Source of the DNA: a virus
DNA: 64,000 nt
IMG/VR virus record: IMGVR_UViG_3300042305_002533
Location: 1 to 64,000 of that record
Reading direction: 5' to 3' (one strand)
This document shows, piece by piece, positions 1-64,000 of this stretch. The position numbers were made by a program, and so were the translations under genes. The notes below the pieces were generated by a model. That model saw only the letters and a program-made list of their open reading frames with translations. It searched no databases and was not told the origin of the DNA. Every line of letters begins with the position of its first letter. Position 1 is the stretch's first letter.

Positions 1-25
1 GGACTTTCGGCCGAGAAACAGGTTG

Positions 26-1048
26 TTAGGTACGAACTTCCAGCTGGAGCTCAGCCGGCTGGAGGCCGAAGGTCCAGGCGTTCGCCGCCCGGGCCGTTGT
101 CATCTCCGCCGGCACCGGCAGGACGAAGGTCCTCCCCGTGCCGCAGAGCACCTTGAGGAACCGCGAAGGAACCCCCTCAAGGTTGACTTCGAGCAGCACG
201 CCGATCTGCGGATCGACGTCCGCATCGATCGTCGTCGGCTGAAGAAGGTCGAGCACCTTCTGCCAGCCGATGATCTCGGCGGCGCAGCGACGGAGCTCGA
301 TGTTCTCGTGCTCCAGGGCGACGCGCGGGTCGAGCTCCGAGGGGTTCTCGATCCACGCGCGGGGCACCTTCGTGCCCCGCCAGTAATGAAGGCTCCAGCC
401 GTCCGGCCACGAGATGGCCGGCCCCGTCTCGCCGTGCAGGCGGCCCTGCACGTCTCGCGTCAGAATGCACGGGCGCTCAGTTGCGATTGTGAACTCATGG
501 TGGGCCCACCACCAGCCGCATGAGGAGTCCACGTCCTCGCGCGGGCCGACGGGGATGTCCTCGACGCCGAGGACGTCGCGGATGAAGGTGGCCCAGGCGG
601 TGAACGAGCACCACCAGGCCCCGCCGCTGTAGCGGGACCAGGCGTTCCTCACCGCCGACGCCGGGTTGAGGCGCTGGAGCGCCTCTTCGCCGTCGTCACC
701 CACGAGCGCCACCGCCGTGAGGACCTCGCGGATCACCCGCGTGACCTCCGGCCGGAGCGCTTCGTTGGTGACGAAGCGCTCGACGAACGCCGGCACGTGC
801 TCGCGGACGTCGCCCTTGACGTTCTCCACGAGAACCGCGCACGCCGGCGCGGCGAGGGCCGTCACGATCGGGGAACCCGACCATACGATCGCCTTGGGCG
901 GCGCGAGCTTCGCCGCCTCGTAATGGGCGACGATGCCGCGCTCAGCGCGCGGCCGGTCGGCCGGAGCCGTCGACAGGCCGACCTGGGTGTACTTGTCCAC
1001 CCAGCCCGGGATTTGAGACTTCTGAACCTCGGTAATAGCCGTAATCAT
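26..1048 (-). CDS. DUF6745 family protein
   Basis: The product is 340 residues from the ATG at 1048, which has a GGAGGA ribosome site a few bases upstream; longer upstream starts lack one. The second half shows the DUF6745 pattern: GPAISWPDGWSLHYW, then G-x-x-VPRAWIENP, then ENIELRRCAAEIIGW. The family has no known function and is scattered in high-GC bacteria and their phages. It follows the upstream gene by one base, so the two are probably co-transcribed. No signal peptide or membrane segment is visible. Family assignment is by eye; no role is claimed. Confidence 0.8.
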   Translation of the reverse strand: MITAITEVQKSQIPGWVDKYTQVGLSTAPADRPRAERGIVAHYEAAKLAPPKAIVWSGSPIVTALAAPACAVLVENVKGDVREHVPAFVERFVTNEALRPEVTRVIREVLTAVALVGDDGEEALQRLNPASAVRNAWSRYSGGAWWCSFTAWATFIRDVLGVEDIPVGPREDVDSSCGWWWAHHEFTIATERPCILTRDVQGRLHGETGPAISWPDGWSLHYWRGTKVPRAWIENPSELDPRVALEHENIELRRCAAEIIGWQKVLDLLQPTTIDADVDPQIGVLLEVNLEGVPSRFLKVLCGTGRTFVLPVPAEMTTARAANAWTFGLQPAELQLEVRT

Positions 1049-1049
1049 C

Positions 1050-1391
1050 TCAGTCCTCCACCGCCCGGAAACCTTCCGGGGTGTACTCGCGCTGCCGACG
1101 AATTTCCCAGACGCCCGCCGCCAACATGACGGGGGCGTGCGTGTCATGAGGCCGCGCGTGCACGACCTCGCGCGGCTCAGTGAGCCGCAAGAAAAGCCTC
1201 AAGGGGTCCGGCCCCTTGAACAGTTCCACCCCCTCCACGGGGAGGGTGTGGTGGTTGCCGTTGACGCTCAGAGCGACAACGTACCGCCCGCCCGTCGGGG
1301 CGACGGGGTTGAGGCTGGTGGGGAGTTCCGGGATTCTCCGGAACAAGAGATCCCCTTGCGCTGCCATTCGTTCAATCATCATCATCATCAT
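1050..1391 (-). CDS. Hypothetical protein with five tandem ATG codons at the start
   Basis: 113 residues at most. The 5' end is five consecutive ATG codons followed by ATT GAA CGA ATG. The GAAGGAGA ribosome site almost touches the first ATG, so the third or fourth ATG is better spaced and the true N-terminus may be two or three residues shorter. The upstream gene ends inside the same ATG run. The body (VALSVNGNHHTLPVEGVELFKG, split here from a longer stretch) looks like a small beta-rich fold. I do not recognise the family. Confidence 0.65.
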   Translation of the reverse strand: MMMMMIERMAAQGDLLFRRIPELPTSLNPVAPTGGRYVVALSVNGNHHTLPVEGVELFKGPDPLRLFLRLTEPREVVHARPHDTHAPVMLAAGVWEIRRQREYTPEGFRAVED

Positions 1392-1576
1392 TCTCCTTCA
1401 ATCGGTTCGTCCACGTCGCTCTGATCGTACCCAGCGAGAATTTCGGGCCGATATCGCGACAGCTTCTCGCGTTTGCAAAGATCGCAAACGCGACACAAAG
1501 GGATGTTCTGCGCGTCATGAGCCCACCAGGAGGGCTCGGTCGACGCGGTGCCACCTACACACAGGTGCTCACGCAT
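1388..1576 (-). CDS. Small cysteine-rich protein, possible zinc binder
   Basis: 62 residues. The centre has H-D-A-Q-N-I-P-L-C-R-V-C-D-L-C-K, a cluster that could hold one zinc ion. The stop overlaps the ATG run of the next gene, which suggests coupled translation. The chosen ATG lies one base after a promoter-like TACAAG box at 1578-1583, so either the message is leaderless or the true start is further in. I do not recognise the family. Confidence 0.55.
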   Translation of the reverse strand: MREHLCVGGTASTEPSWWAHDAQNIPLCRVCDLCKREKLSRYRPEILAGYDQSDVDEPIEGE

Positions 1577-1577
1577 C

Positions 1578-1608
1578 CTTGTACCCTTTTCCTTAATAAT
1601 TTTCGACT
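1578..1608 (-). promoter_or_regulatory. Phage promoter-like element
   Basis: GTCGAA (1602-1607), 18 nt, then AAGGGTACAAG with TACAAG at 1578-1583; next to the start of gene 1388-1576. Confidence 0.55.
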
Positions 1609-1671
1609 GCGGGCGCGCACGACACTTGGGGGGTCGTTGACCCGCGGGTCCTCGTACTGAAAAGATCGACC

Positions 1672-1788
1672 CTATTTTTTATTTTTTCCACGCCCCTTGC
1701 GTCCCTTTTTGGTAGGGCTATAGTTCCTCTCGTTGACACGGTTGATGCCCCTCGTAGCCGAGTCGTCCGGTGAGGGGTAGAGAGACAC
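1672..1788 (-). CDS. Possible 38-residue basic peptide gene
   Basis: A GTG-initiated frame of 38 codons. The N-terminal part is neutral (LYPSPDDSATRGINRVNER) and the C-terminal tail is strongly basic (SPTKKGRKGRGKNKK). Most codons before the tail end in G or C, as in neighbouring genes. There is no clear ribosome site, so this is tentative. It lies in the otherwise gene-free interval 1577-1954, which also holds a perfect dyad at 1826-1847 and a terminator hairpin at 1913-1944. Confidence 0.3.
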   Translation of the reverse strand: MSLYPSPDDSATRGINRVNERNYSPTKKGRKGRGKNKK

Positions 1789-1825
1789 CAGCAGAACCCG
1801 CTTGCGGGATCATCTGGTCGATCGA

Positions 1826-1847
1826 AAGCCAGAAGCGCTTCTGGCTT
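1826..1847. repeat. Perfect 22-bp dyad
   Basis: Perfect inverted repeat centred on AGCGCT, arms AAGCCAGAAGC; lies in the gene-poor interval 1577-1954. It would fold as a hairpin in RNA of either strand. Not a terminator (no U tract). Confidence 0.7.
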
Positions 1848-1912
1848 GAGTGTCAGCTGGGGATCAGAGTCCCAAGACGGCGGCTGAGACAGCTCGGAGC
1901 GTCGAGAAGAAA

Positions 1913-1944
1913 GGTCAGTGCCCTAGGATCCAAGGGCCCTGGCC
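1913..1944. terminator. Bidirectional terminator-like hairpin
   Basis: 12-bp stem with one mismatch (1913-1924 with 1933-1944), followed by TTTCTTCT on the minus strand and TTTCGCATTTCT on the plus strand. It probably ends the 4174-1955 transcript. Confidence 0.65.
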
Positions 1945-1954
1945 TTTCGCATTT

Positions 1955-2251
1955 CTAGACCCCGGACTTCTGCGACGGGTGCAGCTCCCCCGAGCGGGTC
2001 TTGCCGTCGATCTGACGGTTGTACGCCTCCACCAGATCCAACGAGAAATCGTCTGGAATCCGGCACGAATACCCGAGGATCTGAAGCCCGTGACGGGTCT
2101 TCAGGTAGGTGCCCGGGGCCTCTCCGTAGCGCACGTAGCGTACGAGCACGCTCCAGCCGCGCCCCTCCATCGACGCCTCAATCCCCTCGAACCACTCCTC
2201 TGGCGTCTCGTCAGGAGTGGTTGCGATCACAAACTCATCGTCCTTGTCCAT
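1955..2251 (-). CDS. Hypothetical acidic protein (98 aa)
   Basis: 98 residues with an acidic N-terminus (MDKDDEFVIATTPDETPEEW) and a mixed alpha/beta C-terminal half. The start overlaps the end of the upstream gene by 17 bp, so the two are probably translationally coupled. It is the last gene of a minus-strand run beginning at 4174 and is followed by a terminator hairpin at 1913-1944. No recognised domain. Confidence 0.65.
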   Translation of the reverse strand: MDKDDEFVIATTPDETPEEWFEGIEASMEGRGWSVLVRYVRYGEAPGTYLKTRHGLQILGYSCRIPDDFSLDLVEAYNRQIDGKTRSGELHPSQKSGV

Positions 2252-2612
2252 TCGGTTTCTCTTTCGGCTCCAGCCGATATGGCGTCAGATCCGCCTTCGG
2301 GTTGATCTCCCAGAGCGCGACTTCGCGCTCGTGGATGTTCCTCTCCTCGTCGGAGTACTTGTAACGGTTTCCCGTTTTCGTCAGTACCCTGCCATCGCGT
2401 AGCTCGCGGAACACGGCTCCGAGCCAGTGAGCCCGGCCTTCGCCCGTGATGATCCCATCGGCGATAAGCGCGTCCCACACTTCGCGGCTGTGCACCGTGA
2501 GCTTGCGGAGCGCGATCTTCACCGCGTAGTGCATCCCCCACTGGATGTGCAGGGGCTTGGTGGCCTGAAGCCTCTCCATGGCCGCCCGCGTGCCCGTACC
2601 GGCGTCGGTCAC
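2235..2612 (-). CDS. Hypothetical protein, possible winged-helix fold
   Basis: 125 residues from a GTG start with an AGAGGAGGG ribosome site. The middle (KIALRKLTVHSREVWDALIA, then HWLGAVFRELRDGRVL and TGNRYKYSDEERNI) reads like a small winged helix: three helices and a hairpin ending in basic and aromatic residues. That is inference only. The start overlaps the upstream stop by 4 bp (GTGA). Confidence 0.65.
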   Translation of the reverse strand: MTDAGTGTRAAMERLQATKPLHIQWGMHYAVKIALRKLTVHSREVWDALIADGIITGEGRAHWLGAVFRELRDGRVLTKTGNRYKYSDEERNIHEREVALWEINPKADLTPYRLEPKEKPNGQGR

Positions 2613-2860
2613 GGGCCCTCCTCTGTGGTCTGATCGATGGCGAACTCTTCGCCGCCATCGACGAGCACCACGTCCATTCCCATGAAGCGCTCACGGCTAC
2701 ACAAGAGATCGACGAAGTCGTAGTTGAAGGCGAGCCGGCTCTTGTGCAGCGCCTCGTCCACGTCCCGCCGGAGACGAATCGAGTTCGGCGGCTGCCCGTG
2801 CTTTTTCGCGTACGCGTTGAGGGCCTGCTCAATCTCGGCCCCGACCTTGTTTGGATCCAC
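2609..2860 (-). CDS. Hypothetical protein (83 aa)
   Basis: 83 residues starting MDPNKVGAEIEQALNAYAKK, helical at the N-terminus and ending with an acidic strand (DVVLVDGGEEFAIDQTTEEG). A good CCTCC-complementary ribosome site lies just upstream of the ATG. It overlaps the next gene by 4 bp. About 100 bp without an obvious gene separates it from 2964. Not recognised. Confidence 0.65.
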   Translation of the reverse strand: MDPNKVGAEIEQALNAYAKKHGQPPNSIRLRRDVDEALHKSRLAFNYDFVDLLCSRERFMGMDVVLVDGGEEFAIDQTTEEGP

Positions 2861-2963
2861 GTTTCCTCCTAAGACGACGGCCCCGGAAACCTCACGTTGC
2901 CTGCCGTGTGGTATCCGAGGCCGTCCGGGTTTAGGGCTCCCATGGGCAGACTATCAGCTTTCA

Positions 2964-3329
2964 TTAAAAAGCCAAGTCTTCCATGAAGTCGTCGACCTCC
3001 TTGGCCAGACAGGTGCCCGGGTTGTCGCATTTCACCTGGTGAAAAAATACCAGAAGGTCTGCGGCCATGCTGGCTTTGAAGCGCCCGCCGGGCGAATCCC
3101 ACATGCCGCCCGGCCGAACGGCCTCTTGAATGTCGGCAAAGAACGCCCGCAGCTCCGCGTCTTTGCACAGCGAGAGGTACATCCCCAGGCCCGTCGGCGC
3201 AGCACGGCGTGTTTGCCGCAAGCGGTTGATGTACACCAGCGCCTCAAGCTTTTCGGCCCGCGTGTTGAAGGGGACCGTCCACCCCGGCTCGCGAAGCATG
3301 ACATCGGTCGGTAGCTGCGCGAACAACAT
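2964..3329 (-). CDS. Hypothetical protein carrying a dyad site
   Basis: 121 residues from the ATG at 3329, preceded by AAAGG; an in-frame extension upstream would lie wholly inside the previous gene and was not used. The protein is mainly helical (EKLEALVYINRLRQTRR, MAADLLVFFHQVKCDNPG). The C-terminal coding region contains an exact TTCAC-N3-GTGAA dyad at 3031-3043. Its first 86 bp overlap the end of the upstream gene. Function unknown. Confidence 0.65.
   Translation of the reverse strand: MLFAQLPTDVMLREPGWTVPFNTRAEKLEALVYINRLRQTRRAAPTGLGMYLSLCKDAELRAFFADIQEAVRPGGMWDSPGGRFKASMAADLLVFFHQVKCDNPGTCLAKEVDDFMEDLAF
3031..3043. repeat. Dyad TTCAC-CTG-GTGAA
   Basis: Exact dyad inside gene 2964-3329; read as F-F-H-Q-V-K. 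Confidence 0.85.
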
Positions 3330-3684
3330 AACGATACCTTTCTTCCGCGTTGCCCTCAAACGAGTCGTTCCAGGTTTGAAGGTCGCGGAGCTCGATGATT
3401 GAAAGGCCGGTTTGAGCCTTGAGAATACGCCAAAGAACTTGGCGCGCCTTGAGGTCAAGGTCATCATCCTCGATGATCGGCTCACCTTCCAGCTGCAATA
3501 TATTTTTTGGGTCTAGACAGCGAAGGCCCCACACAGGGCTCTCGCCCTCGATCTCCCCGGCGTAGTCGGGGATGAATGCTCCAATTACGCAGAAGCTATC
3601 GCCTTCGCGATAGCTCCCGCGTATGAAGCGTTTGTCCGGCAGCCCCTTGAGCCGCCGGACAAAGAACTCCCAATCACCTGGCAA
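3244..3684 (-). CDS. Phage hypothetical of the W-x-x-L-R-S-G-x-Y type
   Basis: 146 residues from a TTG start; no ATG or GTG fits. The opening WEFFVRRLKGLPDKRFIRG, the single-cysteine strand FCVIGAFIPDY and the late WNDSFEGNAEERYRYVV match the layout of a common small phage protein family (WLEALRSGxY ... CCLGVL ... NDxxxxSFxxIA). The family's function is not known. Both ends overlap neighbouring genes, by 11 bp upstream and 86 bp downstream. Confidence 0.6.
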   Translation of the reverse strand: MPGDWEFFVRRLKGLPDKRFIRGSYREGDSFCVIGAFIPDYAGEIEGESPVWGLRCLDPKNILQLEGEPIIEDDDLDLKARQVLWRILKAQTGLSIIELRDLQTWNDSFEGNAEERYRYVVRAATDRCHASRAGVDGPLQHAGRKA

Positions 3685-4174
3685 GTCCCAGATCCTTTCT
3701 GCACGTGTGGCAGGTTACGAGCTCGTTGTCTGCCGCCGTCGGGTGGGCCTCGACGCAGTCGAAGTACCGGCACCGCAGAAGGTCCTGCGACTTGTCGGCC
3801 CCGATGGCCAACCACGGAATGTGGTTGGAGCTGTAGGTCGTCACCCCACGGGGGATCCCCAGGGTGAACCCATCCTTGTTGATGACCATGCGCGGCGAAC
3901 ACGCCACGAGGTGCTCGTCCTCGCCAGCGTCGAGCGCTTCGACGCGCATGAGCACGTCGCCCTGACAGACGTCATACCACTCGTCCGCGTCTGTCAGGGC
4001 CCCCATGTACAGGATGCGCGTGAATCTCTCTGGGTTGAAGCTCAGGTCGAGCATCCGCTCGTCGGAGAAGAGCTGACGCAGCCGGGACACGTCAGCGTAG
4101 AAACTGGCGTCCGCGCAGATCTCCGCGCAGACGCCATACGCGTTGATACGAAAAACAAAATACCTCTCGTCCAT
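3674..4174 (-). CDS. Hypothetical protein with C-terminal cysteine knuckle
   Basis: 166 residues from ATG 4174, with a GGAGGAATCC ribosome site. The last 35 residues hold C-R-Y-F-D-C and C-H-T-C, a probable zinc knuckle; the rest is mixed alpha/beta. It is the first gene of the minus-strand run 4174-1955. A promoter-like element (-10 at 4211-4216) lies upstream with a leader of about 30 nt. It is transcribed divergently from 4263. Confidence 0.7.
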   Translation of the reverse strand: MDERYFVFRINAYGVCAEICADASFYADVSRLRQLFSDERMLDLSFNPERFTRILYMGALTDADEWYDVCQGDVLMRVEALDAGEDEHLVACSPRMVINKDGFTLGIPRGVTTYSSNHIPWLAIGADKSQDLLRCRYFDCVEAHPTAADNELVTCHTCRKDLGLAR

Positions 4175-4210
4175 GGATTCCTCCAGAGCCCACACGATTG
4201 AAGGCAAGGG

Positions 4211-4241
4211 CTTATACCCGCAACGCGTTTGATTTTTTAAT
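4211..4241 (-). promoter_or_regulatory. Phage promoter-like element
   Basis: ATTAAA (4236-4241), 19 nt, then GCGGGTATAAG with TATAAG at 4211-4216; upstream of gene 3674-4174. Confidence 0.65.
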
Positions 4242-4262
4242 CATGGTGCGTAACGTATTCGT

Positions 4263-4571
4263 ATGAACACGCACACTTTCACACACGCCAAACTCGCAAC
4301 GCTGCGTCGGCGAATACGCACACAGGCGCTCGACACTGAAACAAAGGCGCAGCTATTGGCCCACGTGAAGCACCTTCGCAGCCTTTACGAGTACGAGGTG
4401 CACACCATCATTGTAGGGTTCGCGGGGTCGCACTCCCTGGCGTACTGGTCAGAGTTTTTTAAACTAACTCCAGACGCCCGGACGACGGAAGTGCGCGCTC
4501 GCCTTGCCTACGCCCGCGAGACAAAAGTAGACTTTCACACCCCCCCTGAACTGGAGACGTTTCTCGAATGA
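4263..4571 (+). CDS. Hypothetical protein (102 aa)
   Basis: 102 residues, basic and helical at the N-terminus (MNTHTFTHAKLATLRRRIRT) and acidic at the end. It is the first of three plus-strand genes joined by 4-bp overlaps in an otherwise minus-strand region. A weak TTGATT box lies about 30 bp upstream with no convincing -10. Not recognised. Confidence 0.65.
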   Translation: MNTHTFTHAKLATLRRRIRTQALDTETKAQLLAHVKHLRSLYEYEVHTIIVGFAGSHSLAYWSEFFKLTPDARTTEVRARLAYARETKVDFHTPPELETFLE

Positions 4572-4846
4572 ACATCGATAAGCTGATGAAGAAGTTGCCA
4601 ACTGGATTTGCCGATGATACCGCGAGTCTGGGAGAGCCCGCCCTGAAAGACGTCGTAATGCAGGCGGAGACGAACATTCGGCGGATTGAGCAGGAGCGCG
4701 AAGGAGACGAGCGGCTCTCCGGGGCCAAGGAGATCGTGAAAGATCTCAACGGGCCTTACCGCGATGCCATCAACGCGCAGCGCGCGAAGATCGCATACGT
4801 GCTTTATCTGTTGGACGAGCGGGGTAAGCTCCCCGAAGCCACGTGA
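4568..4846 (+). CDS. Hypothetical helical protein (92 aa)
   Basis: 92 residues beginning MNIDKLMKKLPTGFADDTAS, then long helices (ETNIRRIEQEREGDERLSGA, INAQRAKIAYVLYLLDERG). It overlaps the upstream stop (ATGA) and the downstream GTG (GTGA), giving a tightly coupled three-gene unit. Phage proteins with the K-L-P-x-G-F opening occur elsewhere, without known function. Confidence 0.7.
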   Translation: MNIDKLMKKLPTGFADDTASLGEPALKDVVMQAETNIRRIEQEREGDERLSGAKEIVKDLNGPYRDAINAQRAKIAYVLYLLDERGKLPEAT

Positions 4847-5019
4847 AAAAGTTTCTCGTGGAAGACAAAAACAGAACCCTGCTTGGGGAGTTTCAAGACA
4901 TTCTCGACGCCATGGAGTTCTGTACCAGTCAGGAAGACAGTCTCGTCATCCGCGTCGTCGATGGAGAGCGGACGGACATGACGTATCGGATAAAGGCGAG
5001 GCAGAATTTCACGAAGTGA
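4843..5019 (+). CDS. Small hypothetical protein (58 aa)
   Basis: 58 codons from a GTG that overlaps the upstream TGA by 4 bp. The product begins MKKFLVEDKNRTLLGEFQDI and ends KARQNFTK, a plausible compact alpha/beta protein. The last codons lie inside the extended dyad at 5005-5023; the TGA stop is part of the right arm. The convergent gene on the other strand stops at 5022, three bases away. Confidence 0.55.
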   Translation: MKKFLVEDKNRTLLGEFQDILDAMEFCTSQEDSLVIRVVDGERTDMTYRIKARQNFTK

Positions 5020-5023
5020 AATT
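5005..5023. repeat. Extended dyad AATTTCAC-GAA-GTGAAATT
   Basis: Exact dyad at 5008-5020 with three further paired bases on each side. It lies at the junction of two convergent genes and contains one of their stop codons. Confidence 0.9.
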
Positions 5024-5780
5024 ATCGATGCGCGGCATCTAATGAGGACCGATAATCGCCCATGTGATACCGCGCTTTCATTGCCTCCAACCGAGAATTA
5101 GCAAACGCCTGCTCGGGGGCGGCCTCGCTCTGGCCTTTAATCGCGGCGAGCTGCGCTAATCGGTGGCGCTCCATTGCTTGAATATATTGATCGGTAACGC
5201 CGCTGCCGAGCATGTACCCACTAATCAGCCGTGTTGCGGGGTGCTTGTAAACATTGAATGCTTGCTGCGCAGCGGCCTCAGCTGGCAAAAGTTTTCCGTA
5301 AATTTGTTTTTCACGCTGTACCGCATCTAACAAATCCGCTGGTAAGTCTTCAGCTCTGATGCCTTCCTGCAACATCCGCGCAGCTCGATCCGCAGCGGTA
5401 TTACCCGACCTGGACTCTCGATACTTTTCAAGCGATCCAGGAAAAGGGCCTTTTTGAAATTTTTCAAAAACAACAGGGTCCAATTTTTGAAACCCCTTGC
5501 TGCCTAACCCCCCTAGGACACCGCCTATGACGGCGCCCCCTAGGCCCCCCTTCAAACTACGCAGCATTTGCGCTTCGTACGATTTGGTAGGGTCCGCCGT
5601 TGTGTAGGCGACGCCCGATCCTACCCCCGCACCGACTCCAGCGCCCATAGCAATGCCCGGCAAATGCGGAGCCAGGGCCTCGGCGATATTTCGAAACACG
5701 CGCTGGCGGTCAGCTTGTTTAGTTAAACCGTAGGCCGTCATGGCGCGCTCTACGGCAGCTGTTGCGACACTCATATTCAC
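5022..5780 (-). CDS. Glycine-zipper protein, possible virion or membrane-active protein
   Basis: 252 residues; the start is GTG 5780 (4-bp overlap with the helicase stop) or ATG 5774. Residues 40-60 and 85-105 are glycine-zipper hydrophobic stretches (AMGAGVGAGVGSGVAY and GGLGGAVIGGVLGGLGS), typical of small membrane-inserting or oligomerising segments. The remaining two thirds are soluble and helical. It is co-directional and coupled with the SNF2-type helicase, whose own C-terminus also contains glycine-rich hydrophobic segments. A joint role, for example ejection with the DNA, is inference. Confidence 0.7.
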   Translation of the reverse strand: MNMSVATAAVERAMTAYGLTKQADRQRVFRNIAEALAPHLPGIAMGAGVGAGVGSGVAYTTADPTKSYEAQMLRSLKGGLGGAVIGGVLGGLGSKGFQKLDPVVFEKFQKGPFPGSLEKYRESRSGNTAADRAARMLQEGIRAEDLPADLLDAVQREKQIYGKLLPAEAAAQQAFNVYKHPATRLISGYMLGSGVTDQYIQAMERHRLAQLAAIKGQSEAAPEQAFANSRLEAMKARYHMGDYRSSLDAAHR

Positions 5781-7837
5781 GCGCCTTTTACTTTCAGGGT
5801 AGTACGTTGTTTTATTTCCTTCGGCGGCATCAAAAGCGGGTGGGTCTGCTTGGCCTCCACATCCGCAATGCCCAGGTCTTTCCAGAACGCGTCGCTCAAA
5901 CGCCGCCCGGCACTATGGCCGGCCAGGGTCCCTGTTATGGGGAGGAGATAACTCAGGCCCCGAACTAACGGCCGCTCGTGTACTACCAAAGGCGTTTTCG
6001 CAACGTACCCCGCGAGGAGCCCCGCCGTGCCGCCATATCCTCCCCAAAGCAGCGCCCGCAACTCTTTTTTCTTCTGATTCTTTTTTGTGATGTCCCCTAA
6101 GGCCGCGTAGCCGGACTGTTCCAGGTCGTCCCGAAGCTGATTGGCAAAAGCTTTCGGATCGTTGTCAAACTTCTCTTCAATCTGCTTACGTACGAATTCA
6201 GAGTCGTACGGACTTTTGAGAACGATACCCGTAGGGTGGGCGTACGTAAGGAGGTCTGTGCGGCGCTCGCGTTTTATTTCAGAGTTACCCATGTGCTGCG
6301 CCAACAGATCCATCATGGCCTGATCACTCTCGGGCGGCGCGGCCCCCTTAAACCGGTAGCTGGCCGTCTTCAACGGACCAAAGTCGGAAGCCTCCTGCAG
6401 CGCCGCAGCAATCTGGCCGGACATATTCTCTTTGTAGTCCGACATGGTCTTCATGTACTGCTCGACGCTCTGCGGGCTTTTTTGCCCCGTCAGATAGTCA
6501 AACGCTTTGCCGGGCGTTGACTGCGGAATGGTCGACATGTACCGCATGACCTTCACCTTCCGCTCGTGCCCGGGCAGGTGCTCATGGCTCTTGTAACGGA
6601 TGCCGCGCCCGATGACCTGGTTGATGCGCGACTCGTTCCAGTGCGGCTCCATCAACTGAATGGCCTTGGTGCCCTTGAGGTCCAAGCCCTCTGATCCCGC
6701 CCCGGAAACTAGCAACACCGGAATTTTGCCAGAGTTGTAGTCTTTCACCATCTGGTCGCGCTGCTTCTTCGGCACTTCGCCGGTGAAAACGTGGTGCGCG
6801 ATACCCGACCGCTGTAGTGCGCGGCTCATGGGCTTCAGGCCGGCGTCGAGATAGTTCGAGTAAACAACACCTCGGAAATTCGGGTCCTTGCCGTGCATTT
6901 CCTTGAGGTGCTTGGCCATCAGCTGAATCTTCGGCGTGTGCTCGTCCTCTTCTTCCTCCGTCATCCCCTGGGCATAAGGCCGTGGCGTATTAGAGGCCTG
7001 CCGAAGTGCGCCTTGAAAGGCGTTGAGGTCTTTGGACTCCTGCTTATCCAACGGCAATCCGGCGCGGATCTTCGCCCGGAGATACCAGGGCATCTGGTTT
7101 GCGTGGAAGTTATACATGTCGTGCTGACGGCTGGACATCGGCACAAGATGCGTGGCGTCCTCTCGGTCGGGGAACCCTTCACCGCCGCCTTTATGAACGT
7201 CGACGTACCCCTTGGCGGCCCGAATCAATACGTCTTTGTTCAGAAGTTTCGGAACAGTTACGTCGTCAACAGGGTGCCCGAGAATGCGCCCCTTTACGCG
7301 CTGTAACAGGGGCGCTTCGACTTTTTGTTCGCCAACGAAGGTTTTCTTAAACAGAATCGGGTCATCCGGCAAAACCTTCTTCCCCGCCGCCGTGTTGAGC
7401 AGCATGGCGAGGTCGTAGGGCTGGTTGTAGACCGGCGTGCCCGTGAGCAGAAGCCGCGCCTTGGCCTTGGCTACCTGCCCGGCGACGTCTTTGGAGATCA
7501 GCGTCCCGGCGTTACGCGCGCGGTGCGCTTCGTCCATGATGGCGAGCGCGGCAAGGTTGATGTTCTTGTCGCGAACGGCCTTTTCGTAGGAGCGAATGCG
7601 CGCGTCCGCGGGGACCTCATCGAGGTGCTTTTCCAGCTCCTTCTCGTAGTTGGCGACGAGCGGCGCGGGAACAACGGCCTCGATGGGCAGGCCGAGGGCG
7701 TCAGCGGCGGCGATGGACGAAAGCGTCTTACCGCTGCCAACGCCGTGCGCCACGAGTAGCCCACCTGAAGCCTTGAGCTTGTCGATTACCCGCTGCTGGT
7801 GAGGTTGCAACGGGGTTCGAACGTCCGCGAGTTTCAC
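5777..7837 (-). CDS. SNF2-type (superfamily 2) helicase with hydrophobic C-terminal domain
   Basis: 686 residues if translation starts at GTG 7837. Superfamily 2 motifs are in order: Walker A HGVGSGKT (31-38), DEAH in IMDEAHRARN, motif III LLTGTPVYNQPYDL, motif V VSGAGSEGLDL and motif VI QVIGRGIRY. Spacing and the TGTPVYN box fit SNF2-like DNA translocases. About 150 C-terminal residues are not helicase and include the glycine-rich hydrophobic segments GGYGGTAGLLAGYVA and LLPITGTLAGHSAG. The start was chosen because upstream in-frame codons run through the terminator at 7862-7895. GTG lies inside a dyad site (7833-7845), 7 nt after a TATACT box and without a ribosome site, so the message may be leaderless. 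Confidence 0.85.
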   Translation of the reverse strand: MKLADVRTPLQPHQQRVIDKLKASGGLLVAHGVGSGKTLSSIAAADALGLPIEAVVPAPLVANYEKELEKHLDEVPADARIRSYEKAVRDKNINLAALAIMDEAHRARNAGTLISKDVAGQVAKAKARLLLTGTPVYNQPYDLAMLLNTAAGKKVLPDDPILFKKTFVGEQKVEAPLLQRVKGRILGHPVDDVTVPKLLNKDVLIRAAKGYVDVHKGGGEGFPDREDATHLVPMSSRQHDMYNFHANQMPWYLRAKIRAGLPLDKQESKDLNAFQGALRQASNTPRPYAQGMTEEEEDEHTPKIQLMAKHLKEMHGKDPNFRGVVYSNYLDAGLKPMSRALQRSGIAHHVFTGEVPKKQRDQMVKDYNSGKIPVLLVSGAGSEGLDLKGTKAIQLMEPHWNESRINQVIGRGIRYKSHEHLPGHERKVKVMRYMSTIPQSTPGKAFDYLTGQKSPQSVEQYMKTMSDYKENMSGQIAAALQEASDFGPLKTASYRFKGAAPPESDQAMMDLLAQHMGNSEIKRERRTDLLTYAHPTGIVLKSPYDSEFVRKQIEEKFDNDPKAFANQLRDDLEQSGYAALGDITKKNQKKKELRALLWGGYGGTAGLLAGYVAKTPLVVHERPLVRGLSYLLPITGTLAGHSAGRRLSDAFWKDLGIADVEAKQTHPLLMPPKEIKQRTTLKVKGA

Positions 7838-7845
7838 GGAGTGAA
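7833..7845. repeat. Dyad TTCAC-GGA-GTGAA
   Basis: Exact dyad covering the proposed GTG start of the SNF2-type helicase; a bound protein would cover the start of the message. Confidence 0.85.
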
Positions 7846-7850
7846 GTATA
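7845..7850 (-). promoter_or_regulatory. Candidate -10 box TATACT for the helicase gene
   Basis: TATACT on the minus strand, 7 nt before the GTG start, between the upstream terminator and the gene. No clear -35 box was found. Confidence 0.4.
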
Positions 7851-7861
7851 GCAGCTTGGGC

Positions 7862-7895
7862 AAAAAAAGAGGCCAGCCTGTTACAGCTGGCCTCT
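7862..7895 (-). terminator. Rho-independent terminator
   Basis: Perfect 10-bp stem (7868-7877 with 7886-7895), 8-nt loop, then seven U residues on the minus strand. It closes the transcript that contains 7950-8162. Confidence 0.9.
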
Positions 7896-7949
7896 TCCGC
7901 CCTCGCCACGAGTGCTACATGCACATCATGGCGAGGACAATGACCCCCG

Positions 7950-8162
7950 CTATTCGAACTTGAGGCGCGCGAATGCTGCCTTGATTTCGGCAGGGTCGCC
8001 CGAGAAAATAATTTCCGGGCGCCCCTTTGCCCCCTCAGGTCGAAGTACTGTTCCGGAAATTTTCAGAACTCGCATCTCCCGTAGGAACTTGAAGAGCCCG
8101 TACGCCACTTCCCGGTCCACCTTGTTCAATTCCACGAACTGCTTCAGCGTGATTTCTGCCAT
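7950..8162 (-). CDS. Small winged-helix-like protein (70 aa)
   Basis: 70 residues (MAEITLKQFVELNKVDREVA...), with an AGAGGAAAT ribosome site. The layout is three helices followed by a short strand pair containing LRPEGAKGRPEIIF, which suggests a minimal winged helix. Small phage regulators can look like this, but no DNA target is known. The gene lies upstream of the terminator at 7862-7895 and its start overlaps the 3' end of the gene at 8035-8886. Confidence 0.7.
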   Translation of the reverse strand: MAEITLKQFVELNKVDREVAYGLFKFLREMRVLKISGTVLRPEGAKGRPEIIFSGDPAEIKAAFARLKFE

Positions 8163-8886
8163 ATTTCCTCTGCGCGATTATCTCATCAAATCGCGCCGTT
8201 TCAAGCCTTAAGGGGGACCCTCGGCCCTTGCTTTGATACCCCGCTGCGCGCAACCAGCGCCTCAGGGCGTCCCGGCTTACGTTATGTCGATCGGCCGCAT
8301 CTTGAAGGGTCTCAAGAGCGAGCCAGCGCTCGAAAGCTTCGAGCGCCTCATCCCACTCGACAATCCGATGGGGCTGCTCGCCTACAAATTTTCTCAGGCG
8401 CGGCGAAACGCCCATCTGCTCAAACACGCGCGCCAGGGTGTTCCAATGACACCCCAGCTTCCGCGCGGCCTCGGCGACAGTGACGTAACCCTGCCACCGC
8501 TCCGGCAGCCCAAGCCGGGCCGCCCTCGCATAGATTGAACACCAGGACCGCCCCGGCAGCTTGTGTCGCAAAAGCCGAATGGAGGTGTCAGCCCAGTAGT
8601 TGAGCAGCACGGCGTCTTCGTCAGAACTCCAATGCCGACGTAACGACAGGCCCAACATGCGGGCACGGCGATGAACCGCCTGTCGATCGCGGCCCGGCAG
8701 CTTCTTCAAGATCCAGGCCCACACCGGCCCGTGCTCAGCCCTGGGCGTCGATTTGAACCGAGAGTAGTGCCGCCGGATGATTTTGTCTTCCTCGGGCCGC
8801 CAATGATTTACGCGTCCTCCGGATTTCGTTGAAAGTACCTGAGCTCCTTTAGTCTCTCGTGCAGCTCCGCTTCCGCCAGTTTCCAT
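8035..8886 (-). CDS. Protein with repeated SANT/Myb-like and HTH helices
   Basis: 283 residues from ATG 8886, the only in-frame start ahead of the conserved part. Residues 28-120 contain two W-x-x-x-E/D-D helices: NHWRPEEDKIIRRHYSRF and RHWSSDEDAVLLNYWAD, each followed by R-A-x-x-L-G-L, as in SANT/Myb-like or GcrA-like DNA-binding repeats. Further on, TVAEAARKLGCHWNTLARVF and LQDAADRHNVSRDALRRWLR are helix-turn-helix segments. It is therefore probably a sequence-specific DNA-binding protein. The last 43 codons overlap 7950-8162 in another frame and the first 26 overlap the upstream gene. Confidence 0.65.
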   Translation of the reverse strand: METGGSGAARETKGAQVLSTKSGGRVNHWRPEEDKIIRRHYSRFKSTPRAEHGPVWAWILKKLPGRDRQAVHRRARMLGLSLRRHWSSDEDAVLLNYWADTSIRLLRHKLPGRSWCSIYARAARLGLPERWQGYVTVAEAARKLGCHWNTLARVFEQMGVSPRLRKFVGEQPHRIVEWDEALEAFERWLALETLQDAADRHNVSRDALRRWLRAAGYQSKGRGSPLRLETARFDEIIAQRKYGRNHAEAVRGIEQGGPGSGVRALQVPTGDASSENFRNSTST

Positions 8887-9032
8887 GTGAATCCTGTCTC
8901 CTCGATGAGGCGCTCCTCTGTGATTGCTTCCCCATATGGATTGACGAGTTTGTCAATGCGCGGCCCGTTGTCGCCTTCGTCGTAAATGACGACGAAAGCC
9001 TGCCCGTCTAGAAAGACGCAGTCTCTCTGCAT
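8808..9032 (-). CDS. Hypothetical protein (74 aa) with a dyad at its start
   Basis: 74 residues from ATG 9032 (MQRDCVFLDGQAFVVIYDEG), mixed alpha/beta. An exact dyad TTCAC-N3-GTGAA (9034-9046) lies one base upstream of the ATG; its GGGGTG portion is also the only ribosome-site-like sequence. The gene follows the tRNA cluster in the same direction and may share its transcript. Confidence 0.65.
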   Translation of the reverse strand: MQRDCVFLDGQAFVVIYDEGDNGPRIDKLVNPYGEAITEERLIEETGFTWKLAEAELHERLKELRYFQRNPEDA

Positions 9033-9033
9033 A

Positions 9034-9046
9034 TTCACCCCGTGAA
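9034..9046. repeat. Dyad TTCAC-CCC-GTGAA
   Basis: Exact dyad between the tRNA-Ile gene and the ATG at 9032; one of the copies placed at a translation start. Confidence 0.85.
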
Positions 9047-9057
9047 AGAAGGCTGGT

Positions 9058-9129
9058 CGGCTCACCGGGACTTGAACCCGGGACCCCCCGATTATAAGTC
9101 AGGAGCTCTGACCAACTGAGCTATGAGCC
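9058..9129 (-). tRNA. tRNA-Ile (anticodon UAU)
   Basis: Cloverleaf with acceptor GGCTCAT/GTGAGCC and anticodon loop CTTATAA on stem CCTGA/TCGGG, T-arm CCGGGTTCAAGTCCCGG. It reads AUA directly, whereas most bacteria use a lysidine-modified CAU tRNA. No encoded CCA. Confidence 0.92.
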
Positions 9130-9133
9130 GTGA

Positions 9134-9214
9134 TGCGAGCGGCGGGATTCGAACCCGCACGCCTTGCGGCAAGGGGTTTTAAGCCCCCGGCGTCTACCAT
9201 TCCGCCACGCTCGC
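9134..9214 (-). tRNA. tRNA-Leu (anticodon UAA)
   Basis: Acceptor GCGAGCG/CGCTCGC, anticodon loop CTTAAAA, a long variable arm typical of leucine tRNA and T-loop GGTTCGAATCC. No encoded CCA. Confidence 0.93.
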
Positions 9215-9218
9215 GAGG

Positions 9219-9289
9219 TTCAGGCGCTAGGATTCGAACCTAGATAGCGGGAACCAAAACCCCGCGTCCTGCCGTTAGACGACGCCTGA
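9219..9289 (-). tRNA. tRNA-Gln (anticodon UUG)
   Basis: Acceptor TCAGGCG/CGCCTGA, D-stem GTC/GAC, anticodon loop TTTTGGT, T-arm CTAGGTTCGAATCCTAG. No encoded CCA. Confidence 0.92.
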
Positions 9290-9290
9290 G

Positions 9291-9363
9291 TGGACCTGAC
9301 CGGGATCGAACCGGTGACATCCAGCTTGCAAAGCTGGCGCTCTCCCAACTGAGCTACAGGCCC
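9291..9363 (-). tRNA. tRNA-Ala (anticodon UGC)
   Basis: Acceptor GGGCCTG/CAGGTCC (one G-U pair), anticodon arm CCAGC-TTTGCAA-GCTGG, T-arm ACCGGTTCGATCCCGGT. Confidence 0.93.
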
Positions 9364-9370
9364 TGAAGAT

Positions 9371-9442
9371 TGCGCGGGACAGGGATCGAACCTGCGACCC
9401 GGAGTGTGTAAGACTCCTGCTCTGCCGCTGAGCTACCCGCGC
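9371..9442 (-). tRNA. tRNA-Val (anticodon UAC)
   Basis: Acceptor GCGCGGG/CCCGCGC, anticodon arm GGAGT-CTTACAC-ACTCC, T-arm GCAGGTTCGATCCCTGT. Confidence 0.93.
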
Positions 9443-9445
9443 GAA

Positions 9446-9517
9446 AGCTGATGATGGGATTCGAACCCGCAACCGCCGGTTTACAAAACCGGTGCTCTGC
9501 CGTTGAGCTACATCAGC
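9446..9517 (-). tRNA. tRNA-Thr (anticodon UGU)
   Basis: Acceptor GCTGATG/CATCAGC, anticodon arm CCGGT-TTTGTAA-ACCGG, T-arm GCGGGTTCGAATCCCAT. Confidence 0.93.
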
Positions 9518-9578
9518 AAACCTCGTAGTTGCCATCGTACGAGGCGCGACGACTTCTCTCCTCTCCCGAGGGGGGCAA

Positions 9579-9652
9579 TCAAGGCGGCAGGATTTGAACC
9601 TGCGACATCCAGCTCCCAAAGCTGGCGCACTACCAGACTGTGCTACGCCCTG
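9579..9652 (-). tRNA. tRNA-Pro (anticodon UGG)
   Basis: Acceptor CAGGGCG/CGCCTTG (one G-U pair), anticodon arm CCAGC-TTTGGGA-GCTGG, T-arm GCAGGTTCAAATCCTGC. Its first ten bases overlap the stop end of the small gene 9643-9822. Confidence 0.92.
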
Positions 9653-9822
9653 GTCTTTATGGCGTCTCGGAGCGCGGCATGCACCGCGTCAAGCCGCGCG
9701 ATATCTCCATCCGAAAGAGTCAAGGAAAGCGCCTCTCGGTATGCCAGGAAAAGGTCTGCGACAGATCGTCGCGCTGTCTCTTGCGGCCGATCAATCGGCG
9801 CGCCATTTGCGTCCCAAGCCAT
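9643..9822 (-). CDS. Small helical protein inside the tRNA cluster (59 aa)
   Basis: 59 residues from ATG 9822 with a GGAGAGTTG ribosome site: MAWDANGAPIDRPQETARRS, then two helices ending AALRDAIKTRA. The last codons and the TAG stop lie within the 5' end of tRNA-Pro, so the messenger and the tRNA share about ten bases and cannot both mature from one transcript. An in-frame upstream extension would run through two tRNA genes and was rejected. Function unknown. Confidence 0.6.
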   Translation of the reverse strand: MAWDANGAPIDRPQETARRSVADLFLAYREALSLTLSDGDIARLDAVHAALRDAIKTRA

Positions 9823-9833
9823 CAACTCTCCAG

Positions 9834-9914
9834 TGCGAGCGAGAGGACTTGAACCTCCACACCTTGCGATACCAGATCCTAAGTCTGGCGCGTCTGCCAT
9901 TCCGCCACGCTCGC
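9834..9914 (-). tRNA. tRNA-Leu (anticodon UAG)
   Basis: Acceptor GCGAGCG/CGCTCGC, anticodon arm CCAGA-CTTAGGA-TCTGG, long variable arm, T-loop GGTTCAAGTCC. The acceptor is identical to that of the other leucine tRNA, suggesting duplication and anticodon divergence. Confidence 0.93.
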
Positions 9915-9995
9915 TAAGTGCCCCGATTCGGTCTGCGCTCGGGGCCCCACGCATTTTGTCAGAGAGGTGAGGGGGAGGCACGTCTCTGCGACCGA

Positions 9996-10068
9996 TGGGT
10001 CGTCCGGGACTTGAACCCGGAGCCAACGGATTAAAAGTCCGCTGCTCTACCAATTGAGCTAACGACCC
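9996..10068 (-). tRNA. tRNA-Lys (anticodon UUU)
   Basis: Acceptor GGGTCGT/ACGACCC, anticodon loop CTTTTAA on stem GCGGA/TCCGT, T-arm CCGGGTTCAAGTCCCGG. First tRNA in the direction of transcription. Confidence 0.93.
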
Positions 10069-10069
10069 G

Positions 10070-10095
10070 AAGGCCTCCCTGTTACGAGAGGCCTT
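10070..10095 (-). other. Stem-loop between a coding gene and the first tRNA
   Basis: Perfect 8-bp stem AAGGCCTC/GAGGCCTT with a 10-nt loop, one base upstream of tRNA-Lys. No U tract follows on either strand, so a processing or stability element is more likely than a terminator. Confidence 0.5.
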
Positions 10096-10113
10096 TACTC
10101 TAAGCTGATTTGT

Positions 10114-10596
10114 TTACTTTGTCCACCAACTGGGCGGCGGACGATTTTTTCGCCACCGCGCAAACCGGGACTTGCTATCGAGGTAGAAATTTCGATACGC
10201 GGAGACCGCGTCGTCCTCGTGCAAATAAATCGGCATGGCCAGGGCGAACGGTGTGCGGTAGACGTTCTCGAAAGTCAGTTGATCGCGAACCGCGTCAATC
10301 TGTTCGGTCACATCTTGCGCCGCGTGCCGCTTGCCGTACCGGTAGGTGTACTCGTTACACAGCGAAAGGCCGTGTACGACGGTCCAACGGAAGTTGGCTT
10401 TCGAAGCCGCCGCCCATTTCGTGCACGGGTGCCCAGCGTGGCTAGGACGATAGCCGACCTTCACGCCGTGAAGCCGGCACACCGTCGACAGAATCTGCGC
10501 TGTCTCGGTGGCCATCTTCACGACGTGTTGGTCACAAGCCATCTGTGCTGCGACGCGGGGGTCCCGGTCGAGCACGAAGATATTCACTTGAAACAC
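10114..10596 (-). CDS. Conserved phage protein of unknown function
   Basis: 160 residues, recognisable as a family common in large phages: an N-terminal NIFVLDRDPRVAAQMACDQH then HVVKMATETAQIL, a central HAGHPCTKWAAASKANFRW and HGLSLCNEYTYRYGKRH, and a late TPFALAMPIYLHEDDAVSAY. The many conserved His, Cys, Tyr and Trp positions suggest an enzyme, but I know of no demonstrated activity. It overlaps the upstream GP88-like gene by 13 bp and carries an exact dyad site at 10460-10472. Confidence 0.8.
   Translation of the reverse strand: MFQVNIFVLDRDPRVAAQMACDQHVVKMATETAQILSTVCRLHGVKVGYRPSHAGHPCTKWAAASKANFRWTVVHGLSLCNEYTYRYGKRHAAQDVTEQIDAVRDQLTFENVYRTPFALAMPIYLHEDDAVSAYRNFYLDSKSRFARWRKNRPPPSWWTK
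10460..10472. repeat. Dyad TTCAC-GCC-GTGAA
   Basis: Exact dyad inside the conserved phage gene 10114-10596; read there as L-H-G-V-K. Confidence 0.85.
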
Positions 10597-11339
10597 CGCC
10601 TACACGGGTCACAAGCGCCTTCATGCTCTGTGTCGGGCAACGAGGCGGGGCACACCTTACGATGCGCCCAGGCGTTGAAGGTCGGGCCGACGTGTTTGTT
10701 GAAAACAACCGCCACGTCTCCCGGCGGCTTGTCTTCTTCGGACACGCGCGTGTAAGAAAACCGCACAGTTGCCCTTTTGAACTTGGACTTGAAGCTGCGA
10801 AGTTTCTGCGCCGTTGCGGGCGGCGTGGAGTGATCGAGCGAAAGTAAGAGCCGCAAAGCCGCTCGGTCTGCAAGGAGCCGTATCATGTCCGGCCGCCTCG
10901 AAATGGCCCAGATCAAAAGATCGGGGTGGTCGCGCGTGAGCGCGTTGATGACCTTGCAGGCGCCGGGGCTTAGATCGCCCGCGCCGTTCCATCGTAGCCA
11001 GTTGCGGCCTCTTGGTATCTGCGCCCAGAGACGATCAGCAACGGCTTTTACAGTCCGAGGCGAAGCGTCAATCAGAGAATCAACCAACCGTTGATTCAAT
11101 GCGTGTTGCCGCACCGCGTTGGGGAAGTTCATAAAGCCCCCGAGCGCGTAGCATCGCGCGCTGTTGTCGCCGCTCCCCATGCACACGCGTGTCGGACAAC
11201 ACGTCGTGTGCACGGGGAAGTCGACGGAACAACCTGTCTTTGAGTTTTTGGTGAGATGAAGCGCGTCGGGTAACGGCTCCGCCTCAACACTCTGAATGAC
11301 CGCGAGATGCCGGGCCCGGGTCTTGGCCCAGGTGCTCAT
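10584..11339 (-). CDS. GP88-like phage protein
   Basis: 251 residues with the features of the phage gene-product-88 family: an early TKNSKTGCSVDFPVHTTCCP followed by C-M-G-S-G-D-N-S-A-R-C-Y-A, then a central WLRWNGAGDLSPGACKVINA. The C-terminus has four more cysteines (CPASLPDTEHEGACDPCRRC). The cysteine spacing suggests metal or Fe-S binding, but the activity of the family is unknown. ATG overlaps the upstream TGA. Confidence 0.75.
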   Translation of the reverse strand: MSTWAKTRARHLAVIQSVEAEPLPDALHLTKNSKTGCSVDFPVHTTCCPTRVCMGSGDNSARCYALGGFMNFPNAVRQHALNQRLVDSLIDASPRTVKAVADRLWAQIPRGRNWLRWNGAGDLSPGACKVINALTRDHPDLLIWAISRRPDMIRLLADRAALRLLLSLDHSTPPATAQKLRSFKSKFKRATVRFSYTRVSEEDKPPGDVAVVFNKHVGPTFNAWAHRKVCPASLPDTEHEGACDPCRRCFK

Positions 11340-11665
11340 TCAAATAGCTTGAGTTGTTTCTTCTCAAACTCGGCGAGGCGTGCGGCGTCAGCTTTCTCGT
11401 CTTCGAACTGATCAAGCCATTGGCTGTAGGTTTTCCCCGCAGACTCCTTGACCAGCCAGAGCGGTAAGTCATCGGCGTACCGCGGTTCAGAGGCTCGACG
11501 GTCCTGCGGAAAATCCTTCGAGTCGACCTCGACGGCGTCCGTAGTCCCTTCTTCAGTTTCCCAGAGATCCTGGTTGTCGCGCGCGTACTGCGCCGCAGCT
11601 TCCGCGCACTCAGAGATCACATAGGCCTCAACAGTTACGGAGACTTTGAAAAGCTTAACGTTCAC
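11336..11665 (-). CDS. Hypothetical acidic protein (109 aa)
   Basis: 109 residues; the N-terminal strand-helix unit LFKVSVTVEAYVISECAEAA resembles small proteins that modify or sense amino-acid-rich partners, but no family is assigned. The rest is acidic and helical, ending EKKQLKLFE. It is coupled by 4-bp overlaps to both neighbours. Confidence 0.65.
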   Translation of the reverse strand: MNVKLFKVSVTVEAYVISECAEAAAQYARDNQDLWETEEGTTDAVEVDSKDFPQDRRASEPRYADDLPLWLVKESAGKTYSQWLDQFEDEKADAARLAEFEKKQLKLFE

Positions 11666-12795
11666 GCACGCCCTCTAGCCCCAATGGTAATGGCCTGGCC
11701 AGCGAGCTTTTGAAGGTCATAAGCCTTCTCGGCGTCCTTGGTCTGGTTGGCAAACCAGGAGAGCGCGTTGGAGGCGCGCCACCAGGTATCGCCCGCCGGC
11801 AAGTCGGAAATATCCGTCGAGCGGTACTTCGCGGAGACTTCCTCGACTTCCTGCTTGCTCAGGTGCTTCTTGAGGAAGGCCTCGAACTTCGTGTGGTCGA
11901 CCTTCGCCTCGTGAGCCTTGCGGATGCCATCTTCGAGCTGCGCGATGTAGCCCGGCTCAAGCTGCGTGCGAAGCGCCTTACGAATCTCGGAGCACATCGA
12001 CTCGGTCGCCAGCTGGTAGTTCTGGTCGGCCTCGTCGAGGTCGAAGCTGGCCTTTGCGCCGAGGTGAACCTTGCGGAGCTCTGAGGTGGAGACTGCCGTG
12101 TTGGTGCACCACATGCGCTGCATGAAGACCGAGAGCTCGGTGGCGCCGTCGCCGTAGGCGCTCTCCTTGAAGATCACGCCGATCGAGATGGGCTCGTCGG
12201 GGATCGGCTCAAGGATTCCGTCGAACACCGCGCGCACCATGAACTTGGTGTCGCCCGCATGGCTGCCGTACGGAATCAGGTTGTGCTGCTGGCAGCCCTT
12301 GGCGAAGGTCTCAATCAGCTTGCCGGGGTGAAGCCGCGCGTAGCTGTCGCTCATGAAGCCGCGCGTCTGCGCACCCACGCTGCGGATCATGCGGCGGTCG
12401 TGCGCCGGCGGCTGGTGTTGGAAATGCTTGTTGAGTAGGTCGGCGGCGAGCTCCGCACCCCAACGATCGTTCTCGTCAGTTCTGGCCATGAGCCGGCCAA
12501 GGAAGTCACGCGGCACGCCCACCGCCTCGCAGATCTTGCCAAGGGCGAAGGGGTGAAGCTCTTCGGGCGCGTCGCCCTTGTAGTTTGCGATGAGCGTGTG
12601 GCCCTCGCCCAGGTCGAACTCGGTGGCCGTCATGTAGCGGTACCGGTCGCGCGGGATCTCCGCGAGAATCTTTTCGATGGCGGCCTGACCGGCGCTTTTC
12701 GCACCGTGAATCTCGTCATGAAGCTTGGCGCGCATCTTGGTGGCAGCTTCGGAGACGGCCGTCTTGTAGGATCGGGAATCGTGATGATACATCAT
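11662..12795 (-). CDS. DUF932-like phage/plasmid protein
   Basis: 377 residues. The segment MIRSVGAQTRGFMSDSYARL, with following LHPGKLIETFAKGCQQHNLIP, and later SAYGDGATELSVFMQRMWC and NTAVSTSELRKVHLG match the layout of DUF932 proteins common on plasmids and phages. The family's biochemical role is not established. The start has two tandem ATGs about nine bases after AAGGGG. It leads a coupled run into 11336 and 10584. Confidence 0.7.
   Translation of the reverse strand: MMYHHDSRSYKTAVSEAATKMRAKLHDEIHGAKSAGQAAIEKILAEIPRDRYRYMTATEFDLGEGHTLIANYKGDAPEELHPFALGKICEAVGVPRDFLGRLMARTDENDRWGAELAADLLNKHFQHQPPAHDRRMIRSVGAQTRGFMSDSYARLHPGKLIETFAKGCQQHNLIPYGSHAGDTKFMVRAVFDGILEPIPDEPISIGVIFKESAYGDGATELSVFMQRMWCTNTAVSTSELRKVHLGAKASFDLDEADQNYQLATESMCSEIRKALRTQLEPGYIAQLEDGIRKAHEAKVDHTKFEAFLKKHLSKQEVEEVSAKYRSTDISDLPAGDTWWRASNALSWFANQTKDAEKAYDLQKLAGQAITIGARGRA
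12698..12710. repeat. Near-dyad TTCGC-ACC-GTGAA
   Basis: One mismatch from the TTCAC-N3-GTGAA dyad; inside the DUF932-like gene. Confidence 0.45.
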
Positions 12796-12848
12796 TGTGA
12801 GAGCCCCTTTTGTCTTGCCCGCGAAATGCGGGACAAAGACGATTACTG

Positions 12849-13373
12849 TTACCAGCTTTTGCCCGTAGCTTTTGCGTAACCTTTTCCGCAGCGCTTGCAG
12901 AGCGCTTCGGGCAAGCCGTGCTCGTCGAGCCGAGTTGTGAAATCACAGAACCGCTGCACGATGAAACAGTGCGTGCAAATCACGTAATCGCGGTTGGCTT
13001 TCAGCTCAGCGCTGAAACCTTCGAGAGTCGTGAGGTCGTTGGTTGATACCGGAGGCTTGGGCGGTGAAGCCTTCTTCGGCGGTGGCGCAGCCGCAGGCTT
13101 GGGCAGCGCAGGCTGGATGGTGACGGCTTTCTTCGGCTTGGCTTTCGCGGCAGGCACCGCGAAACTTTCGCCTTCCAGATGGCCGTGCTTTGAACAGGCG
13201 TAATTCCGGACCTCGAAGTCGAGATCGAGGAGCGCCTGGTTCACGGGGTGAAGGTTTCCACGTTTGCACTTGAAACATTTCTGCCCCGCGTCGCAACCGC
13301 AGAGCGAGCGCACGTAGCCGTCTTCGCTGTTGCCGGCGACGGTGTAGGTGTCGCCGCAACGGTCACAATTCAT
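12849..13373 (-). CDS. Zinc-ribbon protein with proline-rich linker
   Basis: 174 residues. The N-terminal third has CDRCGDTYTVAG, then CGCDAGQKCFKCKRG and a lone C-S-K-H, enough ligands for two zinc sites. Residues 75-110 are an Ala/Pro/Lys linker (AAKAKPKKA, PKPAAAPPPKKASPPKPP). The C-terminal part has CTHCFIVQRFCDF and CKRCGKGY, a third zinc ribbon. Such proteins usually bind nucleic acid or another protein. A dyad lies at 13240-13252 in the first third. Confidence 0.7.
   Translation of the reverse strand: MNCDRCGDTYTVAGNSEDGYVRSLCGCDAGQKCFKCKRGNLHPVNQALLDLDFEVRNYACSKHGHLEGESFAVPAAKAKPKKAVTIQPALPKPAAAPPPKKASPPKPPVSTNDLTTLEGFSAELKANRDYVICTHCFIVQRFCDFTTRLDEHGLPEALCKRCGKGYAKATGKSW
13240..13252. 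repeat. Dyad TTCAC-GGG-GTGAA
   Basis: Exact dyad inside the zinc-ribbon gene; read as N-L-H-P-V-N. Confidence 0.85.
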
Positions 13374-13511
13374 TCACAACCTCCATGGCGTGCCGCGCGG
13401 CCCCCATCCATGAAACCCCTTCTGCGTGCTCATCCCCGCAGCTTCGACAATCCTCTCGTCGGAGCCCCAGTGCTCGACGAGCTTCGCGTAGCCGTGATCT
13501 AGAACCTTCAT
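13374..13511 (-). CDS. ThyX N-terminal mini-protein (45 aa)
   Basis: 45 codons from ATG 13511 to TGA 13374. The sequence KVLDHGYAKLVEHWGSDERI, then VEAAGMSTQKGFHGW, matches only the first ~40 residues of flavin-dependent thymidylate synthase ThyX (LDHGxVxLVDxMGxDxxIVxAARxSxxKG). The catalytic and flavin-binding remainder is absent and the next gene starts right after the stop. The ATG overlaps the upstream TGA (ATGA) and the reading frame is intact, so it may be a retained mini-gene and not decay. No thymidylate activity is expected. Confidence 0.65.
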   Translation of the reverse strand: MKVLDHGYAKLVEHWGSDERIVEAAGMSTQKGFHGWGPRGTPWRL

Positions 13512-13942
13512 TCAAAAGCCTCCCCGCAAATGCAGCAGCGCGACTCTTCGTCGATCACCGAGAAGAGCGCGCGGCGCACCAGCGTCGATTTGTGTTTGTT
13601 GAAGCAGTCCCCCGGGTGAACGTAATCGTGGTTCATCATCTGATACGCGACCGGAGCCGGGTAGGACACGTTGAAAAGCAGCGTTCGAAAGACAGCCAGA
13701 TCGTGACGTGCCGCTTCTGACATCGGGCGCAAAAGCCCGTGCGGGGTCATCTCCCCTACGGTGAGCACGCTCTCTCCGATCATTCGGTAGGCGGAGATTC
13801 GCGCAGGGCGCAGCCGCGCGAGCCCATACGGCTTCCCCCCGAGAACAACCGCAGACCGCTCGGTAATTTCCGCCTGAACAGGCCAGGCCCGGTGCTTTAC
13901 AAACCAGGGCTTAAACTTGGCCGGAACGTCGACAGTGACCAT
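13508..13942 (-). CDS. Hypothetical protein with C-terminal cysteines (144 aa)
   Basis: 144 residues from the second of two ATGs, which has GGGAGG at good spacing. The N-terminal half is beta-rich (FKPWFVKHRAWPVQAEITER, VVLGGKPYGLARLRPARISA). The end has C-C-I-C in a small knuckle with an upstream C-F-N-K-H. Function unknown. It precedes the ThyX-like mini-gene with a 4-bp overlap. Confidence 0.65.
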   Translation of the reverse strand: MVTVDVPAKFKPWFVKHRAWPVQAEITERSAVVLGGKPYGLARLRPARISAYRMIGESVLTVGEMTPHGLLRPMSEAARHDLAVFRTLLFNVSYPAPVAYQMMNHDYVHPGDCFNKHKSTLVRRALFSVIDEESRCCICGEAFE

Positions 13943-13984
13943 GGAGCCTCCCATAACAGGAAGCTAGCATATTCAGCTTACAGG

Positions 13985-14332
13985 TTAAAGTCCTTTTTTG
14001 GCTTCACGCCGTGAAATCGTCGGCACGCTTTCGGGCGGCAGGGCGGCCAGCGCCCTGAAATCAAAGTCCCAGGCCTTCGGAGCACTTAGCACCCGGGCAA
14101 GCACGTCGTCCGGCAAGATACCGGCGGCTTGATAGACCTCATTGGCTTCTTCCCGGGAAAGCTTCAAGATCTTCACGAACTGCGGAATCCGCTCGGCCGT
14201 CAGCGGGCGGCGCCCTAGCTCGATGTCGGAGATATATGCTGCCGTAAGGTTTCCCGGCAGCTTGCGTCCAACCTCGGCCAATGTCAGCCCCAGCTTTTTT
14301 CGGGCGTCGCGTAATAATTGCCCTGCGCTCAT
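13985..14332 (-). CDS. XRE-family helix-turn-helix regulator
   Basis: 115 residues. Residues 4-58 form an XRE/Cro helix-turn-helix: LLRDARKKLGLTLAEVGRKL, then the recognition-helix region LTAAYISDIELGRRPLTAERI. The C-terminal half is a short helical tail. It could bind the dispersed dyads or its own promoter; neither is shown. One dyad (14003-14015) lies in its own last codons. The gene begins two bases after the upstream stop. Confidence 0.85.
   Translation of the reverse strand: MSAGQLLRDARKKLGLTLAEVGRKLPGNLTAAYISDIELGRRPLTAERIPQFVKILKLSREEANEVYQAAGILPDDVLARVLSAPKAWDFDFRALAALPPESVPTISRREAKKGL
14003..14015. repeat. Dyad TTCAC-GCC-GTGAA
   Basis: Exact dyad in the 3' end of the XRE regulator gene; read as I-S-R-R-E. 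Confidence 0.85.
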
Positions 14333-14333
14333 G

Positions 14334-14690
14334 TCACATCCCCGGGTTAATCGCCGCGCGATATTCGGCCGTCCACGCTTCGATATCTAAAAAATTAGGC
14401 GCAGCTCCAAGCTTCCACCAGCCCCCAGCTTGCGCACTCAGACCTTCGAGCTCGGTTACTTCTTCGTCGCTCAAACGCACCGGAACCTCGATCACGGTTT
14501 TCCACAACGCGAGATCGAGGCCCGGTGCGTTTGAGTCGCCGAGATACTTCTGCCCTAAGTCTTTCATGCGCGTCAGCAAAAGCTGCTGCGACAAATCCCG
14601 CACCGCACTGGTGAGCTTCTGCACTGAAGCGTCAGCGTTTTGCTCAAACTCTGACATTTCAGCTTCGTTGAAGAAGTCGCGCATGCCCAA
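14334..14690 (-). CDS. Hypothetical helical protein upstream of the XRE gene
   Basis: 118 residues or 116 from the second ATG. It is acidic and helical (EFEQNADASVQKLTSAVRDL), with a central PVRLSDEEVTELEGLSAQAG. The two-gene arrangement with an XRE protein resembles regulator/partner pairs, for example toxin-antitoxin loci, but there is no toxin motif. Function unknown. Confidence 0.6.
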   Translation of the reverse strand: MGMRDFFNEAEMSEFEQNADASVQKLTSAVRDLSQQLLLTRMKDLGQKYLGDSNAPGLDLALWKTVIEVPVRLSDEEVTELEGLSAQAGGWWKLGAAPNFLDIEAWTAEYRAAINPGM

Positions 14691-14769
14691 TACGATAACT
14701 TACAGCCTATCGTGCGTCAAAGCAGAGCTGTCATCGAAGAGTTTTCGGCTGAGGGCGCGCCCTTGTCGG

Positions 14770-15039
14770 TCACAGCCGCCCTTCCTCCTCGTACGTCCGG
14801 CGAGCGGACGCCAGGAGATCTTCGATGTCGATGCCCTGGCCGTCGCCCCAGTGTAAGAGATCGGTGAGGAAGTCCTTGGCGACAGTCAGGGCGTCCTCTC
14901 CTTCGCCGTCATACCCCCAGTACGCAACTAGTCCAACCGCGCAGCGAAGCGCCCGCTTGCGGTTAGACTGTCGAGGGTCCATGGGGTCCGGCCGGTCGAA
15001 CGTCGGCACCTCGACGGGAAAATGCATAAGGTTCGGCAT
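14770..15039 (-). CDS. Hypothetical protein (89 aa)
   Basis: 89 residues from ATG 15039, which overlaps the upstream TGA. It begins MPNLMHFPVEVPTFDRPDPM and continues as a helical, acidic domain (DALTVAKDFLTDLLHWGDGQ, IEDLLASARRTYEEE). Not recognised. About 80 bp without a gene follow. Confidence 0.65.
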   Translation of the reverse strand: MPNLMHFPVEVPTFDRPDPMDPRQSNRKRALRCAVGLVAYWGYDGEGEDALTVAKDFLTDLLHWGDGQGIDIEDLLASARRTYEEEGRL

Positions 15040-16079
15040 CAGTCCACCTGTCCTCCCGCGCCCCAGCTTTGCACGGCGCGATTGCGAATCACCTGAAACC
15101 ACGTCTTGCCATCCCCCAGCTTCAAGGCCGTGTGCTCGGCGTCGCGGACCATGCCGCTGACGAACACCGATCCGTTGATGAACATGCGCGTCGCTCGGTG
15201 CCGGCGAGCCCGGCCCCAGACGCCAATCTTGGCGTCCTCCCGCGCCGCGTCGGCGCCGGCCGACGTAATCGGGACGCCGCGCTGCGTGGTATTCCAGCCG
15301 ACCTTCGACTCCTTGAGCAGCACGTTCTCGCCCTCAATCACAGGCTTGAGGCCTGGGCGAGGCACGAAGAACCACTCGCCCTGACGAAGCCAGCCGGTCT
15401 CGGGCAGACCTTCGGGCTTGAGAAACTCAAGCGCTTCGTCAACGGTCTTGGGGGACACGCCGTCGGGCAGCTGCGCCAGGTAGAAGTGCCGCTTTCGCGG
15501 ATCGTCATTCCGGTCGAGGCCGGAGACGTAATAGCGCCCGGGTCGGTCGGCGCGGGTGAAGAGCGTCTCGCCCAGGAAGTGAGCGACGTGCTTTTCAGAG
15601 TGCGTGCCGTCCTCGTGAATCTGAACGTACTCGCCCGCCTCCTTGTGCCAGTGCTTTGCACACCGGCAGGGGCGCCATGTCACGATCTTCCTGTCGGGCG
15701 TCGTGTCGATGATCTCGACGTCCTCAGGCTTGATGCCCGCTGCGCTCAACGCTGAGAACGGCAGGAGGCAGTGCTTGGCAGCGCTCAGCGTTGATCGGAA
15801 CTCGCGCTGCTGCTTTCGGGAGGTCACCGTGCCGGCGTCGTCGGCATTGACGATGATCTGGCCATCGTCCTTGCGAACGCCCAGGCAGAGTCGGCCGTAG
15901 CTCATGAGTTTTGTGCAGTCGTCGAACGCGTCTACAGAGAGACGCGGGGTGCCGTCGGGGGCGTGTTGCGGGCCGTGGATGGGCCAGGCCCGGTTTTCGT
16001 TGCGGACCTTCGTGACCCACCGCTTCTTAATTTCGTCGCCCTTGACGAAAGCGTTTGCGATTGTCCAGTAGTTGCTCAT
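15039..16079 (-). CDS. Hypothetical protein (346 aa)
   Basis: 346 residues, mixed alpha/beta. Residues 138-150 hold CRCAKHWHKEAGEY. The C-terminal 60 residues include FINGSVFVSGMVRDAEHTAL and KLGDGKTWFQVIRNRAVQSW, a strand-rich unit found in some uncharacterised bacterial proteins. No catalytic motif is clear. It overlaps the upstream gene by 53 bp and the downstream one by 3. Confidence 0.65.
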   Translation of the reverse strand: MSNYWTIANAFVKGDEIKKRWVTKVRNENRAWPIHGPQHAPDGTPRLSVDAFDDCTKLMSYGRLCLGVRKDDGQIIVNADDAGTVTSRKQQREFRSTLSAAKHCLLPFSALSAAGIKPEDVEIIDTTPDRKIVTWRPCRCAKHWHKEAGEYVQIHEDGTHSEKHVAHFLGETLFTRADRPGRYYVSGLDRNDDPRKRHFYLAQLPDGVSPKTVDEALEFLKPEGLPETGWLRQGEWFFVPRPGLKPVIEGENVLLKESKVGWNTTQRGVPITSAGADAAREDAKIGVWGRARRHRATRMFINGSVFVSGMVRDAEHTALKLGDGKTWFQVIRNRAVQSWGAGGQVD

Positions 16080-16443
16080 CTTTCAATCTTTCTTCGAATT
16101 CCTCGAACACGGCGCGGAAATTACCCACGCCCCCCTTTTTGCCCATGCCGTAAAGAATGTCGCCGCTACGGCAAGCGGCCGTGATGAAAGCTCCCTCATC
16201 GTGACCGATGAGATGGTTGAGAAGGATGACCGCGCCGAACTGATTGTTCTTCACATGTTCGGCGAAACGTTTGCCAGCCCCTGATGCGCGAACACCGCCG
16301 CTGTTCTCAACCCACTCGAACTGAAGTTCCAGGGATTGAAGCCAGCGATAACGCTCAGGCTCGATGTACCCGCCATAGATACCGAGAGGGCTGACGTGCG
16401 TAAGGCGCACAAGCTTGGGCCAAGCGAAGGTAGGCAAGTTCAT
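16027..16443 (-). CDS. Hypothetical protein (138 aa)
   Basis: 138 residues, aromatic-rich N-terminus (MNLPTFAWPKLVRLTHVSPL) and basic C-terminus (NRKRFRQGRRN). The start follows directly on a terminator hairpin, so it probably has its own promoter in or just after that hairpin; I could not define one. Not recognised. Confidence 0.6.
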   Translation of the reverse strand: MNLPTFAWPKLVRLTHVSPLGIYGGYIEPERYRWLQSLELQFEWVENSGGVRASGAGKRFAEHVKNNQFGAVILLNHLIGHDEGAFITAACRSGDILYGMGKKGGVGNFRAVFEEFEERLKDEQLLDNRKRFRQGRRN

Positions 16444-16450
16444 TTTTCAA

Positions 16451-16500
16451 GAAAAAGAGAAGGCACGCAAGCGCACGGTTTCCCGCGCGCCTACGTGCCT
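16451..16500 (-). terminator. Rho-independent terminator
   Basis: Outer stem AGGCACG/CGTGCCT (16461-16467 with 16494-16500), a G/C-rich inner stem, then a TCTCTTTTTC tract on the minus strand. It ends the 16901-16522 transcript. Confidence 0.8.
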
Positions 16501-16521
16501 CCCCCTTAACCCTTGAGGGGA

Positions 16522-16710
16522 TTATTCGGCGTCGTCGGTCTTGACGCCGAGGTTCTTGGCGAGGTCCGGATGCTTCCGGGCCAGGCGATCCAGCTTCTTG
16601 CTGGCCACCTTGTGCTCGGCCTTCTTCAAGGCGATCTCGTCCTTCAGGTCGTCGACCTGCGTGATGAGGGATTCCAGCTGCTCACGCGCCTCAATCTGGT
16701 CAGGAGTCAT
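16522..16710 (-). CDS. Short coiled-coil protein (62 aa)
   Basis: 62 residues with a near-continuous heptad pattern (EAREQLESLITQVDDLKDEI, ALKKAEHKVASKKLDRLARK). It probably forms a dimeric coiled coil. It overlaps the upstream stop by 4 bp and is followed by a terminator. Function unknown. Confidence 0.7.
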   Translation of the reverse strand: MTPDQIEAREQLESLITQVDDLKDEIALKKAEHKVASKKLDRLARKHPDLAKNLGVKTDDAE

Positions 16711-16907
16711 TTTACGTGCCTTTCGATGAGTTCGCAGAATGTCTGCTCTAGAAGCTTGACCTTATTGTCAAGCTTGTCTCCGGCGCCAGGTTCGCCCCTT
16801 GCTAGCGCGTCTTGCGCATCCTTCACGGCGTGAAGGTCTCGTGCAAGTTCCTGGAGAATGTTTCGTAGCGCGTATCCGCGTTCTACGATCAATTTTCGCA
16901 TGGCCAA
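16707..16907 (-). CDS. Short helical protein (66 aa)
   Basis: 66 residues, or 64 from the second in-frame ATG. Helical throughout, with a single cysteine near the end. Its middle carries an exact dyad site (16822-16834). It is coupled to the coiled-coil gene downstream, and the two may interact. Confidence 0.65.
   Translation of the reverse strand: MAMRKLIVERGYALRNILQELARDLHAVKDAQDALARGEPGAGDKLDNKVKLLEQTFCELIERHVK
16822..16834. repeat. Dyad TTCAC-GGC-GTGAA
   Basis: Exact dyad inside the 66-residue helical gene; read as D-L-H-A-V-K. Confidence 0.85.
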
Positions 16908-17003
16908 TGTGTCTCTCCAGACCGAACGCGACGGGCTACGTCTGCACAGCTCTAGCTTGCGCGTAACAAACTACAGCTGCGTCGCCCAGTCCAGTCAAGA
17001 CGT

Positions 17004-17264
17004 TCATCGACGCCAGCGATTGATGATGTCAACCAACACCTGCAGCGATTTGGCAAAAGAAACCACGCCGTCAAGTGCCTCCCGAAGCGTAACTTCCTTC
17101 GGGCCCAATACGTCCTGTCGCGTTTGCTCGTCGGCAGCCTCATAGGCGCGCCGGAGCTCTTCCTCCTTCTCCGCCCTCTGCTGTGGATTGTCGGTCACGA
17201 TCGCAGTATTGGCTGCGACCATAGCCCTGACCAGACGCTCCCCTGCCAGATTCTTTACGGTCAT
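17004..17264 (-). CDS. Hypothetical helical protein (86 aa)
   Basis: 86 residues from ATG 17264 with an AAGGAAGAT ribosome site; a longer frame upstream has no site and crosses two hairpins. Helical, acidic centre (QQRAEKEEELRRAYEAADEQ) and basic C-terminus (IINRWRR). Not recognised. Confidence 0.65.
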   Translation of the reverse strand: MTVKNLAGERLVRAMVAANTAIVTDNPQQRAEKEEELRRAYEAADEQTRQDVLGPKEVTLREALDGVVSFAKSLQVLVDIINRWRR

Positions 17265-17343
17265 TACGATCTTCCTTGATACAAAACGCGAGCAACCCTC
17301 GATTGTCTTCGCAACGGGCAAAGAACAATGAGAGCTGCCGCAA

Positions 17344-17370
17344 GCCCCGATGGTTACGCGCCATCGGGGC
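17344..17370. other. Strong stem-loop
   Basis: Perfect 10-bp stem GCCCCGATGG/CCATCGGGGC with a 7-nt loop, between two minus-strand genes. No U tract, so it is not a canonical terminator; it may stabilise RNA ends. Confidence 0.55.
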
Positions 17371-17416
17371 CTACGTTCGTGGGTAAAGAAAGCGCGCAGG
17401 ACGCACGCCTCTTTAC

Positions 17417-17439
17417 GGCCCCTCCCGATGGGAGGGGCC
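17417..17439. other. Strong stem-loop after gene 17449-17913
   Basis: Perfect 10-bp G/C stem (17417-17426 with 17430-17439) with a 3-nt loop, ten bases after the stop of the upstream gene. No U tract follows. With 17344-17370 it forms a tandem pair of hairpins in the 184-bp gap. Confidence 0.55.
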
Positions 17440-17448
17440 AATCGCCGA

Positions 17449-17913
17449 CTAGGGCTTGTCGGCGAGCTTGGCGAGGAGCTCGCGTATGCCGCCGAGCTCC
17501 TCGGCCACGAGGTTCAGCCCGGCACTAAGCCGGTCAGACTGGGCCGAGGCGGCGGCCGCCGCCTCCTCGGCTCTGTACCGTTCCTGAGACACGGCCAGGG
17601 CACGGCCACGCGAAAACACACCACTGTCGGTGGCCACGTCGTGGGCGTCGACGAGGAGCGCGATCCGAGCGCCGTTGAGGTTTAGGGCGGCTTTGACGTC
17701 CGCCCCCGCGGCTTTGCGGGCGCGGAGCTCCTGGCGCGCTTCCACCAGCGCTTCGATCGCGGCCGCCAGGACGGCCCGCGGCGAGAATCCCGCGATCGTA
17801 GCCGCCGCCTCGACCTGCATGGCGATCGCCGTGCGTCGAAGCTTCCTGTCCTCCGGGACGGGCAGGGTGACCAGATGGCTGAGAGCGGTGTCGATGGCGC
17901 TGGTGCTGGTCAT
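17449..17913 (-). CDS. Hypothetical alanine-rich helical protein (154 aa)
   Basis: 154 residues from ATG 17913 with a GGAG site seven bases upstream. Very alanine-rich helices (VLAAAIEALVEARQELRARK) ending LVAEELGGIRELLAKLADKP. A promoter-like element (-10 at 17975-17980) lies about 60 bp upstream. Codon use is extremely G/C-rich, like 26-1048 and 53439-54787. Not recognised. Confidence 0.65.
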   Translation of the reverse strand: MTSTSAIDTALSHLVTLPVPEDRKLRRTAIAMQVEAAATIAGFSPRAVLAAAIEALVEARQELRARKAAGADVKAALNLNGARIALLVDAHDVATDSGVFSRGRALAVSQERYRAEEAAAAASAQSDRLSAGLNLVAEELGGIRELLAKLADKP

Positions 17914-17974
17914 GGTGCACTCCGTACAACCCCTTCCCCCGGGGCGGGGTAACCACACATTGTGGCTACATATC

Positions 17975-18005
17975 CTTATACCCGGAAACACCCCCATTTT
18001 TTGAC
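17975..18005 (-). promoter_or_regulatory. Phage promoter-like element
   Basis: GTCAAA (18000-18005), 19 nt, then CGGGTATAAG with TATAAG at 17975-17980; upstream of gene 17449-17913. Member of an eight-copy family. Confidence 0.65.
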
Positions 18006-18019
18006 CTACCCTTTAGCCC

Positions 18020-18535
18020 ATGACCCTCGTAAAACTCATGGAATACAAGGCGATTACCGCCCTGGTCATGGCGACCATCGGGTGGCCCCTTTTGACGGCC
18101 GTTCTGAATCTGATGCTGCGGCGTAAGACCCCCGAGGAGTGGGAGGCCTGGGCAATGAAAAAGCCCGGACTGGCTCTGGGGGTAGAGCTACTCCGGGCCC
18201 TGGGGGTAGACACCCGTAAGGCAGTTCTGGGGTGGCAACGCTATGCCCAGCGAAAGGCGGGCGAGCAGCCCTCTGCCGCGACCGTAGCCGCCGCGACAGA
18301 GAAGCTGCCGCCCGCCCTTGCCGCCGTCCTCAACGATCCGAAGAAGCGCTTGCTTCTTGACGAGGCGCTTCGACTCCTTCAGTCAGCGCCGCCTCCGCCA
18401 GAGCCACGAGCGTCGCTAATGCCGCCTTCCGTTGAGGTGTCAGAATCACGTTCGCCTGAAGGTCAGACAGATAGCTCTTCCACAAGCTCTTCGCCGTCTG
18501 AACCTCAGCCACCTGCTCCTGCGTCAGCACCATAG
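18020..18535 (+). CDS. Hypothetical protein with one N-terminal membrane segment
   Basis: 171 residues. Residues 11-32 (ITALVMATIGWPLLTAVLNL) form a likely membrane helix, followed by a basic, helical domain and a Pro/Ser-rich C-terminus of about 50 residues. A lone plus-strand gene with one membrane segment could be a holin or spanin component, but nothing specific supports this. Its last 200 bp are antisense to 18330-18533, so either its tail or that small gene may be spurious. Confidence 0.55.
   Translation: MTLVKLMEYKAITALVMATIGWPLLTAVLNLMLRRKTPEEWEAWAMKKPGLALGVELLRALGVDTRKAVLGWQRYAQRKAGEQPSAATVAAATEKLPPALAAVLNDPKKRLLLDEALRLLQSAPPPPEPRASLMPPSVEVSESRSPEGQTDSSSTSSSPSEPQPPAPASAP
18330..18533 (-). 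CDS. Possible small helical protein antisense to 18020-18535
   Basis: 67 residues: MVLTQEQVAEVQTAKSLWKS, then a helical repeat-like body and an acidic/Ser tail. It starts 29 bp before the end of the GHKL gene and lies wholly antisense to the 3' part of 18020-18535. Composition is protein-like; the ribosome site is weak. Confidence 0.4.
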   Translation of the reverse strand: MVLTQEQVAEVQTAKSLWKSYLSDLQANVILTPQRKAALATLVALAEAALTEGVEAPRQEASASSDR

Positions 18536-19818
18536 ATATCGACCAGCCTTTCAAAGGCCGCCTGGATCTGGTCGACGTGGCTCTTTTCGCCATCGCCGCC
18601 AAACTCGTGCGACCACTCGTGAACCAGTGTTACCACGAACTTGCCGAGGCTGGCGAGCTGCCCCCTTGAAATGAAGATCTCGCCGCTCTTGTGAAGGCCC
18701 CGCAAGAGCGGGTCGCGGAACGTCACGATGCTGGTGATCTTGCCGGGGTCGGTGTTCAGGATCTTCTGCCCCAGCTTCAGGCCATCAACGAGGACCTTCC
18801 GCTCGGCGGCGTTCAGGTCGTGCAGCTGCACGCGGCTCGTGACTTCCTGCTTGAGCTGCGCCTGAATCTGCTCCTTGGCCGGGAGCTCGCGCTTGAGCAG
18901 GGCGGCGAGCGCCGCCCCGAGCACGACGCCTTTCTTGCCAAAGTGCTCGAACTCGGCCGCCTCACTTACCGAAGCCGTGGGGTAAGCGTCGTCGCCAAAC
19001 TCCTGATGAAACTCTACGAGGAGCGCTTTCGACACCGGGCCGGCGGACGCGTAACGGAAGGCCTCGGCCTCGGCCGACTCGTTACGCATCATCTTGTAGA
19101 GCGCCCCGCCGAGGTCGACGTTTCTCGACGAGAGCTCGCCCCAGATCTGATGGGTCTCGTAGTCCATATCCCACGTGGACGGGATACGGCGGTCGCGGCC
19201 GATGTCGAGCTCGACGAAGTTGTAGCCCGTCGAGTAGTTCGGGCGCGCCGTGCAGTAGACGCCCTTGACAAAGATCTTGCCGACGTAATCGGCGTCGAAG
19301 ATCACTGAGCCGCGACTGGCCGTTTCGACCTTCGTCGGCGCCCGCAACGCCAGGAACATGTCCTGGATCGCCGCCCACGCCTCCGAGTTCACGCCGTGAA
19401 TCTCGACCTTGAAGTCCTTGTTGTCCGCACTTCCCTTGCGGATATTGACGGTCAAGACTTCTTGCCCGAGCTTGTCAGGCTCAATCGAGGGCTGCCACAC
19501 CTCGGACCCATTACGGATCAACAGCTTGTAGCCGAGACGCGCGAAGACCAGCATGGCGATCTTCAGGCCCTCGCCGTACTGGCCGATGTAGCGCACGGAC
19601 CCCTGCTTGGACGTACCGCCAAAATAAAGCGCCTTCGCGTCGACCGTCACGCCCCGGTTGATGAGCGAAAGAATCTCCCGCTTGGGATCATGCTTGGCGG
19701 TGAAGGCCGCGCCATTCTGGGCCTCGCCATCGATGCCGTTGGCCACCAATTCGCGGATGGCCTCGCGAATGGTCCAGTCGCGTACGTAGTCGACAGTGAT
19801 CGGGTACTGAAACTTCAT
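18505..19818 (-). CDS. GHKL ATPase fused to an HEXXH metallopeptidase motif
   Basis: 437 residues from ATG 19818, with GAAGGAGTGTCCC upstream. The N-terminal ~150 residues have GHKL (Hsp90/gyrase/histidine-kinase) motifs: N-box REAIRELVANGIDGE with N27 and D30, and G-box YIGQYGEGLKIAM. The C-terminus carries VTLVHEWSHEFGGDGEKSHV with H400-E401-x-x-H404, the zinc ligand and catalytic pattern of zincins. The middle has no recognised fold. I infer ATP-dependent conformational control of a peptidase, or a chaperone with a remnant zinc site. A promoter-like element (-10 at 19862-19867) drives it. One dyad lies at 19388-19400. Confidence 0.8.
   Translation of the reverse strand: MKFQYPITVDYVRDWTIREAIRELVANGIDGEAQNGAAFTAKHDPKREILSLINRGVTVDAKALYFGGTSKQGSVRYIGQYGEGLKIAMLVFARLGYKLLIRNGSEVWQPSIEPDKLGQEVLTVNIRKGSADNKDFKVEIHGVNSEAWAAIQDMFLALRAPTKVETASRGSVIFDADYVGKIFVKGVYCTARPNYSTGYNFVELDIGRDRRIPSTWDMDYETHQIWGELSSRNVDLGGALYKMMRNESAEAEAFRYASAGPVSKALLVEFHQEFGDDAYPTASVSEAAEFEHFGKKGVVLGAALAALLKRELPAKEQIQAQLKQEVTSRVQLHDLNAAERKVLVDGLKLGQKILNTDPGKITSIVTFRDPLLRGLHKSGEIFISRGQLASLGKFVVTLVHEWSHEFGGDGEKSHVDQIQAAFERLVDIYGADAGAGG
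19388..19400. repeat. Dyad TTCAC-GCC-GTGAA
   Basis: Exact dyad inside the GHKL/zincin gene; read as E-I-H-G-V-N. Confidence 0.85.
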
Positions 19819-19861
19819 GGGACACTCCTTCTGCAGCGGCCACAATGGCCGCGTGCGAAGG

Positions 19862-19892
19862 CTTGTACCCGTTACTTTTCTGGATTTTCGAT
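19862..19892 (-). promoter_or_regulatory. Phage promoter-like element
   Basis: ATCGAA (19887-19892), 19 nt, then CGGGTACAAG with TACAAG at 19862-19867; upstream of the GHKL/zincin gene. Confidence 0.6.
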
Positions 19893-20243
19893 CGTGATGG
19901 GGCGAAGGATGTCGTCTGAGAAGTAGACGTACTCAACCCACTCTGACGTCTTGACGGGTGTGGGGAGCGCCTCGTACTTTTTGTTAAAGAAAACGTCAGC
20001 CGTTTTCTTTGCCAGCCCTGGGCCTCCAGGGCGCTTTGGCCTGTGCCTTAATCGCAAAATCAACTTGGGCTCAGCGTCGCTCAAGTTTATCTTGCGGATC
20101 TGCGCCTGAGCCTGAAGGCCGGACTGAAGAGGATCGAAGTGGTCGGAGACGTGAAACTCCTCGCCTTCGTCTTCAGCGGCCTTGATGTATTTCCGGAGGC
20201 TGTGCGCCTTGTGCAATACGAAAAGAAACTCGTAATGCTCCAT
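19872..20243 (-). CDS. Hypothetical protein (123 aa)
   Basis: 123 residues with a His-containing start (MEHYEFLFVLHKAHSLRKYI), a basic centre (LILRLRHRPKRPGGPG) and a beta-rich end (EWVEYVYFSDDILRPITIEN). Its 3' end overlaps the promoter-like element for the next gene. Not recognised. Confidence 0.65.
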   Translation of the reverse strand: MEHYEFLFVLHKAHSLRKYIKAAEDEGEEFHVSDHFDPLQSGLQAQAQIRKINLSDAEPKLILRLRHRPKRPGGPGLAKKTADVFFNKKYEALPTPVKTSEWVEYVYFSDDILRPITIENPEK

Positions 20244-20244
20244 G

Positions 20245-20649
20245 TCACTTTGGATTGGGGATTTTGGGCAGAGACTGCGCGTAGTACTTGAATGCCATTT
20301 CGCGGATCTCGTTGATGCGGTCTTGCTTAACCGGACAGTCTCGGGCGTTCAGCGTATTCAACGCCGCGAGCTCCACCGCAAAGATCGTCTGCTCGGGGGC
20401 AAGCTGCATTTCAGATGCGCACAGCGCAATGAACCTGGTGACCCGGACAGCGGCTTCTTTCCCTTCGCCAAAAGGATCAACCGACGGCTTCTTCTTCGCG
20501 CTCAGCCCCAGCGGATCTTTTACGCTGCGCTCCTCAGGGACCTCCGGCCGCGTGACCCAGGCTGCGGTATCTTCAAGTTTCTCGTAGGTCTTGGCCAGAT
20601 CATCAAGCGCACGGCTTTGGCCTTCCACGTAAAACCGGCCCTTGCTCAC
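20245..20649 (-). CDS. Hypothetical protein (134 aa)
   Basis: 134 residues. Helical C-terminal half (RVTRFIALCASEMQLAPEQT, IFAVELAALNTLNARDCPVK) and a basic, flexible centre. It overlaps the upstream gene by 4 bp. Not recognised. Confidence 0.65.
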   Translation of the reverse strand: MSKGRFYVEGQSRALDDLAKTYEKLEDTAAWVTRPEVPEERSVKDPLGLSAKKKPSVDPFGEGKEAAVRVTRFIALCASEMQLAPEQTIFAVELAALNTLNARDCPVKQDRINEIREMAFKYYAQSLPKIPNPK

Positions 20650-20912
20650 GGCGTCTTCTCCGGAACGAGTTCAATCGCGCTGGTGCACTCGGTGCGCGTA
20701 CCGGCGCGCTCAACCACCAGAAGTTGGGACCGCGTCGTGCCGGGCGGAGCGCGCTTGACGTCGAGGTCAAAAGGCTCGGCCTTGTCCCACTCCTTCGGGG
20801 GATAAACCGACCGGACTTTACAGTGGCCGTACCAGACTTCTTTCTTCTTACCCGCTACGTACTTGTACTGCTGGGAGAAGTGGGCGCAATTCGCGCAGGG
20901 GATTCGGTTCAT
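20646..20912 (-). CDS. Small zinc-finger-like protein (88 aa)
   Basis: 88 residues. N-terminal CANCAHFSQQYKYVAGKKK followed by YGHCKVRSVYPP gives C-x2-C-x2-H ... H-x-C, a likely single zinc site of a kind common in short phage proteins. Ends with a strand pair containing a further cysteine. Coupled by 4-bp overlaps to both neighbours. Confidence 0.7.
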   Translation of the reverse strand: MNRIPCANCAHFSQQYKYVAGKKKEVWYGHCKVRSVYPPKEWDKAEPFDLDVKRAPPGTTRSQLLVVERAGTRTECTSAIELVPEKTP

Positions 20913-21394
20913 GACTTCCTCGCAATGATGACGTCGTGGTCTTCGAGAGATTTACGGGCCTTCGCGCTCTGCGCCTTCGCGTCTAAAAGCGCCAAGGCGA
21001 TTCGGTCAATCGCCATGAGCTTTGCCATCTTCTCGTCAAACGAGCTCGCCTTCACGTAGAGCGTCAGGGCGCCAAGATTCATGGTGACTTTCGGCGCCAG
21101 TAATTTCTGTGCGTCGAGCACGATCGACTGCCGTGTAAACTCCCCAGAGAGCGACTTGTCGACTTTCAGCGTCGCATCAATCGCGCGTCCAAGCGCGTCC
21201 TGAGCGTACTTTGATAGCTTCGCGCCATCGCGCTCCAAGCTAAAAAAAGCGACGGTGACTTGAAAGGCGCGCCCGTCGAAGGTCATTTCACGACGCGGCA
21301 CACCTTCGACAGACTCTTCGGCAATGCGTTCGGTACGCTCGACCGCAGAGTTTTGGTCAGGTTTTGCCCATGGGCTGAGCACACCTTTGGTCAT
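20909..21394 (-). CDS. Hypothetical protein (161 aa)
   Basis: 161 residues: disordered N-terminus (first ~35), a beta-rich core (MTFDGRAFQVTVAFFSLERD, KVTMNLGALTLYVKASSFDE) and a helical end (RIALALLDAKAQSAKARKSL). Not recognised. Coupled to the zinc-finger genes on both sides. Confidence 0.65.
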   Translation of the reverse strand: MTKGVLSPWAKPDQNSAVERTERIAEESVEGVPRREMTFDGRAFQVTVAFFSLERDGAKLSKYAQDALGRAIDATLKVDKSLSGEFTRQSIVLDAQKLLAPKVTMNLGALTLYVKASSFDEKMAKLMAIDRIALALLDAKAQSAKARKSLEDHDVIIARKS

Positions 21395-21849
21395 GGCGTC
21401 CCCGACAGCTGCGGATCGTGACAGTCGTAGTGGACCATCTCGTACTCAGCGGCGCACTGGACGGCCTTGGCCCCGGTGTCCGGGTCCTTGCCGATGCCCT
21501 CGACAATGATGGTCGGAACCACACGGTCTCCGCGCACAAACCGTTTCTTGCAGCGGGCGCAGATATAATCAGGGACTCGCGCGCCCAGGGTCACGACGTC
21601 GGTATCCATTTTCAACGCGCTTCTTGGAAGGTCGATAAACGGGCCGTCAAGGGCGGCGTTCGGACAGTGAACGTGAGCGTACTCCTCGCCTTCAGAGACG
21701 TAGAGGCACTCACCCGCACCCTTCGGATGCGGGCCGATGCCCGCCACGATCTTGATCTCCGTCAATCGATCGTGGCGGGCAAAGACCTTCCGGCATTTAG
21801 CGCAAGTATCCGGCCCGGTGCGGACGGAAACTTCTCTCCGATACTCCAC
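21391..21849 (-). CDS. Tandem zinc-ribbon protein (152 aa)
   Basis: 152 residues built from two copies of one ~65-residue unit: CAKCRKVFARHDRLTEIKIV ... GIGPHPKGAGE ... EYAHVHC and CARCKKRFVRGDRVVPTIIV ... GIGKDPDTGAK ... EYEMVHYDC. Each has a CxxC pair and a late H-x(1-2)-C, so each binds one zinc. The internal duplication is visible directly. Likely a nucleic-acid or protein adaptor; the target is unknown. Confidence 0.75.
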   Translation of the reverse strand: MEYRREVSVRTGPDTCAKCRKVFARHDRLTEIKIVAGIGPHPKGAGECLYVSEGEEYAHVHCPNAALDGPFIDLPRSALKMDTDVVTLGARVPDYICARCKKRFVRGDRVVPTIIVEGIGKDPDTGAKAVQCAAEYEMVHYDCHDPQLSGTP

Positions 21850-21861
21850 CGGGAGACATTA

Positions 21862-23850
21862 TCACACTTTTGTTGAAAGCAACGCCAAGAGCTTTTTTGT
21901 CGACGCGTAGTCCGGGTTGTGCGGGTGCGGGATCGAGTTACGAATGGTCGGCGCGTAGCCTTTGTTCCGACCAAACACGCGGTTGTCGAGCACTGCGACG
22001 ACCCCCATGTCCGTCTCCCGGCGAATCAAGCGCCCGGCGCCCTGCTTGAAGTCCATGATCGCCTCCTGCAAGTCATAGTGCTGCCACGCGATGATCGAGG
22101 CCTTGTTTGCGTCGGCACCGTCTTTGATCTGGCGCTCGATGTACCGATTTTTTCGCGCCGTGAAAACCGGATCGTCGGGATTGGGGAATGGCAGCCGAGG
22201 GATGATCACCAACCGCAATCCGAACCCCGGGATGTCAACGCCTTCCCAGAGCGACTTCATGCCGATCGCCACGGCATTCTTTGTCGCCTTGAACCAGCCG
22301 ATCAAATTGTCGACGTTTCCACTTTGAGCCCGCACCTCGTAGGTGGTCCCGCCCAGGCCTGCCAGTCGGTCGTAAAACGCCGTCATGTCTTCGTACGACG
22401 CGCACAAGATAAACGCGCCGCCGCGCGATGCAGAACACATGTCGTGCATGGTCGCTGCGCAAGTTCGCCAGTACTCGAGCTTTGTGTCGCGCGCGTACGG
22501 GGCGGTCACATCGCTCACGTAAAGACAGGACCGCGCCTTGTAATCAAAGACCGGCGGTAAGATCCGCCCGACCTTGATGTCCGAAGACCTCAGTCCGAAG
22601 TCACGCGAGACATAGTCAAAGTTTCCGCCCGTTGACAGTGTGGCGCTGGTAAAGACAACGGAATCTATCCGCCGAAGCGCGGGCCCGACGAGCGGCCCGA
22701 TTTCGATGGGCGTCACGATGACTTCGCGATGCATTTCATTTCGATGCATCCGCGTCTCGACGTAACTTACGTAATCCTGGAGCTGCAGCCCCTGTTTCAA
22801 AAACACCTCGTCAAGGCGCAGGGCACAAGCCGAACAGGCCTCGGTCATCCGCTGCGTCAAGGTGGCGGCGGCGCGCAGTCGACTGAGCTCTTTGGCGGGC
22901 TTGCCGGCGTAGCGGTCGTCTTCTTCATCCGCAGCTGCAAGCTCAGACCAGACGCCCTCGTTTATAAACTGCTGCTTCAACCGGGCGAGGTCTTGCAGGA
23001 CGCCGAGGGCGTTATCCACAACGCGTTGATTGGGCTGAAGGATGCCGCGCTCGGGGAGGTCGGCGAGAAAACGGCCGACCTTCGACTCCAGCGTCTCGGG
23101 AACAACCAGGCTGGTGTCCTGCAAAAGCTTGCGGAGCGTGTCAGGTTGCTTGCTCTGAATCCGGGAGGTGTAAGCTTCCCGAAAGTACTTGGCCGCCTGG
23201 TGCGCCTCGTCGATGATCACCGCGTCGTAGGGCCCAACGATCTTACCGCCGCCCATCGAAAGGTCGAACGCGAGGAGCGCGTGATTGACAACGACGATCT
23301 GCGCGCAGCCTGCTCGTGATTTTGCCAACCGATAGCCGCACGAGCCGTAAGCCTCGCAGTGCGTCCCGATGCATTCACTAACGCGCACATAGTTTACGAA
23401 GTCGACATCCTCGTTGAAGTCGTCGAGCTCGCCGTAGGTGTTTGTTTCGAGCCACGCGCAGAAGTCAGAAATGGCGTTGATGTCAAACCGTAAAGCGGCG
23501 TCGGACTTAACGAAGTCGGCAGTGCGCAACCGACAGCCGTAATTGTTTTTGCCTTTGAGTGAGGCGAAAGAAACCGTCGCGCCCATCTGCTTCAAAAGAA
23601 ATGGCAGGTCGTCATCGCGGAGCTGCTTTTGAAGCCCCTTCTTCGCGGTGGACACCACGACCCGCTTCCCGCTCAAGATGGCCGGCACGAGGTAACCAAA
23701 GCTCTTGCCGGTCCCCGTGCCGGCCTCGATCATCGCGACTCCTTTTTCTTGTAAAATCTTCTCGACCGTCGTAGCCATTTCCACTTGCGCCGGTCGGATT
23801 GTGCGGGCGATACCCTTCGCCGGATCAGACAGCCATTCTGCTGCACCCAT
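21862..23850 (-). CDS. DinG/XPD-like superfamily 2 helicase
   Basis: 662 residues. Walker A EAGTGTGKSFGYL (42-54), Walker B with DEAH in VIIDEAHQAAKYF, motif VI QGAGRLIRRETDMG. Between motifs I and II there are cysteines in NYGCRLR and ECIGTHCEAYGSCGYRL plus a following AGC, the pattern of the Fe-S cluster domain in XPD/DinG helicases. It should unwind DNA 5' to 3', possibly at R-loops or replication forks. Last gene of the minus-strand left block; it is divergent from the virion block. Confidence 0.9.
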   Translation of the reverse strand: MGAAEWLSDPAKGIARTIRPAQVEMATTVEKILQEKGVAMIEAGTGTGKSFGYLVPAILSGKRVVVSTAKKGLQKQLRDDDLPFLLKQMGATVSFASLKGKNNYGCRLRTADFVKSDAALRFDINAISDFCAWLETNTYGELDDFNEDVDFVNYVRVSECIGTHCEAYGSCGYRLAKSRAGCAQIVVVNHALLAFDLSMGGGKIVGPYDAVIIDEAHQAAKYFREAYTSRIQSKQPDTLRKLLQDTSLVVPETLESKVGRFLADLPERGILQPNQRVVDNALGVLQDLARLKQQFINEGVWSELAAADEEDDRYAGKPAKELSRLRAAATLTQRMTEACSACALRLDEVFLKQGLQLQDYVSYVETRMHRNEMHREVIVTPIEIGPLVGPALRRIDSVVFTSATLSTGGNFDYVSRDFGLRSSDIKVGRILPPVFDYKARSCLYVSDVTAPYARDTKLEYWRTCAATMHDMCSASRGGAFILCASYEDMTAFYDRLAGLGGTTYEVRAQSGNVDNLIGWFKATKNAVAIGMKSLWEGVDIPGFGLRLVIIPRLPFPNPDDPVFTARKNRYIERQIKDGADANKASIIAWQHYDLQEAIMDFKQGAGRLIRRETDMGVVAVLDNRVFGRNKGYAPTIRNSIPHPHNPDYASTKKLLALLSTKV
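22152..22164. repeat. Near-dyad TTCGC-GCC-GTGAA
   Basis: One mismatch from the dyad consensus; inside the DinG-like helicase gene. Confidence 0.45.
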
Positions 23851-23866
23851 GTTTTTCTCCTACCGC

Positions 23867-23895
23867 GTGACAAATACGCGGCAAGGCCATATACC
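23867..23895 (+). promoter_or_regulatory. Sigma70-like promoter of the virion block
   Basis: GTGACA (23867-23872), 17-nt spacer, TATACC (23890-23895), a short leader and then the ATG at 23912. The only promoter-like sequence between the divergent helicase and tail genes. Confidence 0.55.
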
Positions 23896-23911
23896 ACGAA
23901 CAGGTGTAAAA

Positions 23912-24499
23912 ATGCCCATTCAACGTCCCGGAAAGTACATGGCAGACGAACTGGCAAAGGCCGCTCTTGAAGACGAACCTGAGCCTGCCGCTGCGCCCGA
24001 AACCGAACCGAAGCCTGCGCCCGAAGAAGCTACGCGCAAGTCGCCGATTGAGCGCTGGCGCGACGCCATTGAGGCTGCCGGCATCACGGAAGAAGAAGCT
24101 GACAAAGTTCTCGACGCCGTGTTGGCGCAGGGCTACTACGAAAAGGCCTACAAGGTTTTCCGTGGCCGTTTGACCGTCGTTCTGCGCTCGCGTGATTCGG
24201 CCGCTCTTCAGCGGGTGTCGGATGCGCTCGACGCCGTCCGGACAAACGACCTGCGTGTGCACACGCAGACCATGAATCGTTACAACCTGGCGGCGTCGTT
24301 GGTTCGCTATCAGGACAAGGTGTTCAAACATCCAGCTCCGAACGCCGATCCGGTTGAGCGCGAACGTGCGTTTTCTGACCGGCTCTCGTTTATCGATTCC
24401 ATCCCGGCGCCGGTGCTGCTTCAGCTTTATGCCGTTCTCGGTAAATTCGATTCAATCGTCTTTGCCGCGCTCAGCGAGGGCGCAGAGATGGGTTTCTAG
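23912..24499 (+). CDS. Tail assembly chaperone, short form (gpG-like)
   Basis: 195 residues from ATG 23912 with an AGGTG site. Acidic N-terminus (LAKAALEDEPEPAAAPETEP) and a helical body. It lies directly upstream of the tape measure gene and is followed by a second, out-of-frame short ORF, the arrangement of lambda G/GT-type chaperones that coat the tape measure protein. The last codons are ATG GGT TTC TAG, containing the slippery heptamer G GGT TTC. Sequence similarity to a named chaperone was not recognised; the call rests on position and the frameshift. Confidence 0.75.
   Translation: MPIQRPGKYMADELAKAALEDEPEPAAAPETEPKPAPEEATRKSPIERWRDAIEAAGITEEEADKVLDAVLAQGYYEKAYKVFRGRLTVVLRSRDSAALQRVSDALDAVRTNDLRVHTQTMNRYNLAASLVRYQDKVFKHPAPNADPVERERAFSDRLSFIDSIPAPVLLQLYAVLGKFDSIVFAALSEGAEMGF
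24490..24496 (+). other. Programmed -1 frameshift site G GGT TTC
   Basis: A canonical X XXY YYZ heptamer in the reading frame of the short chaperone, abutting its TAG stop. A stem-loop (CTCTGC/GCAGGG) lies about 30 nt downstream. Slippage joins the -1 frame, which is open to 24918. Confidence 0.75.
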
Positions 24500-24918
24500 C
24501 ATCCCCGTCAGGGTTGGCGCGGTCCCGCTCTGCGGCGCAGGGAGTCGCGTTGCCCCGGCGGGGGACGTTCCAAGACGTGCTTCTCCAGGAAGTAGATTAT
24601 CGAGAAAGAAATCTGCGCTTTTCTGAGCTGTCGCTTTTTGCGCTTTTGATGGAGAGCCTTTTGATGGTCAATATCGAAATGCTTCCAGGCGATGCAAAAC
24701 AACTACAGGCGATGAAAAGCCAGTTGTCGTCGCAAATACAAAAGCTCATGAGCAAATACGAGGCGGAACTTTACCAAGACCGATATTTGCCCGACTACCA
24801 GAAAGCCATGCGTGAAATTTCACGTCGTGAAAAAGAAGCCGAGGAGGAGAAGCGCCGTCGGGATCAAGCCGCGCTTGACCGCGTGGCTGAATTCGATGCG
24901 GCGGATTCTTCGGCGTAG
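24496..24918 (+). CDS. Tail assembly chaperone extension (gpT-like), made by -1 frameshift
   Basis: 140 codons in the -1 frame relative to 23912-24499, read after slippage at 24490-24496; the full fusion would have 335 residues. The only alternative independent start is a TTG at 24514 without a ribosome site. The segment is helical and charged (LLQEVDYRERNLRFSELSLF, then KAMREISRREKEAEEEKRRR). The frame is open upstream only from 24445, so the joining point is tightly bounded. A dyad site lies at 24819-24831. Confidence 0.7.
   Translation, partial: LASPSGLARSRSAAQGVALPRRGTFQDVLLQEVDYRERNLRFSELSLFALLMESLLMVNIEMLPGDAKQLQAMKSQLSSQIQKLMSKYEAELYQDRYLPDYQKAMREISRREKEAEEEKRRRDQAALDRVAEFDAADSSA
24819..24831. 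repeat. Dyad TTCAC-GTC-GTGAA
   Basis: Exact dyad inside the chaperone extension, read as E-I-S-R-R-E; flanked by a second GTGAA five bases upstream. Confidence 0.85.
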
Positions 24919-24930
24919 TACACTTTCCGC

Positions 24931-27900
24931 ATGCCCGATTTTGATCCGTCGGCCCCGGTCGATTACAACTCGATGCAGCAGCAGGCCGGGCTGACGCCGC
25001 CGCAGATACAGTTTGCGCCCACCGTATTTCCCGGCCAGGTGTCGGCCGCCCTAGCCCAAGGAGGCCCTTCAGCGGTCTCATTCGTTACGCAGGGCAGCGC
25101 TGGCACCAGCTTCGGCGCGGGAATGTTCCCGGGGCAGCAGCTTCAGGGATTCACAAACCAAGCGCCGATGTTTCAAGGGCCCACCGGCGTTATGATGCCG
25201 ATGGCCGCTGCCGCATCTTTTAATCCCTACGGCCCCATGAACCCTTATGCGGGCCTGGCTGCGCGGGGGGCCTATTCTGGCCCGCCGGGGCTGTTTACGC
25301 CCATGGCGCCGATGCCTCCGCCAGCGTATGCGGGCCAAATGGCGCAAGCGCCGTTCACGCCCCCGCCCGCAGCAGCGCAGTTCAATATGGCGTACGCTGC
25401 GGATCTAGAGCAACAACAGGGATTAGCCGACGGATCTTACTTATCCAATTTCGGCTACGCCGGTATCGGCGCGCGTATCGGCGCCAATGCCATTGGCGGG
25501 ATCGGCGGCGCCATGCTTGGCGCGAATCTTGGCCGCCGCATGGGCGGCCGTTTTGGAATGGTTGGCGCGGCAATCGGCGGCTTAGCTGGATTTTTTGGCT
25601 CAGAAGCGTTGGGCGTTGGGAACTTTGCCCAGAACACGTTCATGAATCAAATTGCGTCGCCCTTTATCCAACAGCGCGCAATCGCAGGCGGGATTGAAGA
25701 GCTATCGCAAGAGTTTGTGAACGCCGGCCCTGGGCTACATGCTCGGGGTCGCGGCTTCAGCCATCACGCCTCGGCCGAAGTGGCCCGAGGGCTTCGGGAC
25801 TTGGCGAACTCATCGCAATTTCAACAGCAAACAGGAGAACGATTTAACCAACAGGATCTTTTGCAAATTACACAAAGCGCCGCCCGTTCTGACATGATGA
25901 CGGGAGTTCAAAACCCCGGGCAGATGGTTTCCCGTGTCCGTGATATTGCCAAGTCCCTAACGTCATTCATGGAGCTTGCGCAAGAGCCCGACATTCAACG
26001 CGCGATCTCAACAATGGGCCAGCTGCGCTCGTCGGGGTTGAACCTTAGCGAGACCACACGCGCGGTAGCCCAGGGCCGGCAGTTCGCACGGATGGCCGGC
26101 ACGTCGTTCGGGGAGCTGATGGACGTCGGCGGAGCCCTCGGCTCGCAGACGTTTCAGTCGATGGGGTTGACCCAAGGGCTAGGGCTTCAAACCGGCATGC
26201 AGAACTATGCGCTTGCTCGTGGAGCGCAGCTCGGTGGAACGCTGAATCCGCAGATGATGAATCTGGTCGGCGGTGCGCAGGGGCTAAGCAATCTCAATAA
26301 CCTTTTCAGTGCCAGCACCCTGCAAATGTCCATGCTCGCTCCGAGCGTTATGTCTGCGAGCGGCGGCGTGAACACGGGGGCGTTGCAGAATCTGATCGGC
26401 GGCGGCACCAACGCGTTCAGTCAGACGACGAGCGCGACCGCTGCTCTGCAAGCCATGACGGGGCGCCAAGGCGTCGGGGGCCTCGGCATGGCCATCGCCA
26501 TGCAGCCGCTAATGCAGGACACGATCGGCCGGGCGCTGCAAGCGCAAGGGCCATTCGCGCAGCGCAATTTCGAAGACCGCAACGTCCTAAACACCATGCG
26601 TCAAATGGGCATGACGGGGGCTGGCGGATTTATCACCATGGCGCAAACCATGGGGATGGACCGCAATCAAGCGGTCGCCCGGGCTCAAGAACTTAGCGAC
26701 CCTGCCTACTACGAGCGGCAGCGGGCCCAGATTGAAACAGCGCGTCGCGAAAATCGCCGGGCTGAGTTGGACCGCTATGAGCAAGAGCGCCCCGGATTTT
26801 TCGATGAGGCTACACGAATAGATTCCACAGGACTTTTACGGCAGGCTCGCCGCTTTGGCGCGGGGACGCGGCAGGCCTACCGTCATTTAGGGCATCTGGG
26901 CGCGGAGATGGCGGGCGTCAGCGCGCCGCTTGAATACGAAAACGCGGAGAACGCCCGAGACCTTCGAGGAACATTTGACCGCGATCTTCGCGGCGCCGCC
27001 CGGGAAGTTGAAAGCGGAATGCGCCCGCGAGGGTTATCTCTTGGGCGCCGCCTGTCTACGGAGTACGCCCTGAGCGAAGCGCAAGGCAATCGCGGGCTCG
27101 TCGCGGCGTTCGACGCCCTAGGCGGGCTATACGATGCTCCCGGAGATCAAGAAGGTCGCGAAGGGCGCGTTCGAGAGTTGAGAAACGTGGGGCGGTTTGC
27201 GGATACGCTGTTGAACACCTCGTCTCAACGCGAGCGCGCCGCTTTAAGGAACAGGGCGGCTGCCTTCGGGGCAGGACCTGAGGGTTTAAACCGCGCCGCC
27301 GAGTTTGCTGTCGCCGCTACGCGCGCGATGAGCGGGAGGACAGGCGGAGGCCTGTCAGAAGAGGGCGGCGCCGCTTTAAACCTCGGAGTTCGCGGTGTAG
27401 CGCAGATCTATTCACGAGGCATGTTAGACCCAGGCAATCTGGTTGGACGCGGGACTGCACGCCAAACCGATTTGGAACAAGCCTACGTAAACTCCATGCG
27501 CGGCAGTGGCCGTCGCGAAGAAGAGGTCCGCCGTTATTTCCGAGAACACGCCCCTGAAATAACAGAACAATCCAGCTCTTTGGCCAATCTGGTAATGACT
27601 CCGGAAGAGCGGGCGGCCAGTCGCGATACGGCGCAACGAGGCCAAGCCCTCGCGGGCTATGGGGATACTGGATTTGTTGAAGCCGCGCGCGGGCGGCAGC
27701 GTGAAGGTTTACAGGCCATGTTCGGTCGCGGCTTTGAGGCTACTGACACGAATAGGCAAGCCGTCCGAGGCATCTTTGACCGAGCTGCGGCGCTTGGAGA
27801 ATTCGGCGCTAACGCGGCTGAGCGACGGGGGTCGCGTGAAGCGATGGCCACAATGGCGATGTATCAGGCGGTCATTGCGAATCCGCGTACGGATCCGGCG

Positions 27901-28749
27901 ACAAAACGCCGAGCGCAAGAACAGCTAGCACGAATTGGCGCGCATTTGGAGACTCGGTTTGGCCCCGATAGGGCTAGTCAAATGCGACGCGCTGCGGTAC
28001 AAAATTCAAATCAAATTGCTACGGATATCAATCAAAACCCCGAGCAGGCCGCTGCAGCAGAAACGTTCGTCCGCGAAACTTCACAACTCGGTCGCCCAGA
28101 AGAAGTTCTAAACCGCGTGGCGCAAGGCCGAGAGCGCATGCACGAAGGAGAAGCCCTCGAACGCATGTCTGGAGGCGCCGCATCGCTCTCCCAGCGGGGA
28201 GGAGCGCTCGGAGAGTTGTTTGAGGGAATTGGCGGGCGCCAGTTTACGATGTCGCGACTAGAAGACCGAATTGGCGCGCTCTCCGAAGAGCGGCTTCAAG
28301 AACTAAGTCGCGGCGACGAAAAGTCTAAAGAGGTAGCCCGCGCCGCGCGCCTCATGCGTAGCGATGATCGCGACCAGCAGGCGCGCGGCCGGATTAGCAT
28401 GCAACGCGCGCTGGGCGGCGGTGGAGATGAAGAACGCGAGAGGCGCCTTCGCCGAGAGTACGGGGAGCGATTTCACGGCATTGACGGCTTTTTCCGAGGT
28501 CTTGGGCGCTCAATGGGTATCGGCGCAACCGAAGAAGAGTTCGTACAAGAAGGCCTCATGCAGGGTACAGCCGCTGACGCAGATGCCAATCGGCAATCGG
28601 GGGCCGTGGACGCGGCACAAAGAGACTTTACGCAAGCCCTCGGCGGCTCTGGAAATGAACTTCTACAAGCAACTTCCGAGCTGCGAGAAGCTGCTCGCGC
28701 GCTGCAGGGCGCAGTTGCCGGTCGCGGGCTTGATAACCTTCTACCCTAG
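24931..28749 (+). CDS. Tail tape measure protein
   Basis: 1272 residues, the longest mainly helical protein of the tail block, placed right after the frameshifted chaperone as in most long-tailed phages. The first 160 residues are Pro/Gly/Gln/Met-rich. A glycine-zipper hydrophobic stretch follows near residues 170-230 (IGANAIGGIGGAMLGANLG, MVGAAIGGLAGFFGSEALG), then a Gln/Arg/Glu-rich helical rod. Tape measure length scales with tail length at about 0.15 nm per residue, which would predict a tail near 190 nm. No peptidase or lysozyme motif was seen in it. Confidence 0.85.
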   Translation: MPDFDPSAPVDYNSMQQQAGLTPPQIQFAPTVFPGQVSAALAQGGPSAVSFVTQGSAGTSFGAGMFPGQQLQGFTNQAPMFQGPTGVMMPMAAAASFNPYGPMNPYAGLAARGAYSGPPGLFTPMAPMPPPAYAGQMAQAPFTPPPAAAQFNMAYAADLEQQQGLADGSYLSNFGYAGIGARIGANAIGGIGGAMLGANLGRRMGGRFGMVGAAIGGLAGFFGSEALGVGNFAQNTFMNQIASPFIQQRAIAGGIEELSQEFVNAGPGLHARGRGFSHHASAEVARGLRDLANSSQFQQQTGERFNQQDLLQITQSAARSDMMTGVQNPGQMVSRVRDIAKSLTSFMELAQEPDIQRAISTMGQLRSSGLNLSETTRAVAQGRQFARMAGTSFGELMDVGGALGSQTFQSMGLTQGLGLQTGMQNYALARGAQLGGTLNPQMMNLVGGAQGLSNLNNLFSASTLQMSMLAPSVMSASGGVNTGALQNLIGGGTNAFSQTTSATAALQAMTGRQGVGGLGMAIAMQPLMQDTIGRALQAQGPFAQRNFEDRNVLNTMRQMGMTGAGGFITMAQTMGMDRNQAVARAQELSDPAYYERQRAQIETARRENRRAELDRYEQERPGFFDEATRIDSTGLLRQARRFGAGTRQAYRHLGHLGAEMAGVSAPLEYENAENARDLRGTFDRDLRGAAREVESGMRPRGLSLGRRLSTEYALSEAQGNRGLVAAFDALGGLYDAPGDQEGREGRVRELRNVGRFADTLLNTSSQRERAALRNRAAAFGAGPEGLNRAAEFAVAATRAMSGRTGGGLSEEGGAALNLGVRGVAQIYSRGMLDPGNLVGRGTARQTDLEQAYVNSMRGSGRREEEVRRYFREHAPEITEQSSSLANLVMTPEERAASRDTAQRGQALAGYGDTGFVEAARGRQREGLQAMFGRGFEATDTNRQAVRGIFDRAAALGEFGANAAERRGSREAMATMAMYQAVIANPRTDPATKRRAQEQLARIGAHLETRFGPDRASQMRRAAVQNSNQIATDINQNPEQAAAAETFVRETSQLGRPEEVLNRVAQGRERMHEGEALERMSGGAASLSQRGGALGELFEGIGGRQFTMSRLEDRIGALSEERLQELSRGDEKSKEVARAARLMRSDDRDQQARGRISMQRALGGGGDEERERRLRREYGERFHGIDGFFRGLGRSMGIGATEEEFVQEGLMQGTAADADANRQSGAVDAAQRDFTQALGGSGNELLQATSELREAARALQGAVAGRGLDNLLP

Positions 28750-28757
28750 AGGCAGCC

Positions 28758-28985
28758 ATGGCCTTTCCCCCGGATGAGCTAGACGACTTCCCAGCTTCAC
28801 GGAGTGAACTTGTTACCCCGACGGGGGTATCGGTCGTTACCGCAATCCACGAGAATCTGGCCCAAAACTTCCGATTGGGCCTGACCCCCACCGTGGATTT
28901 TATGGCGCCTTGGCGTCTCGCCAAATACGTCGTCAATGAAATAGGCCCCGTCTATATCTACCGTCACGCGGAGAAGCGCTCATGA
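28758..28985 (+). CDS. Small tail protein (75 aa)
   Basis: 75 residues starting MAFPPDELDDFPASRSELVT, beta-rich, ending VVNEIGPVYIYRHAEKRS. Position directly after the tape measure suggests a tail-tube or hub adaptor. A dyad site (28796-28808) lies 38 bp after the start. It overlaps the next ATG by 4 bp. Confidence 0.65.
   Translation: MAFPPDELDDFPASRSELVTPTGVSVVTAIHENLAQNFRLGLTPTVDFMAPWRLAKYVVNEIGPVYIYRHAEKRS
28796..28808. repeat. Dyad TTCAC-GGA-GTGAA
   Basis: Exact dyad in the first codons of the small tail gene; read as A-S-R-S-E. Confidence 0.85.
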
Positions 28986-30217
28986 GCCTCGCACGATACG
29001 CGCCGGGAGAAGATGCCGGGGGCAGCTCAGCAAAGGGCCTCTTTGCGCAATACCTTCAGGGCGAAACGCCTAAGTACGCAATAAACAACGGGTTTCGCGC
29101 TGATCTATTTCGCAACACCCTCGCGCGGATGTTCATTCGCGTTGACGCGTCTGAGATGCCTCTATTTCTCGGATCGATCGCTGATGAGCACACTCGAAAC
29201 AAGCTGGCGCGTAGAATCGCGGGCGACCCCACCCCGGTAGAAGCCCCGACGCCAACAGCAACGCCAGTTACGCCCTCGTCTACAGACGCCTCGACGCGCC
29301 GCCGGCACACGGCGACGGCAAATGGCTATCTGGACTTTTTAATTCAACAAGTTCAAATGCCCCTGCAAGAAAAGGTGCAGGTTACCGAGACGTTGTCAGA
29401 CAACTACGTGGCTTACGCCTTTGGGCAGGCCCCGCCCATGTGGCAGTTCCAAGGGACCTTGATCAACACCGTCCAGGATGATCAAGCGTCCAACATGTTT
29501 CGCCTGTACACGCAGATTCTCCGCGCTACGCAAATGGCGCGGCGGCAAAAGTCTTTAAGCTTGTCTTTTGACTCGTATATCGTCAACGGGATCATTACGA
29601 ATATCAACCTGAGCTTGTCCTCAAACAACGAGCTCATGGTTCCTTTTGCTTTTCAGCTTCTCGTCAAACGCGTATTCATCACGAACTACACGCGCGGCTG
29701 GGTGCCGACACAGGCCAACACCCCATTCTCCGCAGACCTGAACGCCATTGCGTATGACGGCAGGCCTCGTGAAGAAGGAGCACTGAACGTTATTGTCGGA
29801 CGGACTTCAACAGAGAGCCAAGCGCTTGTGACGCCTACACCGCAAAATCAGGCGGACGGGCGGACTAACACTCAAAGTGGCGTCGACGCCGGTACCGCGC
29901 CGCCTAATTTCTTCCCCTTGGCGCCCGAAGGAACCGTAGCCCCGGCCGTTGCTGTAAATTTGCTGGACAACCAAGCCCGCGCCCAATCGCAAGTCGCCCA
30001 GATTGCTCAAGCGCGTGCAGCGGCGCGGCCCCCGACACCCACGAACGCCCAGCCTAATCGACCAGAAACCACGTCTCCGCCGGGGCAAACCACAAATTCA
30101 AATGTTGCTCCGACCACGCCAGCCACAAACCCGGCACCTGGACTAGCCGCGAGGCTAAGTGCCGCCGCAGCAAACTATCCACTAGGCACCATCACGAATA
30201 CGGGGACCTTGTTTTAA
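28982..30217 (+). CDS. Tail/baseplate hub-proximal protein
   Basis: 411 residues. The core (residues ~110-240: ANGYLDFLIQQVQMPLQEKV, LSDNYVAYAFGQAPPMWQFQ, LSFDSYIVNGIITNINLSLS) is a beta-rich domain of the kind found between the tape measure and hub in myophages. The last 140 residues are Pro/Thr/Ala/Asn-rich and probably disordered. A structural role is inferred from position; there is no enzymatic motif. Confidence 0.65.
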   Translation: MSLARYAPGEDAGGSSAKGLFAQYLQGETPKYAINNGFRADLFRNTLARMFIRVDASEMPLFLGSIADEHTRNKLARRIAGDPTPVEAPTPTATPVTPSSTDASTRRRHTATANGYLDFLIQQVQMPLQEKVQVTETLSDNYVAYAFGQAPPMWQFQGTLINTVQDDQASNMFRLYTQILRATQMARRQKSLSLSFDSYIVNGIITNINLSLSSNNELMVPFAFQLLVKRVFITNYTRGWVPTQANTPFSADLNAIAYDGRPREEGALNVIVGRTSTESQALVTPTPQNQADGRTNTQSGVDAGTAPPNFFPLAPEGTVAPAVAVNLLDNQARAQSQVAQIAQARAAARPPTPTNAQPNRPETTSPPGQTTNSNVAPTTPATNPAPGLAARLSAAAANYPLGTITNTGTLF

Positions 30218-31347
30218 TGACAGTCGCATTACAACCCATCACCCCTGAATCGAACAGCCTGATAGCGCCGACCGCCACGGACATCTCGATTTCCGTCACA
30301 GATACAGGCGCCGACCCTGCGCGCGTGTTGAATGTGAGCGTAAACGCTGCGTTGATTTTTACGAGGCTCGCAGCCGTCACGACGTTTCTCGACGCGGGGT
30401 ACACAGTATCCGTCGCCACGCCGGAACCGAACGTCACCGTCTACACGCTGACCAAAACTACGCCCTGGCCCGACCCTTCAGGGGTTGACGTCAATACGAC
30501 TTATCAGGCAGACCCGGCGGCTCCGGTCATTACTAAAAACAGCACTGCGATCGCCGGCGCTTTTCAAGTTGTTCCGGCCACGCCTTATTCAGGACAACCC
30601 GATGCGCCTCCAAGAACGTCGATATCTTTGTCTATGGGCCAGCCCTCGGGCCCAGACATTGCCGGGTTTACTGTTTCTATAAACGATGCCGTCGCGCTGG
30701 TATTTCAGCCGGGCGCCCCCGTCTGGTCTTTGCCGGACTATTACGGGGCCGTTAACTACACAGCGCAATCTGCCACGGTCTTCATCGACCCGCGCCGGTA
30801 TTTCAATTACGACTTTCCAGTTCAGGTGACAATAAACGCATCGTTAGCGGTGGGGCTTTCAGTAGCCGCAGTTACGCGCACATACAAGTTCTACGTTGCG
30901 CCCCGGCTATCCCGCGCCGCCTCCCCAGAACTTCAGTACAGCCGTGTCGATCAACTATTTGAAAACAGCCCGGCGATTGAGACGCTTCGCTACGCCTTGA
31001 AGGGCGCCCTGCAAACGCGTCCGAGCGCCGCACCCTATCTGGTGCTGCTTTACGCCAGGATTTTACGGTCATCGTTGAAATCAGTGGCATCGATCTTCAA
31101 CCGGTCGGACCTGACCCCGTTGGCCGAAGCTCTGGTGCCGGAAGACCTCGTCGACCCCACAGCTGCGCTTGTGCCGCTTACGCCGTTTGAGATTCTCTGG
31201 GCTCCCGCTGTCTCAGAATCAAAAGAGATCGGGATTACCGAGGACACTTTGGGCTTGATAGAAAAAGCTTATGCCTCGCCCTATCCTCAAGAAAAACTCG
31301 GCGCCATCGCAGGGCTTGTGCTGCTCAACGCAAACGCGCGCACCTGA
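30217..31347 (+). CDS. Tail protein (376 aa)
   Basis: 376 residues. The N-terminal two thirds are Thr/Val/Pro-rich beta sandwich-like repeats (SISVTDTGADPARVLNVSVN, TVSVATPEPNVTVYTLTKTT). The C-terminal third is helical. Start and stop overlap (TAATG). It sits between two hub-region proteins and is probably a virion component. Not recognised more closely. Confidence 0.65.
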   Translation: MTVALQPITPESNSLIAPTATDISISVTDTGADPARVLNVSVNAALIFTRLAAVTTFLDAGYTVSVATPEPNVTVYTLTKTTPWPDPSGVDVNTTYQADPAAPVITKNSTAIAGAFQVVPATPYSGQPDAPPRTSISLSMGQPSGPDIAGFTVSINDAVALVFQPGAPVWSLPDYYGAVNYTAQSATVFIDPRRYFNYDFPVQVTINASLAVGLSVAAVTRTYKFYVAPRLSRAASPELQYSRVDQLFENSPAIETLRYALKGALQTRPSAAPYLVLLYARILRSSLKSVASIFNRSDLTPLAEALVPEDLVDPTAALVPLTPFEILWAPAVSESKEIGITEDTLGLIEKAYASPYPQEKLGAIAGLVLLNANART

Positions 31348-31351
31348 CGCT

Positions 31352-31364
31352 TTCACGCCGTGAA
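31352..31364. repeat. Dyad TTCAC-GCC-GTGAA
   Basis: Exact dyad in the 59-bp gap between two tail genes, the longest gap in the tape-measure-to-terminase run. Confidence 0.85.
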
Positions 31365-31389
31365 GACGCAGTAGCTTTTTGCTCCGAAG

Positions 31390-31406
31390 GCCCTCATTAT
31401 TAGGGC
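31390..31406 (+). promoter_or_regulatory. Hairpin abutting the ATG of the M15-domain tail gene
   Basis: GCCCT-cattatt-AGGGC ends at the base before ATG 31407 and contains the only purine-rich ribosome-site candidate, so it may hold translation of this long gene low. Confidence 0.4.
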
Positions 31407-34400
31407 ATGCCCTTCGATCCGTCGGCCGTACGCAGTGGTGCCACCTTCTCCACGAACCCAACGTATCAAGCGGCCTGGGTCTGCTATGTCAACGGCATAG
31501 AAGTCCCCATCATCGGCTTCGACATTCAGTGCGGGGTGTGGCAGCCGCCGGCCTTTACGATCCATATGATCCCGGACATCGTCCTGCAGCGCCTAGGCAG
31601 CGAAGACCGGGTGCCCGTTCAGATTTTTTACCTTGATTACTGGGTCGACGCAGAGCGACCAGAGTTTCGTCTGCTCGTTGACGGCGAAATTACGGGGTGG
31701 AGTTACAGCTCTTCGGTCGGCCAGCGAACCATGGCGTTTCGCTGCGTGTCGCACATTCACGTCTTTCAGCAGCTGTACTTCTTCTACATGACCAACGTGG
31801 ACAACGTGGTCGCTGCGCAGTCGCCGGAAGTTTTGTCCAGTTCGTTTTCGACCCCCGGGCTTCTCTACCCGTACTCACTTTTTCATCAGGGGCTTGTTGT
31901 TACCAATAATCAAGTCGCGGCAACACGGGCACAACCGCGACGTCCAGGGCAGCCAGGGCAAGCTACGCCTGTGCCGATGGACAATCCGGACGCCAATCTA
32001 GACCCTAACTCGCCCGCACAACCCATCAAAGCCCCATATGAGCTTGTTTATAACGTAATCAAAGGCGTCATCAGTTCAGAAGTGCCTAACAACCGGCACG
32101 CCATTCCGATGATGAACTTCTTTGCACGGCATATTCGAAAGACGCGCCTGCAAAACCGATTTGTGCGGTTACCGTTCCTTGAAGACCCCGAGGCGCTCGG
32201 CGAAGAGCAGGGCGTGTTCCCCATCTTCAAGGCTGCCCGGAATGCCGAAGCGTTGAACGCGATGCAGCGCCAGGTGTCGGCGCAGACTGGAGAGTCCGGG
32301 CCAGTTTGGAACATGCTGCAGCAAATCCTCTCCATGGTTTACATGGAGATCGCCATGATCCCCAATCCAGCGGCGGTGCTCGTAGAGCTCAACACCGCTG
32401 CTGCGGGCCCGCGCCAGGATGGAAAGATCATCGGCGTTTTGAGCAATAATTCTCCGGTGCAAACGACGCCTACGACTTCTGCATCCGGCGCGTCGCCCGG
32501 TATAGTCGCTGGAAGTGCGCAAGACACGCGCACCGCCTTGGAGATTTTACGGGGTACGACGCCGGCGAGCCCCACGGTAACGCCCACCGCCGCTCCCGCT
32601 GCCCCAGCGCCCGCGCCGGCCGCAGACGCCGCAACAACGGGAACCCCCGCCTCAACGTCGGCCGAGGGGGGCGCCCCGCCCACGCCCCCATTTCAAGGCA
32701 TTAATCCAAATACCCCCATTCGTCTCGCGCAGTATTTCGTAAAGCCTCAGTTCCTCTTTGCTGTTCCGCCACATTGCAACGTCATCTTTCCCTCGATGGT
32801 CGATGCATGGACATACGATGAGCCGTATCTGACGCAACCTACGCGCGTGTATGTCAACGACTCCGTGATGACGCAGGCGCTTCGCGCTAACGGGCCTAAC
32901 CGCCACTTTATTCTGCACGCGCTAACTGTCGCCTTCCCGGAAGAGGCAGACGCGTTGATGCACCATAAAGCTGGCGGCGACACCAACACAGAAACCACAC
33001 AGGCTACTGCCGGAAATCTTGAGTCTGGCAAGAACCTGTTGATCTGGCCTGAAGAGTATTACAAGGGGCCTGTCACCGAGAAACTGGACCTCCCGCCGTG
33101 GTTTCAGATGCTGCGGCAGTTTGCCAACTCGCAGCCTGCGCCCGGAACTCCAGGAGCTACGGCGCCCGGAACGACAAGCCCAGCAGCAGGGGGTGCTGGA
33201 AGCCCCACGGGCGGCGGGCCCGCGACGCCAACGCCCTTGGCGCCTGGAACGGGCGTTGTCATCCCCCCGACCATTACAGAGGCGCGGCGCGGCAATCCGA
33301 TTGGGCGGCAAGAAGCTCAGGAAAATTTTGCTTATCGGTGGCGCATGACTCCGGAAACTCAGCGGATTGGGGATACCAAACGCGTACAGGTCGATGGGAG
33401 TGCGACCTTTGGCGAGTTGGGGGAGCCTGTAAACGGGCGATACCAGTGGGAACCCGGCGACGCTTTAAAGGTGTTGGCCGCGCATTTGATTGAAAGGTTT
33501 CCCAACGCCTTTGATCACGGCGGTTACAAGCGCCCATTTGCCAGGCAGCCAACTGCCCCTCAACCGCCAAGAAAACGGGTAGGCGACATGCACATTCAAG
33601 GCCGCGCTATCGACATGATGTGCAAGCGGAAAGTTAATCCGCCCGGTACTCGGTTGCGCGGCATGCCCGATCTAGAAAACGTTAACCCCGCCGCTGAATA
33701 TCTTGTTCAAAACGCCGACGTTTTTGGAGTACAGTTAGTTGTCTGGGCCCGCTCTGAATGGTCCGCAAGAGGTGCGCCCGGGCGTAGGTACGCGCATTAC
33801 ACAAATGACCCTCAAAGAGAGAGCATGGACCATTTTGACCATATCCACCTTGACTTAAATTTGGCGGGGGCGCGGGGTGAATTACCTTTTTACCAAAATA
33901 ACCGACATCTCCTTCCTGTGCGACAACGTCGCCCACAACGCCGCAATGGCCAGGAGCCCGTAGCGCCTACAGGGCCGCGCCCGCTTCCAGTATTGCGCCC
34001 GCCGCGTCGGCCAGGAGAAAGCACTTCAACCCCGACGCGACCGGCGACGACGCCCGCCCCAGGAACCGCAACGGACGCGGCCAATAGGACCGTCGCCACA
34101 CAACCGGCCTACACGCCGGGGACGCCTGCGCCTGCGCAGAATGCCCCGGCTTCGCCCATACCGGCAACTCAAGCGCCTACCGCCGTAGACGCCGAAACGC
34201 TTGAGCGCTCTGCTGACTCTTTTCAGCAACTCTTCCGGCTGTACGCACAATACGAATTTTTACGCCGAAGGTATATGCAGCGGCAAGCTGCAGTTCAGAT
34301 GAAATTCAATCCGTACATCGTGCCCGGGTTTCCGTCGATGCTCTTTGACTCAATGCGAACCCGCTTCCACATGGTCGGCTACATCCAGGCTGTCTCACAC

Positions 34401-35522
34401 TCGGCGAGCGCTGCGGGCGGAGGCAACATCTCAACCTCGGTGCAGATGACGTGCTGCCGGACCTTGCCCGAATTCATCAACGACGTGCGTGCTGACGCTG
34501 AGCGTTTTCGTAGCCGGGTAACCGCTGCGCCTGCGGAAATTATTGACCAGATCCGCGAGCGCATGCAGGACGAGGACAACGCCGAAGCGTTTTACCGCCG
34601 CCTCTTTTATGGCAACGGCCCCCGCGCCGGCAACGCGCCTACAGCTTTCCGTTGGACGGAGGCCATGGGCTACAGCCGAGGGCTTTTGACCGAAGACATC
34701 TATGTCCGAGGCGAATCGGTGGCGGTCACGACAGCCCGCGCGCAAACCGTACAAAATGAAGAACAGAACGAAGTGGCGGCTACGACCGCCCCGGGAAATA
34801 CAGCGCCGCCTACTAACACTTCAAACGGAACGACCGCGCGCCTGCAACAAGCAGCCGCCGGCGCAAACGGCGCGTTTACTACGACGCCGCCTGGGAATGC
34901 GGCACCCACCGGCGTAGGCCTCAATTTTGATGTAAACGCCCCCAACCCCCCGGCCCAGAACACCCCGGCCCAGCAGGCAAATCGTCAGCAAGTAACGCAC
35001 AACCTCGACCCCAACGTAGAACTTTCACCCCGTGAAAATATCTACCAGGACGCCTTCGACCGTTATGACATTGCCATGCAGTTGGCCGCACGGCCAGCTT
35101 GTACGTTGGAGCAGTATATTCGTTTCTGGCACGGCGGCGCGGAGGTCGGCGCGCTTATTGATCGAGAAATTGTTACGGGGCCGCAGGACGCCTTCGCGTA
35201 TATCGAAGTAAAACAAGAAGAAGTTATCAAGAGCGTGATCGGCGTTAACGGCTCTGCCGAATACCTGCGAGGTATGGTCTCGCATAAGGTGGCGCTCTAC
35301 TACGACCGCATCTTCAAACTACGCCCCGGGCCCGGCACCGGAACCGGCCGCCTCACAGGGCCTACTGAGGCCGAGCGCGGATATACCGACCCGCCGTCGG
35401 TCAGGCCCTCTACGCAGCATTCTGGGGTCGCCGCTGATTATCCTCAAACGCGTGCGGACTGGGATACGATCCTGATCACGTACCGAAACAAAGTGCGAAC
35501 GCTTCTGAGGCCGACAGTATGA
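31407..35522 (+). CDS. Large tail hub protein with embedded M15-type peptidase domain
   Basis: 1371 residues. The first ~170 residues are beta-rich (WVCYVNGIEVPIIGFDIQCG), like a hub or distal-tail domain. Around residues 660-825 is a zinc-peptidase domain of the M15 / D-Ala-D-Ala type: H729-IQGRAI-D736, matching H-x6-D, and DHFDHIHLDL with H812 and H814, matching H-x-H. Long Pro/Thr/Ala linkers flank it. In tailed phages such a domain cuts peptidoglycan during entry. The C-terminal ~500 residues are structural (MVGYIQAVSHSASAAGGGNI). One dyad lies at 35024-35036. Confidence 0.8.
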   Translation: MPFDPSAVRSGATFSTNPTYQAAWVCYVNGIEVPIIGFDIQCGVWQPPAFTIHMIPDIVLQRLGSEDRVPVQIFYLDYWVDAERPEFRLLVDGEITGWSYSSSVGQRTMAFRCVSHIHVFQQLYFFYMTNVDNVVAAQSPEVLSSSFSTPGLLYPYSLFHQGLVVTNNQVAATRAQPRRPGQPGQATPVPMDNPDANLDPNSPAQPIKAPYELVYNVIKGVISSEVPNNRHAIPMMNFFARHIRKTRLQNRFVRLPFLEDPEALGEEQGVFPIFKAARNAEALNAMQRQVSAQTGESGPVWNMLQQILSMVYMEIAMIPNPAAVLVELNTAAAGPRQDGKIIGVLSNNSPVQTTPTTSASGASPGIVAGSAQDTRTALEILRGTTPASPTVTPTAAPAAPAPAPAADAATTGTPASTSAEGGAPPTPPFQGINPNTPIRLAQYFVKPQFLFAVPPHCNVIFPSMVDAWTYDEPYLTQPTRVYVNDSVMTQALRANGPNRHFILHALTVAFPEEADALMHHKAGGDTNTETTQATAGNLESGKNLLIWPEEYYKGPVTEKLDLPPWFQMLRQFANSQPAPGTPGATAPGTTSPAAGGAGSPTGGGPATPTPLAPGTGVVIPPTITEARRGNPIGRQEAQENFAYRWRMTPETQRIGDTKRVQVDGSATFGELGEPVNGRYQWEPGDALKVLAAHLIERFPNAFDHGGYKRPFARQPTAPQPPRKRVGDMHIQGRAIDMMCKRKVNPPGTRLRGMPDLENVNPAAEYLVQNADVFGVQLVVWARSEWSARGAPGRRYAHYTNDPQRESMDHFDHIHLDLNLAGARGELPFYQNNRHLLPVRQRRPQRRNGQEPVAPTGPRPLPVLRPPRRPGESTSTPTRPATTPAPGTATDAANRTVATQPAYTPGTPAPAQNAPASPIPATQAPTAVDAETLERSADSFQQLFRLYAQYEFLRRRYMQRQAAVQMKFNPYIVPGFPSMLFDSMRTRFHMVGYIQAVSHSASAAGGGNISTSVQMTCCRTLPEFINDVRADAERFRSRVTAAPAEIIDQIRERMQDEDNAEAFYRRLFYGNGPRAGNAPTAFRWTEAMGYSRGLLTEDIYVRGESVAVTTARAQTVQNEEQNEVAATTAPGNTAPPTNTSNGTTARLQQAAAGANGAFTTTPPGNAAPTGVGLNFDVNAPNPPAQNTPAQQANRQQVTHNLDPNVELSPRENIYQDAFDRYDIAMQLAARPACTLEQYIRFWHGGAEVGALIDREIVTGPQDAFAYIEVKQEEVIKSVIGVNGSAEYLRGMVSHKVALYYDRIFKLRPGPGTGTGRLTGPTEAERGYTDPPSVRPSTQHSGVAADYPQTRADWDTILITYRNKVRTLLRPTV
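35024..35036. repeat. Dyad TTCAC-CCC-GTGAA
   Basis: Exact dyad inside the M15-domain tail gene; read as L-S-P-R-E. Confidence 0.85.
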
Positions 35523-36217
35523 CCCCGGCAAAATCCCTCGACCTTGAACTTTGGCGGGCATGGAAACAGATGCCGACGCCTCAGAACCTGGAGGCGCTGA
35601 TCAAACAGCTAAACCCGGTGCTGCAGCGCGAGATGATGCGGTGGTCCGGCATTGTCCCAAAGTACGTGCTGGAGAACGAAGCAAAAAAGCTCGCCATCAA
35701 AGCGTGCGAAACCTACAACCCCAACGCGGGGGCCGCTTTAGCGACGCACGTCACCAACCAGCTTCAAAAGTTGTCCCGCATCGCATACCAACGTCAAAGT
35801 TCGATGCTTGTGCCTGAGCAGCAGCGCTTGACGTTCAACCGCTACAACGCGGCCATGCGCCACCTTGAAGACCTGAACGGTCGCAAACCGACAATTAATG
35901 ACGTCGCAGACTATTTGGCCATCAAGCCAAAAGCGCTACAGAAGATCGTTGAGAACGTTGGGCGGCAGGAACTGATTGAATCCGGCGAAGGGCCGCAGTT
36001 CATTCAACACGCCGAGAGCGACGTGATTGATCTGGCCTACGGCGATATGACGCCGATGCAGAAGAAGATCTTCGAGATGCGTACGGGGTACAATCACACC
36101 CCGATCGCCAAGAGCGCCAAGGAGATCATGAAGGCGCTCAATATTACGCAGAGCCAGTTGAGCTACCAATTATCCGCCATCAAGACTTTGCTAGAGCGGG
36201 CGCAGAGACTACGCTAG
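35519..36217 (+). CDS. Sigma-70-family-like transcription factor
   Basis: 232 residues, starting with a 4-bp overlap. The order of helices fits a sigma factor: a region-2-like block (EAKKLAIKACETYNPNAGAA then HVTNQLQKLSRIAYQRQ), a region-3-like helix-turn-helix (RKPTINDVADYLAIKPKALQ) and a region-4-like C-terminus (MTPMQKKIFEMRTGYNHTPI, then AKEIMKALNITQSQLSYQL). The N-P-N-A-G-A-A segment corresponds to the Y-D-P-x-x-G turn of region 2. It would redirect host RNA polymerase to phage promoters. Its place inside the tail operon is unusual. A structural protein that happens to share this helix order is the alternative. Confidence 0.65.
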   Translation: MTPAKSLDLELWRAWKQMPTPQNLEALIKQLNPVLQREMMRWSGIVPKYVLENEAKKLAIKACETYNPNAGAALATHVTNQLQKLSRIAYQRQSSMLVPEQQRLTFNRYNAAMRHLEDLNGRKPTINDVADYLAIKPKALQKIVENVGRQELIESGEGPQFIQHAESDVIDLAYGDMTPMQKKIFEMRTGYNHTPIAKSAKEIMKALNITQSQLSYQLSAIKTLLERAQRLR

Positions 36218-36221
36218 GCGC

Positions 36222-37496
36222 ATGACTTCCGCTTCGGAACTTCTGTCGCAATCTTTAACTCAGCTATCCGCCGCGCAACGCCGCGCTCAAGCGCAATACC
36301 TCAACGCTCAAGCGTTCCCAGGGCAAAGCGGGCCGCCTCGGCGGTTCATGAGTGACATAGGGTTTCTTTCGGCGAGTGGGTTTGCTTATTTGGAGGCAAA
36401 TCAAGCGAATTACTACTACGACGACACGGAGGGGCCTCGCGATATTTTACAAATTGTCTTGATCCCCTACGGCGTCGAGGCGGACCTTCAACGGCTAACG
36501 TCTTCAGCGCCCCGAGATCGCATTACGCACGCGATAGGGGCCGGTACAGGCGGCGTCGCGCCGCATCCGGAAGACGATCGTTTCTTAATCGCGGGCACCC
36601 TTAACGCGGACCTTTATTCCGAAGCAAAGCAATCCCTCGCTGTTCGACGAATAACGTCTCGAACCGGCCCCGCCACGCACTTCATTGTCAACCGCCTCGG
36701 CGGCGTGTCGGTCGGCCCAAGCGTAGACGCCCTTACTAGCGCCGTCCCCGATTTCTCAGACACGGCCGTGTTTGTGGCAGTCGAATCCGCTTTGATGATC
36801 TTGGCGGCCGACCACGCGCAACGCCGATTCGATCGAATCTTAGAGCAGCCCCTGACCGGCCGTCAGGTGGTTCAGCTAGCGGTCCTGCTTCAAAAACTCT
36901 TCACCGCCCTTGGGTCTAATTTCCCACGTGCATTTCCGCCAAATTTAACGCCCGCCCAGTCAGGGCTGCGTTACCAATTTCCATCTGAATTGCGGCAGTT
37001 GACCGCAGGCAATTTTATCGACACGCCGCCAACTCAGCCCGTAGAAAACCCCCGAATTTCGTACGCGTTCACCACCCCGGCAAACTTCTTCAATACTGTA
37101 TCGTTGCAAGGCCCTTACCAGCTCGCTACGGATATCTGGCGCCCCTTTGCAGCGCCAACGCCGCTTAGCACTCGCGAAGAAGCGCGCTCGGCCATGGCCC
37201 AGCTGAACACTGCCGGAGAAGAGACGGCGCTGATGGGCAACTACGCCACTGTGGCCGCCGGAGATCGCTCGACGGAAATGCAAACGGTCATCCGCAGTCA
37301 GGTGTTTGTGCAGCGGCAGCGCGTGGCGCAACAGGCTGAAGAAACCGCAGCAAATCAATCCGCCGATGCCGCCGCAGCTTCGACGACGAACCGCCTGCCG
37401 GACGAGAACGTGCTTCAGACCGACCCGCACTCCTATGATTTCAGCACCGGCCTTTGGGGCGCTCCCGACCCCGTGCTCGGCACCAGAAACGTCTAG
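36222..37496 (+). CDS. Tail/baseplate protein, possible amidase-like fold
   Basis: 424 residues. Residues ~150-200 (TGPATHFIVNRLGGVSVGPS, VDALTSAVPDFSDTAVFVAV) resemble the H-F-x-V-x-x-D/L-G-x-V strand pair of N-acetylmuramoyl-L-alanine amidases, but the other zinc ligands are not evident, so the domain may be a non-catalytic relative. Asn/Ala/Gln-rich C-terminal tail. Structural role inferred from position. Confidence 0.55.
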   Translation: MTSASELLSQSLTQLSAAQRRAQAQYLNAQAFPGQSGPPRRFMSDIGFLSASGFAYLEANQANYYYDDTEGPRDILQIVLIPYGVEADLQRLTSSAPRDRITHAIGAGTGGVAPHPEDDRFLIAGTLNADLYSEAKQSLAVRRITSRTGPATHFIVNRLGGVSVGPSVDALTSAVPDFSDTAVFVAVESALMILAADHAQRRFDRILEQPLTGRQVVQLAVLLQKLFTALGSNFPRAFPPNLTPAQSGLRYQFPSELRQLTAGNFIDTPPTQPVENPRISYAFTTPANFFNTVSLQGPYQLATDIWRPFAAPTPLSTREEARSAMAQLNTAGEETALMGNYATVAAGDRSTEMQTVIRSQVFVQRQRVAQQAEETAANQSADAAAASTTNRLPDENVLQTDPHSYDFSTGLWGAPDPVLGTRNV

Positions 37497-37498
37497 CC

Positions 37499-37951
37499 AT
37501 GGCACGCTACGATCTTCATATCCAGCTGGTCGACCCCAGCGAGCAGACGTTTGGCGCCAATTTCAGTTTTGGCGTAGCCAACCCCATCTTGGTGACGGGC
37601 TTTCAGGCCCTCGTAAACCGCTGGATGAAAATTTTCATGACCCCCAAAGGCTCGCACCCCGTGCGGCGCACCGAGGGGACTGAGTTCCCCTACCTGTTGG
37701 GCTCGAACGTCACAGACATCCCGTCGTTGGAAGCGACCGTGGCCGAGTACATCGACGACGCCACGCAGCAGGTTCAGGCGGTCGACCGCATGTCCCCCAA
37801 CCTGACAAACGATCAGCGCCTGCGGGCTGCGGCGCTTCTTCAATTCAACGCCGTAGACGCGTCGAGTATCGAGTTCTGGGTAGAGCTAACCAATCAAGCG
37901 AATCAGCGCATGCGAGTGCTGATCCCCTATCTGGTGACCCCAAATGGCTGA
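37499..37951 (+). CDS. gp25-like baseplate wedge protein
   Basis: 150 residues from ATG 37499. The stretch ANPILVTGFQALVNRWMKIF, then MTPKGSHPVRRTEGTEFPYL, matches the GPW/gp25 layout (start helix, I-x-x-I-L-x-T-x-x-G-E/S-x-x-x-x-x-x-x-G). The C-terminal RLRAAALLQFNAVDASSIEF fits its final strands. gp25-like proteins form the inner wedge with the J-like protein, which is the next gene and overlaps by 8 bp. Confidence 0.7.
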   Translation: MARYDLHIQLVDPSEQTFGANFSFGVANPILVTGFQALVNRWMKIFMTPKGSHPVRRTEGTEFPYLLGSNVTDIPSLEATVAEYIDDATQQVQAVDRMSPNLTNDQRLRAAALLQFNAVDASSIEFWVELTNQANQRMRVLIPYLVTPNG

Positions 37952-39992
37952 ATACGAGATCAACGCTACCGCTGCAGCTGAAGCGGCCGCGCTACTGCGC
38001 GACCTGCTGCAAACAGCCATTCCTGGAGGCGACTTTACGGAAGGCAGTGCCATCAGCGACTTGCTGATTGACGGGCACGCCATCATCACCGGCTTTTTAC
38101 GGCAGCAGATTCAGAACGCGCGCAATCGGCAGTCTCTGATCACGCTTCGGTATTTGCCGGAGTCCGAGAGCACGTCCGACGCGGCGGACGCGATCCTGGA
38201 CAACTTTTTCCGTACTCGGGCTCAAGGGAAGTTCGCCAAAGGCGTAGCCACACTGTATTTCAGTCAGCGTGGGGATGTGCTGATCCCCAGGACAACGCGA
38301 TTTTTCAAAAGCTCGTCTCTGGTGTTCTACATCGACAGCGGCGCCGATCTACTTATCCCCGCGACCGATCTACGTGCGGTGATCGGCCCGAATGGCGTCG
38401 TCACGGGGTACAGCACGACCGTATTCATGACTGCCGCGCGCGTAGGCGCGGACTACAACATCGCCCCCGGAAGATTTGTCTCGTTTGATCGGTTCAATCC
38501 GCTGCTCACGTACGTTGAAAATCTATCGGCGTTTAGCGGCGGTGAGTCGACACAAACAACGCAGGACTTCATTAACCGGTCAACGAGCGCGATTGCTCTG
38601 CGGGCGCTCATCAACGCCCGGTCGAACGACGCCACGCTGCTTGAACAGTTCACCGACATTGAGCGAACGCTCACGGTCGGTTATGGCGATCCAGAAATGA
38701 TGCGCGACCTTGTTGCCAACGTGAGCAACACCGTCGCCATGCACGTCGGCGGCCACATGGACATCTACGTCCGGCAGCCGGTCCAACAGGTTGTTGAACA
38801 GCTCGTCATCAATACGCTGACTCCGCGAAATGATGACGCGGTGATTATGTTCCGGCACCTGAACCGCGTGCCCACGTTCGTAGCGGCGGGCGTGGTGCCG
38901 GGGGACGTGCTGGTCATTACGTCTACGACGCCCGTGGGCAGCTTGCCGGTGTTCCAGTACGTCATCACCGCCGTAAGCGACTACCAGCTGCAGGTCTCCA
39001 CCAAGACACCATTCCCCCTTCCGACCGATGAAGCCGCTACGGCCATTTCGATTGCCTACACCGTCGGGGACAATTACCCGGATTTTGACAACAAAATTGT
39101 CGAGCTCGGCCCGTTAGCAGACGCGCGGACCTCGCGCCAGTTTTCTCAATTTAACAGCGTGATTTTACCGGCGCGCCCGACCTACATCATCAGGGGCGTT
39201 GAACTGCTGCCGCCAATCCCGCCGCAGCTAGCTGGCTACGTCGATATCACTTCGGGCGGCGTAAATTTCACGGCGCGAAAAAACGCGGCGCCCATAACCG
39301 CTCCCGTTGCCGGTGAAGAACTCGGTTATTTCATTTCGGTTCAAAATCCGACTCAAAGTCAGTCGGTAAACGCAGTCGCGACGCTTGAAGTTGGGTGGCC
39401 GGCTATTGACTTGAGCGGCCTCAGTTTACAGGTCACGTACGAGACTCCGACAAATTTTGAAGCGGTGGACGCGTACATCGGCGATCGACTGAACCGCCCG
39501 GGATGCAGTAATACTCTCGCTAAGGCGTATCACCCGATCTACCTATTTGCGAGCATCCCTTACCGGCTTCGAACCTCTCCCGCCTCTGCGTTAGAAACCA
39601 CTGTGCCCGAGTTCAACCCGCTATTGGCGGAGCAGGCGCTTCAAGAAGCCGTCAATAACTATCAGGGGGCCGACCGGCTCGACGTAAGTCTTCTGTCCAG
39701 TGCTGCGCGAGCAACCTCCACCGCCGTAGCGTCTATCTACAACTTCACCCTGACGTATCAGCTCATCATCCCGGACGGCAGTGTGATGACGTTTGAAACT
39801 CAGGATGAGATAACAATCTTCCCTGACGGGGCAACCAGCACGGCCGCACTATTGAACCCAACAGATTTTGGGCTGCCCGCGACCGGGTACTACTCAGCTT
39901 TACGGCAGTTCCTGCTCAATCAAGGCGTGTCTGATCGTGTGACGCGCTACTGCGCCTCTGACGGCGCCCTGGTCTTCGTTCAACGGAGCTGA
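37944..39992 (+). CDS. Baseplate J-like wedge protein
   Basis: 682 residues. Signature baseplate-J features are present: GVATLYFSQRGDVLIPRTTR (V-x-L-x-F-x-x-x-x-D-V-x-I-P-x-G/T-T), ADYNIAPGRFVSFDRFNPLL and YVENLSAFSGGESTQTTQDF (N-x-x-x-F-S/T-G-G-x-x-x-E/T). In P2 J and T4 gp6 this family makes the wedge ring that joins tail tube and fibres. A near-dyad lies at 39267-39279. Confidence 0.85.
   Translation: MAEYEINATAAAEAAALLRDLLQTAIPGGDFTEGSAISDLLIDGHAIITGFLRQQIQNARNRQSLITLRYLPESESTSDAADAILDNFFRTRAQGKFAKGVATLYFSQRGDVLIPRTTRFFKSSSLVFYIDSGADLLIPATDLRAVIGPNGVVTGYSTTVFMTAARVGADYNIAPGRFVSFDRFNPLLTYVENLSAFSGGESTQTTQDFINRSTSAIALRALINARSNDATLLEQFTDIERTLTVGYGDPEMMRDLVANVSNTVAMHVGGHMDIYVRQPVQQVVEQLVINTLTPRNDDAVIMFRHLNRVPTFVAAGVVPGDVLVITSTTPVGSLPVFQYVITAVSDYQLQVSTKTPFPLPTDEAATAISIAYTVGDNYPDFDNKIVELGPLADARTSRQFSQFNSVILPARPTYIIRGVELLPPIPPQLAGYVDITSGGVNFTARKNAAPITAPVAGEELGYFISVQNPTQSQSVNAVATLEVGWPAIDLSGLSLQVTYETPTNFEAVDAYIGDRLNRPGCSNTLAKAYHPIYLFASIPYRLRTSPASALETTVPEFNPLLAEQALQEAVNNYQGADRLDVSLLSSAARATSTAVASIYNFTLTYQLIIPDGSVMTFETQDEITIFPDGATSTAALLNPTDFGLPATGYYSALRQFLLNQGVSDRVTRYCASDGALVFVQRS
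39267..39279. repeat. Near-dyad TTCAC-GGC-GCGAA
   Basis: One mismatch from the dyad consensus; inside the baseplate J-like gene. Confidence 0.45.
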
Positions 39993-39994
39993 CC

Positions 39995-42900
39995 GTGGCT
40001 GTACGCCCTGACCCATCCCTGAACTTCATCAATGCGCTTTCTGACTTTTGGATTGTCTTTTTCAAAGACACCACACAGCTTCGCGCATACTTCTCTGGCG
40101 TTGAAATCAACGTGGGGCAGCTTTACTTAGAGCTGCTAGAGACGATTCTCGGGCCAAGCCTGCGGCACGCGCCTGTATTTTCTAGAAAGTATTTCAAGCT
40201 CTTTACCGTGAGCGAGGACGCGACCTTCTACGTAGAAGGCGCCGCGCCCAGTGACGATCGCTACTTGTTTGAGCCCGCAGACGCGGACTTGCAAGCGGTC
40301 GGCGCCCTCATGAACCGCGTAGTACTTCCAACTGCAGTACTGGAAGACCAGCGGGGCTATGAGATCGGCCAGACCGGAATTCAATTTTACAACAACCCGT
40401 TTGACGTAGACGGGCTGGGAAATTCTCAGCCCTTCTTTGCCTTGCGGTCTGTCGCCAAAAGTTTTGCCGCCGATTTTCGCGACCCCGCCCGCCGAGACTT
40501 TGCGTCGACCGGGATAAAGATCGGAGACTTCTTCCGGTTGAAGGTCGGCGCCGGCAACCCGATTGCCTCTCGAATTACGGGGTATAGCGGGGACACCCTA
40601 TATCTCCAGAGCACGGCGCCTGACTTTTCTCAAAATTTGAAGTCGCGCGCCTTCAAAGTGTCGGTGCTGCGCACCCCCTTTGATGCGCAACAAAACGGCG
40701 TACAGCTGCCCGACCACCCGTCGGAAGTGCAGAGGCTCAGTTCGAATGCTACCGATGTCGCAACAGTCGTAGGGGCGCTCGACGTAGATTTGACCGGCGA
40801 GCCGTACTTTAAGGGCGCCTGGGCGCCGCTTACCGCCTACGCTCAAGGCGACGTGGTGATTGCCCCCGGGCCTACGTTGGTGCGGGCGCTTGTCACGCAC
40901 ACCTCTCCGGCCGTTTATTCTCCGGCCCCGTGGGAAGGCTTTCTGAATAAGTACCTGTCGGTTCATTTACCGACAAGCCCCGACCAGGACGGGCTATTCA
41001 AAATAGTTTCGACTGCGGGCGCAGTTATTACCCTCGACCGCCCCACCACGTTTATCTCGACCCTCTCCAATCGGGCGCGGGCCTGGCTCGTTGGCTATCC
41101 AAACGGGCTAGTGGGGGCTGGAGAAAAGCCCGCGATCCAGTTTCAACACTCGTACATCGACCCTTCGACTTTTATGTTATTTGCCCGGCGCGGGCAGCCC
41201 GTTTATGTCCGTGAGGGCAATACCTACGTAGAAAAGCCCGAAGGCGGCCTCGTTGAAGCGGGCGTTGACTATTTGATGGATTACGACGCCGGCGTGATGA
41301 CCGTGCTGAGTGGTTGGAATCCAAGCGTGGCGCCTCTAGCCGGCTACCAGTGGAGCATCGACGTCGCCACATACGTCTACGCGCCTGCAACGCCTTGGAT
41401 CACCGCAACAGCGTACGCCGTCGGCGATCAGGTGACGTACACCAACAGTTACTATGTATGCGTGACGGCAAACACCGACGTGGTTTTCACGCCGGGAAAT
41501 TGGACACTGTACACGGCGCCCTTTACGTTCAATCAAATCCACGACGTAAAAGAAATCGCCATGTGGGGCTCGGAGGTTTTAATTGACCTCCAGACGCTAT
41601 ACACAAACTTCGGATACCTGCTCGGCTATGAGCGGCCTTCGAGCGAGCAGTACCGCGCCTTTCTACAAGGAGTTGCTCAGCTCTTTGTAATTGGGCCGGT
41701 ACTCGCCCGATTTGAAAGTGCCCTCAACGTAACCTGCAATCTTCCGGTTGTACGCGACGACGGGGAGGTGCTGCGAAGTTACGACTCGGGCATCTGGGCT
41801 TCAGGGACCGATGGGCAAATTTTGGACGCGACAGATGGGCGCAACGGCACGCTGGTCACCAGCTCTTCTGAGTTTTCATCCCCAACCGCCAATTTTTTCC
41901 CCTCGGACGTCGGCGCGGTTATCCGCGTAAAGCTGGGAAACAGCTATGCCAGCTACATCGTTACCGCTGTATTGAGCGCCACAACCGCTACCGTTATTCC
42001 CGTCCCGCCAGATGCGAGCGCTGTAATCTGGAGTTATTCGCACGTGACGTTTGATCGTGTATTTCGGTCAGCGTCTTACGCATTTAGCGCAGATGATATT
42101 GACGCAATACTTCAGATATCTGGAGCGTCAAACGCCGCTAACAACGGTAGTTTTCGCATTGCTTCGGTAGAAAACGCAACAACTGTGATCTTGGACTCAC
42201 AGTTCAATTTACAAGATGAAACGTCACTGGTCTGGCGCCTGTCCCGATCGGGCGCGCAAACGGTCACAACGTCGCGAACAACGTACACGTTCCCGTTTGA
42301 AGTGAAGATAAAGCCCGCAGTAACGCAGACGTCAAATTGGAACGTTTTGAAGTTTCAGGCGTTTGATCCGCTTACCGACGCCTTCGTCGTCGCAGACTAC
42401 GTTCAAGACCCGACGTGGTGGCACGACACGGAAATTCCAAAGGAGCTGTTGTCGTTTAGCACAGGCTCCGAAGCGCGACGCCGAGTGTCATCGCTTCTGG
42501 TGGAGCATCGCGTAAACCCGTTTGACAACGCCGCTGTCAGCGACGTCGGGCTGGCCGCCGGGGTCGACGATGAAGGGCGTCCGGGAATTTCACGCGTCGG
42601 CGCAGGCGTGTGGTTCGGCCGCGATCAGGTGGGCTTGAGTTTTCCGGCCGGAGTGCCCGTGGCCAATGCTCAAGACCCTGGGCGTTACGCCCTTGTGAGC
42701 AGTCCGTTGTTTGAGGGCCAATTTGAAATCCGCGCCGTCGATACCGCCGGAACAACGCTTAGCCTTAACTCCTTCCCGCCCCCGGAGCTACGGGGCGTTG
42801 TGCCCCCGTTGCCGCTGACCGTTGAGTTGCCGCCTTTGCTTTACCGCCGAACGATTGGCTTCATCATGATGGATCGGTACTTCAAATATCACGCCTTATC

Positions 42901-43549
42901 TGTCAAAATTGATCCAAACACCCCGCTGACCCCCGACTTTTTTACTGAGGCTGTAGGCATCCTCCAGCAAACAAAACCGGGGTTCACGTACGTTTATTTG
43001 AACACGCCTCTGGGTTTCCGCGACGAAATGATCGGCGTGGACCAAGGCGTGATTCTGGGGGTTGGCCTCAGCCGGGTTGAGCCGGTTATCGCCGCAGACA
43101 ACAACATTGTCGTAGGGCCTCCGGGGCTCCTTCAAGCCAACGACACCTTCTATTTTTTGTTACAAACCCAGGCTATCGGCCCCGCCTCAGGCGCGTACCC
43201 GTTAACCCCTGTTCTGCCTGTTGGCGGAGCGCCGCGTTTTCACGTCGTGAAAGGGTGGTTCGATCTCGCGGTCATCGTAGGCGGCCGGCGTCTTGCCGAA
43301 AATCAGGACTACGTCCTCGACCGCCTCAATGGCGCGGTCACCTTGATCACTACTTTACCCGGGCCTACCACGTTCAGTTATATTGCCGTGATCCTTCGAA
43401 CACGCACGCCCGGCGATGGGCTAGTCGATGCGCCGGGAGAGACCGCGATCTGTGTGAACGGCGCCAACCCCACGACGTGGTGGAGCCCCGGACAAACGTA
43501 TTCAGACGCCGGCTTGATCGATAGGGCGGTACAACTTACCATTGCGTAA
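39995..43549 (+). CDS. Large baseplate/tail protein with carbohydrate-binding-like repeats
   Basis: 1184 residues. The N-terminus (FINALSDFWIVFFKDTTQLR) is followed by beta-rich domains. Two segments, near residues 270-305 (GAWAPLTAYAQGDVVIAPGP) and 463-510 (TPWITATAYAVGDQVTYTNS, then YYVCVTANTD and GNWTLY), have the W-x(4-6)-Y-x-x-G-D-x-V pattern of CBM5/12-like modules, which bind polysaccharide. I infer surface-glycan contact at the baseplate. A dyad lies at 43239-43251. Confidence 0.65.
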   Translation: MAVRPDPSLNFINALSDFWIVFFKDTTQLRAYFSGVEINVGQLYLELLETILGPSLRHAPVFSRKYFKLFTVSEDATFYVEGAAPSDDRYLFEPADADLQAVGALMNRVVLPTAVLEDQRGYEIGQTGIQFYNNPFDVDGLGNSQPFFALRSVAKSFAADFRDPARRDFASTGIKIGDFFRLKVGAGNPIASRITGYSGDTLYLQSTAPDFSQNLKSRAFKVSVLRTPFDAQQNGVQLPDHPSEVQRLSSNATDVATVVGALDVDLTGEPYFKGAWAPLTAYAQGDVVIAPGPTLVRALVTHTSPAVYSPAPWEGFLNKYLSVHLPTSPDQDGLFKIVSTAGAVITLDRPTTFISTLSNRARAWLVGYPNGLVGAGEKPAIQFQHSYIDPSTFMLFARRGQPVYVREGNTYVEKPEGGLVEAGVDYLMDYDAGVMTVLSGWNPSVAPLAGYQWSIDVATYVYAPATPWITATAYAVGDQVTYTNSYYVCVTANTDVVFTPGNWTLYTAPFTFNQIHDVKEIAMWGSEVLIDLQTLYTNFGYLLGYERPSSEQYRAFLQGVAQLFVIGPVLARFESALNVTCNLPVVRDDGEVLRSYDSGIWASGTDGQILDATDGRNGTLVTSSSEFSSPTANFFPSDVGAVIRVKLGNSYASYIVTAVLSATTATVIPVPPDASAVIWSYSHVTFDRVFRSASYAFSADDIDAILQISGASNAANNGSFRIASVENATTVILDSQFNLQDETSLVWRLSRSGAQTVTTSRTTYTFPFEVKIKPAVTQTSNWNVLKFQAFDPLTDAFVVADYVQDPTWWHDTEIPKELLSFSTGSEARRRVSSLLVEHRVNPFDNAAVSDVGLAAGVDDEGRPGISRVGAGVWFGRDQVGLSFPAGVPVANAQDPGRYALVSSPLFEGQFEIRAVDTAGTTLSLNSFPPPELRGVVPPLPLTVELPPLLYRRTIGFIMMDRYFKYHALSVKIDPNTPLTPDFFTEAVGILQQTKPGFTYVYLNTPLGFRDEMIGVDQGVILGVGLSRVEPVIAADNNIVVGPPGLLQANDTFYFLLQTQAIGPASGAYPLTPVLPVGGAPRFHVVKGWFDLAVIVGGRRLAENQDYVLDRLNGAVTLITTLPGPTTFSYIAVILRTRTPGDGLVDAPGETAICVNGANPTTWWSPGQTYSDAGLIDRAVQLTIA
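43239..43251. repeat. Dyad TTCAC-GTC-GTGAA
   Basis: Exact dyad near the end of the large baseplate gene; read as R-F-H-V-V-K. Confidence 0.85.
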
Positions 43550-43554
43550 TCGCG

Positions 43555-44049
43555 ATGAAACCCAACATTTCGTTCGGCGGTAACGTTCGCCTTCGCGGCG
43601 ACCTGACCGTTGAAATCTGCCACACGCCCACAGGCCAAATTACACGGCAGCACGTACGTAATACGATCACGTACGACGGGCTGAACTCATCGCTATATCT
43701 CTGGGCTCAGGACGGCGTCACACCGTCTGACTACCAGATTGCGACGTTGGTCCCCGGAACCAATAGCCAGCCTCCGACGCGGGGAGACACGGGGGTCATT
43801 TCTCCGATCATCGTCGGAGATTGGATCACCCTGACTGCCGGCAACCGCTTGGTGTCGCCCGCAACCGGGGAGCTCATCATCACCGCGACCCTGGGTAACG
43901 CTCAAGGAAATGTCGCGCCAAACTCTCTGACAGAAGTAGGGCTGCTGCTCGGCAACGGGGACTTGTTTGCGCGCCAAATCCACCCGGCTTTCGCGAAGAC
44001 CAACGCCTTCACGCTGACGTATACGTGGCGCATCGCCGTCACCGCCTGA
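43555..44049 (+). CDS. Tail fibre-associated protein (164 aa)
   Basis: 164 residues, almost entirely beta-strand (GNVRLRGDLTVEICHTPTGQ, NTITYDGLNSSLYLWAQDGV), ending TLTYTWRIAVTA. The pattern of a short N-terminal arm, N-T-I-x-x-x-G and a late N-x-L-T-E-V-G-L resembles small collar or fibre-attachment proteins that precede fibre genes. Structural call from fold pattern and position. Confidence 0.65.
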   Translation: MKPNISFGGNVRLRGDLTVEICHTPTGQITRQHVRNTITYDGLNSSLYLWAQDGVTPSDYQIATLVPGTNSQPPTRGDTGVISPIIVGDWITLTAGNRLVSPATGELIITATLGNAQGNVAPNSLTEVGLLLGNGDLFARQIHPAFAKTNAFTLTYTWRIAVTA

Positions 44050-44058
44050 GGAACCGCC

Positions 44059-46878
44059 ATGCCCAAGATCTACGACGAGCAGACCGATTACACCGCCGCT
44101 GGAGATAACAACCAGAACACGGCGGCCTCCATCCAGCCGATCGCGGGTGGCGAAAACCTATGGCAAGCGGTCCTGAACCGAACTGCCGAGAATCTACGGA
44201 AGCGCACAGAGGTCCTGCGGCAAGTAACCGACGATCTCCGTTATTTCGCAGATTATGACCGCGTGCTTCTTTGTCGTGCGGAAAACACGACTTTCACGTT
44301 TACGAATCAGCCTGATGGGCACGTGCTGGCAATGACCGGCGGCCCGCTGTGGGTCTACCCCGCGCTAACGCCTGGGCGCCTCAGCGGAGGCCGGACACGC
44401 GGCGCGCGTATGTTCGTGCAAAACGGCCTCAACTGGTTTCCCTACGCCGGCACCCTGGGTGTGAATGATCTTTCGTTCGTTGCGACGGCGCAGTTCACTG
44501 GAATGCGCGGCTACGAGGATTGTGAAAACTTCGACACCGTCGGCAGCGGCTTCTCGCTAGGCGGGAATCGTTTGCAAATCACGCTGGTCGCAAATCCGGC
44601 AGTGGCTGGAGGCGTCATCAGCGCGACCGTTACCGGCGCACCAGAAACGCTCATCACGATTACGTACGGCACCCTAACGCCGACGTATATCAGCCAGATC
44701 ATCGCGTACATCGCTTCAGATACCACGTCACAAGGCGGTTACGGCCTTGCGCACATGATCCGAGGCGTTACGACTCTGACAGCGGGGCCGGCCTCTACGA
44801 CCGTACCGCCGACCATTACAAACGCGATGTTTCAAGGCGGTTACGACGCGGAAGCGCATCAGATCACGGCCGTTCAGCTGACAACGTTTTTCAACGCTCT
44901 CGATTCCGTCGTCTACCACAACCGGTTGCAAGAGGGCGAGAGCCTCGCCATCAGCTTCGTGGCAGGGCCCGTTGAGCGCGGGTCTGGAATCATGCAGGGC
45001 GGCCGCCGGCAATCATTGTTTGATCTACCGACGGGCCGAACCGGCACGACGATGGACAACACGCCGAGCCTCAATATTTTCAACACCGGCCGCGAGCCCG
45101 AAAAAATCCCAGGGTCCGTCCCCATCGGCAAGATGATCGATGGGAAGTTTGTCTTCATTGACGGGACTGTTGTAGGGCCCTCGGCAATTTCACTCGGTGA
45201 AAGCGCCATCACGCTCGGGCGGCTAGCGGCATACTCCGCGCCGAGTGGGGCCTCGCTCGTGGGATATGCCGGGTCGGGGCCGTTTCACGCAGACGCAGCC
45301 GTCGCCCCTGGGCCCCTTGGCGCGACATCCTCGCTTGCAGCTGGGGGGCTTGAAACGGTGCTGGACGCTTTTGTGTCCGCCCTCGCGGATGCCACAATTA
45401 ACCAAAGCGGCGCCCGCCGAATTGGCGGCGAGTCTCTCGCGGCTACGGTTAGTACCGGCAACGGTTCAAATCAATTACCGCTATCTGCGGGCTCTTTGCG
45501 CCAGCAACTCAATCAAGTGCTGAACGGCACCTATGCCGGACGGCCTGTAGGTGTCAACGGGCGCGTCAATGAATGGGGGCATCAGCTTCATAATTTTGAC
45601 CCGCTTATCAAAAATCTGGCAGAGACAACGCCAGAAGATCTTTCTGGCGGCGGGGCTCGATTTATCCACGGGCACTCAACCGCAGGCCCGCAAGGGACGC
45701 CCTTCATAACTTCGCCTACAACAGGTTTTGACCGACCGCGCGTCCTATCCGATATCTTCGTAGAGAAACTTAGCTGGAGCACTATTGGTACGGGCACGTT
45801 AAACGACAACTGGCTCTACGACACGCCTTATGATCAGTCGGCCTCCCCCGACCCTACAGATTTGTTGTTTTTAACGGGCACAAGCGTCGGGCAAATGACA
45901 GCGGTCCGAGCTCGGCTCAAGACTGGACTAAGAAACAGTTCTTATGGCGTTGGAAGCGAGAGCTACCTGTTGCTCGTTTACGTCGACGGGAGCGGATCGA
46001 GCGTTGACGGTTGGTATTACCTGTACGACATCGATACGGCGCAACAAGCGTTGCAGCTTGTCAATTTGGATGGCAGCCAAGCCAACGTCCATGCCGGTGG
46101 AAGCGGCGTTGTGAATATCTACGCCGGCGTGATGATCGGCGATGAAAAGGCGGGGCAGAAACTGCGCGCCTTCCATTTTACGAACAGCGCTGTGCCTCTA
46201 ATTGATATTGGAGTCTGGCGGCAGTCCCAAATGATTATGCAGTTTTGGGACCCCAATGCGTGGGGGCCTACGGTAGGCACCCCTGCGGCGCCGGGTGCAT
46301 GTTTCTACTCCGACAACGCTGTTTGGCTGCCGGCCGGCCTGGCGCCGAGGAGCACTGACAACATCCTTGTCACGGGCGATAAAGTACTACTCGATGGCGT
46401 CGAAACTGGCACTGCCGTGGACGCTACGGCGAGTCACCATCACGGGGACACCTACGCTAGTTTCACTCCGACCATTCCGCCAACAAACAATACTAACAAC
46501 TGGTTGAGCATTTCGACCATTGCTGGGCCACCTCCGGGCACGCCATTTCCTGTTACGGCGCCTGCAGGGTTTCTGGCCGTTGGCGTCCTGATTTATTATG
46601 AGATTGAACTAACACCGCTTGCAGCAGGCGCTGTAACCGGCATACTAGTAGTAACCGATAAAAACGCAAACACCCTAATGAAGTTTGAGTACATTTACAC
46701 GGCCACTGGCGCAGGCGACACACGTAAGAGCATCGGCCAGGTGTTTGTCCCGCTACAAGAGCTTACCCCCGGGGGTGGTGGCGAGTTTTATTTCTGGCGA
46801 ATACCAAGCATTAATGTAGACACTGGCGGCAGCACGTGGCTGCTCCAGTATATCGCTAAGTCGCTTGTTCCCGTTTGA
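44059..46878 (+). CDS. Tail fibre / receptor-binding protein
   Basis: 939 residues. The N-terminus resembles baseplate-attachment regions (IYDEQTDYTAAGDNNQNTAA), followed by long beta-rich domains and a His-rich segment ASHHHGDTYASFTPTIPPTN. Large size, low-complexity beta structure and position after the wedge and attachment genes point to the host-recognition fibre. The receptor cannot be read. A dyad lies at 45189-45201. Confidence 0.7.
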   Translation: MPKIYDEQTDYTAAGDNNQNTAASIQPIAGGENLWQAVLNRTAENLRKRTEVLRQVTDDLRYFADYDRVLLCRAENTTFTFTNQPDGHVLAMTGGPLWVYPALTPGRLSGGRTRGARMFVQNGLNWFPYAGTLGVNDLSFVATAQFTGMRGYEDCENFDTVGSGFSLGGNRLQITLVANPAVAGGVISATVTGAPETLITITYGTLTPTYISQIIAYIASDTTSQGGYGLAHMIRGVTTLTAGPASTTVPPTITNAMFQGGYDAEAHQITAVQLTTFFNALDSVVYHNRLQEGESLAISFVAGPVERGSGIMQGGRRQSLFDLPTGRTGTTMDNTPSLNIFNTGREPEKIPGSVPIGKMIDGKFVFIDGTVVGPSAISLGESAITLGRLAAYSAPSGASLVGYAGSGPFHADAAVAPGPLGATSSLAAGGLETVLDAFVSALADATINQSGARRIGGESLAATVSTGNGSNQLPLSAGSLRQQLNQVLNGTYAGRPVGVNGRVNEWGHQLHNFDPLIKNLAETTPEDLSGGGARFIHGHSTAGPQGTPFITSPTTGFDRPRVLSDIFVEKLSWSTIGTGTLNDNWLYDTPYDQSASPDPTDLLFLTGTSVGQMTAVRARLKTGLRNSSYGVGSESYLLLVYVDGSGSSVDGWYYLYDIDTAQQALQLVNLDGSQANVHAGGSGVVNIYAGVMIGDEKAGQKLRAFHFTNSAVPLIDIGVWRQSQMIMQFWDPNAWGPTVGTPAAPGACFYSDNAVWLPAGLAPRSTDNILVTGDKVLLDGVETGTAVDATASHHHGDTYASFTPTIPPTNNTNNWLSISTIAGPPPGTPFPVTAPAGFLAVGVLIYYEIELTPLAAGAVTGILVVTDKNANTLMKFEYIYTATGAGDTRKSIGQVFVPLQELTPGGGGEFYFWRIPSINVDTGGSTWLLQYIAKSLVPV
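45189..45201. repeat. Dyad TTCAC-TCG-GTGAA
   Basis: Exact dyad inside the fibre gene; read as I-S-L-G-E. Confidence 0.85.
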
Positions 46879-46879
46879 T

Positions 46880-47449
46880 CTAGATATTTTCAGGGTCTCG
46901 CCCCGCCCGAGAGCGGCGCTTTGGTTTCCCACGCTGAAGCGCCGTCACAACTTCAAGTTCGCATCTCCTTCGCAACTCGTCTTTGTGATCGAGCGCCCAG
47001 GCTAGTCGCGCGAGCATCAGCGCGTCGGCTGAGTCATCGTCGTCGCCGAGGTCAATTCCGAATACGACCTTCACGGCGTGAATAACTTCAGCCTTCGAGG
47101 CCTGCCCGTTCCCTGTGGCAAACTTTTTGAGCCGCGTAGGCTCAATGACTTGTAGCTCGACCCCCGCTGCCTCGAACACAGCGACCTTGAGCGCCCCCGA
47201 AGCCTCGCCCAGGTCGAACTCGCGGTGCGTGCTGCCAAGACTCGGACCTTCGATACAGCCGCCAGTCACTACTCCCAACGGGAACCGCGTATGCGAGGCC
47301 GCCCACGAAAATATCGTCGCCAGCCTTTCGGCCCCGCGCAGTTTTCGACTTACACTAAGAGCGTTGAGAAACTCGACTTCTAGCCCGTTTTTTAAGATCG
47401 CCAGTCCTGGGCGATTCAAAGACGGGTCCACCCCGATGTAGACGCTCAT
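46880..47449 (-). CDS. RuvC-like Holliday junction resolvase
   Basis: 189 residues from ATG 47449 (three further in-frame ATGs lie upstream). RuvC/RNase H-like acidic residues: D8 in YIGVDPSLNRPGLAI, E in CIEGPSLGS, then PTRLKKFATGNGQASKAEV and DDDDSADALMLARLAW. It should cut branched DNA before packaging. It is the only minus-strand gene in the virion block, and its ATG shares two bases with the divergent ATG of the next gene (CATG). A dyad lies at 47070-47082. Confidence 0.88.
   Translation of the reverse strand: MSVYIGVDPSLNRPGLAILKNGLEVEFLNALSVSRKLRGAERLATIFSWAASHTRFPLGVVTGGCIEGPSLGSTHREFDLGEASGALKVAVFEAAGVELQVIEPTRLKKFATGNGQASKAEVIHAVKVVFGIDLGDDDDSADALMLARLAWALDHKDELRRRCELEVVTALQRGKPKRRSRAGRDPENI
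47070..47082. repeat. Dyad TTCAC-GGC-GTGAA
   Basis: Exact dyad inside the resolvase gene; read as V-I-H-A-V-K. Confidence 0.85.
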
Positions 47450-48380
47450 GCCCAGCATCATCATACGGATCCGACAAAAAGGCTATATCCGGTCAGCCGG
47501 ATATCAAGCCGTGAACTGGGCGGTGACGGTGCCGGTCTCGGACCCTCCGGGAGACCCGCTACTCGGCACACAGCCCCTCTCCTACGCCCCGCTGTTTGTC
47601 GTTCGCAATTCAGGCGGCGCCGATTCGCTCGCCCGCGTAGCCACGCTTCGCGATCTTGTTGCGATTCCTCAAGCAGAACTGAAGTACTTCGACATTCTTG
47701 GCCCCGGCGGAAACCAGGTATTGGGGACGGCCCAAGCGGGCGACGTCCTGACGTTCCCTGAAACCTCGGGGCGCCTCTCCTATTGGCTTGAGGACGCCGC
47801 GCCGTACAACTCAAACCAGTTCACGGTAGCGCAGCTGGTAAATAAAGCAGCCGGATCTGGACCGCAAATTTTGTCGAGCAGCCGGCTGCAGCTTCCCGGG
47901 TATTCGTTTACAGATAACGACGTAAACCGTTGGGTGCGGCTCTCGGGCTTTTCGGCTCCAGCGTACAACGCTTTGGTACAAATCCAGTCGATCTCTGGCA
48001 ACATCGCAACAATCAACATCCCGACCCCGACAAGCGCCACAGGCGGGGCCTGGCAAATGCCGCTGCTTGAAATCGTAACAAATGCCGGGGCGGGCCTGGA
48101 GCCTCGGTTTTTCCCAACGCGGGAAACGAACCTACAGTGGACGTTAACGCGGGGCGCCGTACTCGTAGGCTCAGGCGACTACGGCGGGACAACAACGCGT
48201 TGGGCGGGACCGCCGAGCCCGCTGGCGCGTTCGATCCGTTACACGGACCTCGCGCCGAGCAGTGAAGCCGCTAATGCGTTTTTCGTAAGCGTGCGCAGCG
48301 GTGTTGCGGTCCTACAAACTACCGCAGCGAAAAACGACACCGACTTCACACCCTTGCTGACGAGCACCTACGGGCCCTGA
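47448..48380 (+). CDS. Distal tail/fibre protein, first of three relatives
   Basis: 310 residues, beta-rich. The segment PLFVVRNSGGADSLARVATL, then RDLVAIPQAELKYFDILGP, has the same layout as segments in the next two genes (F-V-x(6-8)-G-x(4-8)-L-A-R-x-A-T-x-x-D-L). The start overlaps the divergent resolvase start and has no ribosome site, so a slightly later start is possible. Structural role from position. Confidence 0.65.
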   Translation: MPSIIIRIRQKGYIRSAGYQAVNWAVTVPVSDPPGDPLLGTQPLSYAPLFVVRNSGGADSLARVATLRDLVAIPQAELKYFDILGPGGNQVLGTAQAGDVLTFPETSGRLSYWLEDAAPYNSNQFTVAQLVNKAAGSGPQILSSSRLQLPGYSFTDNDVNRWVRLSGFSAPAYNALVQIQSISGNIATINIPTPTSATGGAWQMPLLEIVTNAGAGLEPRFFPTRETNLQWTLTRGAVLVGSGDYGGTTTRWAGPPSPLARSIRYTDLAPSSEAANAFFVSVRSGVAVLQTTAAKNDTDFTPLLTSTYGP

Positions 48381-48381
48381 C

Positions 48382-48774
48382 ATGAGCTGGATTCAAGTCA
48401 CGAGTTCGCAGACCCTTATCCCTGGCGCTACGTCAACGCAGACACGGTACCGCGTGGCGGTTCAAGTCGACCTGGCGCAAGGAATTGAGAAGGAGCTGTT
48501 CGTGTACCGCCTGACCGATCAGGGGTACAGTCACGTAGCTAGGTACGAAGATCTGAATCTGTACCCGGCCGACGCGGCGACGGCGCAGGCAAATGATCTT
48601 CTGTTCTACCGGCGGGCTGACGTAGAACTTTCTTTTTCTACTGAGGCGGCGGCCTCTTCAGCACTACGAGAACTTTTAGCCGCATTGAGCGGCACGAACA
48701 AGGTCTGGGGGCGCGCGGCCGCTGCGCCTTTTGGTGGTGTGCAGACCGTGGTTTATGACAGCGAGGACGCATGA
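48382..48774 (+). CDS. Distal tail/fibre protein, second relative (130 aa)
   Basis: 130 residues. ELFVYRLTDQGYSHVARYED, then LNLYPADAATAQANDLLFYR, parallels the shared segment of its neighbours. Beta-rich with a helical ALRELLAALSG near the end. One base separates it from the upstream gene and it overlaps the next by 4 bp. Confidence 0.65.
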   Translation: MSWIQVTSSQTLIPGATSTQTRYRVAVQVDLAQGIEKELFVYRLTDQGYSHVARYEDLNLYPADAATAQANDLLFYRRADVELSFSTEAAASSALRELLAALSGTNKVWGRAAAAPFGGVQTVVYDSEDA

Positions 48775-49829
48775 GTGTCATCCCTGTAGTTCGACAAATA
48801 CGCCGTGATTTTCGACTGTCGGATAACTCCGTTCGCTTTGAAGTATCGAACGAGGTTATAGATCAAGGCGACTTGCCGTTTCCGCACGTCTTCGTAATGA
48901 CGATTGTGGACCCCGGTACAGCCAAAGAAGACGTGCTCGCGCGAATTGCAACGCCTGTCGATATTCGACGAGCTGACCCTTCGGCGCCGCTCTACGTAAA
49001 GGTCGCCTCGACCGATATCACCTCGATTAGCGGTGACACTTTCGCGCGAATCGCCAACACAAGCGATTTGACCAAGCTGTCCCGGGATCGCGTCACGGCC
49101 GTCGTGCAAGGTGCGACCAGCTACTTGTCCACAGCCGTCTCCCTGATCTACGACAACTACGCAACTGCTGATGCGGCTGCCCGACAAGTTGTCTCCCGGC
49201 TTTCTGACCTCGTTACGGCGTGGCGCACGTACAATACGGCCTTCGCGACGAACCCGTATCAGGACTATAACCTCCCGCAAACGGCAGCGAGCGTTGAAGC
49301 TGAACGAACGGCGGTGTACGTAGAAAAACGTACCGCACGTGAGACCGCTGAAACTGCGTATGACAATGCCGTAGCGGATAAAGAGCGCTGCGAAAGAGAC
49401 TGCGCCGCCGACAAAGTTATCTATGACTTTCTCGTTGCAGACGTCACGTTTCTTGAGCAGGCTAAAGCCACGGTTCAAGCACAGATAAACGACGTATATC
49501 CTGCCGGAACGTTCACGGTCGCTCCGGCGATCCTGACGCCTGCAGGGCCGTTTACGGTGACCATCCCCACGTCCCGAACACGTGATTACGTGCTAAAGGC
49601 GGGCACCTTCTCAACGGACCTCACCTCTTACGAAAACTTGCTGGTCAAAAAGCGTCAGGACCTGGCGATTTACTCCGAACGCGTACGCGCGTGTTCAGCG
49701 ACTTGTGCGCGTCTGGCGGCGGCCGTTTTGACGGCGCAGCAAACGCTAGATGCCGCACAAGCGGCTGAACGTGCCGCCCTAGCTAACGTCGTAGCCGTCT
49801 GTCCTACTTTTGACCCAAGCACGGTGTGA
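48771..49829 (+). CDS. Distal tail/fibre protein, third relative with coiled coil
   Basis: 352 residues. HVFVMTIVDPGTAKEDVLAR, then IATPVDIRRADPSAPLYVKV, matches the shared segment. The rest is a long coiled coil (RETAETAYDNAVADKERCER) with paired cysteines C-E-R-D-C and C-S-A-T-C, which could form disulfides across helices. Likely a fibrous virion component. Confidence 0.65.
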   Translation: MSVIPVVRQIRRDFRLSDNSVRFEVSNEVIDQGDLPFPHVFVMTIVDPGTAKEDVLARIATPVDIRRADPSAPLYVKVASTDITSISGDTFARIANTSDLTKLSRDRVTAVVQGATSYLSTAVSLIYDNYATADAAARQVVSRLSDLVTAWRTYNTAFATNPYQDYNLPQTAASVEAERTAVYVEKRTARETAETAYDNAVADKERCERDCAADKVIYDFLVADVTFLEQAKATVQAQINDVYPAGTFTVAPAILTPAGPFTVTIPTSRTRDYVLKAGTFSTDLTSYENLLVKKRQDLAIYSERVRACSATCARLAAAVLTAQQTLDAAQAAERAALANVVAVCPTFDPSTV

Positions 49830-50848
49830 ACATGATCGACTTTTACAACGACCCAGGCCACGCGACGCTCCGCCACCTTCTACAGCGCTCCCCGGGAGCG
49901 GCTGAAATGCTCAAGACCGCCGAGCTCGAAGACTTCAACCGTGACCTGCCGGACTCGGCTTTTGCCTGGCAGTCAAAGCGCCTGTACCCGGTGCATACGC
50001 CTGAGCACGCGGCTGTCTCCTACCTCTACGCAAAGCACGCCTCGGCGCGCACTCCGCGAGAGGTTCTCACCTTCATCAAGGAGGCTCTCGACATCTACGG
50101 CGTCGAGGAAGAAGCCTTGGCTGAAGTGCAGATCAAGGAGGCCGCGCTCGACGAAGACGAGTGCCTCTTCCCGCAGTCCCGCACGTATCCCGTACGCGAC
50201 GCCGACGAAGTGAAGACTGCTGAGGAGAAGCTCCTCGCCCAGGCCGCGAAGCTTCGGCCTGAGACGCGGGCGGACGCCTTTACCCGTCTTGCGAAAGCCG
50301 CCAGCTTTCACGGCGTGAACTTGCGCGAGGACTCCTACAAGTACGCAGGCCTGACGTACACCGACCGAACACGCCTCGTGGATTCGCTACGCGCTCGCGC
50401 CGCTGCGACAAAGGAGGCCGAACTCAGCGCCAAGTACGCGGCGCTGGCGACGAGCGTCGCGTACGATCGCACCAGCCTGCGTAGCCGCTCCGCCCGCGTG
50501 AAGCTGGCAGAAGCTATCGGGACGCTCGATGAGCGCGCCGGCCTTCTGAAGCATTACGATCGCGATCTGGAAGACCCTATTCGTGCGGTGTTCAACACGA
50601 CAAAGATCGCGGCTGCGGACGACATCGATCTCGGCGGGGGTACGGTCGTGTCGGCGGCCTCGCTCGCGGCGCTTCCGCCGACGTTCTTCAGCGACCTCTT
50701 CGGGCCGGACATCGTGAAGGAGATCGCGCCCGCAGGTCAGGTCGATCCTGCCGCGCTCCAACAAGTCGTCGTTACCTTCCCCGCTGACATGAAGCAGCAA
50801 CTCGCCCAGGCGCTCAAGAGCTCGGGCGTGCCGATGGCGCGGATGTGA
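49826..50848 (+). CDS. Virion-type helical protein (340 aa)
   Basis: 340 residues, alanine-rich and helical (EAELSAKYAALATSVAYDRT). It begins MNMIDFYNDPGHATLRHLLQ and ends QQLAQALKSSGVPMARM. Genes in this place often encode structural or scaffolding proteins. Not recognised. A dyad lies at 50307-50319. It overlaps the upstream stop by 4 bp. Confidence 0.6.
   Translation: MNMIDFYNDPGHATLRHLLQRSPGAAEMLKTAELEDFNRDLPDSAFAWQSKRLYPVHTPEHAAVSYLYAKHASARTPREVLTFIKEALDIYGVEEEALAEVQIKEAALDEDECLFPQSRTYPVRDADEVKTAEEKLLAQAAKLRPETRADAFTRLAKAASFHGVNLREDSYKYAGLTYTDRTRLVDSLRARAAATKEAELSAKYAALATSVAYDRTSLRSRSARVKLAEAIGTLDERAGLLKHYDRDLEDPIRAVFNTTKIAAADDIDLGGGTVVSAASLAALPPTFFSDLFGPDIVKEIAPAGQVDPAALQQVVVTFPADMKQQLAQALKSSGVPMARM
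50307..50319. repeat. Dyad TTCAC-GGC-GTGAA
   Basis: Exact dyad inside gene 49826-50848; read as S-F-H-G-V-N. Confidence 0.85.
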
Positions 50849-50852
50849 TCGT

Positions 50853-51536
50853 ATGTCTGCCATCGCGGTCCTTAAAGACCCTCAAGTTCTCCCGTCTGTA
50901 GCCTGGGCTGCGACCAAAAAACTGTTCGGGCCCTCGGTCGCCGCATGGGAGTTTGAGACCATTCGTCTTGAGCTCCAGCGCCGAGGTGTTGAGGTTGACG
51001 AGAGTCTCGCCGCCAAGATCTTCGGGGCCATGACCATCGAGATCACCAACGACTGGACCTTCGACCACGACGTGCTCTTTGCCTTCGCGCTCTCCTGCTG
51101 CGGGGTGCCAAGCAGCGGCGACGGCATTCACCACCCCACGCCGGAGCAGCTCTGTTGGGCGATTCACGACATCCACGCCATCACCGGGAAGCCCATTACG
51201 GACGACGAGGGGTTTGACCCTGACACCATCGACCCGGCAATCGGGGTTCTGCTCCACGATGACGGTTACGTCGTCACGCCCGATGAGCTCTCCTTCGCGC
51301 AAGACGCGCTCGACAAGATCAATCGTTACGGCGCCCTGAATGACATCAAAAAAGAAGTGCAGGACGCCTGGAAGGTCGTATCGAAGCTGCCCGTAGACAG
51401 CCTCAAAAAGCACCTCAGCGAACTTGATGACGAGCCTGCCGAGATCCAGATTCGACGCCTGGGCGACTGCCGGTTATATGTAGCAGAGCGCCAACTGCGT
51501 CGAGCCAAACAACATGCCCTCCTTAACGAGCAATGA
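50853..51536 (+). CDS. Hypothetical protein upstream of the terminase
   Basis: 227 residues, helical, with acidic C-terminal part. It immediately precedes and overlaps the large terminase gene, the usual place of a small terminase, but I see no convincing N-terminal DNA-binding helix-turn-helix. It could also be a head-assembly protein. Function unknown. Confidence 0.55.
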   Translation: MSAIAVLKDPQVLPSVAWAATKKLFGPSVAAWEFETIRLELQRRGVEVDESLAAKIFGAMTIEITNDWTFDHDVLFAFALSCCGVPSSGDGIHHPTPEQLCWAIHDIHAITGKPITDDEGFDPDTIDPAIGVLLHDDGYVVTPDELSFAQDALDKINRYGALNDIKKEVQDAWKVVSKLPVDSLKKHLSELDDEPAEIQIRRLGDCRLYVAERQLRRAKQHALLNEQ

Positions 51537-53157
51537 CGGCGCAGAACTTCGCCGTACCCGATCTGAGCTAGCCCGCGCCCTCCTTCGGATCGACGGTAAG
51601 CCTGTCAACCTCGATGACTACCCGATGTTCCTCGCCATCTACGATGGCGGGTACAAGCGGACTCTCTTGAAGACCTCCCGACAGGTGGGCAAGTCGACGA
51701 CCCTCTCAAACTTCTCCGTCGCTGAGTCTATCGCCGAGCCGCACTTCAAGACCTTCTTCATCTCACCCTCGCAGGAGCAGACGCACAAGTTCTCAACGGA
51801 GCGCGTCGGCAAGACGATCATGTACTCGCCCCTGGTGAAGAAGCACTTCATCGGAGACTCCGCGAGTAACCGCGTCATGGTGCGCTCTTTCAAGCGCGGG
51901 TCTACGATCTATTTCAGTTATGCCGAAGACGACGCCGACCGTTGTCGCGGTATCACGGCTGACCGCTTGTGCCTCGATGAGGTGCAGGACATCAACCTCG
52001 AAGCCGTAATCCCCGTCGTCAAAGAGACCATCGCCAACTCGGAGTACGCGTACGAGATGTACTGCGGCACGCCGAAGACGATGGAAAATGGCATCGAGAT
52101 CATGTGGAAGTCGTCCACCAAGAGTGAGTGGGCGATGAAGTGCGAGGGCTGCAGTCGCTTCTCGGTAATCGTGAGCGAAACGCAGCTTGGTAAAGAGGGG
52201 CCGATTTGCACCAAGTGCGGCAAAGGGCTGAACCCCCGCTTCGGCGTGTGGATCGACACCAACCGGGAAGTCGACGCCAAGACCAAGGGCTTTCACATCT
52301 CCCGCGCCATCATGCCGAAATCGGTGCCGATCTGTTGGCCCGAAGGTCCGCAACGTGAGAAGGCCAAAGAAAAATGGGCCGAGGTCCTCGACAAGCTGGA
52401 AGGCCCGGGGGCCTACCCGCTGTCGATGTTCCGCAACGAAGTTCTGGGCATCAGCGACTCCGAAGGCGTACGCCTTCTGACAAAAGAAGACCTCGACACC
52501 ATGTGCGACGGCCCGGACATCTCGCCCGTGCCGACGCACCAGAACATGGCGGACGTGTCAAAAGTCTCTGCGGGATTTGACTGGTCCGGGGGCGGCACGG
52601 AAATAAAGTCGCGCACTGTACTGACCATCCAGGGGCAGCTGACCAACGGCCGGATCAGGATTTTGTATTTCAAGATCTTCCCCGGGACCTCACCCCTCGA
52701 AGAGCTGAATGAGATAACACAAATTGTAAAAAACTATGACACGCGCTTCCCGATGTTCATGGGCGGTGACGCCGGCGAAGGCAACATGAACATGGACTCG
52801 CTGCGGAACCGATTTCAGAAGCCCCAGCGGATTCTGAAGATCCGCTACGTCGGCACGCAGAATACGTACGTGCAGTGGAACTCCGTCGGCGGCTTTTACA
52901 CGTTGCACCGAACGCCCGCGATTGACTCAATGATGACCAACTTGAAGATGGGGAAGTACCAGTTCCCCGCAAACAAGAAGGTCATGGACGTGGCGTTCAA
53001 CGACATCTTGAACGAGCACGTCGAAGTAACGACGCAGGGGCGGAAGCGCTGGGATCACGCGTCCAATAAGCCCGATGACTTTTTGCACGCACTCGTGTTT
53101 GGCCGTTTGGCGCTTCAGGTGAGCACCGGCGAGCTGAACCTGGGGAGTGCGTTTTAG
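51514..53157 (+). CDS. Terminase large subunit with zinc-finger insertion
   Basis: 547 residues. ATPase: Walker A TSRQVGKST (54-62) and Walker B LCLDEVQDI (D155-E156). Nuclease: first acidic residue D356 in GFDWSGGG and a late HASNKPDDFLHAL. Between the two domains, C210-x2-C213 and C232-x2-C235 form a zinc ribbon, present in some terminases. It pumps DNA into the prohead and cuts concatemers. The hairpin after the stop carries its U tract on the opposite strand, so it ends the minus-strand RNA and not this gene. Confidence 0.95.
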   Translation: MPSLTSNDGAELRRTRSELARALLRIDGKPVNLDDYPMFLAIYDGGYKRTLLKTSRQVGKSTTLSNFSVAESIAEPHFKTFFISPSQEQTHKFSTERVGKTIMYSPLVKKHFIGDSASNRVMVRSFKRGSTIYFSYAEDDADRCRGITADRLCLDEVQDINLEAVIPVVKETIANSEYAYEMYCGTPKTMENGIEIMWKSSTKSEWAMKCEGCSRFSVIVSETQLGKEGPICTKCGKGLNPRFGVWIDTNREVDAKTKGFHISRAIMPKSVPICWPEGPQREKAKEKWAEVLDKLEGPGAYPLSMFRNEVLGISDSEGVRLLTKEDLDTMCDGPDISPVPTHQNMADVSKVSAGFDWSGGGTEIKSRTVLTIQGQLTNGRIRILYFKIFPGTSPLEELNEITQIVKNYDTRFPMFMGGDAGEGNMNMDSLRNRFQKPQRILKIRYVGTQNTYVQWNSVGGFYTLHRTPAIDSMMTNLKMGKYQFPANKKVMDVAFNDILNEHVEVTTQGRKRWDHASNKPDDFLHALVFGRLALQVSTGELNLGSAF

Positions 53158-53159
53158 CC

Positions 53160-53190
53160 AAAAAAACACGCAGCGTTTTACCGCTGCGTG
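53160..53190 (-). terminator. Terminator of the minus-strand small RNA
   Basis: Perfect 9-bp stem CACGCAGCG/CGCTGCGTG (53167-53175 with 53182-53190), then seven U on the minus strand; on the plus strand the hairpin is followed by CCTCCC. Confidence 0.9.
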
Positions 53191-53338
53191 CCTCCCAGGC
53201 TTCTCGCCTTACCTGGAATGGCGGCTATCTTATGGGGGCAAGGCCCGAGAGATATTGCTTCGACAGGCAATCCCAGAACGATTAAATCGCCGGGCGGTCT
53301 CTGCGTGGTGACTCTCGGGGTTTGACCACACTTGAAGG
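53160..53338 (-). ncRNA. Candidate structured small RNA
   Basis: About 180 nt bounded by a promoter-like element (-10 at 53346-53351) and an intrinsic terminator. No convincing ORF or ribosome site lies between. The RNA can form an 8-bp closing stem (53312-53319 with 53244-53251, CCCGAGAG/CTCTCGGG) enclosing a CGAT-tta-ATCG hairpin and an ATTGC/GCAAT hairpin (53254-53258 with 53267-53271). A CCAGG/CCTGG hairpin (53193-53217) precedes the terminator stem. It is convergent with the terminase. It could be regulatory, antisense or a packaging RNA; none is shown. Confidence 0.6.
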
Positions 53339-53345
53339 TCAAGTT

Positions 53346-53376
53346 CTTATACCAGAAAAGGCCCTGCCTTTTGGCC
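53346..53376 (-). promoter_or_regulatory. Phage promoter-like element for the small RNA
   Basis: GGCCAAAA (from 53376), 18-19 nt, then CTGGTATAAG with TATAAG at 53346-53351. The upstream box overlaps the tail of the preceding terminator repeat. Confidence 0.65.
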
Positions 53377-53440
53377 AAAAGAAACCGCCCCCTTGGACGC
53401 GCCGAACGGCGCAGGGCGGTGCCTCCAGGACGGAGGGCTT
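53369..53440 (-). repeat. Terminator-promoter repeat R1
   Basis: 72-bp repeat, 71 of 72 bases identical to 53804-53875. Contains the terminator of the gene at 53439-53774 and the -35-like box of the next unit. Confidence 0.9.
53377..53420 (-). terminator. Intrinsic terminator of gene 53439-53774
   Basis: Outer stem ACCGCCC/GGGCGGT (53384-53390 with 53414-53420), inner stem GCGCC/GGCGC with GAAC loop, then TTTCTTTT on the minus strand. Confidence 0.85.
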
Positions 53441-53774
53441 ACAAGGACCGAAGCCAGCCCTTGAGGTACGCGGCGTACTCCGGCCGCGCGCAGATGCGGG
53501 ACGCCTTCACGTCCCGCGAGAAAACCGCCGCCAGCGGCTTGAGCGCCTCTTGCGGCAGAAGAGCGGCCGCCGCCGCCCGGTACTCCTCCGGGTGGGCTTC
53601 CACCCAGAGGAGGTCGGGGTCCGAAGAGTCGAACCCCTCCCCGCCATGCTGGGGCACACCCATCATGGTGAGGCTGTGCGCCAACCGGGTCCATTCCCGA
53701 TTGGCGGTGAACTCCTCGACGTCCTTCCGGAAGTCGAGGAGCCATGCGTTAACGCCGTCAGGCATAGCGATCAT
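53439..53774 (-). CDS. Hypothetical protein (111 aa), mini-unit A
   Basis: 111 residues: MIAMPDGVNAWLLDFRKDVE, a helical, acidic protein ending YAAYLKGWLRSL. The ATG lies 5 nt after a TATAAG box and has no ribosome site, which suggests a leaderless message. It has its own promoter-like element and terminator. Not recognised. Confidence 0.65.
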   Translation of the reverse strand: MIAMPDGVNAWLLDFRKDVEEFTANREWTRLAHSLTMMGVPQHGGEGFDSSDPDLLWVEAHPEEYRAAAAALLPQEALKPLAAVFSRDVKASRICARPEYAAYLKGWLRSL

Positions 53775-53779
53775 ACTGT

Positions 53780-53810
53780 CTTATACCCGACGCCCCCTAT
53801 CGTTTTTGGC
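53780..53810 (-). promoter_or_regulatory. Phage promoter-like element, unit A
   Basis: GCCAAA (53805-53810), 19 nt, then TCGGGTATAAG with TATAAG at 53780-53785; ATG of unit A follows 5 nt later. Confidence 0.7.
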
Positions 53811-53875
53811 CAAAAGAAACCGCCCCTTTGGACGCGCCGAACGGCGCAGGGCGGTGCCTCCAGGACGGAGGGCTT
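53804..53875 (-). repeat. Terminator-promoter repeat R2
   Basis: 72-bp repeat differing from R1 at one base. Confidence 0.9.
53812..53855 (-). terminator. Intrinsic terminator of gene 53875-54342
   Basis: Same nested stem as R1 (53819-53825 with 53849-53855), followed by TTTCTTTT on the minus strand. Confidence 0.85.
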
Positions 53876-54342
53876 CAGACGTTTGCTGCCCGCTCGGCCT
53901 GCTCGGCCAGGCTCAGCAGCTCGGACCTGACGTAGGCGAGGTCTCTGTACTCCCCGCCCCATGACGGCGACTGCCCAGCGTCCCACGGCGGGGGCGCGTC
54001 CCCCATGTGGGCACAATCAAAGCCGACGGTGACGCCCCCGTCCCCGTCGGCTTCGAACTCGGCGTACGTGCACCCGCCGTGGGCCTCGATAGCCCAGAGC
54101 AGCCGGTTTTCGCACGGGGGGGCAGGCGCCCCGTCTTCGCCCGTGCAGGCCGCCTGGGCCCACGGGTGGGCCCGGGGCACGGTGATGTACCCGCACCAGT
54201 GCCCGCGGTAGCTCCGCCGGGCGCGCACCGGGAAGCCCCGGTAGACGGCCTCCACCAGGGAGACCTCCGGGCCATCGGCCCGGTCCAGGGCGTCGACGGG
54301 GTTGAGGTTGTTGTTCGTATCCCCAGAAACATGGGTGTCCAT
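53875..54342 (-). CDS. Conserved phage/bacterial protein (155 aa), mini-unit B
   Basis: 155 residues. YRGHWCGYITVPRAHPWAQA, then EAHGGCTYAEFEADGDGG, then VGFDCAHMGDAPP and YRDLAYVRSEL, match a widespread small family (C-G-Y-V-x-V-x-x-x-H-P ... H-G-G-x-T-Y ... G-F-D-C-A-H-x-x-D ... Y-R-x-x-x-Y-V-x-x-E) seen in many phages. Conserved Cys, His and Asp suggest an enzyme or metal site, but no function is known. ATG lies 5 nt after TATAAG without a ribosome site. Confidence 0.75.
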   Translation of the reverse strand: MDTHVSGDTNNNLNPVDALDRADGPEVSLVEAVYRGFPVRARRSYRGHWCGYITVPRAHPWAQAACTGEDGAPAPPCENRLLWAIEAHGGCTYAEFEADGDGGVTVGFDCAHMGDAPPPWDAGQSPSWGGEYRDLAYVRSELLSLAEQAERAANV

Positions 54343-54347
54343 ACTGA

Positions 54348-54378
54348 CTTATACCCGCCGCCCCTACCGTTTTTTGAC
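54348..54378 (-). promoter_or_regulatory. Phage promoter-like element, unit B
   Basis: GTCAAA (54373-54378), 19 nt, then GCGGGTATAAG with TATAAG at 54348-54353; ATG follows 5 nt later. Confidence 0.7.
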
Positions 54379-54445
54379 CAAAAGAAACCACCCCGTTGGA
54401 CGCGCCGAACGGCGCGGGGTGGTAGATCCAACTCAGGACGGGTTA
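54372..54445 (-). repeat. Terminator-promoter repeat R3 (diverged)
   Basis: About 74 bp, same layout as R1 and R2. The outer stem reads ACCACCCC/GGGGTGGT, so both arms changed together and pairing is kept. Confidence 0.8.
54379..54423 (-). terminator. Intrinsic terminator of gene 54443-54787
   Basis: Outer stem 54387-54394 with 54416-54423, inner GCGCC/GGCGC, then TTTCTTTTGG on the minus strand. Confidence 0.85.
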
Positions 54446-54787
54446 GATCTTCTCCAGGACGGCCAGGCCCCAACCGGGGTAGGCCTCCGTCTGGAGGGTG
54501 ACGTCCGCGAGGGGCACCGGGCGCCCCTCGCGGACTGCCGTTGCGATCTCCTCAGGCGTGGCGTCGTCGTAGACGCTCACGTCGAGGCGACCGTCGGACA
54601 GCCGCATGACCGAGGCACAGCCCCGGATGGTGCGGCGACCGATGACGAGCACCTTGCTGCCCTTGGCAGTCAAGGCTGCTCGCCACCTCTGGTGGGACGG
54701 GACTGTTTCGGCGGTATGCCCGCCGCCCCAGATCCCGTCCCACCATCGGTCTGCGACCGTGAATTTGGAGGCATCAAAGTGGTCCAT
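54443..54787 (-). CDS. Hypothetical protein (114 aa), mini-unit C
   Basis: 114 residues with an aromatic N-terminus (FTVADRWWDGIWGGGHTAET) and a beta-rich, acidic C-terminal half. AAGGAGGT lies directly against the ATG, too close for a normal ribosome site; the same bases follow the TATAAG box, so initiation may be leaderless. Not recognised. Confidence 0.65.
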   Translation of the reverse strand: MDHFDASKFTVADRWWDGIWGGGHTAETVPSHQRWRAALTAKGSKVLVIGRRTIRGCASVMRLSDGRLDVSVYDDATPEEIATAVREGRPVPLADVTLQTEAYPGWGLAVLEKI

Positions 54788-54792
54788 ACCTC

Positions 54793-54823
54793 CTTATACC
54801 CGCCCAACCCCCCCCTTTTTCAC
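54793..54823 (-). promoter_or_regulatory. Phage promoter-like element, unit C
   Basis: GTGAAA (54818-54823), 19 nt, then GCGGGTATAAG with TATAAG at 54793-54798. The upstream box overlaps a near-dyad at 54819-54831. Confidence 0.65.
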
Positions 54824-54831
54824 GCCGCGAA
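54819..54831. repeat. Near-dyad TTCAC-GCC-GCGAA
   Basis: One mismatch from the dyad; covers the stop of the exonuclease gene and the -35-like box of unit C. Confidence 0.5.
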
Positions 54832-55377
54832 AAACGGCCTCGCCACCTTATCAAACACGAACTTCCCCCGCTCGATGTCCGCCATGGCCCGGTGCTCCTG
54901 GAGATTCGGGCCGCCCAGGGCGTCGTAGACCTGATGCAGCCCGAACTTCGGCAGCCCCATCTTGATCGCCGCCACCGCCGAGAAAGACTGGATGTCGATC
55001 GCTCGACGGTCCCACGTGGGTTCGAGGTCAAAGTACGCCAGTTCCGCCTTGATCATGTCACAGTCGAAGCGAACGTTCTGCGAGCAGAGGGGCACGTTCC
55101 CCAGAAGGGAAGCGTACTGCCGCCACAACTTAAGGGCCGTTTCCGTCCCAGCCCGGGGGGCTTTCTCCCAGTCGGGGTTGTCGAAGTACCCGTTGATCTT
55201 CATCGCGACGGGGCTCCACGGGGTCATCGAGAGGTCCACGCGCTGCCGGAGCACGAAGCTCGACATCACGGTCATCTCCTGGGGCCGAACGTCCACCAGT
55301 TGAACAGCGGCCTCGATGACCCGGTTGACGCCCGCCTTGAGTCCGGTTGTTTCAGTATCGACGAATGCGATGAGCAT
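54820..55377 (-). CDS. DEDDh 3'-5' exonuclease (DnaQ/RNase T-like)
   Basis: 185 residues. ExoI AFVDTETTGL (D7, E9), ExoII in NVRFDCDMI, ExoIII HRAMADIERG with the DEDDh-type histidine. It degrades 3' ends, as proofreading subunit or recombination/RNA-processing enzyme; the polymerase downstream has its own exonuclease domain, so a separate role is likely. It is upstream of mini-unit C and downstream of the polymerase gene, same strand. Confidence 0.9.
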   Translation of the reverse strand: MLIAFVDTETTGLKAGVNRVIEAAVQLVDVRPQEMTVMSSFVLRQRVDLSMTPWSPVAMKINGYFDNPDWEKAPRAGTETALKLWRQYASLLGNVPLCSQNVRFDCDMIKAELAYFDLEPTWDRRAIDIQSFSAVAAIKMGLPKFGLHQVYDALGGPNLQEHRAMADIERGKFVFDKVARPFFAA

Positions 55378-55392
55378 GTTTGCCTCTTGTAG

Positions 55393-58300
55393 TCAGGGGG
55401 CCCGAGTCCGCTCGGGCATTTCAAAACCATCTGGATCACGGAGATCGTCGAACTGCTCTTCCTCGGTGTAGCCGTCGAACTGCGGTTCGGGTGTCGGCGC
55501 CGGAAGCGCCTTCACATACTTCTCGAAGTCCATGACTTCGCCGTAGCTGGGCCCGAGCTCTACGTCCCATCGATAAGGCACCGGCATCCATGGGAACGCC
55601 TCAGCAACACGGTTTGTGCCGTACTGCGTGAAAATGTCCCGCACCTGATGCGCGTACTTCTTGGGGACCTGAAAGCCAATCGAGTCGTGAACTGTCAGCA
55701 GTAACCGCCCGCGCAAGTCATTTTCAATCACAGGCGCAAGCCAACAAAGCACGCTGAGCACGATGTCGGAGTTTGTGCCCTGTACCTTGAAGTTGATCGC
55801 CCGGCGCTCAGCTTGCGCCCGGAGTTCATTCGGAGCGCCGGCGCCAATAAGAAAGCGACGACGGCGGCCATTGAAGGCCTCGACCATGCCAAAGGTGCGA
55901 AGCTCCCACTTCGTGCGGTCCATGAAGGTTCGGATCGTCGGAAACTTCGTGAAGAGAAGCTCCTGAATCTTCTTGGCGAACTCATGGGAAATGCCGGCAA
56001 TCTCCGCAATCTTCTTGATGCCGGCGCCGTAAAGCATTCCGAAGACAAGGCGCTTGATGTTGTCGCGCAGCGCCTTCAGGCGCTTGCCGTAGGCCTTATC
56101 GGGCAAAAGCCCATCCTTGCCCTTAAGAAAGTCCTCGTAAGACCACTCGTGGTCGTCATCAATACCCGCGTTCACAAGGGCGATACGCCGCGACTCGCCG
56201 CTAAGCCCCGCCGCTACGAGCTTGGGGTTCAGACACTCAGAGCCGAAGAAGCAGTGCGCGTCCAGGCCGTCCTGAAGCGCCGCAATCAGCGCCTGATCTT
56301 TGGAGTAAGCTGAGTAGATTGAAACCTCGGCGCCTTTAGCGTCGGCGTTGCCGAAACAATAACTGTCGTCATCGGGCACAAAAAGCTTCTTGCAGTTCAC
56401 GCCCTCAAAGACCGGGCGCCCCTCGTCGCTGAGAACCAGAGCGCCTTTCAGATCTCGTAGCGCGCCGATCAGGCCCTTCGGTATGTTCTGGGCGTTAAAC
56501 CGGGCGTCGCCCACCTGGACCGCCGAGGACAAGCGGCCCGTAGACGTCGAGGTCAAGCCATAGCCCGCGTGAAGCTTGCCGTCCCCGAAGTAAGTAGCCA
56601 GCGCCTCGATATTCGCGAAGAAAGTGTTCTTGCCCTTGTCCGCCTTCTTATGCGCTAGGAGCAAGTTGGCTAACGGGCACTTGTAGCGCGCGACGAGGCT
56701 TTTCATCACGCCGTCGCTGACCTGAATGGCGCCTTTGGCGGTATACGCCTGAGCTTTGTAGCTGATGCGCTTCCCGTCAAAGTTCACCAGCCCCGGATAC
56801 TCTGCAGCAAGCTTGTCCGCCGCTTCCGGGTCCGGATGAATGTAGCCGTCACCAAAGAACAGTTGCCCCAGGCGCTTCGTCGACCCGAGCTTGAATTCGT
56901 CACCACCCGCCAGTTCAAAGATCTGCTGCCGGGTGTGCTCAACGGTCTGCCCCAAAGACTCCGCGCCCCAAGTACAGTAATTCAAATCAACCCGCATGCC
57001 GTTGTATTCGATCTTCGCAAGCTCACGCTGACGCGGCAGATAGTCGTCCTGCACAAGCTTGCGAAGAGGGCTCGGCGTCGGACAAAGCCGCTGAACCGTA
57101 AAGGGGTCCCGCCGCCCGAGCTTGACCGCCTCCTCAATTTTGTTGCGCAACTGCGACAGCGCGAAGTCTTCCTCATGCATTCGCTGCACTTGAATTACCG
57201 CGATCCGCCTTGTCGCGTCGGCGTCCACGCACGCATAGAACATCAGCTCTTGAAGCGGGATGCTCTCAAACCCGCCGGTCTTTTTCTTCTTGGACGGCGC
57301 CTTATCCGCCTTCGTTTGAAACTCTCCACTTTTCTTTGCGTTCAAGACCAACTGAATCTGATCTTTTATCTCAGCCCACTTCGGGTCTTTGACCGCCGTC
57401 TCCAGAGTCTTGACCTGAAACCGCTGCGTCTTCAGAACCTTCTTCTTCAACAACGTATCAAGCGCCGCCGCAACGGCCGGGGGCAACCGCAGCGTCTTCC
57501 CTTCGGTTGAAGGCTGTGCCGCGTCGACGCGCTCGTTGGCTTCTTCGAGCATGCCCTGCAGCCGGTCTTCGTAACCGGCGAGTTCGGGCAAGAACTGCTT
57601 TGTGAGCATTTTCAGCGAATAGAACTTTTTCTTGTCCTCTTCGAGAACATGCTCGGCGAGCAGCGCGTCCCACGCAACGTTGCCTACGTCGCCCTGGGGC
57701 CAGCCCAACCGCCAGAAAACTTTGTAGTCGTACTTGCCATTAAACCAGATAATCGGCTTGCCGCTGGTCAGAAGGCGCTTGATCTCCTCATACGCCGCCG
57801 CCGGGTCGTACATGTCGTTTCGCGGGTGCCAGAGCGCAACGGACGCCGCCTTGCTCGTTGCCCACGCAAACGAGACGGACAAAAGCTTTGTGCCGTCCCA
57901 ATTGGGGTGAAGGGTATTGGTCTCCGTATCGAAAGAGATCTTCCAAGACATCGGCGGGATATCAAACTCGGAGTAGCCGATAACGTGATCGACAAGCTTG
58001 CGGATCTCTTCAAGCGTCTTTGGGTAAACGAAGCCCTTCTCGATCTCTTCGCGGCTCTTTACCCGGATAAGCGACGAAGTCGCCAGCCGCGCCGCGCGCT
58101 CAATGTCTGCAAGCAGCGTATTGAATTTGCCGTCTTGCGTGCCGTGCGCCTTCAAGGACCGTGTGAAAACCACGTTCACTTTGACGCCCGCGACATCGAC
58201 GTCTTCGAATATCCGGTTGAGCGCCTCGTCTTCGCTGCGCACCGAAACGCCCAGAGCCACAAGCGCCGCGACCCCGCAGGCAATAACGACGATCTTATTC

Positions 58301-58758
58301 TGCCGCCCGGCGGCTTGCCGGCGCTGTGCTGTACGGTGAACGAGGCGCCGCAAGTTATCCGCGCAGGTAAGGATGATTTTCTTATTGGGGTTTTCTACCG
58401 CGCACTTTACGGCGTACGTGTAAAGCACTTGCAGTGCCCCAAATTCACGCCGTGAAAGCACACGATCAACCGCCGTACGCAGCACGCGGCCTGCCGCGTC
58501 GTCAAAGGTTTCGTGACGTGTCTTAGGCAGGCCTGCGCCCTTACCGCCTATCAACACAAGGCGGGGTGGCGGCGCCGGAGCGTCGCCTACAACGATGATG
58601 TCGGCGCCTTCCGGGCCTCGATCATCTGGGTGGAAATGAGTGCCATTGAATGCCGGGCACCCGTTGCAACCAGCGCCCGCCTTGGCGCGCCACTCAGGAC
58701 GCGCGCAAAGCTGGCAGCTGAACGCCTCGGGCGGTTCAGACAGCGTTACCGTGGGCAT
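55393..58758 (-). CDS. Family-A DNA polymerase with N-terminal UDG-like domain
   Basis: 1121 residues. N-terminal ~220 residues resemble family-4/5 uracil-DNA glycosylases: cysteines 15, 18, 31, 34, VVGDAPAP (56-63), YTYAVKC and a C-x-x-x-L segment; the catalytic pattern is altered, so activity is doubtful. The 3'-5' exonuclease starts with D277-T-E279. Polymerase motif A is GNADAKGAE (D806, E811), motif B RDNIKRLVFGMLYG (898-911), motif C VHD (1023-1025). A UDG-like fusion to a family-A polymerase is known in SPO1-type phages. It replicates the phage genome. One dyad lies at 58444-58456. Confidence 0.95.
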   Translation of the reverse strand: MPTVTLSEPPEAFSCQLCARPEWRAKAGAGCNGCPAFNGTHFHPDDRGPEGADIIVVGDAPAPPPRLVLIGGKGAGLPKTRHETFDDAAGRVLRTAVDRVLSRREFGALQVLYTYAVKCAVENPNKKIILTCADNLRRLVHRTAQRRQAAGRQNKIVVIACGVAALVALGVSVRSEDEALNRIFEDVDVAGVKVNVVFTRSLKAHGTQDGKFNTLLADIERAARLATSSLIRVKSREEIEKGFVYPKTLEEIRKLVDHVIGYSEFDIPPMSWKISFDTETNTLHPNWDGTKLLSVSFAWATSKAASVALWHPRNDMYDPAAAYEEIKRLLTSGKPIIWFNGKYDYKVFWRLGWPQGDVGNVAWDALLAEHVLEEDKKKFYSLKMLTKQFLPELAGYEDRLQGMLEEANERVDAAQPSTEGKTLRLPPAVAAALDTLLKKKVLKTQRFQVKTLETAVKDPKWAEIKDQIQLVLNAKKSGEFQTKADKAPSKKKKTGGFESIPLQELMFYACVDADATRRIAVIQVQRMHEEDFALSQLRNKIEEAVKLGRRDPFTVQRLCPTPSPLRKLVQDDYLPRQRELAKIEYNGMRVDLNYCTWGAESLGQTVEHTRQQIFELAGGDEFKLGSTKRLGQLFFGDGYIHPDPEAADKLAAEYPGLVNFDGKRISYKAQAYTAKGAIQVSDGVMKSLVARYKCPLANLLLAHKKADKGKNTFFANIEALATYFGDGKLHAGYGLTSTSTGRLSSAVQVGDARFNAQNIPKGLIGALRDLKGALVLSDEGRPVFEGVNCKKLFVPDDDSYCFGNADAKGAEVSIYSAYSKDQALIAALQDGLDAHCFFGSECLNPKLVAAGLSGESRRIALVNAGIDDDHEWSYEDFLKGKDGLLPDKAYGKRLKALRDNIKRLVFGMLYGAGIKKIAEIAGISHEFAKKIQELLFTKFPTIRTFMDRTKWELRTFGMVEAFNGRRRRFLIGAGAPNELRAQAERRAINFKVQGTNSDIVLSVLCWLAPVIENDLRGRLLLTVHDSIGFQVPKKYAHQVRDIFTQYGTNRVAEAFPWMPVPYRWDVELGPSYGEVMDFEKYVKALPAPTPEPQFDGYTEEEQFDDLRDPDGFEMPERTRAP
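58444..58456. repeat. Dyad TTCAC-GCC-GTGAA
   Basis: Exact dyad in the UDG-like part of the polymerase gene; read as L-S-R-R-E. Confidence 0.85.
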
Positions 58759-58766
58759 AGCCCCTC

Positions 58767-61700
58767 CTAGAAGTTGTCGACTGCCTCAAGACGCACTGCG
58801 TCTGTCTTGGCAGAAGTAAGCGCGACGCCGGTATAGGACGCGGCCCGCGCCATGACCTGTTCTCTCAAACGGCCAATCGACAAAACAGAAATCTCGTACT
58901 CAAGCGCCGTGATGTTGTTGGCGGCTAGCGCCTCCATCACCCCGAGCTCTCTATAACGGTGCGGCCGAACAACGTCCGGATGGTGATCAAGCAACGCTTT
59001 GAGCTGATGCGGCGTGTGCTTGTTCAGATCGTTCATCCGATAAACGGCGCCACCCGGAGATGTCGCGGCAACAAAGTCCACAATCAACGTCCAGTTATTG
59101 GGGTTCAACGTGATCCCAATACCGGCTCCGTTGAGTAGCTCGTAACCGCTCGGCATCGTTGCGCACTGCATCACGGACAAAAACGCGTTACGCGAATTAG
59201 GCACGGGCACAATCGGCGCACGTAGCAGCTTGTCGTAAACGATGCCGCTGGTGCTGTTCGCCGCCTGCGAAAGCAGGCGATTTTTGCGAGACTCGATCAT
59301 CTCGACGACCATCGGCTCCCAGTCAAGCCCAAGCGTTTGGAGCACAGCGCCGATAGGCGCGAAGTTACGTAGAAAGCGCGTCGGCGCCTGAAAGGATGCC
59401 AGCTGCTTTTCGTTCAATATTTTGTATATCTCGTTTTGGCTGCGCCGCAGACGCGGCATCAAACGCAGCAAACCGATCGAGAGGTCGCGGCGAATTTTGG
59501 CGATCTCCCCGGGCGCGCACATCTTCGCCAAGGTAATCACAGGGTCACGCTGGCTGTCGGAACGCACAGTCTCGACGATGTAGGACCGGTTTGCGTCCTG
59601 TACGTCGCGCGGCTCCTGCACCTGCGTCATGGACACGTTCATTCGCAAGAAATACTCAAGCAGCTTGCCGTGGGGCCCGAAGCGCTTGATGACGGCGCCG
59701 CCCGCGTAAATCACTTGGCGCAACATCTCTTGAATGTCTTCGAGGGCCTTCGTCTTATGCGTGGCGACGTTGGCGTCTTGCGAAGCTTCTTCCAGCACCG
59801 CCGACAGCGATGACCGGTTGAACATCAAGTAAATCGAAGCGAGCGTATACCCGGTAAGGTACGCAGAGTGTTCAACGATCTGCAAATCCGGATACTGCCC
59901 CCTGCCGAGAAAGCCTTGTGCCGTGGACTTACCGGAGTTTGACTCGCCGATGATCCGAAGAATGAGCTTGATATCGAACGCATCGCCAGCCGAAAACACG
60001 AAGATAATCGCGGCCAGGAACATCACGTCCTGGCGCTGTGTACGAAACTTCCAGCCGGCGTCCAAGAACTCACATAGCCGAAAGAAGTGTGCGCGCAGGG
60101 TGTCAATCGTGACGTCGTTGCCCTCTAATAGGTCGTCAACGCCCTGGATATTCATTGAATAACTTGGGACGCCGGGCATGAAGATGTAGCGCCCGTCAAT
60201 CGGCCCCGGGAGCTCTTTGGCCGTGAGCCGGTCTGTACGGCTGTCGACGATCAACTTGTACCAGCGGTCGCCGTTGTGAATCCGTACGATGGCGAGCTCC
60301 GGGTCGTCCGGGTGCGTTTCAAAGTGCGTCCCAGCGCCAAGCGGAAGGCACTCGTCCTGCGTGAGCACGCCCTGGAAAATGGACTGAAACGCAATCTTCA
60401 AATAATCAGCGATAAGCTTCTGCCCGTCACGGATCACAACCGAGCCCGGCACGTGTTCTTCGCCCTCACGCCGTCCAGGCAGGCCGATATGGTCGTTGAA
60501 ATACGTGTACATCTCGCCGTAAATGTTCGACAGCGCGGCGACCATTCCTGGGCCGTCTGTTACGCACAGCGTCAGGTGACGGCGAGTTTCTTTGTGAAAT
60601 AAGTACAACATCCCTGGCCGAAGCGTTTCGTCTTTAAAGAGGACGACGAAATCGGTCTTGAATGTTTCAACGATGCGCGCGATGAAACCCGCCTCATCGT
60701 CTTTGATCTTAACGATCGCGGCACGAAGGGGCCCGGGCGGAATACCGAGCGCGCTGGCAACGCGCGTAACAAACGCTGACAAAAGGGCCGGGTGCCGGAC
60801 GCAGTACCCGAACTCCACGGCCTTGCTTTGGCGCCCGAGAATGTTGTTCTCGGGAACCGTGAGCCCCTCTTCAATGGCGCGGTCGGAGGCCCAGGCGTCT
60901 GCCGGGATAAAGCTCCGCGCTGCCTCGTCAAAGATGAGGCGCTTGAAGTGGTCCCAGCCGTGGTGCTGCACCGCGTCGTCGGGGTCTTTGACGGTGAGGA
61001 TGTTATCCCGAAGGTCTTCCCACCGAACAAAGACGCGCGGCTGTAAGTGAAGAGCCGTCGACAGCTTGATCTTGATTTGGGCCTCACCCTTCCCATACGC
61101 CGGGTCGGGGTGGTCCATCAGAAAGTCGGCCGTTTCAAATCCCGCCCGGTAGATCATGTCGGAGTCGTTGTTGGACCCCGCCGACGCAATGACCAAAACG
61201 TCCGGTATCGCAGAGTCGATCAGCTTTTCGTGAATCGCGAGCATGGACATCTCGCTCTCCACGACTACGACCCGCACTTGCTCAACGTCCATCCGCCGAA
61301 GGCCGTTGTTCTGCGGCAGAAGCAGGCCAAGGTAGCCAACGGGATCATTGTCAGTGAACCCCGGCAGCATCCAGAAGTTATTGTCAGTCCCCGGGTCGCG
61401 TGTGACCCGGCGGCATCGGATGCGGCCCGAAAGGGTCGTGGAGTAGCCTGTGTGAAATGTCACGGCGTGAAGATGCTCGGCCGGAACGGCCTTGTGCATC
61501 GCCATCAACTTGTCAAAGAGAACTACCCGCCGGTCAGAGCTGTAGGCTGACGTCAGCACCCCGGCTTGAAGCTTGATCGTCCAGATCTGATCAATGGCGC
61601 GTTTTGCAAGCTCTTGAAAGATCTTGTCGGCCGGCATCACGCCGTAAGGCGCATAAGCGGTCTTGTCCGGATTGAGGCGCCGCTGCTTGAAAAGCCAATC

Positions 61701-62246
61701 CAGCACCGGCCGCACCGTGTGAAAAAGCGCATCGGTGTAGAGAGGCAAGTCACTGGGCTCGATTGGCGCGCGGTGAAGCGAATACGTGATCAAATTGATC
61801 AGGTGCGTATTGCAGATATCTCCAAAGAGCCGCGTGGCCTGATGATGAACATCAAGCTTCTCAAGTTGCTTGGAGACCTTTTCGTTTGCTACCCGCTGTC
61901 CGGTAATCTCATGAATCTTGATAATCGATTCAGCGTAGCTCAGCCCCAACGACGTCTGGAGCATATCGAGGAGGTTTCGCGTGCGGTAGCCGCACGATTT
62001 ACACACTGCTCGATTGATATTTGTGTAGATATAAAATGACGGCCGCCGGTCCTCGTGCCCCGGCGCCAAACAATTCATCAAGAGCGTGGTTGCACCCCGC
62101 TGCTCAATCTTTTTGTTTGGATAAAGCTGCTCAAGGAGCAGCCTTAATTTTGAAACTTGAAGCCGGTCAAACAACGAGTCGCCAAACGAACTGCTGACCG
62201 TGGCTTCAGCAGCGGGCGCAGCAGCGTTGTTTTTTGTGCGAGCCAT
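58767..62246 (-). CDS. Primase-helicase
   Basis: 1159 residues. N-terminal zinc ribbon C59, H64, C82, C85 (CLAPGHEDRRPSF ... CKSCGY), as in CHC2 primases. A TOPRIM-like region follows (VVVVESEMSMLAIHEKL, later DPDDAVQHHG). The C-terminal third has Walker A IGESNSGKST (K773) and a Walker B SAVLEEASQD, in a superfamily-3/AAA-like helicase arrangement. It would prime and unwind at the fork beside the polymerase. Eight bases separate it from the polymerase gene. Confidence 0.85.
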   Translation of the reverse strand: MARTKNNAAAPAAEATVSSSFGDSLFDRLQVSKLRLLLEQLYPNKKIEQRGATTLLMNCLAPGHEDRRPSFYIYTNINRAVCKSCGYRTRNLLDMLQTSLGLSYAESIIKIHEITGQRVANEKVSKQLEKLDVHHQATRLFGDICNTHLINLITYSLHRAPIEPSDLPLYTDALFHTVRPVLDWLFKQRRLNPDKTAYAPYGVMPADKIFQELAKRAIDQIWTIKLQAGVLTSAYSSDRRVVLFDKLMAMHKAVPAEHLHAVTFHTGYSTTLSGRIRCRRVTRDPGTDNNFWMLPGFTDNDPVGYLGLLLPQNNGLRRMDVEQVRVVVVESEMSMLAIHEKLIDSAIPDVLVIASAGSNNDSDMIYRAGFETADFLMDHPDPAYGKGEAQIKIKLSTALHLQPRVFVRWEDLRDNILTVKDPDDAVQHHGWDHFKRLIFDEAARSFIPADAWASDRAIEEGLTVPENNILGRQSKAVEFGYCVRHPALLSAFVTRVASALGIPPGPLRAAIVKIKDDEAGFIARIVETFKTDFVVLFKDETLRPGMLYLFHKETRRHLTLCVTDGPGMVAALSNIYGEMYTYFNDHIGLPGRREGEEHVPGSVVIRDGQKLIADYLKIAFQSIFQGVLTQDECLPLGAGTHFETHPDDPELAIVRIHNGDRWYKLIVDSRTDRLTAKELPGPIDGRYIFMPGVPSYSMNIQGVDDLLEGNDVTIDTLRAHFFRLCEFLDAGWKFRTQRQDVMFLAAIIFVFSAGDAFDIKLILRIIGESNSGKSTAQGFLGRGQYPDLQIVEHSAYLTGYTLASIYLMFNRSSLSAVLEEASQDANVATHKTKALEDIQEMLRQVIYAGGAVIKRFGPHGKLLEYFLRMNVSMTQVQEPRDVQDANRSYIVETVRSDSQRDPVITLAKMCAPGEIAKIRRDLSIGLLRLMPRLRRSQNEIYKILNEKQLASFQAPTRFLRNFAPIGAVLQTLGLDWEPMVVEMIESRKNRLLSQAANSTSGIVYDKLLRAPIVPVPNSRNAFLSVMQCATMPSGYELLNGAGIGITLNPNNWTLIVDFVAATSPGGAVYRMNDLNKHTPHQLKALLDHHPDVVRPHRYRELGVMEALAANNITALEYEISVLSIGRLREQVMARAASYTGVALTSAKTDAVRLEAVDNF
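61459..61471. repeat. Near-dyad GTCAC-GGC-GTGAA
   Basis: One mismatch from the dyad; inside the primase-helicase gene. Confidence 0.45.
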
Positions 62247-62273
62247 GCGGGAGCCCTTTCCGCCTTGTGAGGC

Positions 62274-63113
62274 TTACAGATTAGTACCTCCGCGCTTCTT
62301 CTTCCGCTGCTCGACAACCTCTGCACCTACGCTGCAGGCATCAACGTAGCCACAGTAGTCACACTGCCACCCAGTTTCGGGCTCAGCTTTGTGCTCGTCG
62401 ATCAGTTGAAGTTTCCGCGCTGACTTGTTTAAATAAGTAGCAAGCCATGGCCGCAAGCCCACTACGGCCTCTCGGGTCCAGGCCCCGGAGTCGCCGTTCT
62501 CGCGCGGAAACCAATCTACGCTGTCCGTGCCGATATAGTTGATCCCGCACTGCACCGCGTGCACCGGGAAATTGGCCATGACCATGAGCATGTACGCGTA
62601 AAACTGCGTCGAATGCTCCTGAATCCTTTTCTTTTTCCCGCTCTTATGATCGAGCACGATCATCACGTTGTCGCGCGTGATCATGGCGTGATCAAGCACG
62701 CCGCGAAGTAAGCTCGTATTGTCGAAAAAAGAAGTGTGGGTGAAGTCAGCCTTCATCCCCAGCTGATGTTCGACAAACTCTTGCGTAACGCCGTTGGCTT
62801 CTTTAAAGCGCCGAATACGAACGCCGAAATCGGCAATCGCGGGCAGCCTAGTCAAAACCTCTCGGTGCTCGTCAGTGGTCAGTTCGTCTTTTGTGGTGGC
62901 TTCCGTCAGAAGCTTCGTAAGATCTTGCCCGTTCTGCTTGAGCTCAGCTTCAAGCAGCGCGTGCGCCACAACGCCCACTCGCGACGAAGAGCTCTTTCGC
63001 CCTTCTTTCTGCTTGCGGACGTATTTGTAATCAAACTGCACTCCGCAGAGATCGAGAAGGTTCGCCTTCGAGATAGACCACGGGCCGTGCTTGAGAACGC
63101 GCTCGTCGAACAT
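62274..63113 (-). CDS. PD-(D/E)XK nuclease (RecB/Cas4-like)
   Basis: 279 residues from ATG 63113, with AAGGGG upstream. Motifs: H in VGVVAHALLEAE, then D in RGVLDHAM and D-x-K in VLDHKSGKKK, followed by the helix TQFYAYMLM; three C-terminal cysteines in WQCDYCGYVDACS may hold an Fe-S cluster with C23. The layout is that of Cas4/RecB-like exonucleases, here a replication or recombination enzyme of the phage. A dyad (63124-63136) lies just upstream of the ribosome site. Confidence 0.9.
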   Translation of the reverse strand: MFDERVLKHGPWSISKANLLDLCGVQFDYKYVRKQKEGRKSSSSRVGVVAHALLEAELKQNGQDLTKLLTEATTKDELTTDEHREVLTRLPAIADFGVRIRRFKEANGVTQEFVEHQLGMKADFTHTSFFDNTSLLRGVLDHAMITRDNVMIVLDHKSGKKKRIQEHSTQFYAYMLMVMANFPVHAVQCGINYIGTDSVDWFPRENGDSGAWTREAVVGLRPWLATYLNKSARKLQLIDEHKAEPETGWQCDYCGYVDACSVGAEVVEQRKKKRGGTNL

Positions 63114-63123
63114 AGTAAGCCCC

Positions 63124-63136
63124 TTCACGCCGTGAA
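63124..63136. repeat. Dyad TTCAC-GCC-GTGAA
   Basis: Exact dyad 11 bases before the ATG of the PD-(D/E)XK nuclease, adjoining its ribosome site. Confidence 0.85.
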
Positions 63137-63170
63137 TTACCAGCCGCTGGAATGTATCAAAAAGACAAGA

Positions 63171-63207
63171 CAAGAAAAGCCCCGAGGCCGCCGTGGCGAC
63201 CTCGGGG
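63171..63207 (-). terminator. Rho-independent terminator
   Basis: 13-bp G/C-rich stem with one mismatch (63180-63192 with 63195-63207), then CTTTTCTTG on the minus strand; ends the gene at 63227. Confidence 0.8.
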
Positions 63208-63226
63208 CTCCTCCCTACGCTACTGA

Positions 63227-64000
63227 CTACAGGTTGTTCTTGCTGTAGTCAGGAGCCATTCCAGCAGAGCTTGCAGCGGCCAGTAGCGCGTTCATGTCGG
63301 CCGGGGCATTGAGGACGGGAAGCGCCTTGGCGCCGCGCTCGTAGATGCCCCGAAGCTCGGGGGCATAGGCCTCGTGGAGAACGAGGCGGGCGAGCGTGCG
63401 CAGAACACCGCGCTCTGCCGCCGTGGTCGGTGCGCCTTGCGGCGCGTCATCCGTCACGTGAGGCGTCGCCGTAAGGGAAAACCAGCGCCCCTTGTCGTTG
63501 CGCTCTTCCGCGACACCGAGGTCAAACCACACGTCCCAGGGCTTACCCTTCTGACGGCGGATGGGCTCGACGGCCTTCTTGAGGCTTTGACCCTTCACGG
63601 TGATGGCATAGATGCCCTTGAAACCGTGAAGCACGAAGTAGATTCGCACTTCATCGGTGCAGCTATCTGCCGCCCACTTCCCGTTGGCGTACGGGCGATG
63701 CGGGCACGCGGCGCAGTTGCCATAACGGCTACCGCGCACGCGATCGAGCGAATAGCAGATCGGCGCCTTGCTATTCGGGTTCATGTCCGGAGGGACATTT
63801 GAGCGGTCATTGGCCGCTCGAAGTTGCCGCGTTTGAAGCACCTGCAGGATCGCCGCCTTGAAGGTCTTGCCGATCTTCAAAGAGCGGGCCTGCGCCTCGT
63901 TGAACGCCGCCAGCACAAGGCCGTCGGACGTATAGACCGAGCCGACGGGGGCCGTCGCCGGACGCGCCGGGTCGTCGCCGACGCCGTGATAGAGCTTGGC
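63227..64000 (-). CDS. Partial phage protein with cysteine cluster
   Basis: At least 257 codons; the frame is open to the window end, so the N-terminus is missing. A cysteine group (ICYSLDRVRGSRYGNCAACP, then DSC) resembles that of an uncharacterised phage replication-block family with PF-like zinc or Fe-S ligands. A flexible Ala-rich C-terminus follows. It ends in a strong terminator. Co-directional with the replication genes; function unknown. Confidence 0.7.
   Translation of the reverse strand, partial: AKLYHGVGDDPARPATAPVGSVYTSDGLVLAAFNEAQARSLKIGKTFKAAILQVLQTRQLRAANDRSNVPPDMNPNSKAPICYSLDRVRGSRYGNCAACPHRPYANGKWAADSCTDEVRIYFVLHGFKGIYAITVKGQSLKKAVEPIRRQKGKPWDVWFDLGVAEERNDKGRWFSLTATPHVTDDAPQGAPTTAAERGVLRTLARLVLHEAYAPELRGIYERGAKALPVLNAPADMNALLAAASSAGMAPDYSKNNL

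Follow-up and report, generated by a model that had tools for sequence, protein, structure and literature searches.

What is encoded in the short stretch of DNA beside the terminase gene of this virus, between a promoter-like element and a terminator? An earlier note on this locus had proposed a structured small RNA that might act in packaging, in regulation or on the host. We analysed the locus within a window of 64,000 nt (the whole stretch of DNA studied), which is part of G000, a virus record of 130,678 bases, and compared it with relatives. We conclude that the ORF-free transcription unit is genuine.

An ORF-free transcription unit convergent with the terminase gene

The unit lies on the minus strand. 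Between 53372 and 53160 the order on that strand is an A-tract, the promoter core GGTATAAG, about 180 nt without an ATG, and a terminator. The features of the unit and its neighbours are as follows.

53369..53372, minus strand: A-tract (AAAA), upstream of the promoter
53346..53353, minus strand: promoter core GGTATAAG
53160..53340, minus strand: predicted non-coding transcript of ~180 nt, with +1 placed at G53340 by analogy with the leaderless units
53324..53340, minus strand: 5' hairpin at +1, GACC-uucaagugu-GGUC; its motif CAA(n0-3)GUGUGG is common to the leaders at 17969 and 4205 (minus strand)
53312..53319, minus strand: 5' arm of a long-range 8-bp stem (CCCGAGAG), not above chance
53244..53251, minus strand: 3' arm of the long-range 8-bp stem (CTCTCGGG)
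53160..53190, minus strand: intrinsic terminator CACGCAGCG-gtaaaa-CGCTGCGTG, then T7
51514..53157, plus strand: terminase large subunit, convergent with the RNA unit (phrog_675, E 7e-53)
53439..53774, minus strand: mini-unit 1, predicted leaderless gene of 111 aa, GGGTATAAGACAGTATG; no Pfam or PHROG match
53875..54342, minus strand: mini-unit 2, predicted leaderless gene of 155 aa; phrog_2164 (unknown function)
54443..54787, minus strand: mini-unit 3, predicted leaderless gene of 114 aa; no Pfam or PHROG match

The strong terminator claimed earlier is confirmed: a near-perfect stem of 9-11 bp is followed by T7 on the minus strand, and the end of the T-run (53160) is 2 nt from the terminase stop codon. 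The interval first given for the RNA, 53160-53338, is right to within a few bases (~53340 to 53160). The unit is also, as had been noted, the fourth member of a series, an array of promoter-gene-terminator units whose boundaries are direct repeats. Elsewhere in the window, nine tRNA genes form a cluster at 9054-10068 (minus strand).

The claim that the unit lacks a convincing ORF held up as well. Codon scores revealed no coding-like frame on either strand; the best of the six frames scored -0.25 per codon, below the lowest of 308 true-gene pieces (-0.142).

A strand-biased promoter family

The family consensus is an A-tract, then 13-16 nt, then GGGTATAAG; at the family sites in G000, A4-A7 stands 13-16 nt before GG(G)TATAAG. 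The core GGTATAAG occurs six times in the window compared with 0.41 expected, a 15-fold enrichment. All copies are on the minus strand, and the mini-unit array holds four of the six. In the whole record, family sites lie at about 4217, 17981, 53352, 53786, 54354, 54799 and 113535, each on the minus strand. This enrichment bears out the promoter-like element of the earlier note, which had left the strand unstated; it is the minus strand. A generic sigma-70 scan found no promoter at the RNA unit because the element is phage-specific.

Four sites show the exact spacing GGGTATAAG-N5-ATG: the three mini-units (~54793, 54348 and 53780, minus strand) and G000:113535 (minus strand). This spacing is likewise present in two relatives, L010 and L003. 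Because the ATG begins exactly six bases after TATAAG, the mRNAs of these four G000 units should be leaderless. By the same rule, +1 would be the sixth base at the RNA unit too, which puts its start at about G53340.

The motif and its strand bias extend beyond this virus. The two strands carry 30 and 1 copies of GGTATAAG in Salmonella phage Arash, the motif count is 10 versus 0 in a 168-kb relative (G006), and Vibrio phage D181 displays a weaker excess (7 versus 1); the motif is also found in L010 and L003. In G000, and likewise in G006 and Arash, the promoters are on the strand opposite the RNA polymerase and sigma genes and the terminase, and in four phages the family is oriented away from the terminase. 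Judged by its sequence, GG(G)TATAAG is a clade-wide promoter. G006 was located by a scan for the promoter followed by a leaderless ATG, which returned 92 stretches, mostly chance matches.

Which polymerase might use this promoter? G000 encodes a beta-beta' RNA polymerase fusion of 1992 aa (71667-77645, plus strand), a beta' C-terminal part (79901-81706, plus strand) and a sigma-70 region 2 protein (64388-65209, plus strand). It has the multisubunit polymerase genes expected with an early promoter of a virion polymerase, together with a conserved motif in a single orientation upstream of presumed early units. Among the proteins of the Arash virion, RNA polymerase beta gave the most spectra, and beta' and sigma are also present (PMC10585845). 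In jumbo phages that have such polymerases, presumed early operons are preceded by a conserved motif near -10 (PMC7598289). Taken together, the strand pattern of the promoters, the virion polymerase of Arash and the early motifs of jumbo phages suggest that GGGTATAAG probably serves an injected polymerase as its early promoter, and that the RNA, too, is probably early.

A small 5' hairpin, but no excess of structure

Three family members (53352, 17981 and 4217, minus strand) have no ATG at +1, and all three begin with G. In each predicted transcript, a small hairpin lies at the 5' end or directly beside it, and all three contain CAA(n0-3)GUGUGG at +6 to +8. This motif is found five times in 130.7 kb, and three of these occurrences are at +6 to +8 of family promoters. 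The 5'-end pairing alone is modestly unusual (p 0.06, 0.16 and 0.01 for 53352, 17981 and 4217 respectively). The small +1 hairpin is the best RNA feature of the unit, and the shared sequence is stronger evidence for it than the pairing. At 17981 and 4217, but not at 53352, the hairpin is followed by a Shine-Dalgarno sequence and an ATG. A scan of viral contigs for the promoter plus the 5' hairpin motif gave two matches, both inside coding genes.

The whole 179-nt RNA has z = -2.9, but this is due to the terminator. When the terminator is removed, the remaining body (53340-53194) scores z = -0.45 relative to shuffled sequence; 150 pieces drawn at random from the genome averaged -0.59, with a median close to the value of this body. 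For the core that includes the long-range stem, z was -1.55. Perfect stems of at least 8 bp arose in 13 of 150 shuffles (9%), so that the 8-bp stem described in the earlier note is not beyond chance. We therefore rejected excess secondary structure, which vanishes once the terminator is left out, and the description of the unit as a structured RNA is not supported: its body folds no better than shuffled sequence, and only the terminator and the small 5' hairpin stand out. No Rfam family reached its gathering score, and a relaxed search gave chance-level matches only.

The locus in relatives

Searches with the terminase found few relatives: L002 (89% identical), L003 (80%), G006 (47%), Arash (31%) and the fragments L004 and L005. 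A terminase search of genome contigs returned no matches. Searches of phage records, plasmids, viral contigs and Rfam found no homologue of the RNA body. Neither a conserved structure nor a conserved sequence was found for it in the relatives; the 17-nt 5' hairpin motif alone recurs, in two leaders of G000.

L002 has at the same place a promoter GGGTATAAAA, 61 nt without an ORF and a T7 terminator, whose distance from the terminase stop is almost that seen in G000. L003 and L010 probably represent a single phage sampled in one metagenome. Their mini-units are likewise leaderless and built in the same way; the RNA unit is absent and the gene content of the array is completely different. No sequence like the RNA was found in G006. 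At its junction (L124:14800-15310; G006:74800-75310), ~500 nt of non-coding DNA between the terminase and an exonuclease gene contains two copies, 174 nt apart, of the 22-nt repeat GGAGTCAGCGTAGNGCTGACAT. A second apparently ORF-poor unit in G006 (L115:2085-2340; G006:161550) consists of a promoter, a 5' hairpin, ~220 nt and a terminator, after which comes a gene without a promoter of the GGGTATAAG family. At L112:2452-2640 (G006:139000), a 170-nt leader with a 5' hairpin separates a promoter from an ORF that, by eye only, resembles a papain-like peptidase. None of the G006 junction, the G006 leaders at 161550 and 139000 and the L002 unit could be aligned with the window RNA. Homology with these leaders or with the L002 unit was rejected, as the alignment scores were within those of shuffled sequences.

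Alternatives to a functional small RNA

Of the alternatives, a vestigial cassette deserves the most attention, and we hold it to be a real, if tentative, possibility. The slot would once have held a small gene, of which the promoter, leader hairpin and terminator remain; they would still yield an RNA, but its body would be without a function of its own. Selection might keep the terminator, which would halt minus-strand transcription before it enters the terminase gene in antisense. The short ORF-less unit of L002, the exchanged array genes of L003 and L010, and a body without excess fold are all consistent with this reading, as is the finding that the other two transcripts with the 5' hairpin are mRNA leaders with a Shine-Dalgarno sequence and an ORF. 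However, no frame retains a codon signal, which makes recent gene loss unlikely, and the promoter and terminator are intact. Moreover, ~130 nt without any use would tend to disappear from a genome as compact as that of a phage.

We consider it improbable that the stretch is a DNA element, such as a packaging site, an origin or a boundary between early and late operons, placed inside a promoter-terminator pair by chance. It is situated exactly at the convergent junction between replication genes and the terminase, and the same junction in G006 is non-coding and carries a repeat. However, there are no repeats within the element, similarity to the G006 junction is no more than borderline (p ~0.05), and the element is absent in L003.

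A small protein is very unlikely. A leaderless frame of 54 codons (TTG53342-TAA53178) is open to the terminator, and the promoter family is predicted to make leaderless mRNAs. This start, however, is 2 nt off the family spacing. The minus-strand frame, open for 66 codons, has the codon usage of a wrong frame (-0.26 compared with +0.27, sd 0.11, for real genes), and its GC content by codon position is flat (0.57, 0.57, 0.59) where that of its neighbours reaches 0.83-0.88 at the third position. No relatives of the frame were found, including by tblastn. The protein was rejected on the codon statistics.

A packaging RNA is needed late. The analogy with phi29 pRNA, an RNA working with the adjacent terminase, has in its favour only the size (~180 nt) and the nearness to a packaging gene, and we dismiss it with near certainty: the neighbour is an ordinary large terminase (phrog_675) and not a phi29-type packaging ATPase, the unit is missing at the locus in L003 and not seen in G006, the promoters of this family point away from the terminase and the structural genes and presumably act early, which argues against such a role, and Rfam gave no match to phi29 pRNA even at E 10.

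A model for the RNA unit

The explanation that we favour is an early, trans-acting non-coding small RNA of ~180 nt, to which we give about an even chance. It builds on the promoter family, the terminator, the lack of coding signal, the shared 5' hairpin and the encoded polymerase and sigma, all of them read from the sequence; a promoter and terminator of its own and the lack of an ORF are what is looked for in a phage small non-coding RNA. Observations in relatives count in its favour as well: they carry the same promoter motif, strand-biased in Arash and G006, a family promoter in Arash drives a tRNA, and G006 has its second ORF-poor unit at 161550. Against it, the body is without homologue, folds at chance level and is not conserved in L002 and L003.

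The first part of our model concerns how the RNA would be made. We propose that the phage's own multisubunit RNA polymerase and sigma, probably injected with the DNA, recognize the A-tract and GGGTATAAG. Transcription would start at G53340, giving an RNA whose 5' end forms a small hairpin, and would stop at the strong intrinsic terminator that abuts the convergent terminase gene. The 5' hairpin and the terminator would be likely to protect both RNA ends.

The second part concerns what the RNA would do. It may act in trans during the take-over phase, in company with the three leaderless mini-genes; base pairing or protein binding would be the most likely mode of action. Its role may be regulatory or directed at the host, as the earlier note suggested. 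We considered whether it could be antisense to the mRNA of RNA polymerase beta', where a 14-nt match at 80082 was the only notable antisense match; this candidate is no more than a weak lead, because an equal match turned up in 65 of 400 shuffled RNAs.

We also put forward, tentatively, a more specific proposal: from a dedicated early promoter the injected polymerase would make a small RNA capped by a hairpin, and this RNA would be one of the exchangeable cassettes in an array that otherwise holds leaderless take-over genes. If it is true, a slot for early cargo can hold RNA where others hold protein. Should the RNA be both transcribed and functional, a phage virion polymerase would have produced an early small RNA, in a group whose small RNAs have received little study. 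Better founded is the finding that the promoter GG(G)TATAAG is clade-wide and occurs in a cultured phage, Salmonella phage Arash.

Comparison with known systems

Phage-encoded trans-acting small RNAs (reviewed in PMC12197685) resemble this unit in being short, in having a promoter and terminator of their own and in lacking an ORF. The unit differs from them in that there is no homology and in that a phage virion polymerase probably transcribes it.

phiKZ and AR9 (PMC7598289) share with this virus a motif near -10 before presumed early units and a multisubunit phage RNA polymerase. They differ from it in that here the promoter is GGGTATAAG with an A-tract, the sigma-70 region 2 protein is recognizable and the genomes are ~130-187 kb.

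Arash (OQ632216; PMC10585845) is alike in its terminase, RNA polymerase and sigma and in its 30 GGTATAAG sites facing away from the terminase. At most of these sites (loci L151-L172), TGTAA and a Shine-Dalgarno leader come next, and the leaders at L161:611 and L165:603 contain terminator-like hairpins just after the start. The Arash paper does not mention promoters (PMC10585845). Unlike the mini-units, the Arash promoters have Shine-Dalgarno leaders of ~25 nt and not leaderless starts, and no ORF-less unit was seen there except a tRNA, which is driven by one promoter of the family (L158). With these promoter copies in Arash, a laboratory phage offers a direct way to test start sites, timing and small RNAs.
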